In this document: positions 1-64,000 of the stretch, in pieces
Numbering within the stretch: position 1 is the stretch's first letter
Layout: the number at the start of each line of letters is the position of its first letter
Assembly (NCBI RefSeq): GCF_030586465.1
Contig: NZ_JAUQYP010000001.1
Coordinates: 248,001 to 312,000 of the forward strand
DNA: 64,000 bases
Direction of reading: 5' to 3'
Source: Actinotalea lenta
GTDB taxonomy: Bacteria; Actinomycetota; Actinomycetes; Actinomycetales; Cellulomonadaceae
The notes under the pieces: generated by a model
Databases searched by the model: none
Told to the model about the DNA's origin: nothing
The model's input: the letters and a program-made list of their open reading frames with translations, nothing else
Made by a program: the position numbers and the translations under genes

Positions 1-687
1 ACGGGCAACGGGCCCAGCCCCAAGGACGGCGGCTGGGCGTTCTGCTCCGGCGGCGACCAGCGCGTGCGGGGTCGCGACGGGTACCGCTACGCGACGGGCA
101 CCGGTGAGAGCGACCCGCTGGACGCCGCGCGGGCCGGCCGGCTGCACATCCTGGAGGTCCAGCGACTCATCCGGACGATGCCCAAGGTGGTCGTCGCCGT
201 CGTCGACGGCTGGGCGGCCGGCGGTGGGCACTCGCTGCACGTGGTCGCGGACCTGACCATCGCGTGCCGCGAGCACGGCCGGTTCAAGCAGACCGACGCC
301 GACGTCGGCTCGTTCGACGCCGGGTACGGCTCCGCGCTGCTGGCCCGCCAGGTCGGCCAGAAGCGCGCCCGGGAGATCTTCTTCCTGGCGCGGACGTACA
401 CCGCCGACGACGCCGAGCGCTGGGGTGCGATCAACGAGGTGGCCGAGCACGACGACCTCGAGGCCCTCGCGCTCGACTACGCCCGCACCATCGTCGGCAA
501 GTCCCCCCAGGCCGTCCGGATGCTCAAGCTCGCGTTCAACCTCGCCGACGACGGCCTGGCCGGCCAGCAGGTGTTCGCCGGCGAGGCCACCAGGCTGGCG
601 TACATGACCGACGAGGCCGTCGAGGGCCGGGACGCGTTCCTCCAGCGGCGCGAGCCGGACTGGTCCGCCTTCCCGTACCACTTCTGA
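1..687 (+). CDS. menB: 1,4-dihydroxy-2-naphthoyl-CoA synthase MenB (5' end outside window)
   Basis: This crotonase-fold enzyme closes the second ring of o-succinylbenzoyl-CoA to give dihydroxynaphthoyl-CoA in cytoplasmic menaquinone synthesis. The reading frame is open from base 1, so the N-terminus is missing. The first visible residues, ending in WAFCSGGDQR, are the conserved MenB segment. GWAAGGGHSLHVVADLTIA is the crotonase core around the oxyanion hole, and SFDAGYGS is another MenB block. The C-terminus, EPDWSAFPYHF, is the usual MenB tail. About 228 residues are present, so roughly 70-90 are missing. menE and menA lie about 3.7 kb downstream on the same strand, and two minus-strand genes interrupt the cluster. 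The family call is very secure. Confidence 0.95.
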   Translation, partial: TGNGPSPKDGGWAFCSGGDQRVRGRDGYRYATGTGESDPLDAARAGRLHILEVQRLIRTMPKVVVAVVDGWAAGGGHSLHVVADLTIACREHGRFKQTDADVGSFDAGYGSALLARQVGQKRAREIFFLARTYTADDAERWGAINEVAEHDDLEALALDYARTIVGKSPQAVRMLKLAFNLADDGLAGQQVFAGEATRLAYMTDEAVEGRDAFLQRREPDWSAFPYHF

Positions 688-701
688 CGGCGCTGCGGCC
701 G

Positions 702-3116
702 TCAGTCCAGCAGTGCGCCGAGGTCCTCGGCGCTCATCGGCCTTCCCAGGTGGAAACCCTGCGCGCGCGGGCACCCCAGGGCGCGGAGCGCCTCGAGCTG
801 CTCGCTCGTCTCCACCCCTTCGGCCACCGCGCCCAGCCCCAGGGAGCCCGCGAGCCCGAGGATCGCCTCGGCCACCGCGGTGTCGCGCCCGCGGCCGCCG
901 AGCCCGGCGACGAACGCGCGGTCGATCTTGACCTCGCTCACCGGGAACCGGGTGAGGTAGGCGAGCGAGGAGTAGCCGGTGCCGAAGTCGTCGATCGCGA
1001 GGCCGCACCCGGCACCGGTGACGCCCAGGAGCTCGGCCAGCACGTCGTCGCCCGCGCCCAGCAGCACGCGCTCGGTGATCTCCAGCTGGAGGCCGGCCGG
1101 GTCGACGTCCGCGGCCTGCGCAGCGTGCACCACCTGGTCCCGCAGCACCAGGTGGTGCACCTGGCGCGGCGAGACGTTGACGGACACGGTCAGGTCCGGA
1201 CGCCGCCGCCGCCAGAGGGCGAGCTGCCGGGCGGCCTCGTCGAGCACCCAGGCACCGATGGGCAGGATGAGCCGGCTGTCCTCGGCGACGTCGAGGAACG
1301 CGGCGGGCGTCAGCGTGCCGTGCTGGGGGTGCTCCAACCGCAGCAGGGCCTCGGCGGAGACGACCCGGCCGGAGTCGAGGTCGCGGATGGGCTGGTAGAG
1401 GAGCCGGAAGCGCGCGCGTGCGAGCCCGGCACGCAGGTCCTCCTCGATCGCGAGCCGGTTCACCGCGATCGCGTGCAGCTCGTCGTCGTACAGCGCCCAC
1501 GGCTCGCTGCTGTGGTGCTTGGCGTGGTACATCGCGACATCCGCATGCCGCAGCAGCTCCTCGGCCTGCGTTGCGCCGTCGTCGCTCACGGCGACGCCGA
1601 TGCTCGGGCGGACCACCAGCTCCCGACCCGAGACGCGCAGCGGCTCCAGGACCGCGGCGTGCAGCCGTTCGGCGATGCGGACCGCTGCCAGGTCGTCGGA
1701 CACCCGGGTGGCCACGACGAACTCGTCGCCCGCGAGGCGGGCCGCGGTGGCGTCCGCCCGCAGGACCGCACCGATCCGTCGCGCGACCTCCCGCAGGACC
1801 TCGTCGCCGGCGGCGTGGCCGAGCGTGTCGTTGATGTCCTTGAACCGGTCGAGGTCGAGGTAGAGCACCGCGAGGTGGCCGCCGGCCCGGTCCAGGCCGC
1901 GCGCCAGGACCCCGAGGTGGTCCAGCAGCAGTGAGCGGTTGGCGAGGCCGGTCAGGGGGTCGTGCAGCGCCCGCCGCTCGAGCTCGGCCTCGACCGCGCG
2001 ACGTTCGGTGATGTCCTGGACGTGCGTGATGACGTACGTCGGGTGCCCGTGCACCGCCGCGGGAGCGGAGGACTTGCGCACCCACACGACGCTGCCGTCC
2101 GCGTGCAGCATGCGCTTCTCGCGCTGGAACGGCGCACGCTCACCCTCGACGAACCGCCGCAGCGTCGCGGAGTCGAGCTCGACGTCGTCCGGGTGCGTGA
2201 ACTCGGCCCCCAGGTGACCGACCATCTCGTCCGGCGTCCGCCCGAGCATCGCGGCGAACGCCGCGTTCACCTGCACATAGCGACCGCCGGGAGCGACGTC
2301 TGCGATCGCCATCCCCACCGGGGCGTCGTCGAACGCCATGCGGAACCTGGCCTCGGACTCCACCAGTGCCTGCTCGGCGCGGTGCTTCGCGGTGCTGTCC
2401 CGCCAGGTCGCCACGATCGCGCCGGCCACGCGAGCCGCCCGCACGTCGACCACCCGCGCGCCGTCGGGCTCCGCGAGGTGGACGCCGTCGAGCGCCACGG
2501 GCGGACCACCGCGAGCGACCTCGAGGTACGCCTCGAACAGCTCGTCGGCGCCCAGTGCCACCATCGGCTCCCGGAGCAGCAAGCCCGGCTGGCCCCCCCA
2601 CTGCCGGGCGGCGCGGTTGACGAACCAGACGCGCAGGTCGACCGGGTCGTCGGCGTCGTCCAGGACCGGCCTGGCGAGCAGCGAGGGGTCCGGGTGGTTC
2701 TCCAGCACCGCCTCGAACCGGGCCTCGGCGGCCGCCGCGGCCTGCTCCGCCTGCACCCGGTCGGTGACGTCGCGCCAGGTCAGGACCAGGCGGTCGGCCA
2801 CGCGGGTGATCCGCAGGTCGACGAAGCGCACCGGTTCGGAGCGCAGCCGCGAGGGCACCGCGGACAGCGACACCTGCCGCCCCGAGCTGTAGGCCTCGAC
2901 GTAGGCCGAGAAGCGCGGGGCGCGCCGCAGGCCCAGACCCGCGTCCACCTGAACGCCCGGCGCCGCACCCCAGGCGCGGGCCGCGGGGTTCGCGTAGTCG
3001 AGGACGAAGTCCGCGATCCGGGCGCCGTCGTGCACGGGGTGCGCCACCACCACGGGGTCGAGCACCTCGTCCAGCGCCTCGACCGCCCACCCCGGTCGTG
3101 CGTCGTCGCCGGCCAT
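702..3116 (-). CDS. PAS-PAS-PAS-GGDEF-EAL cyclic-di-GMP signalling protein
   Basis: A soluble sensor of about 804 residues with no membrane segment. Two weak PAS-like blocks occupy roughly residues 20-240, followed by a clear PAS/PAC near 250-375 (FRMAFDDAPVGMAIAD, HADGSVVWVRK). A GGDEF domain spans about 385-545 and an EAL domain about 555-800. The cyclase signature reads AGDEF rather than GGDEF, so cyclase activity is uncertain. The EAL domain keeps its catalytic set: SAEALLR, SVNVSP, LEITE, IDDFGTGYSS, VKIDR and AEGVE. It is therefore probably a c-di-GMP phosphodiesterase tuned by the PAS domains. I chose the ATG at 3116 because GAGGGG lies 6 bases upstream; a GTG two codons earlier has no spacing to that site. 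It converges on menB. Confidence 0.93.
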   Translation of the reverse strand: MAGDDARPGWAVEALDEVLDPVVVAHPVHDGARIADFVLDYANPAARAWGAAPGVQVDAGLGLRRAPRFSAYVEAYSSGRQVSLSAVPSRLRSEPVRFVDLRITRVADRLVLTWRDVTDRVQAEQAAAAAEARFEAVLENHPDPSLLARPVLDDADDPVDLRVWFVNRAARQWGGQPGLLLREPMVALGADELFEAYLEVARGGPPVALDGVHLAEPDGARVVDVRAARVAGAIVATWRDSTAKHRAEQALVESEARFRMAFDDAPVGMAIADVAPGGRYVQVNAAFAAMLGRTPDEMVGHLGAEFTHPDDVELDSATLRRFVEGERAPFQREKRMLHADGSVVWVRKSSAPAAVHGHPTYVITHVQDITERRAVEAELERRALHDPLTGLANRSLLLDHLGVLARGLDRAGGHLAVLYLDLDRFKDINDTLGHAAGDEVLREVARRIGAVLRADATAARLAGDEFVVATRVSDDLAAVRIAERLHAAVLEPLRVSGRELVVRPSIGVAVSDDGATQAEELLRHADVAMYHAKHHSSEPWALYDDELHAIAVNRLAIEEDLRAGLARARFRLLYQPIRDLDSGRVVSAEALLRLEHPQHGTLTPAAFLDVAEDSRLILPIGAWVLDEAARQLALWRRRRPDLTVSVNVSPRQVHHLVLRDQVVHAAQAADVDPAGLQLEITERVLLGAGDDVLAELLGVTGAGCGLAIDDFGTGYSSLAYLTRFPVSEVKIDRAFVAGLGGRGRDTAVAEAILGLAGSLGLGAVAEGVETSEQLEALRALGCPRAQGFHLGRPMSAEDLGALLD

Positions 3117-3192
3117 CCCCACCCCCTCGCCGATGATCAGGCTAGGACCGGCCCGGCCCGACGGCCACGGCAGGGGCCGCGACCCGCGTGCG

Positions 3193-4275
3193 TCAACCCC
3201 CCGCCGGGGGGTCGACCGTGAACGAGCCGGTGCCCTGCGGGACCAGCTCCACCCACGTGTTCCCGGGGGCCAGCAGCACGTCCTTGCCGTCCGCGGTGGT
3301 GAGCGTCACCGGTTGGTCCTGCGCGGTCTTGTGCCAGGTGGCCGGGATCGTCTTGCCACCCGTAGCGACCAGGGCCTGGCCCTCCCCCACGAGGTCGTAG
3401 GTCGGCACGGGGGCGCCCAGCTGGGCGAGGAAGCCGGAGGCGGGGTGCGGGGCGACGACCAGGACGACGTTCGTGGCCTGGATCCGTGACCCGTCCGCGA
3501 CGACCGCGGGATCCTTGCCCTCCCAGCGCTGCCAGCCGTCGGCGCTCCAGCTCCAGGCAGGGTCGGACTGGCTGGACAGGTGCATCGAGATCTTCGTCGC
3601 ATCGGTGCCCTGCAGGACGGCCGTCGCCTGCTGGGCGGTGCGCGCGAAGTGGAACTGCGCCGGGGGGGTCGAGGAGTGGCTCGCGTCGGCGTTCTGCACG
3701 AAGACCGGCACGTCGCCGTAGACGTTGTGCGGGGCCTGCCGCGTCGCGATCCGGTACATGCCCGGCGCGGCGTAGTCGTTGTTCATCCCCTGGATGCCCG
3801 CCTGGGGGACCATCGCGAGAATCCCCTCCTGCCCCCCGGAGAAGACCAGCGGTCCGTGCAGCGGCGCCACGATGGACATGTCCATCGGCCGCACGGACCG
3901 GATGGGCCCGATGTGGGTCGGCGTCTGGGAGTGGAACACCGCGACCAGCCTGGACACGTCGAAGTCGATGATGGTCTCCCAGACCATGTCGGCCTGGTTG
4001 AGCCCGCTCTGCGGACGCGCGAGGTGGCTGTTCTCGATCTTGACCGCGACGGCAGGGCGGTCGGGGAGCTCGGCGGTCTGCACGCCCGTCAACGGCCAGA
4101 CCACCGGGACCTTCGGGGTCGGCGGCACGCTCCGGCTCGGCGTGATCGTCGGCGTCACGGTGACGGGCGGAGGCGCCTGCGGCGTCTGGGTGGAGCACCC
4201 GGCGAGCGCGAGCAGGGCGACGGCCAGCCCCGCCACGGTGCCGGACCACAGGGGTCGGCGGGTCACTGGGCGCAC
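3193..4275 (-). CDS. DUF3048 domain lipoprotein (YerB-like)
   Basis: A secreted, lipid-anchored protein of about 360 residues. The N-terminus has an Arg-rich start, a hydrophobic stretch and the lipobox LALAGC. A Pro/Thr-rich linker follows, then the two-part DUF3048 domain. Typical stretches are PAVAVKIENSHLARPQSGL, ADMVWETIIDFDVSRLVAVF and GPIRSVRPMD. The family is widespread in Gram-positive bacteria and its function is not settled. I chose the GTG start at 4275 because AGGAG sits 7 bases upstream; an ATG ten codons earlier has no ribosome site. The gene is divergent from menE, about 80 bases away. Confidence 0.9.
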   Translation of the reverse strand: MRPVTRRPLWSGTVAGLAVALLALAGCSTQTPQAPPPVTVTPTITPSRSVPPTPKVPVVWPLTGVQTAELPDRPAVAVKIENSHLARPQSGLNQADMVWETIIDFDVSRLVAVFHSQTPTHIGPIRSVRPMDMSIVAPLHGPLVFSGGQEGILAMVPQAGIQGMNNDYAAPGMYRIATRQAPHNVYGDVPVFVQNADASHSSTPPAQFHFARTAQQATAVLQGTDATKISMHLSSQSDPAWSWSADGWQRWEGKDPAVVADGSRIQATNVVLVVAPHPASGFLAQLGAPVPTYDLVGEGQALVATGGKTIPATWHKTAQDQPVTLTTADGKDVLLAPGNTWVELVPQGTGSFTVDPPAGG

Positions 4276-4358
4276 GGCAGGACTCCTTCGCGTCGCCGGT
4301 GGCATCGGGCCGCCCTCGAGGGCGCGGCCTCACTCTACGGCCCGCCTAGGGTGGGACG

Positions 4359-5486
4359 GTGCACAGACTGGTCCCGTGGCCCGTTGCCGGCCGCACCGCG
4401 GTCGACCTGGTCCGCGCCGTGGCGGCCGCGCTGGACGGCAGCGGCCCCGCGCTGGCGCCGCATGCGGGCGGCGTGACTCCTGCCCTGCCCGCCGACGTGC
4501 CCGACGGTGTCGCCGCGGTGCTCGCGACCTCGGGCTCGACGGGCAGGCCGCGCGGGGTGCTGCTGGACGCGGCCGCCCTGGTCGCCTCGGCCACCGCGAC
4601 CCACGATCGCCTGGGCGGTCCAGGCCGCTGGGTGCTCGCCCTGCCGCCCGAGCACGTCGCGGGCCTGCAGGTCGTGGTGCGCTCCACGCTCGCCGGGGTC
4701 GAGCCCGTGCTCGCGGACCCTCGCGACATCGGGACGGTGGCCATGGCGGCCCGTGAGGGCCGCGTGCGCTACGCCGCGCTCGTGCCCACCCAGCTGCATC
4801 GCGCGATCGCGGGGGTTCGCGACCGCCTGCCGGCGGACCTCGCGGCGCTGGCCGGGCTCGAGGCGATCCTGGTGGGCGGTGCGGCCGTGCCGCCCACGCT
4901 CCTGGAGCACGGACGAGCCCTGGGGTTGCGCCTGGTCACCACCTACGGGTCGACGGAGACCAGCGGCGGCTGCGTCTACGACGGCGTCCCGCTGGACGGC
5001 GTGAGGGTGGAACTCGTCGACGATGTGGTGCGGGTGGCCGGGCCGACCCTGGCCCGCGGCTACACCGAGCCCACTGCCGACGCGTTCGTGGAGCGCGACC
5101 TGCGCCGCTGGTTCGTCACCTCCGACCTTGGCCGGTGGACCGCCGACGGCCGGCTGGAGGTCCTGGGCAGGCGCGACGACGTGCTCGTCGTGGGCGGGAC
5201 GAACGTCGCGCCGCAGGCGGTGGAACGCGCGCTCGCGACGCTGCCCGAGATCGGGGAGGTCTGCGTGGTGGGCGTGCCCGACGAGCGATGGGGTCACGTG
5301 CCGGTCGCGGTGGTCGTCGCGCGTGCGCCCACCGACCTGCAACGGGCCCGGGACGTCGCGGTGCGTACCCTGGGCTCCGCCGCGGCCCCGCGCCGGCTCG
5401 TCGAGGTGGCTGCGCTGCCCATGCGCCCCTCGGGGAAGGTCGACCGGGCAGCCGTGGCGCGCCTGGTGACCGACGAGGAGGAGTGA
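4359..5486 (+). CDS. menE: o-succinylbenzoate-CoA ligase MenE
   Basis: An AMP-forming acyl-CoA synthetase of 375 residues that activates o-succinylbenzoate for MenB. It is short for the superfamily, as actinobacterial MenE often is. The P-loop-like motif is ATSGSTGRPRGVLL. The adenylate block is TTYGSTETSGGCVYDG. The hinge region is SDLGRWTADGRLEVLGRRDD, and the C-terminal catalytic lysine lies in PMRPSGKVDRAAV. It starts at GTG 4359. Its stop codon overlaps the menA start by one base (TGATG), so the two genes are translationally coupled. Menaquinone context and sequence agree. Confidence 0.94.
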   Translation: MHRLVPWPVAGRTAVDLVRAVAAALDGSGPALAPHAGGVTPALPADVPDGVAAVLATSGSTGRPRGVLLDAAALVASATATHDRLGGPGRWVLALPPEHVAGLQVVVRSTLAGVEPVLADPRDIGTVAMAAREGRVRYAALVPTQLHRAIAGVRDRLPADLAALAGLEAILVGGAAVPPTLLEHGRALGLRLVTTYGSTETSGGCVYDGVPLDGVRVELVDDVVRVAGPTLARGYTEPTADAFVERDLRRWFVTSDLGRWTADGRLEVLGRRDDVLVVGGTNVAPQAVERALATLPEIGEVCVVGVPDERWGHVPVAVVVARAPTDLQRARDVAVRTLGSAAAPRRLVEVAALPMRPSGKVDRAAVARLVTDEEE

Positions 5487-6355
5487 TGGCGACAGCAGCC
5501 GAGTGGCTCGAGGGCGCGCGCCCGCGCACGCTGCCGGCGGCACTCGCCCCCGTGCTGGTGGGCACGGGCGCTGCGGCGCAGCAGGGGTCGGCGCACCTGG
5601 ACCGGGCGGCGCTCGCCGCGGGCGTCGCGCTCGCTCTCCAGGTCGGGGTCAACTTCGCCAACGACTACTCCGACGGCGTGCGCGGGACGGACCTGGAGCG
5701 GGTCGGCCCCATGCGGCTGACGGCCTCGGGCGCGGCCCCGCCGTCTCAGGTCCGTGGCGCCGCGTGGGCGGCGTTCGGGACGGGCGGGGTGCTCGGACTG
5801 TGGTTGTGTGCGCTCAGCGCCCAGTGGTGGCTCGTGGCCGTGGGGGCGGTCGCCGTCCTCGCGGCATGGACGTACACCGGGGGCCGCAACCCCTACGGCT
5901 ACCGGGGCCTGGGTGAGGTCGGCGTGTTCGTGTTCTTCGGCCTGGTCGCGGTGCTCGGCACCACCTGGACGCAGGCCGGTCTCCCGCAGTGGCCGGCGTG
6001 GGCGGGCGCGGTCGGGGTCGGCCTGCTGGCCTGCGCGTTGCTGATGGTCAACAACATCCGCGACGTGCCCACCGACGCGGTCGCGGGCAAGCGCACCCTG
6101 GCGGTGCGCCTCGGTGAGCGCAGGGCACGGTGGCTGTACGCGACGTTCCTGTGGGTCCCCCTCGCGCTGGGCGCCACGTGCGCCCTGGTCGCCCCGTGGT
6201 CCCTGCTGGTCCTGCTGCTCGCGCTGCCGGTGGCGCTGCTGTCGAGCACCGTGGTCCTGGGCGCGCGCGGCACGCTGCTGCGCCCCGTGCTGGCGGGCAC
6301 GGGGATGCTCGAGCTCGCCTTCGGCGTGCTGCTGGGCCTGGGCCTGGCCCTGTGA
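5486..6355 (+). CDS. menA: 1,4-dihydroxy-2-naphthoate polyprenyltransferase MenA
   Basis: An integral membrane prenyltransferase of 289 residues in the UbiA superfamily. It attaches the polyprenyl chain to dihydroxynaphthoate, making demethylmenaquinone. The two Asp-rich metal and diphosphate sites are NFANDYSDGVRGTD (about residues 56-69) and NNIRDVPTDAVAGKRTLAVR (about 190-209). Seven to nine hydrophobic helices follow the family pattern. The N-terminal WLEGARPRTLPAALAPVLVG is the usual MenA opening. The start is the ATG at 5486, overlapping the menE stop. An upstream extension of the same frame runs inside menE and is not credible. Confidence 0.95.
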   Translation: MATAAEWLEGARPRTLPAALAPVLVGTGAAAQQGSAHLDRAALAAGVALALQVGVNFANDYSDGVRGTDLERVGPMRLTASGAAPPSQVRGAAWAAFGTGGVLGLWLCALSAQWWLVAVGAVAVLAAWTYTGGRNPYGYRGLGEVGVFVFFGLVAVLGTTWTQAGLPQWPAWAGAVGVGLLACALLMVNNIRDVPTDAVAGKRTLAVRLGERRARWLYATFLWVPLALGATCALVAPWSLLVLLLALPVALLSSTVVLGARGTLLRPVLAGTGMLELAFGVLLGLGLAL

Positions 6356-6645
6356 GCGCAGCCGCGGTCCGGCGGGCTCAGCGGGGCGGGAGGTAGCGAG
6401 GCGCGCTTCCCCGACGGTGCTCGGCGGCCCACGCGGCGAAGCGGCGCTCAGACACCGATCCGTGCTGGGGCGTCCGCAGTGTGGATGCCGATCCGGGCCG
6501 CCGACCGGCTTCGCCGCGTCAGCCGCCGTCCCCACCATCGCCCACGTCGCCCGCGCGCTCATGCCGCCGTCGCGGTGCAGCGGGACGTCACGGAGACCGG
6601 CCGAGCGACGACGGCGAGCTCGACCGTCACACCTTGGTGCCGAGC
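6356..6645. other. Gene-poor spacer between menA and a convergent peptidase gene
   Basis: About 290 bases with no convincing gene. A minus-strand frame starting at a GTG near 6455 and ending at 6378 could encode about 25 residues ending in RYLPPR, but nothing supports its expression. The same 16 bases (6376-6391 and 6644-6659) include that stop codon and the stop codon of the peptidase gene. I see no clear terminator. Confidence 0.4.
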
Positions 6646-9138
6646 TCAGCGGGGCGGGACGACGTATCCCACGACGTCGACGATCAGCGACATCGAGGCT
6701 CCGTTGTTGTAGAGCAGGACCTGGTTGTGTGTGGCGCCGCCGAGGGCGACGACCGTCGTGTTCGACGAGTCCACCCCGCCGACCGGGTTGAACGCCGACG
6801 TCCGGACGCATGACGACAGCGCCATCCCCGCCGGGCACGCCGAGACGTAGGAGACCCCGGTGGTCGCGGTGGACGTCAGGTTCAGCACGGCGGCGGTCGC
6901 ACCTGCGGGCGCACCGGAGAGAGTCAGCGTCGTGGTGGCGCCCCGGCCCATCGGCTGACCGTTCAGAGCCCGGACGGGGACGATCGGGTCGAGCGCGCCG
7001 CCCGTGGCCGACGCCGGGACGTAGTAGCCCGCGACGTCGACGATGACACGGGTCGACCCGGCCTTGTTGTACACCTGGAGCTGGTTGCCGTAGGGGCCCC
7101 CCAGCTTCACGACGGAGAAGTTCGCGATGTCGCGACCCGGCACGGGATTGACGTTCGAGGTGGACCGGCAGGTCGCGAGCGCCTGGCCGGCCGGGCAGAC
7201 CGAGACGTATCCGATGGCGGTCGCGGCACTCGACGTCGTGTTGAGGGCGACGGCGCTCGCCCCGGCCGGGACCTGACCCAGGCTCAGGGTGACGAGCTGT
7301 CCGGCCCCGAGGCGCTGGTCCATGGCGCGGCTCGGCGGCCGGGCCTCGAACAGCGCTCCGGAGGACGCGCTCGTGGCCGACGCGCCCGGGACGTAGTAGC
7401 CCTGCACATCGACGATCAGGCTCAACGTCCCGGCGTGGTTGTACACGGTCACCTGGTTGCCGTTCGCGCCACCCAGGGCGACCGTCGCGGCGGACGCGGT
7501 GTCCACGCCTGCGGTCGGGTTGAGCACGGAGGTGGACCGGCACACCGCCAGCGGCGTGCCGGCGGCGCAGGCCGAGAGGTACGACGTCTGGTGCACGTTC
7601 GTGACCGTGAGGTTGAGCGCGACCGCGATCGCCCCGGCCGGTGCGCCCGGCACGCTGAACGTGTAGGTGGACTGCGGTCCGAGGGTCACACGGTTGAGCA
7701 GTCGGGTCGGGTCGACGGGCTGGAAGCCGCCGTCGCCGACGGGCGGCGTGGCGGCGGCACGGGCGACCTGGATCGTGGCCCCCGAGGTCGTGACGTCGGC
7801 GACCGTCACGCGCACCTGGCCGTCAGCGGTCTCGAAGGACTGGCCCGCCGGGATGACGAAGGAGCCGTTCGGGCCGGCTGCGAGCAGCCAGGTCTGGGCC
7901 CCGAGCCCGCGCTGGTCGACGCGGTGCACGATGACGCCGGGCAGGAACCTCGCGCGCGAGCAGCTCGTGGTGCCCGTCGGGCACCCGCGACGCGTGGTCG
8001 CCAGGTCCGCGTCGCGGCCCACCGCGCCGCGGTACTCGACGTAGTAGGTGGCGTCGCCGGTGGTGAAGCGCACGAACCGCAGCCCGGTACCCCCACCGAC
8101 CGGCGCGATGGTCACGTCCGCCGAGCCCGTGACGTCGCGCATGGAGGCCGCGTCCAGGAGTCCCAGCGTGTCGAGCTGGGCTCCGGAGAGCGGCCCGACG
8201 CCCCCGATGCTCAGGCCCATCACGTCGTACGCGTCGCCGTAGGTCACGTCCGTGCACTGGTCGGCGGACCCGTCCGCGGCGTCCGGGCACGCGTAGCGCA
8301 CGTTGGAGTGCCCGAGCCCGAGCGTGTGGCCGAGCTCGTGCGCCTCGGTGACCTGACGTTCGCCTGTGCTGCCGGCGCCGTTGATCCACGCCGACCCGCC
8401 CGAGGAGAGGTTCGCCACGCCGGCGAACGGGCAGGACGGCAGGCGCGGCGTGTAGGTGATGGTGTGCCGGCCGGTGCCCACCGTGGGTGCCACCCCGGCC
8501 TTGCCCGCCGTCCAGGACAGGAAGGCGATGACCTGCGCGGTCGTGCAGGACCCGGTGCCGCCCCAGTCGGCGTAGGAGCCCGCAGCCACCTGTGCGCCCG
8601 CCGTGAACACGACGGCACCACCGGTGGAGTCGGACCAGTACGGCGCGACGGCGCTGCTCAGGTCCGTCGCGAGGTCCGCGGGGCGGATCGTGTCTGCCGT
8701 CTGTCCCGGCAACGTGGCGGTCAGCACCTGCACGGTGCGGCTGATCGACCCGGGCACGAGCTCGGCCAGACCCTGGTCGGGCTGCGACGCACCGCCCTGG
8801 GCCGGGGCGGTCACGTCCACCAGCTGGGCCGGCGCGCCCGCGTCCGCGGTCGTCGGGTCCTGGTCCGCGGCCTGGACCGCGCCGAGCCGGACCGTGACGG
8901 TGGAGCCGGTGGGCACGTCGGCCAGGACGCCGTCGGCGACGCGCACCGCACCGCCGCTGTCGGGGACCACGGCGGTGAGGTCGACGTCCGTGCCGTCGCC
9001 CACGTCCACGACGAGTCGCTGGACAGTGCCGACGAGCTCGGCGGTCCCGGCCACCGCGGGGGCGGCCCACCCTGCTACGACGACTGCGAGGACGGCGACC
9101 AGGGCCGTCCTGCGGCGACGGATGCGCTCTGCCGTCAA
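6646..9138 (-). CDS. Secreted zinc metallopeptidase with three C-terminal Cys-pair repeats
   Basis: An exported protease of about 830 residues. An Arg-rich signal peptide (TAERIRRRRTALVAV, then a hydrophobic core ending APAVAG) is followed by a propeptide-like region. The metzincin active site is HELGHTLGLGH at residues 267-277, with zinc-binding His267, His271 and His277 and catalytic Glu268. The Met-turn is YDVMGLS, with Met307. The last roughly 370 residues contain three copies of a 115-130-residue module. Each has a CxAGxxLxxC pair, an NP(V/T)xGxD segment and an IVDVxGYxVP end, a pattern suited to an extracellular adhesion or substrate-binding domain. I prefer the TTG start at 9138, because GGAGGG lies 6 bases upstream. 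A GTG 33 bases earlier lacks a ribosome site. Confidence 0.85.
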   Translation of the reverse strand: MTAERIRRRRTALVAVLAVVVAGWAAPAVAGTAELVGTVQRLVVDVGDGTDVDLTAVVPDSGGAVRVADGVLADVPTGSTVTVRLGAVQAADQDPTTADAGAPAQLVDVTAPAQGGASQPDQGLAELVPGSISRTVQVLTATLPGQTADTIRPADLATDLSSAVAPYWSDSTGGAVVFTAGAQVAAGSYADWGGTGSCTTAQVIAFLSWTAGKAGVAPTVGTGRHTITYTPRLPSCPFAGVANLSSGGSAWINGAGSTGERQVTEAHELGHTLGLGHSNVRYACPDAADGSADQCTDVTYGDAYDVMGLSIGGVGPLSGAQLDTLGLLDAASMRDVTGSADVTIAPVGGGTGLRFVRFTTGDATYYVEYRGAVGRDADLATTRRGCPTGTTSCSRARFLPGVIVHRVDQRGLGAQTWLLAAGPNGSFVIPAGQSFETADGQVRVTVADVTTSGATIQVARAAATPPVGDGGFQPVDPTRLLNRVTLGPQSTYTFSVPGAPAGAIAVALNLTVTNVHQTSYLSACAAGTPLAVCRSTSVLNPTAGVDTASAATVALGGANGNQVTVYNHAGTLSLIVDVQGYYVPGASATSASSGALFEARPPSRAMDQRLGAGQLVTLSLGQVPAGASAVALNTTSSAATAIGYVSVCPAGQALATCRSTSNVNPVPGRDIANFSVVKLGGPYGNQLQVYNKAGSTRVIVDVAGYYVPASATGGALDPIVPVRALNGQPMGRGATTTLTLSGAPAGATAAVLNLTSTATTGVSYVSACPAGMALSSCVRTSAFNPVGGVDSSNTTVVALGGATHNQVLLYNNGASMSLIVDVVGYVVPPR

Positions 9139-9255
9139 GGGGTGCCCTCCCGATCGCGCGGCGCCGTACACACGACGCCTACCGTGAGATCTGTCGGCAT
9201 CAGCGGGACGACCTTGAGCCGTCGGCGGGCACCGGAGGGCCTGCTGTGTCGAGCC

Positions 9256-9612
9256 TCACTCGGCGTGGCCGGACTCGCCGCGCTCGTCCTCGTCGGCCGC
9301 GTCCTCGACCTCGGCGTCCTCGACCTCGGCGTCCTCGGCGGCCGCGTCCGGGTCGACCACGCGCGGACCGGCCCGCCGGGCCTCGACGCGGTCGGACAGC
9401 CACAGCGCCGCCCGGTCCCGGGATCGGCCGAGCAGGACGTAGGACAACGCCCAGGCGAGCAGCGCGGCGAGCAGCACCAGGAGCCAGCCACCCAGGTGCA
9501 GCCAGAACAGCACGAGCAGGGCCACGACGAACAGGCCGAGGCGCTGCGCGGAGTACACGACCAGGGGCACCGGGCCACGGTAGGCGATCCGCGCGGCTGC
9601 TGTGGGCCGCAC
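9256..9612 (-). CDS. DUF4229 small membrane protein
   Basis: A predicted inner-membrane protein of about 118 residues. Two adjacent hydrophobic helices, beginning LVVYSAQRLGLF and GGWLLVLLAALL, are followed by the LLGRSRDRAALWLSDRVE segment typical of DUF4229. An acidic tail with repeated EDAEV units closes the protein. The role is unknown. The start is uncertain: GTG 9612 has GTGAGG only two bases upstream, while a TTG at 9726 has no ribosome site. The C-terminal three quarters are secure. It lies upstream of the peptidase on the same strand. Confidence 0.7.
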   Translation of the reverse strand: MRPTAAARIAYRGPVPLVVYSAQRLGLFVVALLVLFWLHLGGWLLVLLAALLAWALSYVLLGRSRDRAALWLSDRVEARRAGPRVVDPDAAAEDAEVEDAEVEDAADEDERGESGHAE

Positions 9613-9947
9613 GCCCTCACCTGTGCACCGGGGCTCCGCGTCGGTCCACGTGACATGGCCCGGCGCGCCCCGCGTCGCGCAGTGCGCCTCCGCCCCGGCC
9701 ACGCGCAGGGACGCGCCCGGCGGCAATGATCACGGTTTGGTCTCGGTCGTCATGTGAGCGATCACGTGCCGTTCCAGGACGTTCGACCCACCCCGGGCCT
9801 CTGACCGGCCGCGACGCGCAGCCCCCGTCAGGTTGCAGTGCCGTAAACATCTCGCCGGTGTGTCACCAGGTGGGACAAACCTGTGCTAGCCATGGACGAT
9901 TACGGTCGTCGAGCGCCTGGGACGACCACCGAGAGAGAAGGACGCGC

Positions 9948-11618
9948 ATGACTCACCTCCCCCGGCGCCGCCCAGCGGCGCTCGCGGCCGGCATCGCGGT
10001 CGCGGCCCTCAGCCTCGCCGCATGCTCCAGCGGCGGCTCCGACAACGGATCGACCGACGGCGCCAGCGGCGGCGGCGGCAACAGCGGCGGCTCGATCATC
10101 ATCGGCACCACGGACAAGATCACCACGCTCGACCCGGCAGGCTCGTACGACAACGGGTCGTTCGCCGTGATGAACCAGGTGTTCCCCTTCCTGATGAACA
10201 CCCCGTACGGCAGCCCGGACGTCCAGCCGGACATCGCCGAGTCCGCGACGTTCACCTCGCCGACCGACTACACGGTGACCCTCAAGCCCGACCTGAAGTG
10301 GGCCAACGGGCACGACCTGACCTCCTCGGACGTGAAGTTCAGCTTCGACCGCCAGCTCGCGATCGGGGCGTCCGGCGCCGATGACGGCAACGGCCCCAGC
10401 TCGCTGCTGTACAACCTCGACAGCGTGGACGCGCCCGACCCCACGACCGTCGTGTTCCACCTCAAGTCGCCCAACGACCAGGTCTTCCCGCAGATCCTGT
10501 CCAGCCCGGCGGGACCCATCGTCGACGAGGAGGTCTTCTCCCCGGACTCGCTGACGTCCGACGAGGACATCGTGGCGGGCAAGGCGTTCGCTGGTCCGTA
10601 CGTGATCACCAGCTACGACAAGAACAACCTCATCAGCTACGAGGCGAACCCCGACTACCAGGGTCTGCTGGGAGCGCCCAAGACCAAGAACGTGGACGTC
10701 AAGTACTACGCCGAGGAGTCGAACCTCAAGCTCGACATCCAGCAGGGCAACATCGACGTCGCCTACCGGTCGCTGTCCGCGACCGACATCGAGGACCTGC
10801 GGGGCGACAGCAACGTGGACGTCGTCGACGGCCCCGGCGGTGAGATCCGCTACATCGTCTTCAACTTCGACACGATGCCGTACGGCGCCAAGACCGCCGA
10901 GGCCGACCCGGCCAAGGCCCTGGCCGTCCGGCAGGCCGTGGCGGACCTGGTCGACCGCAAGGAGCTGTCCACGCAGGTCTACAAGGGCACCTACACCCCG
11001 CTGTACTCCTACGTCCCGGCCGGCCTGACCGGTGCCACCGAGGCGCTGAAGTCCATGTACGGCGACGGCAACGGCGGCCCGGACGCCGACAAGGCGAAGT
11101 CGACCCTCGCCGACGCCGGGGTCTCCACGCCTGTCGAGCTGCACCTGCAGTACAACCCGGACCACTACGGCTCCGGCTCGGCCGACGAGTACGCCCTGAT
11201 CAAGGACCAGCTGGACTCCAGCGGCCTGTTCAAGGTCGACCTGCAGTCCACCGAGTGGGTGCAGTACTCCAAGGACCGCACCACCGACGTCTACCCGGCC
11301 TACCAGCTCGGCTGGTTCCCGGACTACTCGGACGCCGACAACTACCTCACGCCGTTCTTCCTGATCGACAACTTCCTGCACAACCACTACGCCAACCAGG
11401 CCGTCAACGACATGATCCTGAAGCAGGCGACCACGCAGGACCCGCAGGCACGGACCGACCTGATCAAGCAGATCCAGGACGCCGTCGCCAAGGACCTGCC
11501 CACCATCCCGCTCCTCCAGGGCGCACAGGTGGCCGTCGTCGGCAAGGACATCTCCGGCGCGGCAGACACGCTGGACGCGTCGTTCAAGTTCCGCTACGGA
11601 GCCCTGTCGAAGGGCTGA
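9948..11618 (+). CDS. Peptide/nickel-type ABC transporter substrate-binding lipoprotein
   Basis: A family 5 extracellular solute-binding protein of 556 residues and the first gene of a four-gene import operon. The N-terminus has an Arg cluster, a hydrophobic stretch and the lipobox LSLAAC. A Gly/Ser-rich linker follows. Family features include TLDPAGSYDNGSFAVMNQVF, YTVTLKPDLKWANGHDLTSS and VRQAVADLVDRKEL. The ligand is probably an oligopeptide, but family 5 proteins also bind sugars and metals, so specificity is open. The ATG at 9948 is preceded by GAGAGAAGGA. An upstream in-frame extension would destroy the signal peptide and is rejected. Confidence 0.93.
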   Translation: MTHLPRRRPAALAAGIAVAALSLAACSSGGSDNGSTDGASGGGGNSGGSIIIGTTDKITTLDPAGSYDNGSFAVMNQVFPFLMNTPYGSPDVQPDIAESATFTSPTDYTVTLKPDLKWANGHDLTSSDVKFSFDRQLAIGASGADDGNGPSSLLYNLDSVDAPDPTTVVFHLKSPNDQVFPQILSSPAGPIVDEEVFSPDSLTSDEDIVAGKAFAGPYVITSYDKNNLISYEANPDYQGLLGAPKTKNVDVKYYAEESNLKLDIQQGNIDVAYRSLSATDIEDLRGDSNVDVVDGPGGEIRYIVFNFDTMPYGAKTAEADPAKALAVRQAVADLVDRKELSTQVYKGTYTPLYSYVPAGLTGATEALKSMYGDGNGGPDADKAKSTLADAGVSTPVELHLQYNPDHYGSGSADEYALIKDQLDSSGLFKVDLQSTEWVQYSKDRTTDVYPAYQLGWFPDYSDADNYLTPFFLIDNFLHNHYANQAVNDMILKQATTQDPQARTDLIKQIQDAVAKDLPTIPLLQGAQVAVVGKDISGAADTLDASFKFRYGALSKG

Positions 11619-11626
11619 CCAGCACG

Positions 11627-11664
11627 GGACCGGGCGCTCGGCTCACGCCGGGCGCCCGGTCCCG
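11627..11664 (+). promoter_or_regulatory. Strong hairpin between binding-protein and permease genes
   Basis: Arms 11627-11642 and 11649-11664 pair at 15 of 16 positions around a 6-base loop. The stem begins 8 bases after the binding-protein stop codon, and no T-run follows. Such hairpins commonly act as 3' stabilisers or partial terminators, so the binding protein is made in excess over the permeases. That role is inferred here from position and shape. Confidence 0.7.
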
Positions 11665-11715
11665 CGTCCGCCCGCTCCGCACGCCCGGCTCCCTGCCACC
11701 AGACAGGACTTCCCC

Positions 11716-12786
11716 ATGACGACGACCGTCGAGCAACCCGCTCCCGAGACCACCAGCAAGGGGGGCGGGTCGCTCGGCCGCTACATCGCGGTCCGGGCGC
11801 TGCTCATCATCCCGACGGTGTTCATCCTGGTCACCACCGTGTTCGTGCTGATGCGGACCACCGGCGACCCGATCACCGCGTCCCAGGGCGGCCGCCTCCC
11901 CCCCGAACAGCTGGCCGAGCGCATCCACGCCGCCGGTTACGACCGGCCGATCCTGGTGCAGTACTGGGACTACCTCACGGGCATCCTGCACGGGGACTTC
12001 GGCACCACGCTGTCCGACCACCGGCCGGTCACCGAGGTGCTGACCACGTTCGGCACGGCGACGCTCGAGCTCGCCATCTACGCGCTCATCGTGGCGTTCC
12101 TGCTGGGCATCCCGCTGGGCCGGCTGGCCGCCTTCCACCGTGACAAGGCCCCGGACGCGGTGCTGCGCGTGCTGGCGATCCTCGCCTACGCGACGCCGGT
12201 GTTCTTCGCGGGCCTGATGCTCAAGCTGGTCTTCTCGGTGTGGCTCAACGTCCTGCCGGTCGCGGGGCGCGCCTCGACGCGCACCGAGCTGACGCTGCAG
12301 AAGGTCGACAACCCCACCGGGATCTACCTCGTCGACGCCCTGCGCACCGGCGACCCCGCGGTGATCGGCGACGTGCTCACGCACGCCGTGCTGCCCGCGC
12401 TCACCCTCGGCCTGCTGACGGCCGGCGTCTTCCTGCGCCTGGTGCGCACCAACGTCATCTCGACCTTCGGCGCCGGCTACGTCGAGGCCGCGCGGTCCCG
12501 CGGTGTCGCCGAGCGCCGCCTCCTGCGCAAGCACGCCTACAAGCCGGCGCTCATCCCGATCGTCACGGTCATCGGGCTGCAGATCGCACTGCTGCTGGGC
12601 GGCGCGGTCCTCACCGAGACCACGTTCGAGTGGAAGGGCCTGGGGTTCCAGCTCGCGCAGTACCTGCAGGCCCGGGACTTCGTCGCGGTGCAGGGCATCG
12701 TGGCCGTGCTCGCGGTGATCGTCGCGGTGACCAACTTCATCGTGGACATCATCGCCGCACTCATCGACCCGAGGGTGAGGTACTGA
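11716..12786 (+). CDS. ABC transporter permease, DppB/OppB type
   Basis: An inner-membrane permease of 356 residues that forms half of the import channel. It begins with a cytoplasmic tail of about 25 residues, then the conserved first helix and FVLMRTTGDPI, the usual start of the DppB family. Five further helices follow. The EAA-type loop that docks the ATPase is YVEAARSRGVAERRLLRKHA. Near the end is the LTETTFEWKGLGFQL motif of this family. The gene follows the hairpin, and the next gene starts one base after its stop codon. Confidence 0.93.
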   Translation: MTTTVEQPAPETTSKGGGSLGRYIAVRALLIIPTVFILVTTVFVLMRTTGDPITASQGGRLPPEQLAERIHAAGYDRPILVQYWDYLTGILHGDFGTTLSDHRPVTEVLTTFGTATLELAIYALIVAFLLGIPLGRLAAFHRDKAPDAVLRVLAILAYATPVFFAGLMLKLVFSVWLNVLPVAGRASTRTELTLQKVDNPTGIYLVDALRTGDPAVIGDVLTHAVLPALTLGLLTAGVFLRLVRTNVISTFGAGYVEAARSRGVAERRLLRKHAYKPALIPIVTVIGLQIALLLGGAVLTETTFEWKGLGFQLAQYLQARDFVAVQGIVAVLAVIVAVTNFIVDIIAALIDPRVRY

Positions 12787-12787
12787 C

Positions 12788-13801
12788 ATGGCCGACGCCA
12801 CCGAGCTCGCCCCGCCCACGGTCCGCCGATCCTGGTGGACCCGGCTGCCCGTCGTGTCCCAGCTGCGCCAGAGCATCGGCCTGCAGCGGGGCATGCTCAT
12901 CGCGGGCCTCGTGCTCGCCGCGATCTTCGTCCTCGCCGCGGTCTTCGCGCCGCTCCTGGCCCCCTACGGCTACAGCCAGCTGCGTGACGCAGCCGGCACG
13001 TTCGGCGCGCAGCAGCCGCCGTCGGCCGAGCACCTGCTGGGCACGACCGTGGGCGGCTACGACGTGCTGTCGCGGGTGATCTGGGGATCGCGCACCGCGC
13101 TCCTCGTCATCGTCGTCGCGGTGACCGCGTCGATCCTCGTCGGCGTGCTCCTCGGTCTGATCTCCGGGTACTTCGGGGGCTGGCTGGACCGCGTGCTCGT
13201 GATGATCGCCGACGCGATCTACGCCTTCCCCTCCCTGCTGCTGGCGATCGTGCTCGCCATCGTGATCAGCGGGGGGCAGTCCAGCATGTGGGGCGGCATC
13301 TTCGCGGCCGCGCTGTCCATCACCGTGATCTTCATCCCGCAGTACCTGCGGGTCACCCGTTCCGAGGTGATCCGGATCAAGTCCGAGGCGTTCGTGGAGT
13401 CCGCGCGCGTGATCGGTGCCGGGCACGTGCGGATCATGAGCCGGCACGTGCTGCGCAACTCGACCCGCACGCTTCCCCTGATCCTCACGCTCAACGCCTC
13501 GGAGGCCATCCTGACGCTGGCGGGCCTGGGCTTCCTCGGGTTCGGCATCGAACCGACCGCGGCGGCCGAGTGGGGCTACGACCTCAACAAGTCGCTGTCC
13601 GACGTGACCGCCGGGATCTGGTGGACGTCGATCTTCCCCGGCCTGGCGATCGTGCTCGTCGTGCTCGGTCTGACGTTGGTGGGCGAGAGCCTCAACGACC
13701 TGGCCGACCCGCGGCTGCGCAAGCGCGCGGCGGGGCCCGAGCCCGTCGAGGACCTCGGTGTGGAGCTGCCCGCCGGGCAGCAGGAGGGCGAGCAGCGATG
13801 A
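12788..13801 (+). CDS. ABC transporter permease, DppC/OppC type
   Basis: The partner inner-membrane permease, 337 residues. It has the N-terminal extra helix of the DppC type, then LAPYGYSQL, LLGTTVGGYDVLSRVIWGSR and an EAA loop in AFVESARVIGAGHVRIMSRH. The last block, GFLGFGIEPTAAAEWGYDL, is diagnostic of DppC. The C-terminal tail is polar. Its stop codon overlaps the start of the ATPase gene (ATGA), so the products are probably made in equal amounts. Confidence 0.93.
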   Translation: MADATELAPPTVRRSWWTRLPVVSQLRQSIGLQRGMLIAGLVLAAIFVLAAVFAPLLAPYGYSQLRDAAGTFGAQQPPSAEHLLGTTVGGYDVLSRVIWGSRTALLVIVVAVTASILVGVLLGLISGYFGGWLDRVLVMIADAIYAFPSLLLAIVLAIVISGGQSSMWGGIFAAALSITVIFIPQYLRVTRSEVIRIKSEAFVESARVIGAGHVRIMSRHVLRNSTRTLPLILTLNASEAILTLAGLGFLGFGIEPTAAAEWGYDLNKSLSDVTAGIWWTSIFPGLAIVLVVLGLTLVGESLNDLADPRLRKRAAGPEPVEDLGVELPAGQQEGEQR

Positions 13802-15489
13802 AGGACGTCGTCGAGATCACCGACCTGGCGGTCAGCTTCGCGACCGACGCCGGCCAGGTGCAGGCCGTGGACGGCGTGACCCTGTCGGTGCACCCGGGCG
13901 AGGTGCTCGCGGTGGTCGGCGAGTCCGGCAGCGGCAAGACCGTCACGGCCAAGACCATCCTGGGCCTGCTCCCGGAGACCGCAAGGGTGCGCGGCGCCGT
14001 GGTGCTGAGCAGCAAGGACGGCACCACCGAGGGCGATGTCGCCCAGATGTCCGCTGCGCGCCTGCGCCAGGTCCGCGGCCGCGACGCGGCGATGGTGTTC
14101 CAGGAGCCCTCGACGGCGCTGAACCCGGTGTACCCGGTGGGCTGGCAGATCATCGAGGGCCTGCGTGCGCACGGCAGGTACACCAGGGCCGAGGCCCGCG
14201 CCGAGGCGATCGACGTGCTGCGCCGGGTCGGCATCCCCGACCCCGAGGAGCGGATCGACCACTACCCGCACCAGTTCTCCGGCGGCCAGAAGCAGCGGAT
14301 CGTCATCGCGCAGGCCCTCGTGCTGGACCCGGGCGTGATCGTTGCTGACGAGCCGACCACCGCGCTGGACGTCACGGTGCAGGCCGAGATCCTGGACCTG
14401 CTGCGCCGGTGCCGGGACGAGTTCGGCGCCGCCGTGGTGCTCATCACGCACAACATGGGCGTCGTCGCGGATCTCGCGGACCGCGTCGCAGTCATGTACC
14501 AGGGCAAGCTCGTCGAGCAGGCGGACGTCCGCACCCTGTTCAGTGCTCCGAAGGAGCCGTACACCCAGCAGCTGCTCGCGGCCGTGCCACGGATCGGCGA
14601 GGGACTGGCGCGCGCGCACGAGCGCGCCGCCCGCCGCCCGGAGGGCTGGGAGGAGCAAGCACCTGTGGTGCGGGCCCGCGACCTGCGGATCGTGTACCCG
14701 GGCCGGTTCCGTCAGCCCGACTTCGTCGCGGTCGACGGCGTGAGCCTGAGCATCCGTCCCGGCGAGGTGCTGGGACTGGTCGGGGAGTCGGGCAGCGGCA
14801 AGACCACCATCGGCCGTGCCATGGCCGGGTTGACGCGCGTGGCCGGCGGATCGCTGGAGGTGCTCGGGGTCGAGCTCCGCGGGGTACGTGAGCGCACCTT
14901 CCGGCCCGTGCGCTCGAAGATCGGCTTCGTGTTCCAGGACCCGGCGACGAGCTTCAACCCGTTGCTGACCATCGCCGAGTGCGTCGCCGAGCCGCTCGTG
15001 GTGCACGGCCGGGCGGAGAACGCCGCCGACGCGCGAGGCCGGGTCGACGAGCTGCTCGAGGCGGTGCAGCTGCCGCGGGCCTTCGGGGCGCGCTTCCCGC
15101 ACGAGCTGTCCGGCGGCCAGCGGCAGCGCGCCAGCCTGGCCCGGGCCCTCGCGCTGGATCCCGAGCTGCTGATCGCCGACGAGCCGACCTCTGCACTGGA
15201 CGTGTCCGTGCAGGCCAGGGTGCTGGACCTGTTCGACGAGCTGCACCGCGAGCTCGAGTTCGCCGCGCTGTTCATCAGCCACGACCTCGCCGTGGTCGAC
15301 ATGCTCGCCGACCGGATCGCGGTGCTGCACCGCGGCCGGCTGGTCGAGGAGGGCACGGGCGACCAGGTGCTCGGCTCACCCCGCGAGCCCTACACCCAAC
15401 GCCTCCTGGCGTCGCTGCCCGTGCCGGACCCCGTCGAGCAGGCCGAACGCCGCGCGCAGTGGCAGCGCCTGCGCGGAGCCGGCGCCTGA
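13798..15489 (+). CDS. Fused dipeptide/oligopeptide-type ABC ATPase (DppD-DppF)
   Basis: A cytoplasmic ATPase of 563 residues with two complete nucleotide-binding domains in one chain, replacing separate DppD and DppF. Domain 1 has Walker A GESGSGKTVTAK, signature FSGGQKQR and Walker B VIVADEPTTALD. Domain 2 has GESGSGKTTIGRA, LSGGQRQR and LLIADEPTSALD. Both carry the H-loop in the ITHN and ISHD segments, and both end with the EPYTQ(Q/R)LL motif of oligopeptide transporter ATPases. The ATG at 13798 overlaps the permease stop; any longer frame is inside the permease gene. This completes the transporter. Confidence 0.94.
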   Translation: MKDVVEITDLAVSFATDAGQVQAVDGVTLSVHPGEVLAVVGESGSGKTVTAKTILGLLPETARVRGAVVLSSKDGTTEGDVAQMSAARLRQVRGRDAAMVFQEPSTALNPVYPVGWQIIEGLRAHGRYTRAEARAEAIDVLRRVGIPDPEERIDHYPHQFSGGQKQRIVIAQALVLDPGVIVADEPTTALDVTVQAEILDLLRRCRDEFGAAVVLITHNMGVVADLADRVAVMYQGKLVEQADVRTLFSAPKEPYTQQLLAAVPRIGEGLARAHERAARRPEGWEEQAPVVRARDLRIVYPGRFRQPDFVAVDGVSLSIRPGEVLGLVGESGSGKTTIGRAMAGLTRVAGGSLEVLGVELRGVRERTFRPVRSKIGFVFQDPATSFNPLLTIAECVAEPLVVHGRAENAADARGRVDELLEAVQLPRAFGARFPHELSGGQRQRASLARALALDPELLIADEPTSALDVSVQARVLDLFDELHRELEFAALFISHDLAVVDMLADRIAVLHRGRLVEEGTGDQVLGSPREPYTQRLLASLPVPDPVEQAERRAQWQRLRGAGA

Positions 15490-15508
15490 CCCGTCGCTCC
15501 GGTCGGGG

Positions 15509-16123
15509 TCAGCCTCGCCGGTCGGGAGCGGCTCGCCGGTCAGGTGCGGCTCGCCGGCGCCGGCGCTGCTGCACCGCTCGGCTCGTCAGGTCGACCGGAC
15601 GGGTGCCGGCCACGTCGCTGAGGACCACGTCGCCCGGTTCCCCGGCCGCTGCGAGCGCCGCACGCGCGCGCCGGAGCAGGCCCGCGGCGGGGTAGGGCTC
15701 GTCCGCGACGGTGGCCACCCCCACCCGGACGGGCTCGCCGTCCGGCCGTGCCGCCACCGCGCGACTGACCCGGACGGCGTACCGGCAGACCTCGTCCGCG
15801 CTGAGCCCGGACAGCACGACCGCCACGGCGTCGCCCAGCTCGGCGAGCGCATCGTCGTCGCGGGACAGGTCCCGCACGACGTCGTGCAGGCGCGCGGACC
15901 TCGTCGCCTCCAGAGGACCTACGAGCACGAGGGCCAGCCCCGCACCTTCCGCGACGGCCGTGCCGGCGAGCACCCCCACCCGGTCACGCAGCTCCGCCTC
16001 GGTGAGCGGCACGAGCTCGACGGGGGCCGCCGCAGGCTGCGCCCGCCACCGTCGGACGGCGAGCGGCAGCCCGACCGTGGCGACAACCCCGACACCCGCG
16101 ATCGAGGCGAGCGTCGTCAGCAC
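15509..16123 (-). CDS. Membrane-anchored protein with degenerate GGDEF-like domain
   Basis: A 204-residue protein with one N-terminal membrane helix (LASIAGVGVVATVGLPLAV). The rest resembles a shortened diguanylate cyclase fold: a helix, LGDAVAVVLSG where GGDEF would be, VRVGVATV, then a helix like the last one of GGDEF domains (LLRRARAALAAA). The catalytic and metal residues are absent, so it cannot be a standard cyclase; a binding or structural role is possible. The assignment is by eye and tentative. The C-terminus is a short Arg-rich repeat (RRAAPDRRAAPDRRG) encoded by 18-base tandem units at 15513-15566. It converges on the ABC operon. Confidence 0.65.
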   Translation of the reverse strand: MLTTLASIAGVGVVATVGLPLAVRRWRAQPAAAPVELVPLTEAELRDRVGVLAGTAVAEGAGLALVLVGPLEATRSARLHDVVRDLSRDDDALAELGDAVAVVLSGLSADEVCRYAVRVSRAVAARPDGEPVRVGVATVADEPYPAAGLLRRARAALAAAGEPGDVVLSDVAGTRPVDLTSRAVQQRRRRRAAPDRRAAPDRRG

Positions 16124-16177
16124 ACTGCCTCATCGACGCGAGTGACGTCCGAGATGAGGGGATTCGCCCGTTCGGCG

Positions 16178-16900
16178 TCAGCCGCCGAGCAGCCCACCCA
16201 GGCCGCCACCCTTGGACTGCACACGCTCGCCGCCACCCGAGCTCACCGACTCGCTGGGCTGCACGATGACGTAGCCCTGGCCACCGAAGGCCATCTGGAG
16301 CATCTCGCCCGTGCCGCCGCGCAGCATGGACCCCAGGCCGCCGGTGTCGACCCGGATGTCCATCGAGACGCCCGCGGTCCAGCAGACGACGGCGTTGGCG
16401 TCCGCGAAGGTCGGCGAGCTCGCGACGTCCAGCGCCACGGGGTCGCCCTTGGTGGTCACAGCGACGTACCCGGTGCCCTGCAGGGAGACGTTGAACATCC
16501 CGCCCGCCATCATGCCGCCCCGGGCCGCGATGCGGTGGATGTCCCACTGGATCGAGTCGGAGAACGCCAGCACGCTCGACCCGTTGACCGAGAGCATGTC
16601 GTTGTCCAGGTACATCACCTGGATCTCCGAGGCCATGTCCGCCACGAAGAGCTCGCCGTTGCCGGTGGCCTGCATGAGGTCCACACCCTCACCGGTGAGC
16701 TTGGACTTGAGGAACTTGTCCAGGCCACCGCTGCCCTTGTTCTGGAAGCGGACGTCACCCTGGTACGCGACCATCGACCCGGTCTTGGCCCACACCGGGC
16801 CGTACTGCATCTGGATCTTCAACAGCTTCTTGTTCTGCAGCGCGAACGGGTCGGGAGACGCCGTCTCCTTGTAGTCGCTGAACAGCGTGCCGTGGATCAT
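16178..16900 (-). CDS. AIM24 family protein
   Basis: A 240-residue protein of the AIM24/TRAP-like beta-sandwich family, named after a yeast mitochondrial protein. Bacterial members have no settled function. Typical segments are QYGPVWAKTGSMVAYQGDV, GNGELFVAD and NGSSVLAFSDSIQWDI. FNVSLQGTGYVAVTTKGDPV and a Gly-rich end (GGGLGGLLGG) complete the pattern. No signal peptide or membrane helix is seen. It is divergent from a small Ala/Pro-rich gene; the pair may share a promoter in the roughly 130 bases between them. Confidence 0.9.
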   Translation of the reverse strand: MIHGTLFSDYKETASPDPFALQNKKLLKIQMQYGPVWAKTGSMVAYQGDVRFQNKGSGGLDKFLKSKLTGEGVDLMQATGNGELFVADMASEIQVMYLDNDMLSVNGSSVLAFSDSIQWDIHRIAARGGMMAGGMFNVSLQGTGYVAVTTKGDPVALDVASSPTFADANAVVCWTAGVSMDIRVDTGGLGSMLRGGTGEMLQMAFGGQGYVIVQPSESVSSGGGERVQSKGGGLGGLLGG

Positions 16901-17028
16901 GCCTCACTCCTTGACGTCGTCGTCATGTGGGTGCCCCGAGCACCGTACCGATCACGACCGGTGAGTCGTAGGGTGAAACACGCAGCGTTCCCCGGACAGC
17001 GTCGCCCGGGGCGAGAGGAAGGACATCG

Positions 17029-17481
17029 ATGGGCTTCCTGGACAAGGCGAAAGCGACCGCGAGCGGTCTGGCCGCGAAGGCCGACGGCGCGCTGAGCAGC
17101 ACGGCGAGCTCGTTCTCCGGGGGAGGTGGCGGACCGTCCCCCGACGCGCTGCTGCACGACCTCGGCATCCTCAGCTACCTCGAGGCCACGGGCCGGCCCG
17201 CCGCTCCCGAGGACCGCGACCGGGTGATGGCCGCTCTGCAGGAGGCGGAGCAGCGCGGCACCCTGCGCTCGTTCGCCCTGCGCACCGCGACCCCCGCCGC
17301 ACCCCCTCCCCCCGGCGCCGCGGCCGCTGCGCCGCCACCGCCCGGTGCGTCCGCCGCCCCGCCACCCGCACCCGCAAGCCCACCGCCCGCACCCGGTGCC
17401 GCTCCGCCGGCCGCGCCGGAGGGCACTCAACCGGCCCCGCCGCCGACGCAGGCTCCCCCGCCACCCCCGTCCTGGGCCTGA
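17029..17481 (+). CDS. Small Ala/Pro-rich hypothetical protein
   Basis: A 150-residue protein of unknown function. The first 85 residues look folded and helical, beginning MGFLDKAKATASGLAAKADG and continuing with a small acidic helical domain (ALLHDLGILSYLEATGR, EDRDRVMAALQEAEQRG). The last 60 residues are low-complexity Pro/Ala, probably unstructured. The ATG is preceded by GAGAGGAAGGA. It lies back to back with the AIM24 gene, which suggests a related job. Confidence 0.75.
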   Translation: MGFLDKAKATASGLAAKADGALSSTASSFSGGGGGPSPDALLHDLGILSYLEATGRPAAPEDRDRVMAALQEAEQRGTLRSFALRTATPAAPPPPGAAAAAPPPPGASAAPPPAPASPPPAPGAAPPAAPEGTQPAPPPTQAPPPPPSWA

Positions 17482-17678
17482 CGCACCACCGCCGACCCCG
17501 CCCCACGGGGGCCGTCGCGGAGCGGGCCGTCGCGGAGCGCACTGAGCGGGGCGGTCGCGAGGTGAGACGGGGCGTTCCACGACGGCGCACGGTGGGTCAC
17601 GCCGCAGCACGCACGGCCGATACTGGCGTTGCCGGGCACCCCCGGCACCCTTGGCATGCCCACACCCCGGAGCACCCG

Positions 17679-17906
17679 ATGACCTCGACCACGCCGGCCG
17701 TCACCCACCCGTCCCACACCCGTCCCGCCGGCCAGGCCCGTGAGCTGATCGACCTTGTCCGGTGGGCTCCCGCACCGCGCTGGGAGGGCGGCGCAGGAGC
17801 CCGGGCGCGCTACCTCGCCTACCTCCTGGGCAGCATGCTCGCGTGGACCGCGGCCGGGCTCGGCGTCGCGGCCGCGCTCGGCAGGCTCACCGGTCTGGCG
17901 GGCTGA
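17679..17906 (+). CDS. Small single-helix membrane protein
   Basis: A predicted protein of 75 residues: a polar N-terminal half containing ELIDLVRWAPAPRWEGG, then one hydrophobic helix (YLLGSMLAWTAAGLGVAAAL) near the C-terminus. I do not recognise the family. The ATG at 17679 follows a weak upstream region. The preceding 200 bases contain a 15-base tandem duplication (GGCCGTCGCGGAGCG) near 17510-17540 but no gene. The gene is probably real because it is compact and has one well-formed membrane helix. Confidence 0.55.
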   Translation: MTSTTPAVTHPSHTRPAGQARELIDLVRWAPAPRWEGGAGARARYLAYLLGSMLAWTAAGLGVAAALGRLTGLAG

Positions 17907-18009
17907 GGGCACGCCTGCCCCGGCGGGAACCGCGCCGCACGCCCGCCCCGCAGGAACCGCGCCGCGCGCCTCCGCGCAGCGCGACGGCCGCCGCGGCACC
18001 CTGGGAACC

Positions 18010-18348
18010 ATGCGCGAGAGTCACAGCAAGGACCTGCGAGACGTGGACCGCGTGCACGTCTCCGTGGTGCTCGACGCCCAGAACCAGCGGCACCGCGGGG
18101 AGATGATCCTGTACGGCGCCGGCCGGCCGATCCTGTACGGACCCGTCGGCCCGGCGGTGTGGGACCACGTGTTCGGCGACCCGAACATCTGGCACGAGCG
18201 CGACGACCTGATGCGACTGATCGCCTCCTTCGAGCTCGAGGCGCTCGGCCTGGCGCTGACGGGCGACGCGGACGCGGAGGAGTTCGTCCCCGCCAACGGC
18301 GCGGGCCCGATGCTGTATCGCAGCACGGTCGAACGGCTGTGGACATGA
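18010..18348 (+). CDS. Conserved-looking hypothetical protein
   Basis: A soluble protein of 112 residues with no motif I recognise. It has an alternating hydrophobic pattern (VHVSVVLDAQNQRHRGEMIL) and a mixed alpha/beta end. The ATG at 18010 is the best start, and a longer frame upstream has no support. Its stop overlaps the start of the alcohol dehydrogenase gene (ATGA), so the two are coupled and may act together. Confidence 0.65.
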   Translation: MRESHSKDLRDVDRVHVSVVLDAQNQRHRGEMILYGAGRPILYGPVGPAVWDHVFGDPNIWHERDDLMRLIASFELEALGLALTGDADAEEFVPANGAGPMLYRSTVERLWT

Positions 18349-19487
18349 CGTTCACCTTCCGCACCGCCGGACAGGTGCTCGTGGGCCCGGGCGTCAGCGC
18401 CCAGGTCCCCGCGCTGGCGGCCCAGCACGGAGCACGCACCCTGGTGGTCTGCGGGTACCACACGGACCCCGGCCAGGGTCCGCTCGGCCGGCTGGCGGAC
18501 CCCACGGTCGTGCGGTGGAGCGGCGAGCCGACCGTCGAAGGGGTCTCCGCGGCGGTCGAGTCGGCGCGGGCCGCGCACCCCGACGTGGTCATCGGGTGGG
18601 GCGGCGGGTCGGTGATCGACCTCGCCAAGGCCGTCGGCGTCCTGCTGCACAGCGACCGCGGCGTCCTCGACCACCTCGAGGTGATCGGGGCGGGCCTGCC
18701 GCTGCCGAGCACCTCGGTGCCGGTCATCGCGGTGCCCACGACGGCCGGCACCGGCGCGGAGGTCACCGCGAACGCACCGGTGCTGTCCGCCGAGCACGGC
18801 GTCAAGGCGAGCCTGCGCAGCCCCGCGATGCTGCCCGCGGCCGCGGTGGTCGACCCCGAGCTGACCCTCAGCTGCCCACCCGACGTCACGGCCTCGTCGG
18901 GCCTGGACGCCCTCACCCAGTGCCTGGAGCCGCTGACGTCGGTCAAGGCGAACCCGATCAGCGACGCCCTGGCACGCGAAGGGCTCGCCAGGGCGGCGGC
19001 CGGGCTGCGGCGGGCCGGCGCCGACGGCTCGGACCTCGCCGCCCGGACGGACATGAGCCTCGCCGCACTGCTGTCCGGCATGGCGCTGGCCAATGCCAAG
19101 CTCGGCGCGGTGCACGGTCTGGCTGCACCGCTCGGAGGCATGACGGGGGCCGCCCACGGGCGGCTGTGCGCAGCGGTGCTGGCCGCGACGACGGAGGTCA
19201 ACGTGCGCGCGCTGCGCGAGCGCGACCCCGAGTCCCGAGCCTTGGCCCGGTATGCCGAGGCGGCAAGGATCCTCACCGGCGACCCGACCGCCGGACCGGA
19301 TGACGCTGTCGCCTGGCTCCGCGAGACCGTGTCCCTGCTGCGCGTGCCACCCCTCGGTGCGCTCGGGCTGGCAAGCGATGACCACGAGCGCGCGGCGGAC
19401 GCGGCCATGGCCGCCAGCTCGATGGCCGGCAACCCGGTGCGGCTCACCCGGGACGAGGTGCTGGAGATCCTGGACCACTCGTCCTGA
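18345..19487 (+). CDS. Iron-containing alcohol dehydrogenase family protein
   Basis: A cytoplasmic NAD(P)-dependent dehydrogenase of 380 residues in the type III (group III) alcohol dehydrogenase family. The nucleotide-binding site is GWGGGSVIDLAKAVG, followed by PTTAGTGAEVTANAPV. Metal-site positions are in SGLDALTQCLE, KLGAVHGLAAPLGG and AAHGRLCA. Three of the four usual ligands (Asp, His, His) are present. The second ligand, usually His in a DALTHA-like motif, is Gln here; I recall some family members with Gln, so this may mark a subgroup. The substrate is unknown. It is coupled to the small gene upstream and followed by a luciferase-like oxidoreductase. Confidence 0.9.
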   Translation: MTFTFRTAGQVLVGPGVSAQVPALAAQHGARTLVVCGYHTDPGQGPLGRLADPTVVRWSGEPTVEGVSAAVESARAAHPDVVIGWGGGSVIDLAKAVGVLLHSDRGVLDHLEVIGAGLPLPSTSVPVIAVPTTAGTGAEVTANAPVLSAEHGVKASLRSPAMLPAAAVVDPELTLSCPPDVTASSGLDALTQCLEPLTSVKANPISDALAREGLARAAAGLRRAGADGSDLAARTDMSLAALLSGMALANAKLGAVHGLAAPLGGMTGAAHGRLCAAVLAATTEVNVRALRERDPESRALARYAEAARILTGDPTAGPDDAVAWLRETVSLLRVPPLGALGLASDDHERAADAAMAASSMAGNPVRLTRDEVLEILDHSS

Positions 19488-19524
19488 GACGCGCGCACGG
19501 CCGTGCGGTGATTGGATGCGGCCC

Positions 19525-20577
19525 ATGAGCTCCGTCAGCCTGGGCCTGGGCACGTTCGGCGACGTGGGGCCCGAGCCGGACGGCGCGGCCCCGCCGATGC
19601 ACCAGGTGCTGCGCGAGGTGGTCGAGCAGGGTGCGCTCGCTGACCGGTGCGGCGTGGACCACTTCGTCCTCGGCGAGCATCACCGACCGGACTTCGCGAT
19701 CTCCTGTCCCGAGGTCGTGCTGGCGGCGGTCGCCGCCCGCACCGAGCGCATCACGCTCTCGTCCGGCGTGACGGTGCTGTCCACCGACGACCCGGTGCGG
19801 GTCTACGAGCGCTTCGCGACCCTCGACGGGCTCAGCGACGGCCGCGCCGAGATCCAGGTGGGACGGGGATCCTTCACCGAGCCCTTCGAGCTCTTCGGCC
19901 ACGACCTGTCCGACTACGTGGTGCTGTTCGACGACAAGCTCGACCTGCTCTCGCGGCTGCGCACCGAGGACACCCTGAGCTGGCACGGGCGGACGCGGCC
20001 CGCCCTGACCGACGCGCACGCGTTCCCCACCACGCGCCGCGGCTCCCTGCCGGTGTGGGTGGGGGTCGGCGGCACGACGGAGTCCGTGGTCCGGACCGCG
20101 CGCTACGGCCTGCCGATGATGCTGGCGATCGTCGGTGGGCCTCCCGAGCGCTTCGCCTCGTTCGTCGAGCTGTTCCACACCAGTGTCGAGGAGGCCGGCA
20201 CCGGCCCCACGGGTGGCCGGCTGCCCGTCGGTGTGCACTCGCCGGGCTTCGTCGCCGACACCGACGACGAGGCCCGCGACCAGCTGTTCCCGCACTACAA
20301 GGCGAGCCGGGACCGGATCGGCCGGGACCGCGGCTGGGGGGAGATGACGCGCGAGCAGTTCGACGCGGAGGTGGACGCGGGTTCGCTGTACGTCGGGTCC
20401 CCCCGGACCGTCGCGGAGCGCATCGCGACGACGATCCGCACGCTCGGCATCGACCGGTTCGACCTGCGCTATGCGCACGGCCCGCAGCCGCACGACGAGC
20501 TGATGCACACCGTGGAGCTGTACGGAACACAGGTGATCCCCAGGGTCCGCGAGCTCCTCGGCCAGAGCGGGGAGTGA
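19525..20577 (+). CDS. LLM-class flavin-dependent oxidoreductase
   Basis: A luciferase-like TIM-barrel monooxygenase of about 350 residues that would use reduced FMN or F420. Family marks are HFVLGEHHRPDFAISCPEVV, TERITLSSGVTVLSTDDPVR and the ERFATLDGLSDGRAEIQVGR block. PVWVGVGGTTESVVRTARYG is the second half of the cofactor site. The end, IDRFDLRYAHGPQPHDE, is usual for this group. ATG 19525 and ATG 19516 are both possible starts; neither has a strong ribosome site. A hairpin after the stop probably ends transcription. The substrate cannot be read from the sequence. Confidence 0.9.
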   Translation: MSSVSLGLGTFGDVGPEPDGAAPPMHQVLREVVEQGALADRCGVDHFVLGEHHRPDFAISCPEVVLAAVAARTERITLSSGVTVLSTDDPVRVYERFATLDGLSDGRAEIQVGRGSFTEPFELFGHDLSDYVVLFDDKLDLLSRLRTEDTLSWHGRTRPALTDAHAFPTTRRGSLPVWVGVGGTTESVVRTARYGLPMMLAIVGGPPERFASFVELFHTSVEEAGTGPTGGRLPVGVHSPGFVADTDDEARDQLFPHYKASRDRIGRDRGWGEMTREQFDAEVDAGSLYVGSPRTVAERIATTIRTLGIDRFDLRYAHGPQPHDELMHTVELYGTQVIPRVRELLGQSGE

Positions 20578-20581
20578 ACCC

Positions 20582-20613
20582 GGCTCGGCGCGCGGCGGCC
20601 CGCGCACCGAGCC
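20582..20613. terminator. Hairpin between convergent genes
   Basis: Arms 20582-20595 and 20600-20613 pair at 13 of 14 positions with a 4-base loop. It lies 5 bases after the oxidoreductase stop and 10 bases before the end of the opposite-strand PRC gene, so it could serve both. There is no T-run, which is usual in GC-rich actinobacteria. Confidence 0.65.
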
Positions 20614-20622
20614 GACCGGTCC

Positions 20623-21162
20623 TCAGTGAGCCGGCTGCCACCGTCGCAGGTGGCCCACCTCCGGTTCTCCGCTGCCCCCGACACCTGTCCGGGGACTCTG
20701 GCGCGGGTGTGTCGGGGGCAGGTCCCCGGACGCGCCGGGCCCGGCCGTGGGGCTGGCGGCCTCCTCGGTGGCCGGCAGGCCCCCGGGGGCTCCGGGGCCG
20801 GTCGTCGGGCTGGCCAGGTGTGCGCTGCGCGAGCCGGAGCCGGGTCCCGTGGCCGGGCTGAACGCCGAGCCGTAGTGCTCGATGAGCCGCAGCTCGTCCT
20901 GGGTCGCGACGCTGTCGCCGATGTCGAACACCGGGGCGTCGCGCACGAGGTCTCCCGGGACGTCCAGCTCGAGGCGCGTGCCCCGCGCGGTCGCTCCGGT
21001 CAGCGGGACCGGCCGGTCCCCGTCCGAGCCACGCACGACCGCCCACGCGGGCTCATGGGTCCGGTCGTCGACGTAGACCGCGACGACCGTGCCCAGGACC
21101 CTGCCATCGCGGTCGGTCACCTCGCGTCCGTCGAGCGTGCCGAGCTCCTCCGCAGTCACCAT
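20623..21162 (-). CDS. PRC-barrel domain protein
   Basis: A 179-residue soluble protein. Residues 1-100 form a PRC-barrel-like beta domain: VTDRDGRVLGTVVAVYVDD, EPAWAVVRGSDGDRPVPL and a final VFDIGDSVATQDELRLIEHY. Such domains are found in RimM, photosystem reaction centres and stress proteins, and generally mediate protein contacts. The remaining 80 residues are a low-complexity Pro/Gly/Thr tail with repeated SPTxGPGxxGxLP units. The ATG at 21162 has AGGAGAGGAG upstream. Function unknown; perhaps envelope or stress related. Confidence 0.85.
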   Translation of the reverse strand: MVTAEELGTLDGREVTDRDGRVLGTVVAVYVDDRTHEPAWAVVRGSDGDRPVPLTGATARGTRLELDVPGDLVRDAPVFDIGDSVATQDELRLIEHYGSAFSPATGPGSGSRSAHLASPTTGPGAPGGLPATEEAASPTAGPGASGDLPPTHPRQSPRTGVGGSGEPEVGHLRRWQPAH

Positions 21163-21286
21163 GTCGACTCCTCTCCTTGGAACTCCCGCGAGTACACGCG
21201 CGGGCCTGCGTGAGAGTCGATACAGCCATCCAACGACGCGGCGACCAAGATCACAACGCCAGACGCGCGACAGCCGCGCGGCACGG

Positions 21287-21715
21287 CTAGCCCGAGATGT
21301 AGGCGCTGAGCTGGTCCCGCTCCACCTGCAGCAGCTCCAGCCGACGCTTGACCACGTCGCCGATGCTCATGATGCCGACCAGGACGCCGTCCTCGACCAC
21401 GGGCACGTGCCGGAACCGGCGGGCCGTCATCGTCTCCATCAGGTCCTCGACGGTGTCGCCCGGGCTGCAGGTGTGCACGTCGGCCGTCATGATCGCGGAC
21501 ACCGGACCGTCCAGCACGGCGTCACCACTGGCGTGCAGGCCGCGCACCACGTCCCGCTCGCTGACGATACCGGCCACCCGGTGACCATCGGCCGAGACCA
21601 CCACGGCCCCGATGCCGTGCTCGGCGAGCAGGGCGAGCAGCGCGCGCACGGCACTGTCCGGGCTGATGGTGACGACCGTGTCCCCCTTGCGCGTGAGAAC
21701 GTCGGCGATACGCAT
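21287..21715 (-). CDS. Tandem CBS domain protein
   Basis: A 142-residue protein made almost wholly of two CBS motifs, which together form one adenosyl-ligand-binding Bateman module. The first is VTISPDSAVRALLALLAEHG with VAGIVSERDVVRGL. The second is VHTCSPGDTVEDLMETMTAR with RHVPVVEDGVLVGIMSIGDV. Proteins of this size typically sense AMP, ATP or related molecules and regulate a partner. No partner is fused here. The nearest neighbour is a PRC-barrel gene on the same strand. Confidence 0.93.
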   Translation of the reverse strand: MRIADVLTRKGDTVVTISPDSAVRALLALLAEHGIGAVVVSADGHRVAGIVSERDVVRGLHASGDAVLDGPVSAIMTADVHTCSPGDTVEDLMETMTARRFRHVPVVEDGVLVGIMSIGDVVKRRLELLQVERDQLSAYISG

Positions 21716-21915
21716 GGCGACCCACCTCCGGCGGCGCGGGCCGACACACCGGCGTGTCGGCTGTCCGCAGACCGTACGTCAGGGCGGCGGGGCCCGCCAG
21801 CCCCGTGGTCCGCACGCTGGGACGGCGACCCAGGTGGGCGAGGTAAGGTCCGGCCGCACGGAGCAGCGACCGGCGACGCTGCACGCCGCATGCTGCAGCC
21901 CCGAGGAGATCTCCT

Positions 21916-23376
21916 GTGACCACGGTCCGTCGCGCCGCGCGCCTCGCGCCCGCCGTGTGGGTGGTCGTGCTGGGCTACGGCGTGCTGATCGCCACCGGGA
22001 GCGCCGTCCCGAGCACTCCGGTCACCGCCGGGGGTCTCGTGCTGGCCTGGTTGCCGCCCGCGCTGGCGGCGCTCGCCGCGGCTGGCGACGACGCCCGCGG
22101 GGTCAGACCCGCCGCGGCGGCGCTCGCCTGCTTCGCCGCCGGCCTGAGCCTCAACGGCCTCCAGTACCTCGTCACCGGGTCGGTGACGTTCCCCGCTCCG
22201 GGCGACCTGGGCTACCTGGGGTTCTACGTCCTGTTCGTCGTGGCGCTCGTCCGCAACGTGCGTCACCGGATTCCGCGGCTGGGGTTCGCGACGGTCGTCG
22301 ACGCGGCGGTCGGTCTCCTGGCGATCGCCACCGTGCTGTCCCTGCCGCTGCTCCCTCGGCTCCACGACGGGCCGGGTGGGCTCGGCGCCGCACGTCTCCT
22401 GGCACTCGCCTACCCCGTCGCCGACCTCGCGCTGGTCAGCGGGATCCTCGGGCTCATCGCGGTCACCCCGGGCCTGCTTCGGGGCTGGCCGTGGCTGGTG
22501 GGCGGACTGCTGCTGTTCTCAGCCAGCGACACGGCGTTCGCGGTCGGCGACCCGACCACGATGCTGCAGTCCTCGCTGCAGCTGGGCTGGGGCGTGGGAT
22601 TGGTGGCCCTCGCGCAGTGGGTCGTGGTGGTGGCGGACGGACCGGCACCGGCGCCCCGCGAGTCGCAGTACGCCGACCCGCACGAGTCCCGGCGGACCGC
22701 CAGGACTGCGGCCCTCACCGCGGGGGTCGCGGCGCTGGCGGTGCTCCTCGTGCTCGCCGAGAGCACGTGGACAGCGCTGCCCACCGCGTCCGCGGTGCTG
22801 GCCGCGCTGACCACGGTCGGCGCGACGGTGCGTACCCAGGTGGGCCTTCGCCTGCTGGTCTCCGAGCCCCGGCTGCGCGCGCAGGCACGCACCGACGAGC
22901 TCACGGGCCTGCCCAACCGCCGCGAGCTCACCGAACGTGCCCAGCGCGTGCTGGACGGCACCGGCCAGCACGCCGTGCTCGTCCTCGATCTCGACGGGTT
23001 CAAGCAGGTGAACGACACCCGCGGCCACCACGCCGGTGACCTGCTGCTCGCGGAGGCGGCACACCGGATCTCCGGCGCCGTGCGCCTGACGGACGTGGTG
23101 GCGCGTACCGGCGGCGACGAGTTCGCCGTCCTCATGCCGCAGGCCACCCGCGTGGTGGCCCTGGATGTGGCGTCCCGGATCGCGGCCAGGTTCCGCGAGC
23201 CGATGGACCTGGAGGGCACCCCCGCGTACGTCACCACGAGCATCGGCGTCGCGCTGCACCCCGAGCACGGCCGCGAGATGGGCACCCTGGTGCGGAACGC
23301 CGACGCCGCGATGTACGCGGCGAAGGCGTCCCGCACCCTGGTGGCCGTCGCCGACCCGGCGGGCGAGGACGGCTGA
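21916..23376 (+). CDS. Membrane-bound diguanylate cyclase (GGDEF)
   Basis: A 486-residue protein with eight to ten hydrophobic helices in residues 1-315 and a cytoplasmic GGDEF domain at about 320-480. The catalytic motif is intact (RTGGDEFAVLMP), preceded by DELTGLPNRRELTERAQ and DLDGFKQVNDTRGHHAGD. It should make c-di-GMP from two GTP. The membrane part resembles a MASE-type sensor, but I cannot assign the subtype. The GTG start at 21916 follows GAGGAG at a suitable distance. It converges on the sugar transporter operon, with only 3 bases between the stops. Confidence 0.92.
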   Translation: MTTVRRAARLAPAVWVVVLGYGVLIATGSAVPSTPVTAGGLVLAWLPPALAALAAAGDDARGVRPAAAALACFAAGLSLNGLQYLVTGSVTFPAPGDLGYLGFYVLFVVALVRNVRHRIPRLGFATVVDAAVGLLAIATVLSLPLLPRLHDGPGGLGAARLLALAYPVADLALVSGILGLIAVTPGLLRGWPWLVGGLLLFSASDTAFAVGDPTTMLQSSLQLGWGVGLVALAQWVVVVADGPAPAPRESQYADPHESRRTARTAALTAGVAALAVLLVLAESTWTALPTASAVLAALTTVGATVRTQVGLRLLVSEPRLRAQARTDELTGLPNRRELTERAQRVLDGTGQHAVLVLDLDGFKQVNDTRGHHAGDLLLAEAAHRISGAVRLTDVVARTGGDEFAVLMPQATRVVALDVASRIAARFREPMDLEGTPAYVTTSIGVALHPEHGREMGTLVRNADAAMYAAKASRTLVAVADPAGEDG

Positions 23377-23379
23377 GTC

Positions 23380-24615
23380 CTACGTCCGGCGTCGGGCGAC
23401 GGCGTCGATCGTCACGGCCACCAGCAGCACGACGGCGGTGACCACGTACTTGGCAGCCGCGCTGAACCCGAGCAGTCCCATGCCGTTGTCGATCGCGGCG
23501 ATGACCAGGCCGCCGAGCACGCCGTGCAGCGCCTTGCCCCGGCCGCCGAACAGGCTGGTGCCGCCGATCACGGCCCCGGCCACGGCGTAGAGCACCAGCG
23601 TCCCGCCGTCCAGGGACGTCGAGATGGAGCGCAGCCGGGAGGCGTACACGATCCCGGCGATCCCCGCGGTGAGGGAGCTGAGCACGAAGCCCGCCGTACG
23701 GATCCGGGCCAGGTTGATCCCGGCCCGTCGGGCGGCCTCGGCGTTGCCGCCGACGGCGTACACGTACAGCCCGAACCTCCGCCGGCCGAGCAGGTACGCC
23801 CACACCACCAGGACGCCGAGCACCAGCACCACGACCCAGGGCAAGCCGTACACCGGGGCGAGCATCCCGCGGTCCGCGTTGGCCAGCAGGATCAGCCCCG
23901 CACCCCCCACCAGCAGGGCCGCGATCTTGGCCAGGGTGAGCGCCCCCGGTGGCGCGACCAGGCCGCTGCCGCGCCGTCGGGCGTCACGGCGCCACACCAC
24001 GACCCCGAACACGGCGACCACCACGAGCATCAGGGCCCAGCCGAGCGGCCTCGAGAGCGTCCCGCTGGTGATCGCGTTGAGCACGGGGTCCTGGATCTGG
24101 ATCGAGCCACCGTTGCCCAGCACGAACAGCATGACGCCCTGCCAGAACAGCAGGCCACCGAGCGTGACCACGAACGACGGCAGGCCGATGCGGGTGATCA
24201 GGGTGCCGTGCAGCAGGCCGATGAGCGTCGTGGCGACGAGCGCCGCCCCGATCGCGGCCCACCACGGCCACCCGAACTGGGGTCGGGCGAGCCACGCCAG
24301 CACGACCGCGCCGATGCCGGCGACGAAGCCGACGGACAGGTCGATCTCACCGAGCAGCAGGACGAACACCTCGGCCATGCTCAGCAGGGCGAACACCGCC
24401 GCCTGCACGAGCAGGTTGACCAGGTTGCCCGCGGTGAGGAAGTGGCCGTCGAGTGCCTGGAACAGCACCGAGACCAGGATCAGACCGCCGACGACCGGCA
24501 GCACACCGGTCTCGCCGCCCTTGATCCGCCGCCACGCGAGGCCGAGGTACTCCCCCACGCTCGTCGCGGCCGGGGCACCCGCCTGGGCGGTCGCCGCGTC
24601 CTCGCGCACGCTCAT
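23380..24615 (-). CDS. Sugar ABC transporter permease (XylH/RbsC type)
   Basis: A 411-residue inner-membrane permease with ten or more helices, third gene of a sugar-import operon. It matches the branched-chain-type sugar permease family: FLTAGNLVNLLVQAAVFALL, EVFVLLLGEIDLSVGFVAG, GLLHGTLITRIGLPSFVVTL and a late GGTSLFGGRGKALHGVLGG. Length and form resemble XylH, which transports xylose, but the sugar is not proved. The start overlaps the ATPase stop (ATGA). Confidence 0.93.
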   Translation of the reverse strand: MSVREDAATAQAGAPAATSVGEYLGLAWRRIKGGETGVLPVVGGLILVSVLFQALDGHFLTAGNLVNLLVQAAVFALLSMAEVFVLLLGEIDLSVGFVAGIGAVVLAWLARPQFGWPWWAAIGAALVATTLIGLLHGTLITRIGLPSFVVTLGGLLFWQGVMLFVLGNGGSIQIQDPVLNAITSGTLSRPLGWALMLVVVAVFGVVVWRRDARRRGSGLVAPPGALTLAKIAALLVGGAGLILLANADRGMLAPVYGLPWVVVLVLGVLVVWAYLLGRRRFGLYVYAVGGNAEAARRAGINLARIRTAGFVLSSLTAGIAGIVYASRLRSISTSLDGGTLVLYAVAGAVIGGTSLFGGRGKALHGVLGGLVIAAIDNGMGLLGFSAAAKYVVTAVVLLVAVTIDAVARRRT

Positions 24616-25433
24616 CCCGGCACCTCCTGGTCGTCGTCGGGTCGTGGTTCCTCGTCACGGCGAGGCTGCTCCGAGACCTCGCGGTCGCTCTCTCCGGTGG
24701 TCATCAGGTCCACGACGATGCGCTGGTCGATCTGGTCGATCGGGCGCACGCCGACCATCCGGCCGTGCCGCATCACGGCGACGCGGTCCGCGACCTGGAA
24801 GACGTCGGTCATGTTGTGCGAGATGAGCAGCACCGCATGGCCACGCTCGACCAGCTTGCGGACCAGGTCGAGGACCATGCGGGTCTGCGCGACACCCAGG
24901 GCGGCCGTGGGCTCGTCCATGATCACGAGCTTGGACTCCCACAGGACGGCCTTGGCGATCGCGACCGACTGGCGCTGCCCGCCGGACAGCGAGGCGACCT
25001 GCTGACGAACCGAACGGACCGTGGTCACGGCGAGGTCGGACAGGGTCTCCGACGCAGCCTGCTCCATCGAGACGTCGTCGAGCTGGCCACGCCGCAGGCG
25101 TTCGCGTCCCAGGAACATGTTCTGGACGATGTCCAGGTTGTCGCAGAGCGCGAGGTCCTGGTAGACGGTCTGGATGCCCAGGGCGGCGGCGTCCCCGGGT
25201 CCGTGGAGCCGGGTCTTCTCGCCCTCCCAGAACATCTGGCCGTGATCGGGGGGATGGATCCCCGCGATGCACTTGATGAGGGTGGACTTGCCCGCCCCGT
25301 TGTCGCCGGCCAGCGCGGTGACCGCGCCGGCCGGCACGTCGAGGTCGACGTCGGCCAGGGCCTGAACCGGCCCGAACGACTTCGACACCCCACGTAGTGA
25401 CAACAGGGGCGGGGCCGAGGTCCCGCTGTCCAT
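24612..25433 (-). CDS. Sugar ABC transporter ATPase (single domain)
   Basis: A 273-residue ATPase of the sugar-import (RbsA/XylG) type with only one nucleotide-binding domain; the usual RbsA and XylG carry two. Walker A is GDNGAGKSTLIKC, the signature is LSGGQRQSVAIAKA, Walker B is LVIMDEPTAALG, and the H-loop is ISHNMTDV. IQTVYQDLALCDNLDIVQNM is the family Q-loop. Single-domain forms such as FrcA are known, so this is a subtype and not a truncation; the protein would work as a homodimer. A charged C-terminal tail of about 25 residues is extra. Confidence 0.92.
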   Translation of the reverse strand: MDSGTSAPPLLSLRGVSKSFGPVQALADVDLDVPAGAVTALAGDNGAGKSTLIKCIAGIHPPDHGQMFWEGEKTRLHGPGDAAALGIQTVYQDLALCDNLDIVQNMFLGRERLRRGQLDDVSMEQAASETLSDLAVTTVRSVRQQVASLSGGQRQSVAIAKAVLWESKLVIMDEPTAALGVAQTRMVLDLVRKLVERGHAVLLISHNMTDVFQVADRVAVMRHGRMVGVRPIDQIDQRIVVDLMTTGESDREVSEQPRRDEEPRPDDDQEVPG

Positions 25434-25436
25434 GGC

Positions 25437-26678
25437 TCAGCTGATCCCGGCCGCCGAGCAGGCGCTCGCCACGTTGCCGGAGCACAGGTCGGCAACCTTC
25501 ACCGCGCCGTCCTTGACCACGGTGTCGGCCATGTTCTTGGGCGTGACCCAGATCGGCGTCGTGTAGACGGACGAGATGTCCGCGTTGAGCGTCGTGTCCT
25601 TGGTCGTGGCGTTGACCAGGGAGCTGGGCGGCGTGACACCGGCCCGCAGGTAGATCGCCAGCGCGGCAGCGGCCTGCGCCTCGAGGTAGATCGGCTTGTA
25701 GACGGTGCCGCACTGGTAGCCGGTCAGCACGTTCTGCAGACCGGGCAGCGAGGCGTCCTGGCCGGTGGTCGGGAACGACTTGGGCTTGACGCCGTTGCCC
25801 TTGAGGATCGAGATCACAGCGTTCGCGTTGTCGTCGTTGGGTGTGATGGCCGCGTTGATGTTCGGGTGCGCGGTCAGCTGCTGCTGGAACGTGGTCGCCG
25901 CGGTCTGCGGGTCCCAGGTACCGGCGGGCTCACCCACCTTGGTGTAGGTGCCGTTGTCGAAGTACTGCTTGAGAACGCCGTTGTAGCCCTGCGCGAAGAG
26001 CTTCGCGTTGTTGTCCGTGGGATCGCCGTCCATGATCAGGACCTGCGGCTTCTGGACATTCCAGTCCTTGACGCACTGGACGAATCCCTGGCCGATGAGC
26101 GTGCCGACCTTCACATTGTCGAACGACACGTAGTAGCGGTCCTTCGGGCCGCCCGTCACCAGGCGGTCGTAGTCGATCACGGCGACGCCGGCGGCCTTGG
26201 CCTTGGACTCGATCGCCGCTCCGCTACCGGGGTCCAGCGGGTCGACGAGGAGCACCGACGCGCCCGCATTGATGTCGGCCTCGGCCTGGGTCTGCATGGT
26301 CGACGCGCTGCCGTTGGCGTTGTCGATCTTGAACTGGTCGGCCGACAGCCCGGCGGTCTCGAAGGCCTTCTTCAGGTACGGGGCGTCGTACTGCACGTAC
26401 CGCGTGGAGGTGGTGGTGTCGGGCAGGAGGACGCCGATCATCCCCTTGCCCTGCGAGGCGAGGTCCTTGAGCTGGGACATCACGGAGAAGTCCGCGGTGA
26501 ACGCGCCGGCGTCCACCTGCGGGACGCTCGCCGAGGACGACGAGGCGCCCGACGAGCCGGAGCTCGGACTCATCGACGAGCTCGAGCTCGAGCCGCTCGT
26601 CGAGGAACTGCAGCCGGCCAGCACGAGGCCCGATGCGGCCACGATCGCAAGGACCGGCAGGGTACGACGTGAAGACAT
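25437..26678 (-). CDS. Sugar ABC transporter substrate-binding lipoprotein (XylF-like)
   Basis: A periplasmic-binding-protein-like lipoprotein of 413 residues and the first gene of the operon. It has the lipobox LAGC followed by a long Ser-rich linker. The type 1 sugar-binding fold shows GMIGVLLPDTTTSTRYVQYD, DINAGASVLLVDPLDPGSG, AVIDYDRLVTGG, LIMDGDPTDNNA and KSFPTTGQDASLPGLQNVL. These match the XylF/ChvE group, so xylose or another aldose is the likely ligand. The ATG is preceded by AAGGAG at 7 to 8 bases. Downstream are the ATPase and permease genes with 3-base or overlapping spacing. Confidence 0.93.
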   Translation of the reverse strand: MSSRRTLPVLAIVAASGLVLAGCSSSTSGSSSSSSMSPSSGSSGASSSSASVPQVDAGAFTADFSVMSQLKDLASQGKGMIGVLLPDTTTSTRYVQYDAPYLKKAFETAGLSADQFKIDNANGSASTMQTQAEADINAGASVLLVDPLDPGSGAAIESKAKAAGVAVIDYDRLVTGGPKDRYYVSFDNVKVGTLIGQGFVQCVKDWNVQKPQVLIMDGDPTDNNAKLFAQGYNGVLKQYFDNGTYTKVGEPAGTWDPQTAATTFQQQLTAHPNINAAITPNDDNANAVISILKGNGVKPKSFPTTGQDASLPGLQNVLTGYQCGTVYKPIYLEAQAAAALAIYLRAGVTPPSSLVNATTKDTTLNADISSVYTTPIWVTPKNMADTVVKDGAVKVADLCSGNVASACSAAGIS

Positions 26679-26989
26679 CCAAGTGCTCCTTCCGCTGTGC
26701 CGCGATGCACGGCATTCGGATCGTCACTCCGAAATGTCCTCGTCGCGAACAGGAAGTTAACACATTCACACAATCTTCACATTTGCCAGGAAATCCCCAG
26801 GAAACGCACCGAAATTTGCGCGAAAGGCTATTTCAAGGGGACTCGACGCGCCTGACGGCCCGTGGCACACCGCACCGGTCTGCGGTCGGCGTGGGCCCAC
26901 TCGAGCACGGCGGCGAGCGCAGTGTGGCCCGACGACAGCGTAGGCCCGTCGCACGGCCGCCGCGAGACCCCGTGCGCGAGCCGCCCTCC
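26679..26989 (-). promoter_or_regulatory. AT-rich promoter region of the sugar ABC operon
   Basis: These 311 bases between the NYN gene and the binding-protein gene contain no gene. Bases 26755-26835 are notably AT-rich for this genome, as expected for a promoter. Two pairs of direct repeats have the same 11-base spacing, one helical turn: TTCACA at 26765 and 26776, and CCAGGAAA at 26786 and 26797. Phased repeats of this kind suggest regulator or polymerase contacts. The regulator is unknown, and none is encoded next to the operon. Confidence 0.5.
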
Positions 26990-27406
26990 CTAGCGCTCCC
27001 CCGGATCCGTCCGGTCCGGCGGGCCCCCGTCCAGCAGGGCCCGCAACCAGCCGGCGCCCCGCACGCGCGCCCCGAGCTCCTCGACCCGCCGGCGCAGCTC
27101 CCGGTCCGACGTGACCACCACCGCGCCGCCGCTCGCGCGCACCACGTCCACCACGGCGGAGTCTCCGTCCTGCTCAGCCCGCACGAGCTCGAGACCCGGC
27201 ACACCGCACGGCGCCGCGGCCTTCGCGCGCCCCTCGAGCACCACCACGATCCGACCCGCCGACAGCGACGTGTGGTCGACCCCGACGAGACCGGCCAGCA
27301 GTCGTTCGGCAGCACCCACGCGGTCCGTCCACCACCCGTCCGGGCGCGAACCCACCACGTTGGCGGCATCCACCACGAGCACGTCGGGCGGGTCCTGCGC
27401 GGTCAC
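26990..27406 (-). CDS. NYN/PIN-like domain protein
   Basis: A 138-residue protein with the fold of NYN/PIN nucleases. It has an N-terminal LVVDAANVVGSRPDGWW carrying a conserved Asp, IVVVLEGRAK, an acidic middle (DGDSAVVDVVRAS) and VVVTSDRELRRRVEELGARV near the end. Such proteins are common in actinobacteria and are predicted RNA-processing enzymes, but I know of no tested substrate for this type. It starts at GTG 27406. The gene is divergent from the GlpA-SdhB fusion, with about 100 bases between the starts. Confidence 0.82.
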   Translation of the reverse strand: MTAQDPPDVLVVDAANVVGSRPDGWWTDRVGAAERLLAGLVGVDHTSLSAGRIVVVLEGRAKAAAPCGVPGLELVRAEQDGDSAVVDVVRASGGAVVVTSDRELRRRVEELGARVRGAGWLRALLDGGPPDRTDPGER

Positions 27407-27508
27407 GGCCCGACGCTACCCCGCCCAGGGACGATCGGCCCTTGCCGTTCGGGCGCCCCCCGTGGCTACCGTGGAGATGCTGCGCACCTCATCGAGGAGG
27501 TGGGGACA

Positions 27509-29545
27509 GTGCCGACAGCCGCCACGCCTCATGCCCCGCACGTCGTCGTGGTGGGAGGTGGTGGCACCGGCGGCGCAGTGGCCCACGACCTCACCCTGCG
27601 AGGCGTCCGGGTCACGCTGCTGGAGCGAGGTGAGATCACCTCCGGCACCACCGGCCGGCACCACGGGCTCCTGCACAGCGGAGCCCGCTACGCGGTGAAG
27701 GACGCCGAGTCGGCAGTCGAGTGCATCCAGGAGAACCGGGTGCTGCGGCGCATCGCCGCCGGCTCCTTCGAGGAGAACGACGGGCTGTTCGTCGCGATCA
27801 CGCCCACCGACCTCGAGTACCTGCCTCGGTTCGTCGAGGCGTGCCTGGCCTGCGGCATCCCCGCCGAGGTGCTGACCGCGGCGCAGGCCCGCGAGCGCGA
27901 ACCGGGGCTGGGCCCCGACGTCCTGGCCGCGGTCCAGGTCCCGGACGCGACGATGGACGCGATGCGGCTGCCCTTGCGGTTCTTCGCCACCGCACAGCGC
28001 AACGGCGCGACCATCCGTCCGTGGACCACGGTGATCGGCCTGCGCCGCGACGGTGCCGCCGTCACCGGGGTGGTCGTCCGCGACGACGTCACCGGACGCG
28101 AGGCCGAGCTGTCCGCCGACCTCGTGGTCAACGCCGCTGGGCCGTGGGCCCAGCAGATCGCCGACCTCGCGGGCGTCCAGGTCCCCGTGCGCTGCTCCCC
28201 CGGTGTGCTCGTGGCGGTGCGTGGCCGGTGGTGCACCATGGTGGTCAACCGCCTGCACGACTCCGGCGACGGGGACATCGTCCTGCCGCAGCGCTCCCTG
28301 TCGGTCATCGGGACCAGCTCCTGGGTGGTCGACGACCCCGACGAGCTGCACCTGCCCGAGGACCACATCCACACCATGATCGAGCAGGGCGCCCGACTGG
28401 TCCCGGCGGTGGCCGGCGCCGAGATGCGCGCGGCGTGGTCGGCCGTCCGGCCGCTGATCGGTGACAGCGGCAGCACCACGGGCCGCGAGCTGTCCCGGAC
28501 CTTCAAGTGCTTCGACCACGCCGAGCGCGACGGCGTCGCGGGCTTCGTGACGATCTCTGGCGGCAAGGCGACCACACTGCGGGCGATGGCGGAGGCCACC
28601 GCGGACGTGGTCTGCCGGCACCTGGACGTCGACCGCGCGTGCCGCACGCGCGACGTGCCGCTGCTGCCGCACACCGCCTACCGCTCCCTCGTCGAGGGCG
28701 GGCCGGGCAGCGCCCCCCGTCGTCCGGCGCGAGCCCGCACGGCGGGTCGCCGGCCCCCGGCCGTCCGGACGACCCCGCCCGACGGGGCGGCCGGCCGCGA
28801 CACGGGCGCGACCCGCACCCTGCGGGTGTATCGCTGGAAGCCGGGGGACGCGCCCGCGCTCGTCGACTACGAGGTGCCCGTGGAGCCGCGGACCACGGTG
28901 CTGGATGCCCTGCGCACCGTGCGCCGGGCGCAGGACCCGAGCCTGACCGTGCGGCACTCGTGCTGCCACTCCTCGTGCGGCACGTGCGGGGTCCTGGTCA
29001 ACGGCGCCGAGGTGCTCGGCTGCGTGACCACGCTCGCGGACCTGCCGTCCGGCATCGTCACCGTCGAACCGATGGCCAACGCGCCCGTGCTCAGCGACCT
29101 CGTGGTCGACACGACGGCACTGTCGGAGCAGCTCGAGCGGTCGGGCCGGGCCCTGATCCGCGCGTCGGCGGACCTCGGCCCAGGCCTTCCGGCGCCCATG
29201 CAGCTCGAGGACTGCGTCGAGTGCGGCCTGTGCGTGTCCGCCTGCCCGATCGCCGGCTCGGACGCCGACTACCTGGGACCGGCCGCGCTCAACGCCGCCT
29301 GGCGAGCCGTCGCCGAACCGCGGGGCGCAGACCCGGAGGCGGTGCTGGCGTGGGTGGACGACCACGACGGCTGCTGGCGGTGCCACCTGAGCTTCGCGTG
29401 CAGCGAGGTGTGCCCGACGGGGGCCGATCCGGCCGCGGGGATCATGCACCTGCGCGGCGCCCTCACCCGCAGGCACCTGGTGCCGCACCGCACCCGGGAC
29501 GGCACCCGGACGTCCGGCACGGAGGAGAGGACGGTGGCTCGATGA
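27509..29545 (+). CDS. GlpA-type FAD dehydrogenase fused to an SdhB-type iron-sulfur protein
   Basis: A single chain of 678 residues. Residues 1-400 match GlpA, the anaerobic glycerol-3-phosphate dehydrogenase subunit: FAD site VVVVGGGGTGG (12-22), SGTTGRHHGLLHSGARY (45-61) and SADLVVNAAGPWAQQIADLA. After a linker near 405-440 comes an SdhB/FrdB-like module. Its [2Fe-2S] site uses Cys485 or 486, 490, 493 and 505. The other clusters use Cys569, 572, 575, 579 and Cys625, 631, 635, with the same C-x5-C-x3-CP spacing as SdhB. It should pass electrons from an alpha-hydroxy substrate, possibly glycerol 3-phosphate, through three clusters to the anchors encoded downstream and so to menaquinone. GTG 27509 has GAGGAGG 8 bases upstream. 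The fusion is seen; the substrate is inferred. Confidence 0.88.
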   Translation: MPTAATPHAPHVVVVGGGGTGGAVAHDLTLRGVRVTLLERGEITSGTTGRHHGLLHSGARYAVKDAESAVECIQENRVLRRIAAGSFEENDGLFVAITPTDLEYLPRFVEACLACGIPAEVLTAAQAREREPGLGPDVLAAVQVPDATMDAMRLPLRFFATAQRNGATIRPWTTVIGLRRDGAAVTGVVVRDDVTGREAELSADLVVNAAGPWAQQIADLAGVQVPVRCSPGVLVAVRGRWCTMVVNRLHDSGDGDIVLPQRSLSVIGTSSWVVDDPDELHLPEDHIHTMIEQGARLVPAVAGAEMRAAWSAVRPLIGDSGSTTGRELSRTFKCFDHAERDGVAGFVTISGGKATTLRAMAEATADVVCRHLDVDRACRTRDVPLLPHTAYRSLVEGGPGSAPRRPARARTAGRRPPAVRTTPPDGAAGRDTGATRTLRVYRWKPGDAPALVDYEVPVEPRTTVLDALRTVRRAQDPSLTVRHSCCHSSCGTCGVLVNGAEVLGCVTTLADLPSGIVTVEPMANAPVLSDLVVDTTALSEQLERSGRALIRASADLGPGLPAPMQLEDCVECGLCVSACPIAGSDADYLGPAALNAAWRAVAEPRGADPEAVLAWVDDHDGCWRCHLSFACSEVCPTGADPAAGIMHLRGALTRRHLVPHRTRDGTRTSGTEERTVAR

Positions 29546-29919
29546 GCGGCGACACCCGGGGCGTGCGCGGATGGTGGGCGCACCCCGCCGGAACACCGAC
29601 CTGGGCCTTCCTCGCCAACCGGGTGGCCGGCCTGGTCCTGGTCGCCTACCTCTATCTGCACCTGGCCGTGCTGTCCTTGCTGGTCCGCGGGCCGGAGAGC
29701 TGGGACGGCTTCCTCGCGGTGGCGAGCCACCCTGCGGTGCTCGTCGTCGACGTGGTGCTGTTCGCCGCGGTCGCCTGGCACGCGGTCAACGGCATCCGGG
29801 TCGGACTGGTGGGCACCGGGGTCGCGGTCCGCAGGCAGCGCGCGATGCTCGTGGCCGTGCTCGGCGCGAGCGTCCTCGCGGTGACCATGGCCGCCGTAGC
29901 ACTGCTGACGGAGGGCTGA
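29542..29919 (+). CDS. SdhC/FrdC-like membrane anchor
   Basis: A 125-residue membrane protein with three helices. The pattern of succinate dehydrogenase cytochrome b subunits is visible: FLANRVAGLVLVAYLYLHLA in helix 1 and AVAWHAVNGIRVGLVGTG between helices 2 and 3. The two conserved His residues (YLHL and WHAVNG) could ligate haem b. The start overlaps the stop of the dehydrogenase (ATGA). It probably binds quinone together with the next gene product. Confidence 0.85.
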   Translation: MSGDTRGVRGWWAHPAGTPTWAFLANRVAGLVLVAYLYLHLAVLSLLVRGPESWDGFLAVASHPAVLVVDVVLFAAVAWHAVNGIRVGLVGTGVAVRRQRAMLVAVLGASVLAVTMAAVALLTEG

Positions 29920-29922
29920 GCG

Positions 29923-30351
29923 ATGGCCGTCGACGTGAGACACCGCACCCCGCACGACCGCGTCCCGGCGACGCACGGCCGACGGGCCGCACTGCCGGGC
30001 CGTGGGGGCACGGGGGGCGCCTGGGGATGGCTCCTCCAGGTGGTCACCGGGGTCGCACTGCTGGTGCTCGTGGTGGTGCACCTGGTGGCGCAGCACTTCG
30101 TGGTGGACGCGCCCGCCGGGCTTCGCGACCACGCGTCCGTCGTGGCGTACCTGTCGAGCCCCGTGATCCTCGTGATCGAGGCGGCGTTCCTGCTGGCCGT
30201 CACGTGGCACGCCATGCTCGGGGTGCGCGCGATCCTGCTGGACCTCGGCCCGCGCGAGCGCGGGCGACGCCGCATCACCGTGGGCGTCAGCGCCCTCGGC
30301 GTGGCCACGCTCGGCTACGGCGCCTGGCTGCTGATCGCCCTGGCGACCTGA
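29923..30351 (+). CDS. SdhD-like membrane anchor
   Basis: A 142-residue protein with a polar N-terminus of about 35 residues and three helices. Helix 1 contains GVALLVLVVVHLVAQHFVV, and a later segment is LLAVTWHAMLGVRAILLDLG. These resemble the second cytochrome b anchor of succinate:quinone reductases, with His residues suited to haem binding. It begins 3 bases after the SdhC-like gene. Together the three genes would form a membrane dehydrogenase complex. Confidence 0.82.
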   Translation: MAVDVRHRTPHDRVPATHGRRAALPGRGGTGGAWGWLLQVVTGVALLVLVVVHLVAQHFVVDAPAGLRDHASVVAYLSSPVILVIEAAFLLAVTWHAMLGVRAILLDLGPRERGRRRITVGVSALGVATLGYGAWLLIALAT

Positions 30352-30526
30352 CCCCGCCGACCGGGGGACGTCTCGCCGCGCACCGACCCGCGCACCCCGA
30401 CCCTGCTCCGATCAGCTGACGCGCCGCGGCATGACGTGACGGCGAGGTACCGGTCCCGCCACACTGTGCACCCGGGCCGGCGCCACCACGTCCCGGGGCC
30501 TGCCCGGTGGCGGAGGGCGAGGCGAC

Positions 30527-31651
30527 GTGACGAGTCGGAGCGACCGGGTCGCCGGGCGGCGCCACGACGACCTCGCCGCTCTCGCCCGCCGGGTGGTGGC
30601 CCTGGGCATCGCGGTGTGCGTACCGGTGATGGCCGCGATGTGGCTCACCGAGGCCCCCCACGACCCGTGGGTCAGGTGGGGGTACCCGCCGCTGGTGACG
30701 TTCCTCGCGGTGTTCGCCTGGATCCTGGTGCGCCACCCCCGTCTGGCGGGCTACGCCGCCGTGATCAGCCTGGTCGGGCTGGAGGGCTGGTGGGTGCTGC
30801 TGGCCGTGGCCCGGGTCGGCGACGCGCAGGACGCCGCGTCCGCGTGGGTCTCGCTCTGGCCGACGCCCTTGCTGGACGCCGCGGTGTGCGTCGTGGTCGG
30901 CTTCCTCTTCCAACGCACGATCACCGCCGTCGTGCACGGCGCCGCCTACGCGACGGTCATGACCGCCGCGGTGGCCGTCGCGCTGTGGCGGCGGCCCGAC
31001 GGCGGCGCCTACGTGTGGCTCGCCGCGCGCTACGGCGTCTACCTCGGGGTGTTCCTGGCTCTGCTCCTGGTGCTCTCGCGGGCCAAGGAGAGGGTTGCCT
31101 CCGCCGTGGACCGCGCCGACCGGGCCGTCCGGCACGCGGCGCGGATGCAGGACATGGCCTACCTCGACGAGCTGACCGGGATCGCCAACCGGCGCCGCCT
31201 GATCGAGGAGCTGGGCCACCAGGCCGCGCTGGCGGGGCCGGACAACCCGATCGGCGTCGTCTTCCTGGACCTGGACCACTTCAAGCAGGTGAACGACACG
31301 CTGGGGCACGACGTGGGCGACCGCGCGTTGCGGATCGTCGCCGACGTCGCGTCGCGCCTGGTGCGCGACGGGGACCTGGTCGCCCGCCTGGGCGGGGAGG
31401 AGTTCGTCGTCGTCGCACCGGGTGCGGACGCCCGCCAGACCGCCCGGCTCGCCGAACGTCTGCGCCAGACGGTGCCCGTCGAGCTCGGCGTCGCGGTCGG
31501 CACCCCGGTGACCGCCAGCTTCGGGGTCACCGCGTTGCGGCCGGGCGAGTCCCCGGACGCGGTGCTGCGTCGCGTCGACGCGCTGATGTACCGGGCCAAG
31601 TCCGCCGGCCGGGACACCGTCCGCCCCGAGGAGCCCGACGCGGGGCGGTGA
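30527..31651 (+). CDS. Membrane-bound diguanylate cyclase (GGEEF)
   Basis: A 374-residue protein with six hydrophobic helices in residues 20-190, a short linker, and a C-terminal GGDEF domain at about 205-365. The catalytic motif is GGEEFVVVAPG, an active variant. DELTGIANRRRLIEELGH, DLDHFKQVNDTLGHDVGD and MYRAKSAGRDTV complete the domain. No inhibitory RxxD motif is obvious. It starts at GTG 30527. The 175 bases upstream hold no gene. It is convergent with the GGDEF-EAL gene, so two c-di-GMP genes stand tail to tail. Confidence 0.92.
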   Translation: MTSRSDRVAGRRHDDLAALARRVVALGIAVCVPVMAAMWLTEAPHDPWVRWGYPPLVTFLAVFAWILVRHPRLAGYAAVISLVGLEGWWVLLAVARVGDAQDAASAWVSLWPTPLLDAAVCVVVGFLFQRTITAVVHGAAYATVMTAAVAVALWRRPDGGAYVWLAARYGVYLGVFLALLLVLSRAKERVASAVDRADRAVRHAARMQDMAYLDELTGIANRRRLIEELGHQAALAGPDNPIGVVFLDLDHFKQVNDTLGHDVGDRALRIVADVASRLVRDGDLVARLGGEEFVVVAPGADARQTARLAERLRQTVPVELGVAVGTPVTASFGVTALRPGESPDAVLRRVDALMYRAKSAGRDTVRPEEPDAGR

Positions 31652-31669
31652 GCCCGCGGGCCGCGCGGG

Positions 31670-34024
31670 TCAGGCCGGCCGGTGCTCGTCCAGCACGGCG
31701 GGGTCGACCACGCGCTGGTGCGGGGCCCCGCCGAGCAGCGTGGCGCGCGGCGCGCACCCAGGCGTCTGCGCCACGGCGTCGGCGAGCCAGAGCACGAGGT
31801 CCTCGTGCGGCACCGGTGGGCTGTGCAGGTAGCCCTGACTCCCGTCGCAGCCCAGCGTCGCGAGGACGTCGAGCGTCTCGGGGTCCTCCACGCCCTCGGC
31901 CACGACACGCAGGTCCAGGCTGTGGGCGAGGTCGACGGTCGCCGCGACGATCTTCCGCGTCCGCGGGTCGCTGCGCAGCCGGCGCGTGAACGACATGTCG
32001 ATCTTCAGCTCGTCGGCCGGCAGGTCGTTGAGGTAGGCGAGCGAGGAGTAGCCGGTTCCGTAGTCGTCGATGCTGAGCCCCACCCCACGGTCGGAGATCG
32101 CGTGCGCGGCCGCCATCCCGCGCTCGGGGTCGGACATCAGCGTGGTCTCCGTGATCTCCAGCACCAGCAGCGCGGGGTCCAGCCCCGTGACCTCGATCAC
32201 GGCGTCCAGGGCGGGCAGCAGGCGAGCGTCGGTGAGCACGCTGGCTGAGACGTTGACCGAGACGCGCAGGGGCGCGCCGAGCCGCGCCCAGCCCACGGCG
32301 GCCTCGGCGGCCGTGCGCAGCACGTGCCAGGTCAGCGTCGGCATCAGGCCGTCGGACTCGACGAGGTCCAGGAAGGCCCCGGGAGGCACCAGGCCCTGCC
32401 TCGGGTGGCTCCAGCGCACGAGCGCCTCGGCGCCCATGACAGCGCCGTCCCGCACGGAGACCTGCGGCTGGAAGTGCACGACGAAGGAGTCCGCGTGACG
32501 GGGGCGCGCACCCTCCAGCTCGTGGTGGAGCTCGTCGAGCTGGGCGAAGCGCCGGGCGTGCTCCTGGTCGAGCCGGTCGGTGTAGGCAGCCACCACCGCG
32601 CCCGGTCGCCCGACGGGGGGCACGGCCGCAGCCGCCCGTCGCAGCATCTCCCCGGGGGGCACCGCCGAGCTCCCGACCGCGACCCCGAAGCGCGCGGCCA
32701 CCGGCACGGGCCGTCCGCCGGCGGGCACGCCGCCCGCGAGCGCCGCGGCGAGGTCGGCGGCGACGTCCACCGCCCGGGCCTCGGCGTTGTCCACGAGCAC
32801 CGCGAACTCGGAGCCGCCGACCCGCGCCACCATGGCACCTCGGGGAGCCGTGGCGGTCAGGGTGCGGGCGACCGCGGCGACGACCCTGTCCCCGGCGCCG
32901 TGACCGTCCCGCGCGTTCACGTCCGCGAGTGCGGTGTCGACGGTGACGAGCACCAGACCCCAGCCGCGGACCGGTGGCGCGGCGAGCCTGATCAGCAGCG
33001 ACCGGCGGTTGGCCAGGCCGGTGAGGTCGTCCGTGAGAGCGTCCCGTCGGACGTGCGCCAGCAAGGTCAGGTCCCGCACGGTCAGCACCAGCCCGACGCT
33101 CAACCCGAGGGTGCCGATCGTCGCCAGCATGGTGGGCCACACGGGGCCGGGCGTGGGGACCCACGCGCGGGGGCCGGACCATGCGGCGCGGACGCGGTCG
33201 AGCGCGACGAGGACGACCCCCGCGGCCAGGACGCCGAGCGCGACCTGCGCCTGGGTCCGTACCGGGGTGTGTCGGCGGCGGAGCCCGGTATCAGCGACAT
33301 GGGCCGCCATGGCCGCGGCGGCCATGGCCCAGGCGAGCACGGGCCAGGCGTGGGCACCGGGCGCCTCGGGCAGCAGACCTCCGAGCGCCCCGGCGAGCCC
33401 CGCGACCACGACGAGCAGGACGACCCACCAGGCGGGCTCCCACCGGGACTGCCACGCGGAGAACACGAGGACTCCTGCCGCGGCCGCGAGGGTCACGCCC
33501 GCGGCGACCTGGGCGAGGCCTGCCACGGAGCCCGGGGGGCTCGCCGTCCACGCCACGGTCCCCGTGCCCAGCGCGGCGAGTGTCACGAGCATCGCACCCA
33601 CGACGTTGAGCCAGTCGGTGAGCACCGAGGCGCCCGCGTCGTTCCTGCCCCACCGGGCCAGCCCCCGGCACATCAGGATGGCGGCGACCCCCCACTGGCT
33701 CGCGAACACCCACGGATGGCCCAGCGTCCCGGCGACGCCGGGACGACCGAGGAGCGCGGCCGCGTCAGCGACCAGCCGGAGAGCTGTGGCGACGACCAGG
33801 AGGCCGTTGGCGCTGGAGAGCCACTCCCAGGGCTCGTCGGCCCTGCGTCGTCCGCTGCGCCGGGCGACGAAGGCCACCTGCAGGTGGGCGACGGTGAGCG
33901 TGCCGAGGGCCAGCGCCTCCGCCCCGACCAGCCACACGCCGCCCCAGGACGCCATCCACCACGCGGCGACGAGCAGCGAGGCGATCAGGCTCAGGTAGGG
34001 CGAGGAGCGCGAGCGCGCACGCAT
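31670..34024 (-). CDS. Membrane GGDEF-EAL protein, probable c-di-GMP phosphodiesterase
   Basis: A protein of about 784 residues. Residues 1-320 contain eight to ten membrane helices, then a degenerate GGDEF domain (VGGSEFAVLVD, with Asp replaced by Ser), then an EAL domain. The EAL set is complete: GAEALVRW, SVNVSA, LEITETTLM, SIDDYGTGYSSLAYL, ELKIDMSF and VAEGVED. It probably hydrolyses c-di-GMP, with the GGDEF part regulatory. The ATG at 34024 has AGGGG upstream and opens into the first helix. The same frame stays open for another 1.2 kb upstream, but that stretch is the opposite strand of the GNAT gene and is not coding here. Confidence 0.9.
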   Translation of the reverse strand: MRARSRSSPYLSLIASLLVAAWWMASWGGVWLVGAEALALGTLTVAHLQVAFVARRSGRRRADEPWEWLSSANGLLVVATALRLVADAAALLGRPGVAGTLGHPWVFASQWGVAAILMCRGLARWGRNDAGASVLTDWLNVVGAMLVTLAALGTGTVAWTASPPGSVAGLAQVAAGVTLAAAAGVLVFSAWQSRWEPAWWVVLLVVVAGLAGALGGLLPEAPGAHAWPVLAWAMAAAAMAAHVADTGLRRRHTPVRTQAQVALGVLAAGVVLVALDRVRAAWSGPRAWVPTPGPVWPTMLATIGTLGLSVGLVLTVRDLTLLAHVRRDALTDDLTGLANRRSLLIRLAAPPVRGWGLVLVTVDTALADVNARDGHGAGDRVVAAVARTLTATAPRGAMVARVGGSEFAVLVDNAEARAVDVAADLAAALAGGVPAGGRPVPVAARFGVAVGSSAVPPGEMLRRAAAAVPPVGRPGAVVAAYTDRLDQEHARRFAQLDELHHELEGARPRHADSFVVHFQPQVSVRDGAVMGAEALVRWSHPRQGLVPPGAFLDLVESDGLMPTLTWHVLRTAAEAAVGWARLGAPLRVSVNVSASVLTDARLLPALDAVIEVTGLDPALLVLEITETTLMSDPERGMAAAHAISDRGVGLSIDDYGTGYSSLAYLNDLPADELKIDMSFTRRLRSDPRTRKIVAATVDLAHSLDLRVVAEGVEDPETLDVLATLGCDGSQGYLHSPPVPHEDLVLWLADAVAQTPGCAPRATLLGGAPHQRVVDPAVLDEHRPA

Positions 34025-34150
34025 CACCCCTGATCCCACGACGTACGTTCGGCCCCTCGGTGCCGGGTTGTAGGTTTTCGTCCGACGAAGTCCTGCTGGT
34101 GCACGGGCCGAGGGGTCGCCGTCGGACGTCCGGCCCGGCAGGATCGGGGC

Positions 34151-35164
34151 GTGACCATCCCCGCCGCACCGTTCACCCACCTGCCGGCCGACTGGGTGGG
34201 CCGACCACCTGGGCCGCAGGACGTGGCCGACCTGGTCGACCTGCGTGGGCGCCACGAGACCGCCGCCCGCGGTGGCACGTCCGGCGCCGCGGACGTCGCA
34301 GCGGAGGTCACGGGGCCCGGCGCGGCGGTGCGAGAGCACCTGATCGTGCGCGACCCTGACGATCGCGCCCGCGGGTGGGCGACGGTGCACGACCGCGCCG
34401 CCGGGCGGGTACTCGTGGCCGTCGTGGTGGACCCGGGCCTGGAAGGTCCGGTGGCCGACGCCCTGTCGACGACCCTGTTCGACTGGGCGGCCGACGCGGC
34501 GGCGGGGCTCGCCCGCGCACGCGGACTGAGCGCGACCCAGCTCGACAGCGGAGCGTTCGAGGCCGACCCCCGTCAGCAGGCGTGGCTCGCGGCGGCGGGG
34601 TACTCCCGAGTGCGGACCTGGTGGCAGATGCGCCGGCCGGTCACGGACGCGGACAGCGCGATCCGGGTCGACGACCGGGTGCGACCGGTGCGGCGTGAGC
34701 ACGGCGGGATGCCCGCGGAAGCCGACCTGCTGGCCGTGCACGACGTGCTCGAGCAGGCGTTCGCCGACCACTTCAACCACCACGAGGAGACCTTCGACGA
34801 GTTCCTCGCCCGGCTCCGCGCCGATCCGGGCCACCGCTGGGACCACTGGTGGTTGGCCGAGCCGCGCGACGGAGCACCGGCGGGTGCCCTGGTGGCGAGC
34901 GCGGTCCTGGACGACGAGGGCCGCACGACGGGGAGCTACGTCGACTACCTCGGCGTGCTGCGCTCCGCGCGCGGCCAGGGCCTGGCGAGCGCCCTGCTGG
35001 ACGCGGTGGTGGGCGACGCGGCCCGGCGAGGCCGGTCGAGCGTCGCGCTCGAGGTGGACGCCGACTCCCCCACCGGTGCGGCCGACCTCTACCTCTCCCT
35101 CGGGTTCGTCACCCGGTACGTGACGCAGTCCTGGCACCGCGACCTGAGGGTCGACGAGACGTAG
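34151..35164 (+). CDS. GNAT family acetyltransferase with two tandem domains
   Basis: A 337-residue cytoplasmic acyltransferase. The first half (about residues 15-160) is a degenerate GNAT domain. The second (about 175-335) has the acetyl-CoA loop in YLGVLRSARGQGLASALLDA and the following ALEVDADSPTGAADLYLSLGF. This two-domain layout resembles mycothiol synthase MshD and its relatives, but I cannot call it MshD; that enzyme is normally shorter and differently bordered. The GTG at 34151 has only a weak ribosome site. It is divergent from the GGDEF-EAL gene across about 125 bases. Confidence 0.85.
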   Translation: MTIPAAPFTHLPADWVGRPPGPQDVADLVDLRGRHETAARGGTSGAADVAAEVTGPGAAVREHLIVRDPDDRARGWATVHDRAAGRVLVAVVVDPGLEGPVADALSTTLFDWAADAAAGLARARGLSATQLDSGAFEADPRQQAWLAAAGYSRVRTWWQMRRPVTDADSAIRVDDRVRPVRREHGGMPAEADLLAVHDVLEQAFADHFNHHEETFDEFLARLRADPGHRWDHWWLAEPRDGAPAGALVASAVLDDEGRTTGSYVDYLGVLRSARGQGLASALLDAVVGDAARRGRSSVALEVDADSPTGAADLYLSLGFVTRYVTQSWHRDLRVDET

Positions 35165-35191
35165 CCGGCGACGAGCCCGCCTGCCGCGCCT

Positions 35192-35215
35192 AGAATGTTC
35201 TGCCACAGAAGTTCT
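35192..35215 (+). promoter_or_regulatory. Possible MarR-type operator upstream of the MFS-MarR operon
   Basis: Two near-palindromic half-sites lie 15 bases apart just before the MFS gene: AGAATGTTCT at 35192-35201 and AGAAGTTCT at 35207-35215. They are 15 bases upstream of the start codon, where a bound repressor would block expression. The downstream operon ends with a MarR regulator, which commonly binds such dyads to control its own operon. Binding is inferred. Confidence 0.5.
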
Positions 35216-35229
35216 CCGAGAGGCGCGGC

Positions 35230-36606
35230 ATGTTCCTGACGGTCGAACCTGGCCGCCCGCGAGCCGTGCGCGAGCACCCGAAGGCCGGCTGGCTCGCCGT
35301 GGGCACCGTCTGCATGGGCGCCTTCATGGGCCAGCTCGACGCGAGCATCGTCACGCTGACGTTCCCGGCCCTGCAGCGCCAGTTCGGCCAGTCGCTCGCC
35401 GCGGTGTCCTGGGTGTCCCTGGCCTACCTGCTGACGCTGGTGGGTCTGGTCGCCGCGGTGGGCCGCGTCGCCGACGCCGCAGGCCGCAAGCTGGTCTACC
35501 TGTACGGCTTCGTGGTGTTCGCCGCCGCGTCCGCCGCGTGCGCCCTGTCACCCACCCTCGGCGCCCTGGTCGCGTTCCGGGTGCTCCAGGCCGTGGGCGC
35601 GGCGATGCTGCAGTCCAACAGCGTCGCGTTGGTGGTCACCAGCGTGCCCCAGCACATGATGCGGGCCGCGCTCGGGGTGCAGGCCGCGGCGCAGGCCCTC
35701 GGGCTCGCGCTCGGGCCGGCGCTCGGCGGCGTGCTGGTCGCGACCGTCGGCTGGCGGTGGGTGTTCTGGGTCAACGTGCCCGTCGGGGTGCTCGCCGTGG
35801 CCGCCGGGTGGTTCCTGCTCCCACGGACCCGCGAGCGCACCCACCTGGGTCGGTTCGACACCCCCGGCCTCGTCCTGCTGGGCGGCTCCACCGCCGCACT
35901 GCTGCTCGGCCTGTCCGGGCTCGCGGGGCTCGCGATGCCGGCCGCGCTGGCGGTCGGGCTGGTCGCGGTCTCCGCGATCGGCGCCGTCGCCTTCGTGTGG
36001 CGCGAGCGCCGGGCGCCGCACCCGCTGGTCGCCCTCGCGGTGCTGCGCCCGCGTCCGGTGTCCGTGGGGCTGATCGGGGCCTTGACGGCCTACCTGACGC
36101 TGTTCGCGCCACTGACGCTGTTCCCCCAGGTGCTGGGGGCTCACGGGGCGTCCGGCCTGGTCCTGACCGCCCTCCCCCTGGGCTTCGCGGTCGCCGCGCT
36201 GCTGGCGGAACGTGCACTGCCCCGCCGCTGGGGCGCGCGGGCCCGGGGCATGCTCGGCGCGCTCGCGGGCGCCGGCGCGGCCGCGGCCCTCGTGGCCGTG
36301 CCGAACGGGAACCTGTGGGTCGCCGCGTGGCTCGGCGTGCTGGGTCTGGGCCTGGGGGTCTTCATCCCGGCGAACAACTCCGCGATCATGGGGGCCATCC
36401 CGGCCGGGTCGTCGGCCGTCGGCGGGGGTCTGGTGAACATGGCGCGCGGCCTGGGCACCGCGTTCGGGGTCACGGTGGTCACGCTCTCGTTGCACCTGGC
36501 CGGGGCCGACCTGGGGGGCGCCCGGGTGGCCCTGGCGGCGCTGGTCGCATTCGGGCTGGTGTCCGCGGTCGCCGCGCAGATCGGACGGCCGGAGGCGGCC
36601 GCATGA
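35230..36606 (+). CDS. MFS drug-efflux transporter
   Basis: A major facilitator protein of 458 residues with about 14 helices, of the DHA2/EmrB type. Family marks are FMGQLDASIVTLTFPALQRQ at helix 1, GRVADAAGRKLVYLYGF (motif A), FRVLQAVGAAMLQSN (motif B) and GPALGGVLVATVGWRWVFWV (motif C, an antiporter mark). It is probably a proton-driven exporter of drugs or metabolites. It overlaps the MarR regulator gene (ATGA), so substrate sensing and efflux are linked. Confidence 0.92.
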   Translation: MFLTVEPGRPRAVREHPKAGWLAVGTVCMGAFMGQLDASIVTLTFPALQRQFGQSLAAVSWVSLAYLLTLVGLVAAVGRVADAAGRKLVYLYGFVVFAAASAACALSPTLGALVAFRVLQAVGAAMLQSNSVALVVTSVPQHMMRAALGVQAAAQALGLALGPALGGVLVATVGWRWVFWVNVPVGVLAVAAGWFLLPRTRERTHLGRFDTPGLVLLGGSTAALLLGLSGLAGLAMPAALAVGLVAVSAIGAVAFVWRERRAPHPLVALAVLRPRPVSVGLIGALTAYLTLFAPLTLFPQVLGAHGASGLVLTALPLGFAVAALLAERALPRRWGARARGMLGALAGAGAAAALVAVPNGNLWVAAWLGVLGLGLGVFIPANNSAIMGAIPAGSSAVGGGLVNMARGLGTAFGVTVVTLSLHLAGADLGGARVALAALVAFGLVSAVAAQIGRPEAAA

Positions 36607-37124
36607 CGGACCTGACCGCCGGGCCGAGCACCGAGCCGCGCGCCGGGGGCGGCACCGCCCGACCCGACGCGGCGCTCGCCGACGTCGTGGCCCGTCTGCG
36701 CCGGGCGATGCGCCGCGCCGCACGGTCCGCCGACCCCGACAACCCCCTGGCCGTCGCCCAGCTCGAGCTGCTGTCCTGCGTCGCGGAGAACCCCGGCGCC
36801 CGGCCCGGCGAGGTCGCACGACTGCTACGCCTGGCCCCGAACTCGGTGACCACCCTGGTGCGCGGGCTGCTGCAGCGCCGCCTCATCACCCGCGCCAGCG
36901 GGGGCACCGACCGGCGGACCGTCGCCCTACGTCTCACCGCGGACGGCGCGCACGCCGTGGCGCGTTGGCAGGCCACCAACACCGCGATCCTTCGCCAAGC
37001 GCTGGCCGGGATGTCTCGGCAGCGCCAGGACCTGATCACCGCGGCCCTCCCCGCGCTCCGCGAGCTGGTCGAGGCGGTGGACGCGTCGGCGGACCCCGTC
37101 GACGACCCGGGGGGCGGCACCTAG
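36603..37124 (+). CDS. MarR family transcriptional regulator
   Basis: A 173-residue winged-helix regulator. The helix-turn-helix lies in ARPGEVARLLRLAPNSVTTL, and the wing in RRLITRASGGTDRRTVALRL. Dimerisation helices are at both ends. It is coupled to the MFS exporter gene and most likely represses it until a ligand binds. Paired near-palindromes upstream of the operon are the likely binding site. The HAD phosphatase gene follows after 9 bases and may be read through. Confidence 0.92.
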   Translation: MTDLTAGPSTEPRAGGGTARPDAALADVVARLRRAMRRAARSADPDNPLAVAQLELLSCVAENPGARPGEVARLLRLAPNSVTTLVRGLLQRRLITRASGGTDRRTVALRLTADGAHAVARWQATNTAILRQALAGMSRQRQDLITAALPALRELVEAVDASADPVDDPGGGT

Positions 37125-37133
37125 CCTGGGCTG

Positions 37134-37931
37134 ATGGCGGCACCGCGCGCTCTGCTCATCGACGTCGACGGCGTCCTGGTGGTGTCCTGGCGACCTCTGC
37201 CGGGAGCGGTCGACGCGCTCGCCGCCGTGCGCGAGCAGGTCGGGGTGCGGTTCCTCACCAACACCACGTCGCACACCCGGGCACAGCTCACCGCACTGCT
37301 GCGCGACGCCGGGTTCGACGTCGGCCAGGACGAGGTCGTCACGGTCGCGTCGGCGGTGAGCACCTACCTGCGCCGCAACCACGCGGGGGCCCGGTGCCTG
37401 CTCCTGACCTCCGGGGACATCGCAGCCGACCTGCCCGAGGTACGGATCGTCACCGAACCGCCCGCCGACGTGGTGCTCCTGGGCGGGGCGGGCGAGGAGT
37501 TCAGCTACGACGCTCTGAACACCGCCCTGGCAGCGGTCCTGGACGGAGCCGCTCTGGTGGCCATGCACCGCAACCTGGTGTGGCGCACGGACGCAGGGCT
37601 GCAGCTGGACACCGGTGCCTACCTGGCCGGTCTGGAGGCGGCAGCGGGGGTGCGGGCGACGGTGGTGGGCAAGCCGGAGCCGGCGATGTTCGACGCGGCG
37701 CTGGCCTCGCTCGGCGTCCGTCCCGAGGAGTGCGCGATGGTCGGCGACGACCTGGACACCGACGTACGCGCCGCGCAGGCGCGCGGCATCACCGGGGTCC
37801 AGGTGCGCACGGGCAAGTTCCGCGCGACGCAGCTCGAGGACGGCGGCCCACCACCCCACGTGCTGCTGGACTCCTTCGCCGACGTCCCGCGGTGGCTGCG
37901 CGAGGGCGGGTGGCGGCGCGGGCAGACCTGA
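37134..37931 (+). CDS. HAD-IIA family phosphatase (NagD-like)
   Basis: A 265-residue HAD hydrolase. Motif I is LLIDVDGVLV, with both Asp residues; motif II is FLTNTTSHTR; the conserved Lys lies in VGKPEPAMF; motif IV is MVGDDLDTDV. The large cap between motifs II and III places it in subclass IIA, with NagD and phosphoglycolate-type phosphatases. The substrate is not deducible. It follows the MarR gene closely on the same strand. Confidence 0.9.
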   Translation: MAAPRALLIDVDGVLVVSWRPLPGAVDALAAVREQVGVRFLTNTTSHTRAQLTALLRDAGFDVGQDEVVTVASAVSTYLRRNHAGARCLLLTSGDIAADLPEVRIVTEPPADVVLLGGAGEEFSYDALNTALAAVLDGAALVAMHRNLVWRTDAGLQLDTGAYLAGLEAAAGVRATVVGKPEPAMFDAALASLGVRPEECAMVGDDLDTDVRAAQARGITGVQVRTGKFRATQLEDGGPPPHVLLDSFADVPRWLREGGWRRGQT

Positions 37932-38028
37932 GCGGCCCGGCTGCGCGACCGCGCGGGTCGGCGGCCCGCGTGCGGTGGCACCTTCACTTCGCCTCGGCCC
38001 TGCCGATGAGAGGGGCCGGAGGCGATGA

Positions 38029-39486
38029 ATGACGCAGGCGCACCGGGGGGTGGTTCGGGAGGCGGCGATCGGCGTCGTCGCCCTCCTCGGGCTGCTCGTG
38101 CTGCGGCTGGCGCTCGGCTCGGCCGGTGGCGCGTCCGCCCGCGCCGGCCTCGCCCTGGACGCCGCCGCGGCACTCGCCGTCTGGTTCGCGGCACGCGCCT
38201 CGACCCGCAAGGCGCGCGACGCCCGGAGCCGACGTGCATGGCTGGCCCTGACCGCATACCCGCTCGCCTGGGTCGTCGCGCCCGTGACGTGGCTGCTGGG
38301 CTGGCCCGAGGCGCTGGCGGACGTCGCGCGGGCGCTCGCGATGGCACTGGCCGCGGCCTCGTGGCTGTTCGCCGCGCGGGCCGGGGACCGTTGGTCCCGG
38401 ATGCGGCTGGTCCTGGACGGGGCGCTCGCGGCGGCGACCGCGTTCGTCCTGGGCTGGGGGACGGTCGTGCCGGCCGTCTGGGCGCAGTCCGGTGGCGGCG
38501 CGCAGGGGTTCGCGGCGGTGACGCTGCCGCTCGTGGCGATCTGGCTCGCGGTGCTCGGCTTCGGCATGACGTGGACCGAGCTGCGCAACCGGAGCCGCCT
38601 GATGCCGACGCTGTTCGTGCTCGCCCTGCTGGTCATCGCCGTCTCCGACGTTCGCTGGGCGCTCGGCAGCAGCCCGGTGTGGGCGGTCGCGTGGGGGCTC
38701 TACTGGATCGCGGTGCGCGGGTACGGGGGCACCTCGCCGCGGGCGGCCGTGGTGATCACCCACATCACGCTCACGTACGAGCCGTACGTGCTGGTGCTGC
38801 CCACCGCCGCGGTGCTCGTGGTGGGCGTGGCTCGCGGCACCGGGGCCGCCGAGCCCGCCGTGATGGGTGCGGCCGCGGTCCTGGTGCTGCTCGTCGTGCG
38901 CCAGCACGTGGTCTCCATGGAGAGCCGGGCGTTGCTGATCCGCCTGGAGACCACCGAGAGGCTGCTGCGGCACCAGGCGACGCACGACCACCTCACAGGT
39001 CTTCCCGGACGCGTGGTGCTCTGGGAACGGCTCGAGGCGGCCTCGGCCGAGCGCGGGACGGTCGGCATCCCGGTCGCTGTCGCGTTCGTCGACCTCGACG
39101 GCTTCAAGGACGTCAACGACGTCCACGGGCACGCCTCGGGCGACGCGGTCCTGGTGGAGGTCGCCCGGCGGCTGGGCGCCGCGATCGGCGCGCACGGGGA
39201 CGACGCGCTCGCCGTGCGCATGAGCGGCGACGAGTTCGCCGTGCTCCTGCTGCGCCGCGCGGCACGGGAAGCGCTCGACCTCGCCCACGCGATCCACGAC
39301 GCGCTCCGGGTGCCCATGGCGGTCAACGGGGTGGAGGTCCTGGTCACGGGCAGCGTGGGGCTGGCCTCCGCACCGGAGGGCGAGCTGAACCCGTCGGCCC
39401 TGCTGCGCGCCGCAGACGTCGCGATGTACCGCGCGAAGCGCGCGGGCAACGCGGGCGTGGAGGTGGCGGCGGCCGAGCGCGGCTGA
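38029..39486 (+). CDS. Membrane-bound GGDEF protein
   Basis: A 485-residue protein with about ten hydrophobic helices in residues 10-295, then a short coiled segment (LIRLETTERLLRHQATHD) and a GGDEF domain at about 315-475. The signature is SGDEFAVLLL: the first Gly is Ser, but the catalytic acidic pair is kept, so activity is plausible. DLDGFKDVNDVHGHASGD is intact. The ATG at 38029 is preceded by GGAGG at 6 bases. It converges on the large phosphorylase-like gene. Confidence 0.88.
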   Translation: MTQAHRGVVREAAIGVVALLGLLVLRLALGSAGGASARAGLALDAAAALAVWFAARASTRKARDARSRRAWLALTAYPLAWVVAPVTWLLGWPEALADVARALAMALAAASWLFAARAGDRWSRMRLVLDGALAAATAFVLGWGTVVPAVWAQSGGGAQGFAAVTLPLVAIWLAVLGFGMTWTELRNRSRLMPTLFVLALLVIAVSDVRWALGSSPVWAVAWGLYWIAVRGYGGTSPRAAVVITHITLTYEPYVLVLPTAAVLVVGVARGTGAAEPAVMGAAAVLVLLVVRQHVVSMESRALLIRLETTERLLRHQATHDHLTGLPGRVVLWERLEAASAERGTVGIPVAVAFVDLDGFKDVNDVHGHASGDAVLVEVARRLGAAIGAHGDDALAVRMSGDEFAVLLLRRAAREALDLAHAIHDALRVPMAVNGVEVLVTGSVGLASAPEGELNPSALLRAADVAMYRAKRAGNAGVEVAAAERG

Positions 39487-39507
39487 CGGTCGCGCCCGGC
39501 GCGGCGC

Positions 39508-39528
39508 GGGCGCGCTACGCGCGCGCCC
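39508..39528. terminator. Possible bidirectional hairpin
   Basis: GGGCGCGC at 39508-39515 and GCGCGCCC at 39521-39528 can pair around a 5-base loop. It lies between the stop of the GGDEF gene and the end of the convergent phosphorylase-like gene, overlapping the latter's stop codon. It could limit collision of the two transcripts. Confidence 0.4.
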
Positions 39529-42500
39529 CCGTCACCCGGATCTCCAGGATGTGGCCGGAACGACGGAAGACCTCGGTGCTCACCGCGAGCGGGAGAGTGC
39601 CGCCGTCGTAGTCCGACTCGGACCCGTCGGCCGTGCGCACCCGCACGGCCATGCGCGCGCCACGCTCGTAGATGACGGGCACCTGGCAGAACGTGAAGGC
39701 CAGGCTGCCCGCCGGGAGCTCGACGTCCCGCTGGCGGCCTGCGACGTCGACGAACCGGAACACCGCGGGCTCCGACGTCCACTCCTCCGGGCGCAGCAGG
39801 ACGGGCCGGAAGCAGATGGCGCCGCCCTCCACCCGCAACCCGAGCTCGCCGGCTCGGGTGAGCACCTCTTCCTTGACCTGACCGGTCATCCCTGGCTGAC
39901 GTGCGCCCTTCCCGCCGGGCGTGTGCGAGTACGGATCGACCGGGAACGCGCCGTAGACCTCGGGCGGCTTGCAGTAGCCGAGCCCCTGACGCACGTCCTC
40001 GTACGCGCCGCGCAGCCCGTCGATCGTGCCGGGATCGGCGCCCTCGGCGACCGCGCGCTCGAGCGTCTCCTGAGCCGCGAGCAGGAGCTTGGAGACCATG
40101 TGCCAGTAGATGCTCCCGAGGCCCTCGTAGGCGAAGAAAGAACCCGAGCGACCCGTGAACTCCGAGTGCCGGAAGACCTCCTCGAAGACCTCCAGAAGCG
40201 TCGCGCCGTGCGCCTCGACCTGTGCGGCCAGCCGGTCATCGGTCCCGAGGGGGGCCCGGCGCCGCAGCCGCTCGAGCGCGTCGGCGACGTCCCGGGCGTT
40301 GTGGATCGCGGGCGCGAAGTGGTGGTCGCCCCGGGCGTCGCGGACGACGACGGAGCGATCACCCTCGTGTACGAGGGCGTCGACGAGAGGGCAGCGCGCG
40401 ACCTGCTCCGGGGTGAGGCGGTTCTTCTCCAGGAACCTCGGCAGGTCACGGTCCGGGTAGAGCATGTAGCTGTGCTGGTCGGCCCGGTACAGCGCGCTGC
40501 CGCGCAGCGTCCTGAGCACGTCAAGGGCCTCGGCCGGCGTCAAGAGGCCGGAGGAGAGCGCGGCGACCTGGCCCTCGAGCATCTCCTGGAGACGGCCGAT
40601 CGTCAGACGACCCGGACCGAGCCGCAGGACGTTGTACGAGTGGTACAGCCCGTCGGCCCGGCGGTTCGCGCGCAGGCCGGAGTCGACGTAGGCCAGTACG
40701 AGATCGAGCGCCCCGTGAACCTGAGCGCGGGCGACCGTGACGGACTCACCCGAGACGCCGTGGTAGACGGACTCGCGGTAGTCGCTGCCGGCGGCGCCGA
40801 GCGCGTCGACCACCCGGCGGCGCTCGACGTCGTCGAAGCCGTCCACCGTGCCGGCAGCGTGCTGCTCGAGGACCTCGGCGACCCGGGTGAGCAGGCGCGC
40901 GGCCTCGACACCGACCTCCAGGTCCTCGTCGAGGAGCGGTCGCACCACGCCGAGGTACCGACGCAGGTAGGCGAGCGTGACGACGGACAGGCCACGGCCG
41001 ACGAGCGCGTTGTTGGCGTCGTTCCACTCCGGGCGCTGGGTGTTCATCCAGATGCCGCCCTCGGGGACGAGGTTCACGACCTTCGCGAGCATCAGCACGA
41101 GGAGCTTCTCACCGAGCGTGACCCGCACGAGGTCGCCGTCCGCGCCGTGCACGAGCCTGCCGTCGGCGCCCTCCCTGGCCACCCGGTCCGCGGTCGCCTG
41201 GGCGGCGCTCGCGTCGAACTCGATCGTGGACGACGGATCCTGCACGGTCTGCTCGTAGGACGCGATCCGGTAAGGCACGTCGGCGTGCGTGAACGCCGTG
41301 CGGTTCGTCAGTCGACGCAGCCTCCCGGGGTGGAACCGCTCCGAGGTCTCCAGGAGCTTGGCGAGGTACACGAGCTGGTGATCGCTCCAGTACCCGATGT
41401 TGGCCCACGGGTTGCCCGGCTCGGGCACCTCCCAGTCGATGCCGTCGCGCGAGATCCGGTACGGGTTGTAGCCGTCGGCGGTCGTGGCATCGACGAACAC
41501 CGCGACCATCGACTCGACGTACTCGGGGAAGGACCACGCGAGGGCCTCCCAGTTCTGGAAGATGTCGCGCCAGTTGCCCTGGTAGTCCAGGCTCGGCCGG
41601 CCGTCGGCGTCCCGTAGCGCGATCCGGAAGGCGTTCCAGGGTCGACTCGGGTCGCCGTGCCGGCGGCTGAAGGTCAGGGGGAGGTACTCCCGGCACAACC
41701 GCCACAGGTCGACGTCACCCGAGGCCTCGGCGGCGGCGAGCAGGTCCTCGTGGGAGATCACCGGGGGCAGGGCTGCGAGGTGCTCGGCGCACCGTTGCGC
41801 GGTCCGTGGGCTCCGGGTGCGTACGAAGGCCCGGACGTCGTCGGCCCGGAGCCGGTAGCCGTGCACCGGGACGCCGCCGCGCATCGCGTTGAACAGGACG
41901 TTCGCGCCGTGGTGGGCCGTGGCGATCTCGTCGCCGGTGAGCTGCGCGCCGTCCGCCGACCCGACCAGCACCTCGAGGCCGCGCCGGGTGGACTCGATGT
42001 CGGCCTCCAACCGGGCTGCGAGCCCCTCGGGGTCGGTGAGGTCCTCGCGCAGACCCACGACGTCCGCGGCCGACAGGCCGACGTCGGCCACCACGCGCCA
42101 GGTCCGGCTCACGCCGGGCTCGAGCGTCACTTCCGTGCGGACGAGGTAGGAACCCCGTTCCCCGCGCACCTGGTCCTCGTCGCACACGCTGCCGCCCGCC
42201 CGGAGGGCAGGGAGCTGACGGTCGGACAGGAGGTGGCCCACCCCGGGGAGCCCGACCTGCCAGGCGACGGACGCCTGCAGCGACTCGCTCGCCTCGGCGA
42301 GGTCGGTCAGGGTGGAGTTCAGGTAGTACAGGCCCAGGCCGGTGGGGGCGTCGAGCTCGGCTCGCTTGTAGGCGTCCAGCAGGATGCTCAGCTCGTTCTG
42401 CACCTGGGCGGTCGCACCCGCCGGCAGGAGGTTCCGCAGGCCGTCCAGCACCTCGACCGTCACCGGGTCCTGCGAGGTCGAACCGAGCTGGCACGTGCGG

Positions 42501-42973
42501 ACCACGCCGTACCGGGCGCTGGTCTGCCAGGCGACGCGGAGGCGCAGGCCGAGGTCGGCGCGCGCCTCCTCGAACACGACCGAGGTCCCCAGGAAGTCCT
42601 TGTAGAGGGTCCGTGCGACGGGAGCGTCGCCGGGGCGCAGCTCGGCGAACGGCCGCCACCAGACCGAGGTGCCGTCCGGGCGTCGTACGCGCAGCTCGGT
42701 CAGGCCACCGGTGTGGGCCGCCCCCTCCGCGACCTTGTCCTCCGTGTAGTACGGGAACAGCGCACCGTCGGCGTCCCGACGCCCGGCCGTGAGGCCTCCG
42801 GTGCTCGAGAGGAAGAGCCAGATGTCGCTCGCACCGACGACCGTCATGAGGAACGGAGGAAGGACCTCGTAGGACTCGATCGCGTAGTACCGGCGATCAT
42901 CGAGACCGAGAGCGCTGCCGTCGACGACGGTGTGGCCGACGAGCCGTTCCGGAGCAGCGGTCGGCGAGATCAT
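39515..42973 (-). CDS. Large GH94/GH149/GH161-like glycoside phosphorylase candidate
   Basis: A cytoplasmic protein of 1152 residues with no signal peptide. The N-terminal half has a beta-rich region with SSTGGLTAGRRDADGALFPY, like the N-terminal sandwich of inverting glycoside phosphorylases. The second half looks like an (alpha/alpha)6 barrel: NWRDIFQNWEALAWSFPEYV, NIGYWSDHQLVYLAKLLE and PEWNDANNALVG. The EWND at residues 649-652 resembles the catalytic-loop DWND of GH94. The length suits the beta-1,3-glucan phosphorylase families GH149 and GH161 better than cellobiose phosphorylase (about 820). The divergent LacI gene and palindromic operator support a carbohydrate role. AGAGGAG precedes ATG 42973. 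The exact family is not certain. Confidence 0.65.
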   Translation of the reverse strand: MISPTAAPERLVGHTVVDGSALGLDDRRYYAIESYEVLPPFLMTVVGASDIWLFLSSTGGLTAGRRDADGALFPYYTEDKVAEGAAHTGGLTELRVRRPDGTSVWWRPFAELRPGDAPVARTLYKDFLGTSVVFEEARADLGLRLRVAWQTSARYGVVRTCQLGSTSQDPVTVEVLDGLRNLLPAGATAQVQNELSILLDAYKRAELDAPTGLGLYYLNSTLTDLAEASESLQASVAWQVGLPGVGHLLSDRQLPALRAGGSVCDEDQVRGERGSYLVRTEVTLEPGVSRTWRVVADVGLSAADVVGLREDLTDPEGLAARLEADIESTRRGLEVLVGSADGAQLTGDEIATAHHGANVLFNAMRGGVPVHGYRLRADDVRAFVRTRSPRTAQRCAEHLAALPPVISHEDLLAAAEASGDVDLWRLCREYLPLTFSRRHGDPSRPWNAFRIALRDADGRPSLDYQGNWRDIFQNWEALAWSFPEYVESMVAVFVDATTADGYNPYRISRDGIDWEVPEPGNPWANIGYWSDHQLVYLAKLLETSERFHPGRLRRLTNRTAFTHADVPYRIASYEQTVQDPSSTIEFDASAAQATADRVAREGADGRLVHGADGDLVRVTLGEKLLVLMLAKVVNLVPEGGIWMNTQRPEWNDANNALVGRGLSVVTLAYLRRYLGVVRPLLDEDLEVGVEAARLLTRVAEVLEQHAAGTVDGFDDVERRRVVDALGAAGSDYRESVYHGVSGESVTVARAQVHGALDLVLAYVDSGLRANRRADGLYHSYNVLRLGPGRLTIGRLQEMLEGQVAALSSGLLTPAEALDVLRTLRGSALYRADQHSYMLYPDRDLPRFLEKNRLTPEQVARCPLVDALVHEGDRSVVVRDARGDHHFAPAIHNARDVADALERLRRRAPLGTDDRLAAQVEAHGATLLEVFEEVFRHSEFTGRSGSFFAYEGLGSIYWHMVSKLLLAAQETLERAVAEGADPGTIDGLRGAYEDVRQGLGYCKPPEVYGAFPVDPYSHTPGGKGARQPGMTGQVKEEVLTRAGELGLRVEGGAICFRPVLLRPEEWTSEPAVFRFVDVAGRQRDVELPAGSLAFTFCQVPVIYERGARMAVRVRTADGSESDYDGGTLPLAVSTEVFRRSGHILEIRVTGARA

Positions 42974-43044
42974 GGACGTTCTCCTCTGGCATCAGCGGCG
43001 GGCCCGGCGCCCCGACACGGCCGACGGCCCGGTGTGAGGGTCGC

Positions 43045-43060
43045 GAGAGAGCGCTCTCTC
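43045..43060. promoter_or_regulatory. Perfect 16-bp palindrome, probable LacI-family operator
   Basis: GAGAGAGCGCTCTCTC is an exact inverted repeat with the central GC typical of LacI-family sites. It lies 72 bases upstream of the phosphorylase-like start and 145 bases upstream of the LacI gene, so it could control both. Its core GAGCGCTC matches the centre of known cellobiose-regulator operators in actinobacteria (TGGGAGCGCTCCCA type). Confidence 0.8.
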
Positions 43061-43204
43061 ATCCTGGCACGCCTGCCGTGCGCAGGGCAACGCCACGGTG
43101 CACGCACGCGCGAGTGCAGCGCTCCGACCGGCGCGACCCGAGGTCGAGGGGTGATCTACCATGGCCGCGGCCCGCACGGCCCCCGTTGACCAGAGAGGTC
43201 CGTC

Positions 43205-44260
43205 ATGCCCGCGTCGGCACGACCCCGGCGTCCGAGCCTGGAGGACGTCGCCGCCCGCGCCGGCGTCTCACGCGCGACCGTCTCGCGGGTGGTCAACGGC
43301 GCGACCACCGTGGACTCCACCATCGCCGCCCGCGTCGACCGCGCCGTGCACGAGCTCGGGTACCAGCCCAACCTCAGTGCGCGCGCTCTGGTCAATCGCC
43401 GCACGGACACGCTGGCCCTGATCGCCTCGGAGTCCGACACACGGGTGTTCGGCGATCCGTTCTTCAGCCGCATCGTCCAGGGCGCGACCCTCGAGGCCGG
43501 CGCCGCGGGGATGCAGCTGGTCCTGTTCATGCCGCAGGAGCGGACCGAGCTCGAGCGCGCGGAGCGCTACGTGCGCTCCGGCGCCGTCGACGGAGCGCTC
43601 CTGATCTCCCAGCACGAGGCCGACGTACGACTGCCCGAGACGCTCAGCCGTGCGGGCGTGCCCGTCGTGATTGGCGGACGCCCGTTCAACGAGGACCTCG
43701 ACGTGCCGTTCGTGGACAACGACAACGTCACCGGCGGACGCCTGGCGGCCCGCCGGCTGGTCGCCATCGGCCGGCGCCGGATCGGAACGATCACCGGTTC
43801 CAAGGACATGACCGCGGGGATCGACCGGCTCGCAGGTTTCCGCGCCGAGCTCGGCGAGGCATTCCGGCCCGACCTCGTCGAGCAGGGCGAGTTCACCCAG
43901 GACTCAGGCCTGGCCGCGGCCCAGCGGCTGCTGGAGCGCGCACCCGACGTCGACGCCATCTTCGCAGCCTCGGACCTCATGGCCCTCGGGGCGATCCAGG
44001 TGCTCCACCGGACTGGCCGCCGCGTGCCCGAGGACGTCGCCGTCGTCGGGTTCGACGACATCCAGGTCGCGGCGTCGGCCGCCCCGCCCCTGACCACCAT
44101 TCGCCAGCAGACCGCGCTCCAGGGACGAGCCATGGTGCGCCTCCTTCTGGCGCGCACCCGACCGGATCTGGAGCTCCCACCGCTGCCCGGGCTCCCCGGG
44201 CCGGCCACCGCCTCCCATCTCGTGCTGCCGGTGGAGCTCGTCGAGCGCGCCTCGGCCTGA
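43205..44260 (+). CDS. LacI family transcriptional regulator
   Basis: A 351-residue repressor. The N-terminal helix-turn-helix is LEDVAARAGVSRATVSRVVN (about residues 12-31), followed by the hinge helix (NLSARALVNRRTDTLALIAS). The ligand-binding domain shows FFSRIVQGATLEAGAAGMQL, VDGALLISQHE and DAIFAASDLMALGAIQVLHR. The end, VVGFDDIQVAASAAPPLTTI, is standard. AGAGAGG lies before the ATG. It is divergent from the phosphorylase-like gene, with a perfect palindrome between them, and probably represses that gene until a sugar binds. Confidence 0.94.
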   Translation: MPASARPRRPSLEDVAARAGVSRATVSRVVNGATTVDSTIAARVDRAVHELGYQPNLSARALVNRRTDTLALIASESDTRVFGDPFFSRIVQGATLEAGAAGMQLVLFMPQERTELERAERYVRSGAVDGALLISQHEADVRLPETLSRAGVPVVIGGRPFNEDLDVPFVDNDNVTGGRLAARRLVAIGRRRIGTITGSKDMTAGIDRLAGFRAELGEAFRPDLVEQGEFTQDSGLAAAQRLLERAPDVDAIFAASDLMALGAIQVLHRTGRRVPEDVAVVGFDDIQVAASAAPPLTTIRQQTALQGRAMVRLLLARTRPDLELPPLPGLPGPATASHLVLPVELVERASA

Positions 44261-44371
44261 GTCGCAACCCGGAGGTCAGGCGTCGGGACCCGTGACCTGA
44301 ATGTTCGCCCTGGCCTGGCCGGGCCGGGTCAGCACCGTGCTTGGTGCGTGATCGGGGCGAGCGGACGCGTC

Positions 44372-44606
44372 TCAGTGTGACAGCGCCGCGCAGGCCGCCG
44401 CCGGGCGGACCGGGCTCGGTGTCGCGGGCACGGTGGGCGCGGGGCCCAGCCTGGTGAGGAACCGACGCAAGGGGTCTTGGGGTAGGGGCGGGGACCAGAG
44501 GAATCCTTGGGCGAGCGTGCAGCCCTGCTCGAGGAGAGCCTCGGCTTGTGCGGGCTGCTCGACTCCCTCGGCGACGACGGTGGCGCCCATGCCTTGGGCG
44601 ATTCCG
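44372..44606 (-). pseudogene. C-terminal remnant of an EAL-domain gene
   Basis: About 78 codons encode the very end of an EAL domain: VVAEGVEQPAQAEALLEQG, then TLAQGFLWSPPLP and a short tail. Everything upstream, including the other catalytic motifs, is missing. The frame breaks at 44604, where an Rhs fragment begins. It is a fragment of a seventh c-di-GMP-related gene in this window, cut by rearrangement. Confidence 0.8.
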
Positions 44607-44673
44607 ACTGCGGGTCGAAGGAGTAGGTCAGGGTGTGGTGCGGGATCACGGCCTTGACCAGGCGCCCGGCGCC
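44604..44673 (-). repeat. 70-bp Rhs fragment identical to 53766-53835
   Basis: These 70 bases match the Rhs gene at 53766-53835 without a mismatch and in the same orientation. In the Rhs frame they encode the part around [15 protein letters not shown]. Here the fragment is stranded between an EAL remnant and a truncated IS3 element, 9.2 kb from its source. This records a duplication or rearrangement linked to the insertion sequence. Confidence 0.9.
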
Positions 44674-45130
44674 CGACTTGCGGCCTCGTAGTACCCCGAC
44701 CTGGAGATCCCCAGCACCCGGCAGGTCAGCGCGACGGGCACCCCGTCGGTCGCCAGCTCTCGAACCAGCCGGGCGGTCATTCTGGGAGCACGTTCTCCCG
44801 GGCGAAGTAGGCGCTGGCCCGCTTGAGGATCTCGTTCTCCATCTCCAGCACCCGGGTCCGCCGGCGCAGCTCGACCAGCTCCTTGCGCTCGGCCGACGTC
44901 AGGCCCTCCCGACGGCCCGCATCGACGTCCTCCTGGGCCATCCACCGCCGCAGGCACGACTCGCTGATACCCAGGTCCTTCGCGATCTTCGCGACCGGCT
45001 GCTGACCGCTACGGGCCAGGTCGACTGCTCGACGCCGGAACTCCGGCGGCTTGGCTGCAGGCACAAGGACCCCTCTCGAAGGTGACATCGTCACCTCAGA
45101 TCAGGTGTCCGGGAAAGCGGGTCAGGCTCC
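44674..45130 (-). mobile_element. Truncated IS3-family insertion sequence
   Basis: The element keeps its upstream end, the first transposase gene and the first 35 or so codons of the second. The orfB remnant starts at ATG 44780 (MTARLVRELATDGVPVALTC, then VLGISRSGYYEAASRAPG) in a different frame overlapping the end of orfA, as in frameshifting IS3 elements. It is cut at 44674, at the junction with the Rhs fragment. The outer end near 45105-45130 contains GGTGTCCGGGAAAGCGGGTC, like an IS3 terminal repeat. Without the orfB catalytic core it cannot transpose alone. Confidence 0.8.
44777..45088 (-). CDS. IS3-family transposase OrfA
   Basis: A DNA-binding protein of about 103 residues, the first part of an IS3 transposase. 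The helix-turn-helix is DLARSGQQPVAKIAKDLGIS followed by ESCLRRWMAQED. A leucine-zipper helix (LVELRRRTRVLEMENEILKR) precedes the terminal SAYFARENVLPE, which is typical of OrfA. ATG 45088 has GAGG 5 bases upstream. It looks intact, but the partner orfB is truncated. Confidence 0.88.
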   Translation of the reverse strand: MSPSRGVLVPAAKPPEFRRRAVDLARSGQQPVAKIAKDLGISESCLRRWMAQEDVDAGRREGLTSAERKELVELRRRTRVLEMENEILKRASAYFARENVLPE

Positions 45131-45154
45131 CCGGCCTTCGACCTAGACGCTGAC

Positions 45155-45655
45155 ATGACGCACCCGGCGGACTTCGCCCTCGTGCGGGGCGGTGGCATCG
45201 CGCTCTACTGGAGCCCGGCCGTTCTGAGGGATGCTGAGCACGAGCTGGGCGAACTGGGGTACGACCACACCAGGGTCGACGCGGCGAACTGGGACGAGTC
45301 GACCATGCACGAAGCGGTCGCTACGACTCTCGACTTCCCGGGCTACTACGGACGCAATCTCGACGCCCTGGCCGACTGCCTTGGCGACGTAGCCCACGGC
45401 GACTACGGCTGGAGTGCGGAGCGCACCGACCTTGCCGTCACCTTCGACAACTTCGGGACCTTCGCGAGCGAGCAACGAGACCTCGCCCGCGACCTTGTTG
45501 ATCTCCTCGCGGGCGCAAGCCGCTACGGACTCGCCTTCGGACACCGCCTCGTCTGGCTGCTCCACGTCGGCGACCCTCGGTTCACGCTCGGAACGATCGG
45601 CGGGTTCAACGTGCCGTGGAACCGCCGCGAGTGGCTCGACTCATCCCGCGCGTGA
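45155..45655 (+). CDS. Barstar-like ribonuclease inhibitor
   Basis: A 166-residue soluble protein. Its core matches the barstar family: a helix after STMHEAVATTLDFPGYYG, then RNLDALADCLGDV and a C-terminal beta strand (RLVWLLHVGD). Barstar binds and blocks barnase-type ribonucleases. It is longer than classical barstar (about 90 residues), as many family members are. No barnase-like gene is seen nearby. It sits just outside the IS3 remnant and close to the Rhs array, so it may be an orphan immunity gene against incoming toxins. The ATG at 45155 has no clear ribosome site. Confidence 0.85.
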   Translation: MTHPADFALVRGGGIALYWSPAVLRDAEHELGELGYDHTRVDAANWDESTMHEAVATTLDFPGYYGRNLDALADCLGDVAHGDYGWSAERTDLAVTFDNFGTFASEQRDLARDLVDLLAGASRYGLAFGHRLVWLLHVGDPRFTLGTIGGFNVPWNRREWLDSSRA

Positions 45656-45781
45656 GTGAGCCCTCGGCGCTCAAGCAAGTGCGCGCGGCAGCTCCTCCGG
45701 AGGCGATCCGCGCAGTCGATCCGCGGCATGCCGTGCGAGCGGTGTGCAGCCACGCCGGACGGCGGCAGATGCGGATGTTCG

Positions 45782-47053
45782 CTAGGGCGCGAGTAGTCCG
45801 AGTGGGACGACGGCGATGCCGTCGGGTCGGCGGTAGGCGTGGGGTCCGGTGTTGATGACGATGGTGTCGAGGAGGGTGTCGCCGACCTGGTCGGTGAGCC
45901 AGTGCAGGTGGGTGGTGTCGCGGTCTTCGATGGTGGCGTTGAGCTTGACCTCGATGGCTAGCGCTCTGCCGTCGTCGCGGACCAGGACCAGGTCGATCTC
46001 GTGGTCGCCGTTGCGGGTGCGCAGGTGACCGATCGTGGCGTCGGCGGCTTGGGCCGGCACGCGCACGCACAAGGTGACGAGGGACTCGAAGAGGTGGCCG
46101 AGCAGGGTGCCAGCCTGGGGGCCGATGGGTGCGCCGTCGCCGTCGAGCAGGGAGGTACGGTCCGCGCCGAGGAGCCGGGCGGCCAGGGCGGGGTCGGCCA
46201 GGTGGTGCTTGGGGGCTTGTCCGAGCCGGGTCAGGGGATGGCCGGTCGGCGCCCAGGCCGGCACCGGGTCGAGCAGCCACAGCTGGGTCAAGACGTCGCG
46301 GTAGGCGATGGACGTGCTGCGAGCAGGCTTGTCCGACTGGCCGGGCGTCGCGGCGTCGAGCAGGCGCGAGTAGCTGGCGGTCGTGGCGGTCGCCGCGGCA
46401 TAGGCACGCAGCCACGCCAGCATGGCCTCGGGCTTGCGCACCGCCAGACCCTGTTCCGGCACGTCGCGGTCGACGGCGTTGTGCAGGTAGGAGTCGAGCT
46501 GGAACCGCAACGCTCGTGGGGTCAGCCCGCGCAGTCCGGGGAACCCGGAGGCCAGGACCTCGTCGGTGTAGTCGGCCAGCCGCAGGTCGCACTGCCCCTC
46601 GACGGGCGGCCGGGTCCCGGTGAGCAAGGTGCGCAGGCTGACCGTCGGCTTCCCGAGGCCGCGCTCGGACAGGGTCATCGGACGCATCCGTAGCCGGCCG
46701 ATCCGTCCGGCGCCGGAGTGCGCGGTGGCGCCCACCGCCGGGGCGGCGGATCCAGTGAGCAGGAACTGGCCACCGGTCGCCTCCTCGTCGGCGACCCGCC
46801 GCACCACGTCCCATACCTCGGGGACCTTCTGCCACTCGTCGATCAGCAGTGGCCTGGCCCGCACCCGGACCAGGTCCGGATCGGCCGCCACAGCGGTGCG
46901 GTTGGCCCGTGCGTCCAACCGGAGCAGGCCGGCAACCCGCTGCTCAGCCGTGGTCGTCTTGCCCACCGCCTTGGGCCCGTCGATCGCAATCGCCGGTACG
47001 TGCGGGAAGAGGTCATCCAACTCGTCATCGATGATGCGGCGCAGGTAGTCCAC
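45782..47053 (-). CDS. AAA ATPase with DUF4143 domain
   Basis: A 423-residue protein. Residues 25-150 are an AAA domain with Walker A IDGPKAVGKTTTAEQ and Walker B RPLLIDEWQKVPEVWD, followed by FLLTGSA. DUF4143, a winged-helix plus PD-(D/E)xK-like fold, covers about 210-380 and ends with HEIDLVLVRDDGRALAIEVK, where the Asp and E-x-K of a nuclease-like site are visible. These proteins are common in genomic islands and their function is unresolved. It starts at GTG 47053 with a weak ribosome site. Confidence 0.88.
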   Translation of the reverse strand: MDYLRRIIDDELDDLFPHVPAIAIDGPKAVGKTTTAEQRVAGLLRLDARANRTAVAADPDLVRVRARPLLIDEWQKVPEVWDVVRRVADEEATGGQFLLTGSAAPAVGATAHSGAGRIGRLRMRPMTLSERGLGKPTVSLRTLLTGTRPPVEGQCDLRLADYTDEVLASGFPGLRGLTPRALRFQLDSYLHNAVDRDVPEQGLAVRKPEAMLAWLRAYAAATATTASYSRLLDAATPGQSDKPARSTSIAYRDVLTQLWLLDPVPAWAPTGHPLTRLGQAPKHHLADPALAARLLGADRTSLLDGDGAPIGPQAGTLLGHLFESLVTLCVRVPAQAADATIGHLRTRNGDHEIDLVLVRDDGRALAIEVKLNATIEDRDTTHLHWLTDQVGDTLLDTIVINTGPHAYRRPDGIAVVPLGLLAP

Positions 47054-47799
47054 GCCACGACCCTACAACTCGCAGCCCACGAATCAGACAATCCGCAGGC
47101 CTCGAATCAGACAGTTCGCATGAGCGCTCATCGGCTACCGGGCGTCGCGCGGCCAGCGTGCAGCCCTCGAACACCGGGCCGCTCAAGCAGCGGGCAGCCA
47201 CCTAGCAGGATCCGACTGGCACCTAGCCCGCCACACACCCCGACGCGCGCCGACCGCGTAGCCTCATCCTCGGGATGAGGACCGTCCGGACTGCTCCCTA
47301 GCCTTCCCCCTAGGTAAGTCCCGACTAATCCCCTCTCCACCCGGGCCTCTGGGTCCCGTAGACAAATGCGTCGCCGCAGGTCGCGGCAACGAGCTCCGAT
47401 CCCGCGATAACGCGGATCGCCCCGCTCGGTAACGCGGCCAACTCGCCGCGGCATTCGACCGCGCAGGGCGGTCGCACCCGCTCGGGTCACGGCGTGGGGC
47501 TTCCGCAACCCCACCCACTACATCGCCCGCAGCCCGCTCGAGAGCGGCGGCTTCAGACCCCGACTACACCCTCGACTGCGACGGGCCGGGGCATCGCGTC
47601 AACCTCGGCGCGACGCTCGGTGGCCCGGGGCCGCGCCGCTCACGCCGGCGGCCGTCATGCCAAGGCGGGCGCGGGCATGGAACCCGCGCCCCAACGCGCG
47701 CGGAAGCACAGACCGCGTCAAAAACCCCCGTGGAGAGTCGAACGTGGCCGCCGAGCGGCGCCCGAACTTCCCAGACTTGAGACGAGACCGCACGGTCAT
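47054..47799. other. Gene-free stretch downstream of the Rhs array
   Basis: About 746 bases with no credible gene; open frames here are low-complexity Arg/Pro shadows. Near 47552-47581 is a copy of the short repeat found at two other module borders. The rest may be decayed ends of further Rhs modules. I see no RNA gene or transposon end. Confidence 0.5.
47552..47581. repeat. Module-border repeat, copy A
   Basis: TTCAGACCCCGACTACAC at 47552-47569 is identical to 50551-50568. The overlapping GACTACACCCTCGACTGCGA (47562-47581) matches 48664-48683 at 18 of 20 positions. All three copies lie between the end of an immunity-type gene and the next segment. Confidence 0.6.
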
Positions 47800-48246
47800 T
47801 CAGACTCGCATCGCGAGCGAGCCCAGGAGAACCAGGAGGCCGGCTGTGCCGGCGCAGTACGCCGGGGCGCGATGCCGCCACCTCACGGGCGATTCTTGAC
47901 CATCCGATGCCGGCCACAGCTGCCCCCGCCGCCGCCTCCTCGGACGCACGAAGCGGAGTGCCAAGAGGTAGGCGAGGCCGAAGAGAAGTTCTAAGATACC
48001 CGCAACGGACGCAACGGTGGTCAATTGCGAGCCCAGAGAAGGAGCCCGCCCGAGAAGGGCCGCGACGCAGGCAAGAACAGCTCCCATCGCACCGACGAAG
48101 GCCGCGGCTCCACCCCAGCTACCCGAGGTCTTCCAGTAGTCGTCACCACCAAGGAACGCGACCTCAACGCCGAGGTACGTGAGCCACGCACTCCAGGGCG
48201 CCGAGAGAAGGAGAAGTCCCAAACCCGTCAATTGCACGGTATTCAC
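47800..48246 (-). CDS. Putative membrane immunity protein of Rhs module 5
   Basis: A predicted membrane protein of about 148 residues with four hydrophobic helices: VQLTGLGLLLLSAPWSAWLT, a helix with GGAAAFVGAMGAVLACVAAL, one with VAGILELLFGLAYLLAL, and a C-terminal YCAGTAGLLVLLGSLAM. A basic loop (RPRRRRRG) separates the last two. I do not recognise a family. The GTG start at 48246 overlaps the stop of the toxin-candidate gene, the usual arrangement of toxin and immunity pairs. The role is inferred only from position. Confidence 0.6.
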   Translation of the reverse strand: MNTVQLTGLGLLLLSAPWSAWLTYLGVEVAFLGGDDYWKTSGSWGGAAAFVGAMGAVLACVAALLGRAPSLGSQLTTVASVAGILELLFGLAYLLALRFVRPRRRRRGQLWPASDGQESPVRWRHRAPAYCAGTAGLLVLLGSLAMRV

Positions 48247-48623
48247 CACGCTAGGCTGGCCGCGCCCGCCGAGACATACCACGCAGTTCTCAGCGTGCTG
48301 ACTCTGGGCCGGAGCCGCCATGCCGCACGCAACGAGACGCTGTCTGCTCGTGCATGACGAACCGTTGTCGCCACCCCACGGGTCAGGCGGCCGGCAACCT
48401 GAGCTGCGTGGTGCCGACCGACCCCCTTGAATGAACGGACCGCCTTGACTGGCGTGAAAGTCCGCGCCGCATCAATCGCCGTGCCTACCACAAATTCACT
48501 AACCTTCATCTTTCCATGTGCCAACTGAACTCCGCTAGAAGCCACACTCACTCCAAACGCAAGCACGCCAGCAGCCGCACATAGACCCGCAGTGGCAACG
48601 ATGCAGGCAACCGTCGAAACCAC
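48243..48623 (-). CDS. Orphan Rhs C-terminal toxin candidate, module 5
   Basis: About 126 codons like the other variable Rhs ends: a hydrophobic start (VSTVACIVATAGLCAAAGVL), then a basic amphipathic part with FTPVKAVRSFKGVGRHHAAQ, ending SLAW. No Rhs core end precedes it; the frame closes within 50 bases upstream beside a module-border repeat. It could be expressed only from the GTG at 48623, or be a silent cassette. No catalytic motif is visible. Confidence 0.5.
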   Translation of the reverse strand: MVSTVACIVATAGLCAAAGVLAFGVSVASSGVQLAHGKMKVSEFVVGTAIDAARTFTPVKAVRSFKGVGRHHAAQVAGRLTRGVATTVRHARADSVSLRAAWRLRPRVSTLRTAWYVSAGAASLAW

Positions 48624-48663
48624 CCCTACCCCGGCACCGCCACGCCGAACGACCTCACCGCCG

Positions 48664-48683
48664 GACTACACCCTCATCTGCGA
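48664..48683. repeat. Module-border repeat, copy C
   Basis: GACTACACCCTCATCTGCGA matches copy A (47562-47581) at 18 of 20 bases. It lies 20 bases beyond the end of the module 4 immunity gene, at the border with toxin candidate 5. Confidence 0.5.
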
Positions 48684-48702
48684 AGAGCCGACATACCACC
48701 TC

Positions 48703-48888
48703 TCAGCGGTGGGAGTTCCTCCACCAAGCGAGGCCGAAGAATCCGGCGGCGGCCAGCATGGTTACGGGGAGGAAACGCATGTCGACGAAGATTGCCCACC
48801 CGGAAACACTGCTGATCACGAACAGCGTGACTATGAGGACATCCAACAGGACGGCGCTCCGCTTCCGCACGGGTCGGTCCATGATCAC
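48703..48888 (-). CDS. Putative small membrane immunity protein of Rhs module 4
   Basis: A protein of 59-61 residues with two hydrophobic helices (AVLLDVLIVTLFVISSVSGW and FLPVTMLAAAGFFGLAWW) joined by a short loop. Either GTG 48888 or ATG 48882 could be the start; both begin within 10 bases of the toxin-candidate stop. No family is recognised. The immunity role is inferred from coupling and from the same arrangement in the neighbouring modules. Confidence 0.55.
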   Translation of the reverse strand: MIMDRPVRKRSAVLLDVLIVTLFVISSVSGWAIFVDMRFLPVTMLAAAGFFGLAWWRNSHR

Positions 48889-48889
48889 A

Positions 48890-49366
48890 TCACCAAATTC
48901 CTCTCGCGCCGCCTCGCACCATTCGCCAACCCCATTGCAGCATGCTCATTCCATAGTAGTGGTACCTAATAATGCTATTGGCGGCGGGAGCGCGGATCCC
49001 TCCGCTAACAAGGTAGCCGACAGCCTCGCGACCAGTCGTCCGGTGACCGTACGCCTTGTCGACCGCGAGGTTCCCGACAAGGGACGCCGGCGTCGCGATC
49101 GCCACCGAAGCAGCGACGGCGCAGCCGACACCCCCGGTCCCGACGCACAGGGCGGCGCTCGCCGCGACCGCCAGTGAAGTCACGGCCACGGTGACGGCGA
49201 GGTGGGTAATGGTGCGTCGGTGCTGGTAGACCCATTTGGCCGCCTTCTTCGCGGCATCACCGAGGGAACCCCAACTGAAGCGTCCGTCAAGGTCGTAGGC
49301 GTTGATGGGGTCGAGGGGGTAGGTGTAGGTGTTGGGGTTGCCGCCGGAGACGGGGTCGACCGAGGC
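48890..49366 (-). CDS. Orphan Rhs C-terminal module 4 (core end plus toxin candidate)
   Basis: The first 26 or so codons are the Rhs core end ([20 protein letters not shown] then [12 protein letters not shown]). The variable part follows: an amphipathic helix (DAAKKAAKWVYQHRRTITHL), hydrophobic glycine-rich helices (VTSLAVAASAALCVGTGGVG, CAVAASVAIATPASLVGN) and an end in GGARGIW. There is no own signal or full Rhs shell, and no start codon with a ribosome site, so it is probably a displaced cassette. It begins exactly where the module 3 immunity gene ends. A membrane target is inferred from hydrophobicity. Confidence 0.55.
   Translation of the reverse strand, partial: ASVDPVSGGNPNTYTYPLDPINAYDLDGRFSWGSLGDAAKKAAKWVYQHRRTITHLAVTVAVTSLAVAASAALCVGTGGVGCAVAASVAIATPASLVGNLAVDKAYGHRTTGREAVGYLVSGGIRAPAANSIIRYHYYGMSMLQWGWRMVRGGARGIW
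49290..49366 (-). repeat. Rhs core-end copy in module 4 (77 bp)
   Basis: This segment matches 51601-51677 and 52916-52992 with a few differences. It encodes the [18 protein letters not shown] end of the Rhs core. It is the shortest of the tandem copies. Confidence 0.85.
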
Positions 49367-49367
49367 T

Positions 49368-49895
49368 TCAGCGAAACACGTGTGCCAAGAACGGTAGCTC
49401 GCCAGCAACGGCGGCCACCACCGAGAAGGCCACGGCAAAGCCGAACTGCTTGAGCACTCCCAGGCGATCTGCCCGGTAGTTGCCAGCATGCGTCACTTCC
49501 CACGTGCGGTGGGAGATGTCGGCCTGGAGTCGTCGCTGTGGCTTGTAGCCCGTCAGTTGGTCGATGAGGGACCCGGAGAACGCGAGGGCCGGCACACGGA
49601 CGGTTCCCTGCGTGACGAGAGGGCTCTGCCCGTCCTTCAGCTCGATGCCCACTGCGCCGGTGAAGATGTGGTCCACGAGGGGGTTCCTCACCACTACACC
49701 CGTGTCATCCACAACAACTGCTGGCCGGACTCCACCTCGAAACACGACAAAGAGGATCGTTCCTCCAATGACCAGTCCTACTATCCGGTCCGGCAGCGAC
49801 GGGATAGCCCACAGGCTCACCAACCCGTACGCCTCCACGCCCACGATTGCCACCGGACCAAGGATTGCCGTGGTTCGGCGCCGGTGCACCGTCAT
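49368..49895 (-). CDS. Putative membrane immunity protein of Rhs module 3 (PH-like)
   Basis: A predicted membrane protein of 175 residues. Two helices (AILGPVAIVGVEAYGLVSLW and IVGLVIGGTILFVVF) precede a beta-rich segment with VVVDDTGVVVRNPLVDHI, resembling the small bacterial PH-like domains fused to membrane helices. A third hydrophobic helix (GFAVAFSVVAAVAGELPFL) ends the protein. The ATG is one base after the toxin-candidate stop (TAG-G-ATG). The immunity role is inferred from coupling. Confidence 0.65.
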   Translation of the reverse strand: MTVHRRRTTAILGPVAIVGVEAYGLVSLWAIPSLPDRIVGLVIGGTILFVVFRGGVRPAVVVDDTGVVVRNPLVDHIFTGAVGIELKDGQSPLVTQGTVRVPALAFSGSLIDQLTGYKPQRRLQADISHRTWEVTHAGNYRADRLGVLKQFGFAVAFSVVAAVAGELPFLAHVFR

Positions 49896-49896
49896 C

Positions 49897-50487
49897 CTAG
49901 AAGAACCGCACAGTACCGAATCCGTTTGATGCGACGAATACCGCTGCGTTGACAGCCATGTTGTGGGTCGTCGCGCCGATCGCGAGACGAAGGACCCTAC
50001 CACCCGCTCGGTGAGCCCCCCGGGTCACCGTCCGGATCGCGTTGGTCCTGAGGAACGTCTTCGCGGACCCGGTCACCACCTTGGAGACGCCCGCGCCGAT
50101 CCCCGCGCCAAGGGCCAAGAACGCGACATCCTCGGCCAACCCACCGAGCGCCTGCGCACTAGTGGCCCCGTATTTCCGAGCGTTCCCGTAATAGTTCGCG
50201 ACCGCGAGAACACCGCTAGCAGCGAAGCAGGTGACACCCGCCCCCACGACACACAACGCAAAGACGGCGGCCGTGGCAATCCCCTTCCATCCGCCCACGC
50301 TCTTGTATAGCGAGTGCATGCCGCTCTTGAGGCTCGACCACCAGCTCTGCCCGGTCAGGTCGAATCCGTTGATGGGGTCGAGGGGGTAGGTGTAGGTGTT
50401 GGGGTTGCCGCCGGTGACGGGGTCGACGGAGGCGAACCTGCCCAGGGCGGGCAGGTACAGGCGGGCGCCCATCTCGATCGCGGCCAA
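49897..50487 (-). CDS. Orphan Rhs C-terminal module 3 (core end plus toxin candidate)
   Basis: The frame keeps the Rhs core end: [20 protein letters not shown] followed by [20 protein letters not shown]. The variable tip is about 145 residues with several hydrophobic helices ([40 protein letters not shown]) and ends FGTVRFF. Homology to the main Rhs gene actually starts at 50545, but the first usable start codon is later (TTG 50487 or ATG 50472). There is no signal peptide, so it may be a reserve cassette. The tip shows no nuclease or deaminase motif. Confidence 0.6.
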
Positions 50488-50545
50488 GGTCCCGGCGTGT
50501 TCGTAGAGTCTGTGGTGTTGGCCGACCCAGGCGTCATCGGCGGTC
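50357..50545 (-). repeat. Rhs core-end copy in module 3 (189 bp)
   Basis: This segment matches 51601-51789 and 52916-53104 nearly base for base. The copy stops abruptly at 50545, followed 5 bases later by a module-border repeat. Confidence 0.9.
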
Positions 50546-50550
50546 GTCGT

Positions 50551-50568
50551 TTCAGACCCCGACTACAC
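50551..50568. repeat. Module-border repeat, copy B
   Basis: These 18 bases are identical to 47552-47569. They lie between the end of the module 2 immunity gene (50672) and the Rhs copy of module 3 (50545). Confidence 0.6.
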
Positions 50569-50671
50569 GAACCTCTGCGCCCATTGGCTCTTCAACTGCG
50601 ATGAGCCCTCTACGCGTTCATCGGCCTGCGGACGGGCGCCACGCGCACCCTGGGACCGAGGCCATGCTCCC

Positions 50672-51112
50672 TCACGAAATTCCGAGATAGGGCTTCGCTT
50701 CCGAGTGTACGCGAACAGCAGGGTTTCGACTAAGCAGCTCTCGACCGAGGGTCGTTCGAAAGGAGGCCGTTCGATGGTCCAGTCGCAATAATGCGAGCCC
50801 CGTTCCGTCTCTCCGCTGAAAGAACAGCGTGGACCCGCGGCGAAAGTCGGACGGGAGTGACACTTCCCTAACGTCGCTCAGTGAGATTCCCCGGGTGCGG
50901 AACCGCTGTCGCATGTAGAGCACGCCGTCCTTTAGCCAGACCCTGCGGGGCGGCGCAACTGCTACCGCAAACAACGCTACTGCTAGACCGGCCGCCAGGT
51001 ACCAGATCCGACGCCCGCTCTCGTCAAGGAAGCCAGCGGCCACGATCAACGCGCCCGCCCCGCCGGCGTATGCGAGAGTATCCCAGCGGCTAACGTCATC
51101 AACAGCGTTCAT
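50672..51112 (-). CDS. Putative membrane immunity protein of Rhs module 2 (PH-like)
   Basis: A 146-residue protein with two N-terminal helices (LAYAGGAGALIVAAGFL and IWYLAAGLAVALFAVAVA). A beta-rich C-terminal half (VWLKDGVLYMRQRFRTRGIS, LSDVREVSLPSDFRRGS) looks like a bacterial PH-like domain. ATG 51112 has GAGG 5 bases upstream and lies 16 bases after the toxin-candidate stop. The same layout as module 3, with unrelated sequence, supports an immunity role. Confidence 0.65.
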   Translation of the reverse strand: MNAVDDVSRWDTLAYAGGAGALIVAAGFLDESGRRIWYLAAGLAVALFAVAVAPPRRVWLKDGVLYMRQRFRTRGISLSDVREVSLPSDFRRGSTLFFQRRDGTGLALLRLDHRTASFRTTLGRELLSRNPAVRVHSEAKPYLGIS

Positions 51113-51128
51113 CGAGTCCTCGTCGAAT

Positions 51129-51997
51129 CTAGAAGGCCCGCATCGGGCCATACGATCTCAGCCGAGATGTATCACTTCGTTGGCCTGTTGGCGCCCAGGC
51201 GAACGCGTAGTTGAACATTGCGTTGCCGACCTGGAGGCCGGTGATGCGACGGACTGTGCGTGGTCGACCGGCCGCGCGCGCTGCGTCCTTGGCGACCCCA
51301 ATTATGCCACCCTGTCTGGCGGATGTTGCCCTGCTCACTGTTGATGCGGCCTCCGCCGCCTCACCGGCGGCGTGGGAAGCGCGCGCCACAGTCCCAATCC
51401 CGCCGAGAATAAGCGTCGTCGCGGTCGCGATCAGCGCGACTCTTGCAGCACCCGAGTCCCCGGCCAACGCGTAGGCGCCGGCCGAGGCAACCCCGAGCAC
51501 CAGAGTTGCCGTCTGGCAGGCTGGAAGTAGGCAAAACCCGACAATCGCGGATGCAACCCCCAGTGCCTGGGCGATACCACCCCAACTGAAGCGTCCGTCA
51601 AGGTCGAATCCGTTGATGGGGTCGAGGGGGTAGGTGTAGGTGTTGGGGTTGCCGCCGGTGACGGGGTCGACGGAGGCGAACCTGCCCAGGGCGGGCAGGT
51701 ACAGGCGGGCGCCCATCTCGATCGCGGCCAGGGTCCCGGCGTGTTCGTAGAGTTTGTGGTGTTGGCCGACCCAGGCGTCATCGGCGGTCCCGGTGCGGGT
51801 GTCGGGCACGGCGTCATCGGCGCTGGTGGTCCCGATCGCCCCGGTGGCCGGGTCCAGGGGCTGACCGAACGGGTCATACACACTCAACCCCCCGGTGCGA
51901 GCCCCGGTGGCATCAGAGGTGAACACCACGTCACCGTGGATGTCCGGCCACGCCCAGGACCCGGCCCCGCCCACCGGCACGGTGAGCTGGACCCCAC
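51129..51997 (-). CDS. Orphan Rhs C-terminal module 2 (core end plus toxin candidate)
   Basis: About 290 codons. The first 135 or so are a near copy of the Rhs core end, from [19 protein letters not shown] to [15 protein letters not shown]. The variable tip follows: hydrophobic helices ([39 protein letters not shown]), an Ala/Arg-rich stretch and the end YGPMRAF. The core begins directly at the stop codon of the module 1 immunity gene, so the module has no start of its own and may be silent until recombined with an upstream Rhs gene. The start position is not defined. Confidence 0.6.
51601..51995 (-). repeat. Rhs core-end copy in module 2 (395 bp)
   Basis: Matches 52916-53310 of the main Rhs gene at a constant offset of 1315 bases with only a handful of differences. 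It is long enough for homologous recombination that would swap toxin tips. Confidence 0.93.
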
Positions 51998-52462
51998 CTA
52001 CGATGGGAACAAGATCGCTCGAATGACGAGAGCAACAGCGCCTAGAAGCGCGGCGGCCATGCCGATAGTCCAGCCTCGACGATCTCGCGAAAGCTGGTTC
52101 TCGTCGCGACCCAACTGTTCCTTGGGGTCCAAAGGCACGCCGGGAAGCATCGCAGCGCGCGTCAATTCGACGATCGTGAGAGCTCCAAGAACCGCCACCG
52201 GGCCGTACAGGATCGCCTCGACCCACCCGGGGTGAGACCGCACGCTAAGAAAAGCCGCAGCCGCAACGCCGAAGGGAAGGTAGGCCAACATTGTCACCGC
52301 CCATGCCCGGCCCCAAATGGCGTGGCGCCAAGCAACCTCCCTGCGCGTCGCAGGATTCATCGCTCGATCGACCTGTTGGTGCGACGCGCCCGAAAGGGCA
52401 CGGGTAGCCCCCTTCCAAGCCAACCAGGCCCGCGCGCGTACGCGCCTCGCGTATCTGACCAT
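51998..52462 (-). CDS. Putative membrane immunity protein of Rhs module 1
   Basis: A predicted membrane protein of 154 residues. A basic N-terminus with [20 protein letters not shown] is followed by three or four helices, including [38 protein letters not shown] and the C-terminal [23 protein letters not shown] 52462 comes 5 bases after the stop of the Rhs gene, with AGGGG partly inside that gap. No family is recognised; the immunity role rests on position and on the repeated pattern. Confidence 0.65.
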
Positions 52463-52467
52463 ATCCC

Positions 52468-53811
52468 CTAGAATATCCTAGCCCTTATGGACGAGGTAGC
52501 GAACATTACCAGGCCCGCCCCCGCGATGGGGGCATTGATCTTGTAGTTCCACGTACTCTCGCGCTTGCTGGCCGCCCTCCACTGGCTTCGATAGGTTGCT
52601 CGCGCTGCTTTGCGCTCGGCTTTCGACACGCCGTCACGGACACCTTGTCGCCACATAGCTCGTTCCGCACCCCTAGTGAACTTAGCCGCCTTACTCGCAG
52701 CGTTGAGACCCCCAACTCCGCCCACTACACCGGCCACGTCTAGGCCCGCGGCGAGCCAATTTCCTTCGAGTACATCGTGAACCGTCATTGCAAGTGTCCC
52801 CGCCAGGGCGATCCCCGCCGCCGCCTCCTGAATCCCCGGAATTGGGACAATCGCGACGATAGATGCCACAGTTGTTACCGCCGAGACCGCATCCCAGAGC
52901 CCCCACCTCCCGGTGAGGTCGAATGCGTTGATGGGGTCGAGGGGGTAGGTGTAGGTGTTGGGGTTGCCGCCGGTGACGGGGTCGACGGAGGCGAACCTGC
53001 CCAGGGCGGGCAGGTACAGGCGGGCGCCCATCTCGATCGCGGCCAGGGTCCCGGCGTGTTCGTAGAGTTTGTGGTGTTGGCCGACCCAGGCGTCATCGGC
53101 GGTCCCGGTGCGGGTGTCGGGCACGGCGTCATCGGCGCTGGTGGTCCCGATCGCCCCGGTGGCCGGGTCCAGGGGCTGACCGAACGGGTCATACACACTC
53201 AACCCCCCGGTGCGAGCCCCGGTGGCGTCAGAGGTGAACACCACGTCACCGTGGATGTCCGGCCACGCCCAGGACGGCGCCCCGCCCACCGGCACGGTGA
53301 GCTGGACCCCGCCGGCCAGCACGATCAACCGCGCCACCAACGTGTTGGTGGTGGTCAGGACCAGGTCGGGGCTGTCCCCGTCCCCGCTGAACCCATACCG
53401 CACCCCCGCCTCCCCGGTCGCGGCGCGGGCCACCACCCGGCCGGTGGCGTCGCGGGTGTAGGTGACCGTGGTGGTCCCGTCGGTGGTGGACATGTGCCGG
53501 TTGGCCGCATCGAAGCTCAGGGTCTGGTCGGCCAGCGCGATGGTGTTCCCGTGCGCGTCGTAGGCCAGGCGGGCCGGCGCGGCGCCCGAGGTGCTCAGGC
53601 TCGTACCCGTCACCGGGGAAGCACCCGGGTACGGGTTGGTCACGGTCGTGGCGGTCAACCGGTCCGCGGCGTCGTAGCACGAGACCGTGCTCGTGGTCGT
53701 CGAGTCGTGGATGTCGGTGACCTTCGTCCGGTTGCCGTCCAACCCCGCCCCGTTCGCCGGGCAGGCCGACTGCGGGTCGAAGGAGTAGGTCAGGGTGTGG
53801 TGCGGGATCAC
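52468..53811 (-). CDS. Rhs-family protein, C-terminal half with toxin candidate 1
   Basis: A 447-codon frame holding the last part of an Rhs/YD-repeat shell and a variable tip. YD-type repeats are visible ([59 protein letters not shown]). The conserved core end follows ([20 protein letters not shown], then [20 protein letters not shown]). The tip after [13 protein letters not shown] has a hydrophobic pre-toxin-like part ([34 protein letters not shown]), a very basic helix and the end IRARIF. It begins only because a frameshift near 53868 cuts it from its N-terminal part. Full Rhs proteins are several times longer. Confidence 0.75.
52916..53310 (-). repeat. Rhs core-end segment, longest copy
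   Basis: This 395-bp stretch is the reference copy of a segment repeated at 51601-51995, 50357-50545 and 49290-49366, all in the same orientation. Each copy is followed by a different toxin tip. Confidence 0.93.
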
Positions 53812-54434
53812 GGCCTTGACCAGGCGCCCGGCGCCGTCATAGCTGTAGGTCGAGGTGCCGGTGGTGCCCCACCGGTCAAGGTGTCGGTCAGCACCCGACC
53901 CGACTGGGAGCGCACCCCCACGTCACTCACGCTGTCCCCACCCGCCAGAGCAGACGAGAGCCCGCTCAGCGCACCGGCCCCGTCCCGGGACACGGTCGAA
54001 ACAGGCGTGCCGACCGTGGGCGGCGGCGGGGTGCCGGGGGTGGTGCCGATGGTCCCGGCCCACACGTCATCGAACGTCACGGTGATCGGGGTGTTGGACG
54101 CCGACGCCGAGGCGTAGGCCGTGAACCCGACGGTGCCGGTGGTCTGCAACCCGGAGGTGGCATCGGTGGTCTGGACCTGCCAGGTCGAGGGCTCGCCGTC
54201 CCCGACCTTCCACACCTTGGCCCGGATCGTGGTCGGGCTGGTGCCCTCCACCTGGACCCGCACCCGCAACCGGTCCCCACCGGCCACGGTCAACCCCGAC
54301 ACCGTCAGCGACCGGGCCCACCTACACCCCCACACACCCCAAACACCCCCGCCCCACCCCCGCACCCACCCCACCCACCCGCTACGCTCGCCAACGGGCC
54401 ACCCCAACCAGGAATTCTCAACCAGATTCCCCAC
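53808..54434 (-). pseudogene. Upstream Rhs fragment, truncated and frameshifted
   Basis: The frame carries a jelly-roll or laminin-G-like segment found in large secreted proteins (VAGGDRLRVRVQVEGTSPTT, then TGTVGFTAYASASASNTPIT and VTFDDVWAGT). A Pro/Thr linker follows, and then [17 protein letters not shown]. Reading one base over at about 53868 restores Rhs sequence ([20 protein letters not shown]), so a one-base frameshift separates it from the next part. The first 35 or so residues come from a G-rich tract next to the tRNA gene and are not Rhs. The signal peptide and most of the shell are missing, so the gene is broken at both places. Confidence 0.75.
54318..54381. repeat. C-rich/G-rich low-complexity tract at the Rhs truncation point
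   Basis: About 64 bases are almost only C and A on the plus strand, with many runs of three to five C. The minus strand could form G-quadruplexes. It sits exactly where Rhs homology ends, about 60 bases from the tRNA-Lys gene. Confidence 0.7.
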
Positions 54435-54442
54435 GTGACCCC

Positions 54443-54515
54443 GGGCCTCTAGCTCAATCGGCAGAGCAGCGGACTTTTAATCCGCGGGTTGTGGGTTCGA
54501 TCCCCACGGGGCCCA
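54443..54515 (+). tRNA. tRNA-Lys (anticodon TTT)
   Basis: A 73-base cloverleaf without encoded CCA. The acceptor stem is GGGCCTC with GGGGCCC plus discriminator A, with one G-T pair. The D arm contains AGCTCAATCGGCAGAGC. The anticodon stem GCGGA/TCCGC flanks loop CTTTTAA with anticodon TTT. The T stem is GTGGG-TTCGATC-CCCAC. All conserved positions fit. Its 3' end is partly copied at 55923-55935, which suggests use as an integration site. Confidence 0.96.
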
Positions 54516-54516
54516 C

Positions 54517-54863
54517 TCTGAACTGCGGAAACGCTCGGTTCGAGACCTGCCGCGCCGCGGGTCCCTTACGAAGACCCTTATAGGCGCACTCCCTTCCGGC
54601 AGTCGCGATGCGGTCGCCGAGGGCGTTGAGGTCGGCGGCGGACCGGGCGGCCTGCGTGGCGGCGTGCTCGCGTCCGGTCGCAGGGTCCGGACGGCGACTC
54701 GGTCGCTCATCCTCCTGCCCGAGTGCATCAGCTGCTCACGGCACGTCGAGGCAGTGGACGATGACGGCGCATGTCCGGGTCGCAGCGTTGCCGCGGTCGC
54801 TCAACCGGAGCCCGGTCGATGCCGATGCATGGCTGGTAGCACTCGTTGATCCGAGGGGATGTC
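54517..54863. other. Non-coding stretch after tRNA-Lys
   Basis: About 350 bases with no convincing gene. A minus-strand frame here overlaps the tRNA and is Arg/Pro-rich, so it is not accepted. The promoter of the downstream lipoprotein gene should lie near its end, but I cannot point to it. Confidence 0.4.
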
Positions 54864-55616
54864 ATGCGTCTGGGGCCGGTGCTTGCTGTCGCTGTGCTGG
54901 TGATGCTCGGAACTGCCGGGTGCGGAGCGGAGACGGAAGCCGCACTGATGCCTGACGTGACGGGAGACCAACTCGACGCAGCACGGGCCTCTATCAAGGA
55001 CGCGGGCTTCACCGACGACGTCGACGTCGACGGTGGCGGTCTGCTCGGCGTGGTCGTTGAGTCGAACTGGCAGGTGTGCGACCAGTCCCCGGCTGCTGGT
55101 GAGCAGATCACCGGGACACCTCGGCTCACGGTCGATCGCAGCTGCGACGGAGAGACTGAGGAGGAGCCAGCCCCAGCGACGGAGTCCCCAGCACCCGAAG
55201 CGGAGCCGACGCCCTCGGAACCGAGCGTAATCACTGCAGCGACCGATCCGTCGTTCGCCGCGATCCTCGCCGACACCGACTACTGCAGCGACGCGATCGC
55301 CACGTTCGCTTCCCAGCACGAGGGAGCGACGATCGACTTCGACGGAAGCGTCGTTGCGATGAACAACCACGATGGGGCGGCCACGCGATACGACATCCTC
55401 GTCGCCGCAGGCGACTTCAACGAGTCGTCTCAGCCCGGGCCCGCGTTCCAGTTCAACGACGTGAACACCACGTTCGATCTCCACTGGACCAACGACAGCT
55501 CGACGAGCACTGTCGGGGTCGGCGACAACCTGCACATCGTCGCCACAGTCGATGGGTTCGACGCGAACCACGGCTGCCTGTTCACGATCGATCCGGTCGA
55601 GACATCGTTCCGGTAG
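54864..55616 (+). CDS. PASTA/DUF4839 lipoprotein
   Basis: A secreted, lipid-anchored protein of 250 residues. The signal ends in the lipobox LGTAGC. Residues 30-90 form one PASTA-like domain (MPDVTGDQLDAARASIKDAG, QSPAAGEQITGTPRLTVDRS). A Glu/Pro-rich linker follows. The last 120 residues match DUF4839 (TDYCSDAIATFASQHEGATI, FNDVNTTFDLHW, NLHIVATVDGFD). The domains suggest wall contact, but the role is unknown. ATG 54864 has GAGGGG 5 bases upstream. GC content is lower than the surrounding genome, and the gene lies between the tRNA and a copy of the tRNA 3' end, so it may be acquired. Confidence 0.82.
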   Translation: MRLGPVLAVAVLVMLGTAGCGAETEAALMPDVTGDQLDAARASIKDAGFTDDVDVDGGGLLGVVVESNWQVCDQSPAAGEQITGTPRLTVDRSCDGETEEEPAPATESPAPEAEPTPSEPSVITAATDPSFAAILADTDYCSDAIATFASQHEGATIDFDGSVVAMNNHDGAATRYDILVAAGDFNESSQPGPAFQFNDVNTTFDLHWTNDSSTSTVGVGDNLHIVATVDGFDANHGCLFTIDPVETSFR

Positions 55617-55695
55617 CCGTGACGGCAGGGCTCGTGCACATGCTGTCTCGCCCCGGGTCTGACGGAGGCTCTCAAGCCCCGAGAGGATGAGAGTC

Positions 55696-56039
55696 ATGGT
55701 GGCACCGAGGAAGTATCCCGAGGAGCTTCGGGAGCGGGCGATCCGGCTTGCGAGACCCAGCCCTTGGACACCTGGTACTCCCGGGCGACCTCAGCCTGGG
55801 ACCGGCCCTCGAGGACCACCGCCGTAACGATCAACCTGATCTTGGACACGCCCCAGGCTGATGCCACCCACGACGTTTCCTATGTCCTGAGAGATGCGTT
55901 TCCTATGTCCTGAAGGAGCACACCACGGGGCCCACGTTTACGCTGTAAGGCTCCGACCGACGCTGGACGCTCCAGCTTCGGCTGATCCTTGACAGTGTTC
56001 CGGTTGATGGTTGACACCGGTTCCGGCTGATCCTTCACA
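55696..56039. mobile_element. Cluster of transposon scraps
   Basis: Three pieces lie end to end. At 55696-55755 (plus) are the first 20 codons of an IS3-type OrfA, MVAPRKYPEELRERAIRLAR. At 55757-55849 (minus) is the start of an IS481-type transposase (SKIRLIVTAVVLEGRSQAEV, then AREYQVSKGW). A 17-base direct repeat, CGTTTCCTATGTCCTGA, follows at 55874 and 55897, like that element's end. At 55977-56039 are three imperfect copies of TTCCGGYTGATSSTTSACA with about 22-base period, resembling the multi-repeat end of an IS21-like element. None is functional. Confidence 0.7.
55923..55935. repeat. 13-bp copy of the tRNA-Lys 3' end (possible att site)
   Basis: CCACGGGGCCCAC here equals 54504-54516, the last 12 bases of tRNA-Lys plus one. 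Direct repeats of a tRNA 3' end usually mark the far border of an integrated element. The interval of about 1.4 kb contains the DUF4839 lipoprotein and transposon scraps but no integrase, so the element would be a remnant. Confidence 0.5.
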
Positions 56040-56135
56040 CCCGTCGTTCGAGCCGTGCCCGCGCCTCTCGCTGCCCTGGGCCGGTCGCAGGTTCTCTCGC
56101 CCGCCGTTACAAAGGAAGGCACGGGAGGTGGTCGG

Positions 56136-56678
56136 ATGGCCTCGAGGCGGCACGGCGACTACTGGCAGCACGTCCTCGACCTCGTGTTCCTGATCGGGGT
56201 CACGTTCAAGGCGATCGACGGACTCGGCGAGATCCTCATCGGCATCCCCCTGTTGTTCATCACCCCGGCCGGCGTCACCAACGCTGTGCACCACCTCACC
56301 GCGCGGGAGCTCGCGGAGGACCCGCACGACCTCATCGCGAACCTGCTCGTCCACGGCGTGAACCACCTCGCAGGCTCCGACCTGCGACTGCTCGGGATCT
56401 ACTTCCTCGTCCACGGCATCGTGAAGGCGGCGATCGTGATCGCGATCATCATCGGCGCGATCCGGGTCTACCCATGGGCGATCGGGGCCCTCACGGCGCT
56501 CACGATCTTCCAGATCGTCGAGCTCGCGCTCCACCCGACGATCAGCGTCGCGCTCCTCACCGTGCTCGACATCATCATCATCGCCCTGACCTGGCGCGAG
56601 TGGCGCGAGCACCGCAGCCTGCGCGACACCGCCCGCGAGACCTGGCGCTGGCTGCGACCCGCCCCCGCCCGATCGTGA
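56136..56678 (+). CDS. DUF2127 membrane protein
   Basis: A 180-residue membrane protein with four helices. The family pattern is clear: VLDLVFLIGVTFKAIDGLGE, IGIPLLFITPAGV, DLRLLGIYFLVHGIVKAAIV and TIFQIVELALHPTISVALLT, ending with DIIIIALTWREW. Function is unknown. ATG 56136 has GGGAGG 8 bases upstream. It is the first regular gene after the transposon scraps and converges on the MFS-patatin gene. Confidence 0.88.
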   Translation: MASRRHGDYWQHVLDLVFLIGVTFKAIDGLGEILIGIPLLFITPAGVTNAVHHLTARELAEDPHDLIANLLVHGVNHLAGSDLRLLGIYFLVHGIVKAAIVIAIIIGAIRVYPWAIGALTALTIFQIVELALHPTISVALLTVLDIIIIALTWREWREHRSLRDTARETWRWLRPAPARS

Positions 56679-56802
56679 CCCGTGGCGCCGCTCCGGTGAC
56701 TGTCACCCGTGACCGCAGCACGAGGCCGGCGCGCTTCCGGGCCCCCGGATGGTGAGCTCGCCAGGAGAACCGCGTGCCGCAGGGCGGCCGGCTGTCCCCG
56801 CG

Positions 56803-59800
56803 TCAGCCGACCAGCGCCGACTCGGATCCCCCCGGTGCCGCCCCGGCCCGACGCGCCGACTCGACGTCCCCCAGGGCGTCACCCGCCTGCTCGAGCAGCG
56901 CCCGGGCTGCCACCCGTCCCGCCTCGACCATGCGGTCGAACTGATGGAACTCGAGGAGCCCGGTCCCCACCGAGGACGGCGCGACCACCCAGGCGCCACA
57001 CCGACGGGCTGCGTCGATGGCTCCGCCGCTGCCGATCGTCATCGTGCGAAGCAGCGTGTCGCCCAGCGACGGAACCTTGGGGCGCCCCGGCCGACGCTGG
57101 CCCGACCCCCCCGTGCCGATGGAGACGGCCACGACCGGCCCCTCGTCCCGCTCGACGAGCAGGTCGGCCGGAAGGTTGTCGAGCACGCTGCCGTCGACGA
57201 GGAGCCTGCCGTCTTCCTGAGGCAGCGGCGGGAACAGCACGGGCAGCCGCGACGATGCGAGCACCGCGTCCACCAGGCCACCCCGCTCGTGGACCTGGCG
57301 CACGCGGCTCGTGAGGTCCACGCTGACCACCCGGAGCTGGCGGGACAGGCCCTCGAACACGGCCGTCTCCCCGAGACCACGAATCAGGCCTTGACGTGCC
57401 CGGATGCCCTTGGCAAGCGCATGGACGGGCGCCGCCCAGTCGCTGAACGGGTTGCGACGGACGAACTCCGCGTAGCAGACCTCCTCGAACGCCTCACCAC
57501 CGCCGCTCGTCGCGTAGGCCGCGGCGACCACCGCGCCCATGCTGGTGCCTGCGAGTCGATCGATCCGCAGCCCCGAGTCCTCGAGCTCGCGGAGCACACC
57601 GATGGACGCGAAGGCCCTGGCGGCTCCCCCGGCGAGGACGACGCCGAGCGAGCGACCGCACAGCCGGTCGGCGAGAGCGCGCACGTCCGCGGTGACGTCG
57701 CCCTCGGCCACGGTCACCTGCCACGCGTCCGTCGCTGCCCCCCAGGCCGCGCGACGTTCGGGCGGCGGGGCGGGCCCGACGAGGACGACCTCGGGGCGCC
57801 GGGAAGGCACGCTGGCCGCCGAGACCTCCGGGACCTCGGCATCCGACCGGGCGACGAGCACGACGGTGTCGGCCTGGCGCACGCAGAAGTCCTGCCAGGC
57901 GCGGTCCCCTGCACCGTGACCCTCGACGCCGCCTGCGACGAGGATCACCCGGTCGTGCTCCAGCTCGGCGCGCGCCAGCCCGTCCGGGTCGACGCGTCCC
58001 GGAGCGACTGCGTCCAGATGAGCCGCCATCCGCGCCGTCAGTGCGGAGGCGACCTCGTCGACCGGAGCACCCCGGTGCGCCGCGACCACGGAGACGACGG
58101 AGGGCCGCTCGGGCGGCGGCGCCGACGGCGGCGCCGCGGTCCGCAGCCGCTCGGCCATCTGGCCGAGGAGGAAGCGTGAGGCATGCGCGTCGGACTCCAG
58201 GACGGCCTCGAGCGCGGCGCGGGGCAGTTCCAGCACGGTCGCGTCGCGACGCGCGCGGACGGTGGCCGAACGCGGCTCGCCGGTGAGCAGCGCCAGCTCG
58301 CCCAGGACCGCTCCGGGTCCGAGCTCGCGGACCCGCCGACCGTCGATGAACACCTCGAGCCTGCCGCGACGGACGACGAAGGCCGACGCAGCGGGGTCGC
58401 CCTGTCGGACCAGGTCCTGGCCCGCCGCGACCTCGACGAGACGACTGGCGTCCTCGACGCGACGACGGGCTGCTTCCGGCAGGGCGGCAAGCAGGGGCAC
58501 GTCCCCCACGTCGGTCGACATCGCGGAGACAGGGCGGGCCGCCGCCCAGTCCGGCGGCGGGGTCGGGCCGAACACCTTGGGCGGCCGGGAGTCCCCGGGC
58601 TCCTCGGACTCGGCCGAGGAGCGGATCCGGCCCAACGGGATCGCCACGAGCGCCACCACGAGGAACGCGACGATCGACAGGACCCATCCCTGTCGGAAGG
58701 CCGCCACCGCGGTCTGCGGGGTCAGGTTCCCGAGGACCACCACCAGGACGGCGATCCCCAGGACACCGCCGAGCTGGCGGGCGCTCGAGTTGACCGCTGA
58801 CGCCGTCGCGTACCGCCCACCGGGCACCGCAGCGAGCGACGCGCTGCCCAGCAGCGGCAGGGTGGCGCCGACGCCGATGCCGCTGAGGATCTGCCCAGGC
58901 ATCCACTCGGACCAGAAGGCAGGTTCGAGGCCCACCTGCTGGTGGTACCAGAGGTACGCGCAGGCCCAGACGACGGCGCCAGGCACGACGAACCAGCGGT
59001 AGCCGAACCGTTCCGCGAGGGGTCCGAGCCGGGAGGCGACGATGGCCGCCACCACGGCCCCGGGGACCAGGGCGAGACCGGCGTGCAGCACGTCGTAGCC
59101 CCAGACGTACTGGAGCCAGAGGATGTTGGTCAGCAGGTAGGCGTAGAAGCCGAAGCCTGCGATCACGGTCGCCACCGAGCCGATGTCGAACGACCGCAGC
59201 CGCAGCAGCGTGGGGTCGATGAGCGGGGACCGGTGGCGTCGCGAGCTGAGCACGAAGCCGGCGAAGAGCACAGCGGCCACCGCGAAGCTCGCGAGGGTCT
59301 CGGCACTGAGCCATCCCCAGTCCGAGCCCTTGACGATGCCGAGGTTGAGCAACGCCAGCGACGCAGCCAGGGTCGCTGCTCCGGCGAGGTCGGGGACCGT
59401 CCGGCGCCCCGGGGCCCGGCTCTCGACGAGCTGGCGACGAGCCGACCACAGGGCGGCCAACCCGAAGGGCAGGTTCACCAGGAACGCCCAGCGCCAGCCA
59501 CCGAGCTCGGTGAGGGCACCACCGATCGGCGGCCCGAGGCCCGCGGCGACCGCCGCCGACGCCCCCCACAGACCGATCGCATGCGCCCGCCGCTCACCGG
59601 GGAAGGCCGCGATGACGAGCGCGAGCGACGCGGGCACGAGGGCCGCCGCACCGAGCGCCTGCACCACCCGGAACGCGACGAGGAGATCCACCGTCGGCGC
59701 CGCGCCGCACAGTGCGGAGCCGAGGGTGAACACGGCGACCCCGCCGATGAAGGAGCGTCGGCGCCCGATCAGGTCGGTGAGCCGACCGAAGACGATGAGG

Positions 59801-60108
59801 AATGCGGCGAACACGATGTTGTAGGCGTTGAGGACCCACGACAGCCCGCCGATCGACACCGTGGGGAAGGACTCGCGGATCGAGGGAAAGGCGACGTTGA
59901 CGACGGTGGCGTCGAGGAAGGCCAGGAAGGCCCCGAAGCACGCCACCAGGAGCACACGACCCGGCGGGATCCGCGCGGAAGAGCCGCCCGTCGCTTGAGC
60001 TCGTCCTCGAAGCACGCTCGGGACGGTATCGGTCCGCACGGTCGACCGCGCGTCGAGCGGAGCTCTCGAGGCACCACTCACCGGTGGGCGGTCTCGGCGC
60101 GGCCTCAT
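56803..60108 (-). CDS. MFS transporter - cyclic-nucleotide-binding - patatin phospholipase fusion
   Basis: One chain of 1101 residues. Residues 40-490 are a 14-helix MFS transporter (FLAFLDATVVNVAFPSIRES, GRLTDLIGRRRSFIGG, FRVVQALGAAALVPASLALV). Residues 530-660 are a cNMP-binding domain with the phosphate cassette GAVLGELALLTGEPRSATVR. Residues 815-1070 are a patatin domain: oxyanion loop AGGAARAFASIGVL, nucleophile elbow AGTSMGAVVAA (Ser near 855) and DGS with Asp near 970, where DGG or DGA is usual. The cNMP-patatin half resembles NTE-type phospholipases. As I recall, mycobacteria have proteins of the same architecture (Rv3239c, Rv3728). The ATG at 60108 overlaps the MBL gene stop. A longer frame reaching 60309 lies inside that gene. 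Confidence 0.9.
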   Translation of the reverse strand: MRPRRDRPPVSGASRAPLDARSTVRTDTVPSVLRGRAQATGGSSARIPPGRVLLVACFGAFLAFLDATVVNVAFPSIRESFPTVSIGGLSWVLNAYNIVFAAFLIVFGRLTDLIGRRRSFIGGVAVFTLGSALCGAAPTVDLLVAFRVVQALGAAALVPASLALVIAAFPGERRAHAIGLWGASAAVAAGLGPPIGGALTELGGWRWAFLVNLPFGLAALWSARRQLVESRAPGRRTVPDLAGAATLAASLALLNLGIVKGSDWGWLSAETLASFAVAAVLFAGFVLSSRRHRSPLIDPTLLRLRSFDIGSVATVIAGFGFYAYLLTNILWLQYVWGYDVLHAGLALVPGAVVAAIVASRLGPLAERFGYRWFVVPGAVVWACAYLWYHQQVGLEPAFWSEWMPGQILSGIGVGATLPLLGSASLAAVPGGRYATASAVNSSARQLGGVLGIAVLVVVLGNLTPQTAVAAFRQGWVLSIVAFLVVALVAIPLGRIRSSAESEEPGDSRPPKVFGPTPPPDWAAARPVSAMSTDVGDVPLLAALPEAARRRVEDASRLVEVAAGQDLVRQGDPAASAFVVRRGRLEVFIDGRRVRELGPGAVLGELALLTGEPRSATVRARRDATVLELPRAALEAVLESDAHASRFLLGQMAERLRTAAPPSAPPPERPSVVSVVAAHRGAPVDEVASALTARMAAHLDAVAPGRVDPDGLARAELEHDRVILVAGGVEGHGAGDRAWQDFCVRQADTVVLVARSDAEVPEVSAASVPSRRPEVVLVGPAPPPERRAAWGAATDAWQVTVAEGDVTADVRALADRLCGRSLGVVLAGGAARAFASIGVLRELEDSGLRIDRLAGTSMGAVVAAAYATSGGGEAFEEVCYAEFVRRNPFSDWAAPVHALAKGIRARQGLIRGLGETAVFEGLSRQLRVVSVDLTSRVRQVHERGGLVDAVLASSRLPVLFPPLPQEDGRLLVDGSVLDNLPADLLVERDEGPVVAVSIGTGGSGQRRPGRPKVPSLGDTLLRTMTIGSGGAIDAARRCGAWVVAPSSVGTGLLEFHQFDRMVEAGRVAARALLEQAGDALGDVESARRAGAAPGGSESALVG

Positions 60109-60914
60109 ACCTCGAGCTCGAGACCCTCGTGGGCTGTGACGACCTCGAGGTCGGTCGGCACGGCGGCGGCCATCGTGTCGAGCTCGTCGTCGCCTCGCGC
60201 GGGGCTGTGATGGAAGAGGACGACCTTGCCCGCACCGACGCGCTCGGCGAGGTGGACGGCGTCGTCGACCGTCGCGTGCCCGTAGTCCCGCGCCCTCGGC
60301 CGCTCCCACTCGAGGAACTGGGCGTCGTGGACCAGGACCTCGACCCCGTCCAGTACGGCGAGCAGCCGGTCGGAGACTGCGACGGCAGGAGCGTGGTCCG
60401 GGACGTAGGCGACGCGTCGGCCGGCCTCCTCGACGACGAACCCGTAGGTGCGCCCACCCTTGTGCTCGACGTCGACCGCGGTGATCCCGAACCCGTCGAT
60501 GACCTCGGTGCCCGGCTCCATGACGTCGAGACGCCAGTCGCCGAGGAGTCCGTCGGGGGTGATCGGGAATCCCGGCGGGGACATCAGCTGCGCCAACAGC
60601 TCGTAGCCGGACCGGCCGTCCTGGGCAGGGAGGACGAGCCGCACCTCGGCATCCGGCCGGTCACCGGCGGCGAAGAAGGGCAGTCCCTGCACGTGGTCCC
60701 AGTGGAGGTGACTCACCATGATCGTGCCGCGGAACGCAGCACCACCAAGCATCGGGGTGAGGGAGCGCAGCCCGGTGCCGGCGTCGAGGACGAGCACCGG
60801 GGTCGTCCCACCTGCCGCGGTGACCGCGACGCACGACGTGTGGCCGCCGTACCGGACGAAGCCCGCTCCGGGCGCGCACGTGCTGCCCCGCACCCCGAGG
60901 AACGTCAGCCTCAC
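60105..60914 (-). CDS. MBL-fold metallohydrolase
   Basis: A 269-residue metallo-beta-lactamase-fold enzyme. The first strand is RLTFLGVRGSTCAPG. The metal motif is SHLHWDHVQGLPFF (HxHxDH), followed by VLVHDAQFLEWE, DYGHATVDDAV and VLFHHSPARGDDELD, which supply further ligands. This layout is close to class II cyclic-nucleotide phosphodiesterase-like and TaR3-like hydrolases; the substrate is unknown. GTG 60914 has GGGAGG 5 bases upstream. Its stop overlaps the start of the MFS-cNMP-patatin gene, and the gene is divergent from a nucleotide cyclase, so a role in clearing a cyclic nucleotide is plausible. Confidence 0.88.
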   Translation of the reverse strand: MRLTFLGVRGSTCAPGAGFVRYGGHTSCVAVTAAGGTTPVLVLDAGTGLRSLTPMLGGAAFRGTIMVSHLHWDHVQGLPFFAAGDRPDAEVRLVLPAQDGRSGYELLAQLMSPPGFPITPDGLLGDWRLDVMEPGTEVIDGFGITAVDVEHKGGRTYGFVVEEAGRRVAYVPDHAPAVAVSDRLLAVLDGVEVLVHDAQFLEWERPRARDYGHATVDDAVHLAERVGAGKVVLFHHSPARGDDELDTMAAAVPTDLEVVTAHEGLELEV

Positions 60915-61027
60915 TGCCACCTCCCAAGCCGAACGCCGGCCGGGGCACAGATCCTTTTGACCCGGTAAAACGTGTGGAATCATACCGTCTTGCGGCAATT
61001 GTCGACCGACCGGATCGGAGGGCGCGG

Positions 61028-64000
61028 GTGAGCGACCTGCGTCGACACGTCCCGCCGATCGCGCTGGGATGGGACGCCGAGGTACCTGGCGCGTCGTGGC
61101 GGGCCGTCGACGGCACGCTCGTCTTCGCCGACGTGTCAGGCTTCACCGCACTGACCGAACGACTGTCGCAGCGCGGCCGGATCGGGGCCGAGGAGATCGT
61201 CGAGACCCTGAACCGGGTCTTCGGACCGATGCTGCTCATCGCGGCGGCGCGCGGCGGGGAGATGCTCAAGTTCGGCGGCGACGCCCTGCTCTTCCTGTTC
61301 CGCGGGGACGGCCACGCCGAGCAGGCCTGCGACGCAGCCGTCGAGATGCGCGCCTCGCTACGGGAGTCGACAGCCGTCCCCACCTCGGTGGGCCGTCTCG
61401 CGCTGTCGATGTCGGTCGGGGTCCACTCCGGCCAGGTCCACCTCTTCCTGGTGGGCACCCCGAGCCGCGAGCTCGTCATCCTCGGCCCCGCGGCCTCGCG
61501 GACCGCGCTCGCCGAGCACACCGCGGACGCGGGCCAGATCGTGGTGACGGCGCAGACGCGAGCACGCCTGACCCCCGGCTCCACCCGGGCCCGGGGCGAC
61601 GGCGCGCTGCTGCTGACCCGCCGCCGCACCCGGACCCCGCACCGTCCCGCGCCTGACGCCCCGCACGCCGACGGCGAGCTCCTGCGCTCGCTGTTCCCTC
61701 GCGACCTCGGTGACTACCTCGCGCCCGGGCCGCCCGACCCGGAGCATCGGATCGCGACGATCGCGTTCATCAGGTTCTCCGGCACCGACGCGGTGCTGGC
61801 CCAGGATGGTCCCGACCGGCTCGCGACCATCCTCGACGAGCTGCTCACCACGGTCGAGGCCGCCCTCGCGACCGAGGACGTCACTCTCCTTGCGACCGAC
61901 CTCGACACCGACGGCGGCAAGCTCTTCCTCGGGTCTGGCGTGCCCCGCAGCCGTGAGGACGACGAGGGTCGGATGCTCCGGGCGCTCCGCCGCATCGCGG
62001 ACGCCGGTCTCGCTCTCCCGCTCCAGCTCGGCGTGAACCGTGGCCACGTGTTCGTCGCCGAGCTGGGCGTGCAGGATCGCGCGGCCTACTCGGCGATGGG
62101 CGACACGACGAACACGGCAGCCCGGATCGCCGCCAAGGCACCGCCCGGCGTGGTCTACGCCCATCCCACGGTCCTGGACCACTCCCGCACCCGCTTCGCC
62201 GTCACGCCGGCCGGCCCGTTCGCCATGAAGGGCAAGGCCCTCCCGCTGCTCGTCTACGAGCTCGGCGAGGAGACCGGCACCCGGGAGCCGCGGTCCACAG
62301 GCCGGGCCCCGTTCATCGGACGGGAGAACGAGCTGGCGGCGGTGTGCGCGGCCCTTGCCGCGGCACTCGCCGGCGACGGCGGGGTTGTCACGGTGGACGG
62401 TGCGACCGGGATGGGCAAGTCCCGACTCGTCAGCGAGGCACTGCGTGCCTTCCCCGGCACGGATCGGTTCGTGGTGCGCGCCGAACCGTACGGCGCGTCC
62501 AGCGCGTACCGGGTCTTCCGCGACCCGTTGCGCGCATATCTGGGCATCTCGCGCGACACCCCGACAGCGATGGGGCAGGCGCTGCTCGACTCGCTCGGTC
62601 GACGTGCCCCCGACCTGGTCCCGATGGCTCCCCTGCTCGCCGACGTCGTGCAGGTCGACGTGCCGGCCACGCCTGAGGCCGACCGCATCGACGAGCAGTT
62701 CCGGGCCGACCGGGTCGCCGACCTCCTCATCGACCTGCTCGAGCGGACGCAGACCCGGCCGATCGTCCTCGTCGCCGAGGAGGCGCACTGGGCCGATGAG
62801 GCCTCGGCCCGGCTCCTGGAACGGCTCGCGACCGCGACGGCCGGGCGTCCATGGGCCGTCGTCGCGGTGCGGCGCGGGGCGACAGGGGGCTTTGCGCCCG
62901 ATGTCGGGACCACGGTCGTCCTCGAGCCGCTGCCACCCGACGCCGTCGAGCGGCTGGTCATCGCCGCGACCGAAGCCACGCCGCTGAGACCGCACGAGGT
63001 CGCTGCCATCGTGCAGCGCGCCGAGGGCAACCCCCTGTTCGTCGAGGAGGTCACCCGGATCGCTCGCGGTGTCGGCTCGCTCGGGGCTCTCCCCGAGTCG
63101 GTGCAGGCCGCGATGTCCACGCAGATCGACCAGCTGCCGACGAACGTCCGCCGGGTGCTCCGGCACGCCGCAGTGCTCGGGCGCAGCTTTCGCCGCACGG
63201 TCATCGCGGCAACACTGGCGCAGGAAGGTCTCGACCTCGACCCCGCCACGATGGACGCCTTGGGTGACTTCATCGAGCCCGACGGCGCCGAACGCCTGCG
63301 CTTCCGCAACGCGCTCCTGCGGGACGCCGCCTACGAGGGGCTCGCCTACCGTGTCCGTGCTCGCGTCCACCGCACGGCCGGCGAGGTCCTCGAACGGCTG
63401 AGCACCGACCTCGACTCCGACTCACCGACCCTGGCCCTGCACTTCGAGCGTGCCGGCGACGCCGAGCGCACCTGGCGCTACGCCCAGAGAGCGGGTGATC
63501 TCGCCCGTCGCTCGTACGCCAACGCCGACGCCGCCGACCACTTCGAGACCGCGCTCGAGGTGAGTCGCCGCGTCCCCTCGGTGGGCGATGCCGACCGCGC
63601 GCGTCTGTGGAGCCTGGTCGGGGAGCTCCGCGAGCTCGCCGGGATGTTCGACGAGTCGGTCGACGCCTATCGACGAGCCGCGCGACTCGTCCGTGGCGAC
63701 GGCGTCGCCGGCGCGGAGATCCTCGTCCGGCAGGCCGCCGTCTACAACCGGATCGGGAGCTTCAGCACCGCGCTGCGGGTGGTGGCGCGTGCGCGCTCGC
63801 TCGTCGAGGACGCGACGGACACGGCCCGGCGAACGCTCGTCAAGCTCGATGCCCTCACCGCCCTGGCCCGCGTCGAGCAGGAGCGCCCGGTCGAGGCGAG
63901 GCAGTGGGCGGAGCGCGCGGCCGCAGCCGCGCGTGAGGTCGGCGACGACGAGACGCTCGTCCGGGTCCTCATGCTCATCGACGGCATCGACCTGCGGATG
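61028..64000 (+). CDS. Tandem class III nucleotide cyclase with AAA ATPase and TPR-like region (3' end outside window)
   Basis: The frame is open from GTG 61028 to the window end, 991 codons. Cyclase domain 1 (about residues 25-190) has both metal-binding Asp residues, FADVSGFTALTERL (Asp35) and KFGGDALLFLF (Asp85), but lacks the transition-state Asn/Arg. Cyclase domain 2 (about 240-400) lacks the Asp residues (IRFSG, Arg249) but has MGDTTNTAARIAA (Asn362, Arg366). Together they could form one active site. An AAA domain follows with Walker A GATGMGKSRL (Lys464) and VLVAEEAHWADEAS (near 580-590). Helical repeats begin around residue 800. The layout resembles mammalian soluble adenylyl cyclase. 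The product, cAMP or cGMP, is not proved. Confidence 0.88.
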   Translation, partial: MSDLRRHVPPIALGWDAEVPGASWRAVDGTLVFADVSGFTALTERLSQRGRIGAEEIVETLNRVFGPMLLIAAARGGEMLKFGGDALLFLFRGDGHAEQACDAAVEMRASLRESTAVPTSVGRLALSMSVGVHSGQVHLFLVGTPSRELVILGPAASRTALAEHTADAGQIVVTAQTRARLTPGSTRARGDGALLLTRRRTRTPHRPAPDAPHADGELLRSLFPRDLGDYLAPGPPDPEHRIATIAFIRFSGTDAVLAQDGPDRLATILDELLTTVEAALATEDVTLLATDLDTDGGKLFLGSGVPRSREDDEGRMLRALRRIADAGLALPLQLGVNRGHVFVAELGVQDRAAYSAMGDTTNTAARIAAKAPPGVVYAHPTVLDHSRTRFAVTPAGPFAMKGKALPLLVYELGEETGTREPRSTGRAPFIGRENELAAVCAALAAALAGDGGVVTVDGATGMGKSRLVSEALRAFPGTDRFVVRAEPYGASSAYRVFRDPLRAYLGISRDTPTAMGQALLDSLGRRAPDLVPMAPLLADVVQVDVPATPEADRIDEQFRADRVADLLIDLLERTQTRPIVLVAEEAHWADEASARLLERLATATAGRPWAVVAVRRGATGGFAPDVGTTVVLEPLPPDAVERLVIAATEATPLRPHEVAAIVQRAEGNPLFVEEVTRIARGVGSLGALPESVQAAMSTQIDQLPTNVRRVLRHAAVLGRSFRRTVIAATLAQEGLDLDPATMDALGDFIEPDGAERLRFRNALLRDAAYEGLAYRVRARVHRTAGEVLERLSTDLDSDSPTLALHFERAGDAERTWRYAQRAGDLARRSYANADAADHFETALEVSRRVPSVGDADRARLWSLVGELRELAGMFDESVDAYRRAARLVRGDGVAGAEILVRQAAVYNRIGSFSTALRVVARARSLVEDATDTARRTLVKLDALTALARVEQERPVEARQWAERAAAAAREVGDDETLVRVLMLIDGIDLRM

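Follow-up and report, generated by a model that had tools for sequence, protein, structure and literature searches.

A GlpA-SdhB fusion protein with two SdhC/D-like anchors in Actinotalea lenta, a probable dihaem glycerol-3-phosphate:menaquinone oxidoreductase

Introduction

The locus at positions 27509-30351 of the window (the whole 64,000-nucleotide stretch of Actinotalea lenta DNA that was analysed) raises the question of what enzyme is encoded when a GlpA-like flavin domain continues into an SdhB-type iron-sulfur protein and is followed by two genes for SdhC/D-like membrane anchors. A sequence-only reading of this DNA took the arrangement to be a hybrid, with the flavin part of one respiratory enzyme placed on the iron-sulfur and haem membrane part of succinate:quinone reductase. 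The domains, the cofactor ligands, the matching haem histidines and the homologues that carry the same parts as separate genes in the same order all agree with that proposal. Judged from sequence comparison, the three genes probably encode a membrane-bound dihaem glycerol-3-phosphate (G3P):menaquinone oxidoreductase, which would give the host a second G3P route, plausibly for low oxygen.

Results

A single reading frame joins a GlpA-type domain to an SdhB module

The first gene and its parts are as follows.

27509..29545, + strand: fused GlpA'-SdhB' subunit, 678 aa; uninterrupted ORF with GTG start at 27509 and stop at 29545
27509..28663, + strand: GlpA-type FAD/glycerol-3-phosphate domain (residues 1-385); TIGR03377, fold matches and conserved pocket residues
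28664..28816, + strand: low-complexity linker (residues about 386-436); composition and low model confidence
28817..29473, + strand: SdhB module (residues 437-655) with [2Fe-2S], [4Fe-4S] and [3Fe-4S] ligand sets; Pfam, NCBIfam and structure-sequence matches
28961..29023, + strand: [2Fe-2S] ligand region C485-x4-C490-x2-C493-x11-C505; invariant in 36/36 homologues
29213..29245, + strand: cluster-ligand region C569-x2-C572-x2-C575-x3-C579P; invariant in 37/37 homologues
29381..29413, + strand: cluster-ligand region C625-x5-C631-x3-C635P; invariant in 37/37 homologues

The claim that one frame encodes both halves stands, given the open frame, a clean Shine-Dalgarno sequence and domain matches to both GlpA and SdhB. 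The flavin part matches Pfam DAO over residues 11-366 (E 3e-49), and residues 11-392 match positions 1-382 of the 530 in the GlpA profile TIGR03377 (E 7e-134). The 447 bits of this match lie below the 552.8-bit cut-off for a full-length GlpA equivalog, and the C-terminal region of canonical GlpA (its last third) is missing from the flavin domain of the fused subunit. The SdhB module matches Pfam Fer2_3 and then Fer4_8, as well as the dhsB profile TIGR00384 over residues 440-649 with 160 bits against a cut-off of 88, and the closest solved iron-sulfur proteins to this half by sequence are E. coli FrdB and SdhB. The earlier numbering of C569, C572, C575, C579, C625, C631 and C635 was exact, and C485, C490, C493 and C505 of the [2Fe-2S] set are added here. 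With all 11 ligands present and dhsB above its cut-off, the module is a full three-cluster SdhB as had been claimed, and all 11 cysteines are invariant in alignments of 36-37 homologues. Loss of cofactor ligands had been named as a possible objection to the hybrid; domains and ligands were found intact.

The fused chain was also modelled structurally, as the sequence-only reading had suggested, and the model (mean pLDDT 79.6, pTM 0.77) has a GlpD/GlpO-like fold, with GlpD and alpha-glycerophosphate oxidase (GlpO) the best matches in a fold search. Linker residues 396-432 were modelled at pLDDT below 50, and linker length among homologues ranges from roughly 30 to 125 aa. The linker in the fusion of Actinotalea sp. 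M2MS4P-6 (L049:5920-8187) contains near-perfect tandem repeats of GAGPGGASTPS. Read-through of an ordinary SdhB was ruled out: the genome has one ordinary SdhB besides the fused module, and this genuine SdhB, encoded at C1:1450 kb, falls elsewhere in the tree.

The two anchors carry four conserved histidines, the predicted haem ligands

Two further genes complete the set.

29542..29919, + strand: anchor C (SdhC-like, 125 aa); Pfam PF01127 Sdh_cyt, 1e-10; overlaps the fused ORF
29923..30351, + strand: anchor D (SdhD-like, 142 aa); Pfam PF01127 Sdh_cyt, 1e-14

The paired histidines noticed earlier in these anchors hold up well, as both proteins belong to Sdh_cyt and their four predicted axial histidines are invariant in 30/30 homologues. 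Each anchor has three hydrophobic segments; R27, H40 and H80 of anchor C and H53, H58, H96 and D107 of anchor D are all invariant (30/30). By alignment, the residues of the proximal quinone site of the E. coli type are only partly kept, with an equivalent of SdhC R31 present and equivalents of SdhD Y83 and SdhB W164 absent. Among solved structures the anchors come nearest to those of M. smegmatis Sdh2 (anchor C profile against SdhC, 5e-20; anchor D profile against SdhC, 2e-12, and SdhD, 9e-9), a dihaem, menaquinone-reducing succinate dehydrogenase (6LUM; PMC7447783). H40 (distal) and H80 (proximal) of anchor C align to His C47 and C87 of 6LUM, and H53 (distal) and H96 (proximal) of anchor D to His D65 and D107 (PMC7447783); the axial-ligand pairs H96-H80 and H53-H40 were read off by counting along profile alignments. 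The four axial histidines that define a two-anchor dihaem (type A) membrane domain are therefore all found. Because they are invariant and matched to those of Sdh2, a dihaem membrane domain in the GlpA'-SdhB' complex is a strong prediction. The proton-entry residue Glu-D86 of Sdh2 is not conserved in the anchor D alignment.

The fusion is a local form of an older, unfused family

A scan of bacterial and archaeal genomes gave at least 59 relatives. The search for the two-domain architecture across genomes, which the sequence-only reading had put first, found the fusion in five other independent genomes, so that a pattern-based locus search places it in at least 6 independent Cellulomonadaceae-type genomes including the window. 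The other carriers are Cellulomonas sp. SG140 (L009), an Actinomycetes MAG (L010), Cellulomonas sp. 73-145 (L011), an Actinomycetales MAG (L012) and Actinotalea sp. M2MS4P-6 (L049); the relative at L017 ends at a contig edge. The presence of the same stop-free fusion in these five genomes, in differing neighbourhoods, rules out an error of sequencing or assembly. The fusion was found in 3 of 19 genomes of the window's genus; a sample of 98 further genomes of the order had no copy of it, and 6 of these carry a GlpA relative of canonical length. In a plasmid collection only canonical GlpA-like proteins were seen, none of them matching at least 80% of the query. The fused gene set is thus an accessory trait and not an error.

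In Chloroflexota and other Actinomycetota, each of GlpA', SdhB', anchor C and anchor D has a gene of its own, and these genes are neighbours in the same order (at least 24 loci); the distribution in Chloroflexota is drawn from the pattern-based search, and the unfused loci are mostly metagenome bins. The complete set of glpA-, sdhB-, sdhC- and sdhD-like genes is present in the window, with A and B fused, and in at least 29 homologous loci. The usual unfused run is glpF-dhaK-dhaL-glpK-glpA'-sdhB'-C-D-dhaM (gene families confirmed), and among the loci listed glpK is immediately upstream in all 21 unfused loci that have upstream sequence. In the flavin-domain tree the fused clade (100/100) is nested inside a clade of SdhBCD-partnered proteins (100/100), and canonical GlpA (100/100) stands apart from the latter. 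An iron-sulfur tree (short search) agrees on the fused clade, with ordinary SdhB falling outside; the fused clade is monophyletic (100/100; SH-aLRT 100). The simplest reading is that the fusion arose once. It is a late and local trait of a GlpA-SdhBCD hybrid whose family is older and also occurs unfused; only the fused form is peculiar to Cellulomonadaceae, and the unfused enzyme is found in many uncultured Chloroflexi and Actinobacteria.

One sub-clade of Chloroflexi (L035, L037-L042, L047; e.g. L037:5881-9936) has GlpA' and SdhB' with all cluster cysteines, followed by a ketopantoate-reductase-like (ApbA/PanE) gene and a PlsY acyltransferase; anchor genes were not found beside GlpA'-SdhB' in these loci.

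The host has other genes for G3P oxidation

The host genome has a separate glpF-glpK-glpD operon, and for this reason we infer that the fused complex is an additional G3P oxidation route beside glpFKD. The usual partners of GlpA, GlpB and the CCG-type GlpC, are missing: neither scored above cut-off anywhere in the host genome, and SdhB-type Fer2_3/Fer4_8 and Sdh_cyt domains are found instead. A candidate canonical GlpABC at C2:203-216 kb (L078; G000:C2:203000-216000), on a small contig of a Cellulomonadaceae-type genome, was rejected as an Hdr/Qmo-like cluster of two large iron-sulfur flavoproteins and a membrane iron-sulfur/cytochrome protein. Elsewhere (L080; G000:C1:2421500-2430500), in a stretch partly masked as N, a second GlpD-like gene is accompanied by genes for an FGGY kinase, for an SDR dehydrogenase and for ETF-like proteins, a group that probably serves another polyol pathway.

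Most of the six fused loci have neighbouring genes of their own, while L009 and L011 share theirs. The window (23380-26678, - strand) and L012 (L012:2-2811) have in common a divergent upstream ABC transporter of the xylose/monosaccharide type, made up of a binding protein, an ATPase and a permease, which is absent from the other fused loci among the six compared. A gene for a small PIN-like protein (window 26990-27406, - strand) is divergent from the fused gene, with a homologue near the L012 fused locus.

A conserved palindrome precedes the fused gene

Alignment of the six upstream regions gave the following elements.

27427..27442, + strand: conserved palindrome AGGGACGATCGGCCCT, candidate activator site (OsdR/DevR-type)
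27467..27472, + strand: inferred -10 element TACCGT (TAnCnT in six genomes)
27495..27500, + strand: Shine-Dalgarno AGGAGG; from sequence, conserved in six genomes

No -35 element was recognisable and a scan of the fused-gene upstream region gave no sigma-70 consensus promoter; a conserved leader follows the inferred -10 in the six fused loci. The palindrome is centred at about -44.5 from the inferred transcription start, a position that fits an activator, and is kept ahead of each of the six fused genes even though most of these differ in their neighbourhood. It is 15/16 identical to the OsdR consensus AGGGCCGATCGGCCCT (PMC5069765) and is the sole exact match in the genome to the derived pattern AGGGNCNATNGNCCCT. 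These features suggest that hypoxic control by a DosR/OsdR-type regulator is possible. However, the motif is not enriched genome-wide (on each strand 6 matches, as many as in the reversed control) and nine loci of universal stress protein (Usp) genes gave no strong sites, and because of this the regulator is named here as a candidate. A perfect palindrome, a AGGGACCAAGGTCCCT-like DevR-type site, was also seen between a WhiB-like gene and a divergent gene (L113; G000:C2:276143-276158).

Discussion

Predicted reaction and electron route

In the proposed enzyme, sn-glycerol 3-phosphate would be oxidised to dihydroxyacetone phosphate at the FAD of the GlpA' domain, and electrons would leave the FAD by way of the three clusters of SdhB', covalently joined to GlpA', to reach haem bP (H80 of anchor C, H96 of anchor D) and after it haem bD (H40 of anchor C, H53 of anchor D). 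Going by the match to the M. smegmatis Sdh2 ligands, haem bD may reduce menaquinone at a distal site near the outer face. The linker would act as a tether between donor and relay, which in the ancestral state were presumably two proteins. In succinate:menaquinone reductases an uphill reaction accounts for the dihaem anchor. The transfer from G3P to menaquinone is already downhill, and a need for two haems in it counts against this best explanation, as do the partly kept quinone-site residues and the lack of a conserved Glu-D86.

A more specific version, in which a DosR/OsdR-type regulator places the enzyme under hypoxic control and two transmembrane haems connect an already exergonic donor with an outer-face quinone site, can be offered only tentatively. 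If this is true, G3P oxidation would be coupled to membrane potential by a family widespread in Chloroflexota and Actinomycetota, which the GlpA-SdhB fusion of Cellulomonadaceae has condensed to three genes.

Substrate and direction

G3P is the likely substrate, because glpK lies directly upstream in every unfused locus with upstream sequence; 2-hydroxyglutarate and lactate are far less likely. The substrate-pocket residues R54, Y55, R317, R332 and K354 of E. coli GlpD align to R60, Y61, R314, R330 and K353, and these are nearly invariant. The fused clade keeps every position at which the other GlpAs are invariant. However, none of the six fused loci has glp genes within about 6 kb and the host owns glpFKD, so that substrate drift in the fused clade is possible. 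The fused Cellulomonadaceae enzyme might then have kept its architecture and electron route and turned to another polyol phosphate or a 2-hydroxy acid in a non-glycerol pathway. The location outside any glp operon, the divergent sugar transporter in the window and L012, and a host genome with both a complete glpF-glpK-glpD operon and a GlpD-like gene beside an FGGY kinase are consistent with such a shift. It appears unlikely, given that the pocket and all GlpA-invariant positions are conserved and that the neighbours, which differ among most fused loci, indicate no specific alternative pathway.

Reverse operation, with menaquinol reducing dihydroxyacetone phosphate to G3P for lipids or wall polymers as an analogue of quinol:fumarate reductase, would suit the resemblance of the iron-sulfur module to E. 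coli FrdB, its closest solved structure, and the pairing of GlpA'-SdhB' with PlsY, a G3P user, in the sister clade (L035-L042, L047). It is nevertheless quite improbable, since the main clade sits beside glycerol kinase and the facilitator, a catabolic context, and at standard potentials the reduction would have to climb about 0.1 V. Finally, the low-complexity linker of variable length might suggest an assembly artefact or a decaying fused pseudogene, an idea that is hardly tenable when six independent genomes share the fusion with every ligand invariant and with promoter and ribosome-binding site conserved.

Comparison with known systems

The G3P:menaquinone oxidoreductase proposed here is closest in kind to an archaeal system. 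In Thermofilum-related archaea glpA is followed by sdhB, C and D counterparts, and a GlpA-SdhBCD complex predicted from synteny has been drawn for T. pendens (PMC11962113, 2025). By published gene order the two systems share glpA, the sdhB/C/D counterparts and the proposed membrane anchoring and electron transfer; the Thermofilum system is archaeal with separate genes, whereas the present one is bacterial, with A and B fused in Cellulomonadaceae. Literature searches, covering papers outside subscription, found no paper on a bacterial GlpA-SdhBCD. Because the combination was already predicted in Thermofilum (PMC11962113), the bacterial, fused GlpA-SdhBCD is a new form of a known kind. Canonical bacterial glpA has been said always to co-occur with glpB and glpC (PMC11962113), a claim that needs amending. 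In bacteria too, not in archaea alone, one respiratory dehydrogenase has had its catalytic half moved onto the iron-sulfur/dihaem module of another, and the GlpA-SdhB pairing became covalent later. The three-gene form in cultivable hosts (Cellulomonas, Actinotalea) opens access to a mostly uncultured enzyme family, and provides a test of why a donor more reducing than menaquinone uses a dihaem anchor.

Other G3P dehydrogenases share the catalytic part. Canonical GlpABC (TIGR03377/03378/03379) has the same GlpA catalytic half, but here the GlpA C-terminal third and GlpB are absent and GlpC is replaced by SdhB and two SdhC/D-like anchors. The GlpA-CoxG enzyme of S. acidocaldarius, for which quinone reduction was shown (PMC11962113), likewise pairs a shortened GlpA with a replacement membrane partner, though CoxG has no iron-sulfur clusters or haems. 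Aerobic GlpD/GlpO share the fold and the substrate-pocket residues, but are single-subunit peripheral enzymes that lack clusters and anchors, and the host's own GlpD is only about 30% identical to the fused subunit.

On the membrane side, M. smegmatis Sdh2 (6LUM, PMC7447783) has the same SdhB cluster ligands, two three-helix anchors and four axial haem histidines, whereas the flavoprotein here is of the GlpA type instead of SdhA and is fused to SdhB, and Glu-D86 is not conserved. Complex II (SQR/QFR) is characterised by an SdhA/FrdA flavoprotein, and the flavin domain of the fused subunit is DAO/GlpA. From its predicted parts, the GlpA'-SdhB' complex would work like complex II plus GlpA, but it belongs neither to canonical GlpABC nor to complex II.
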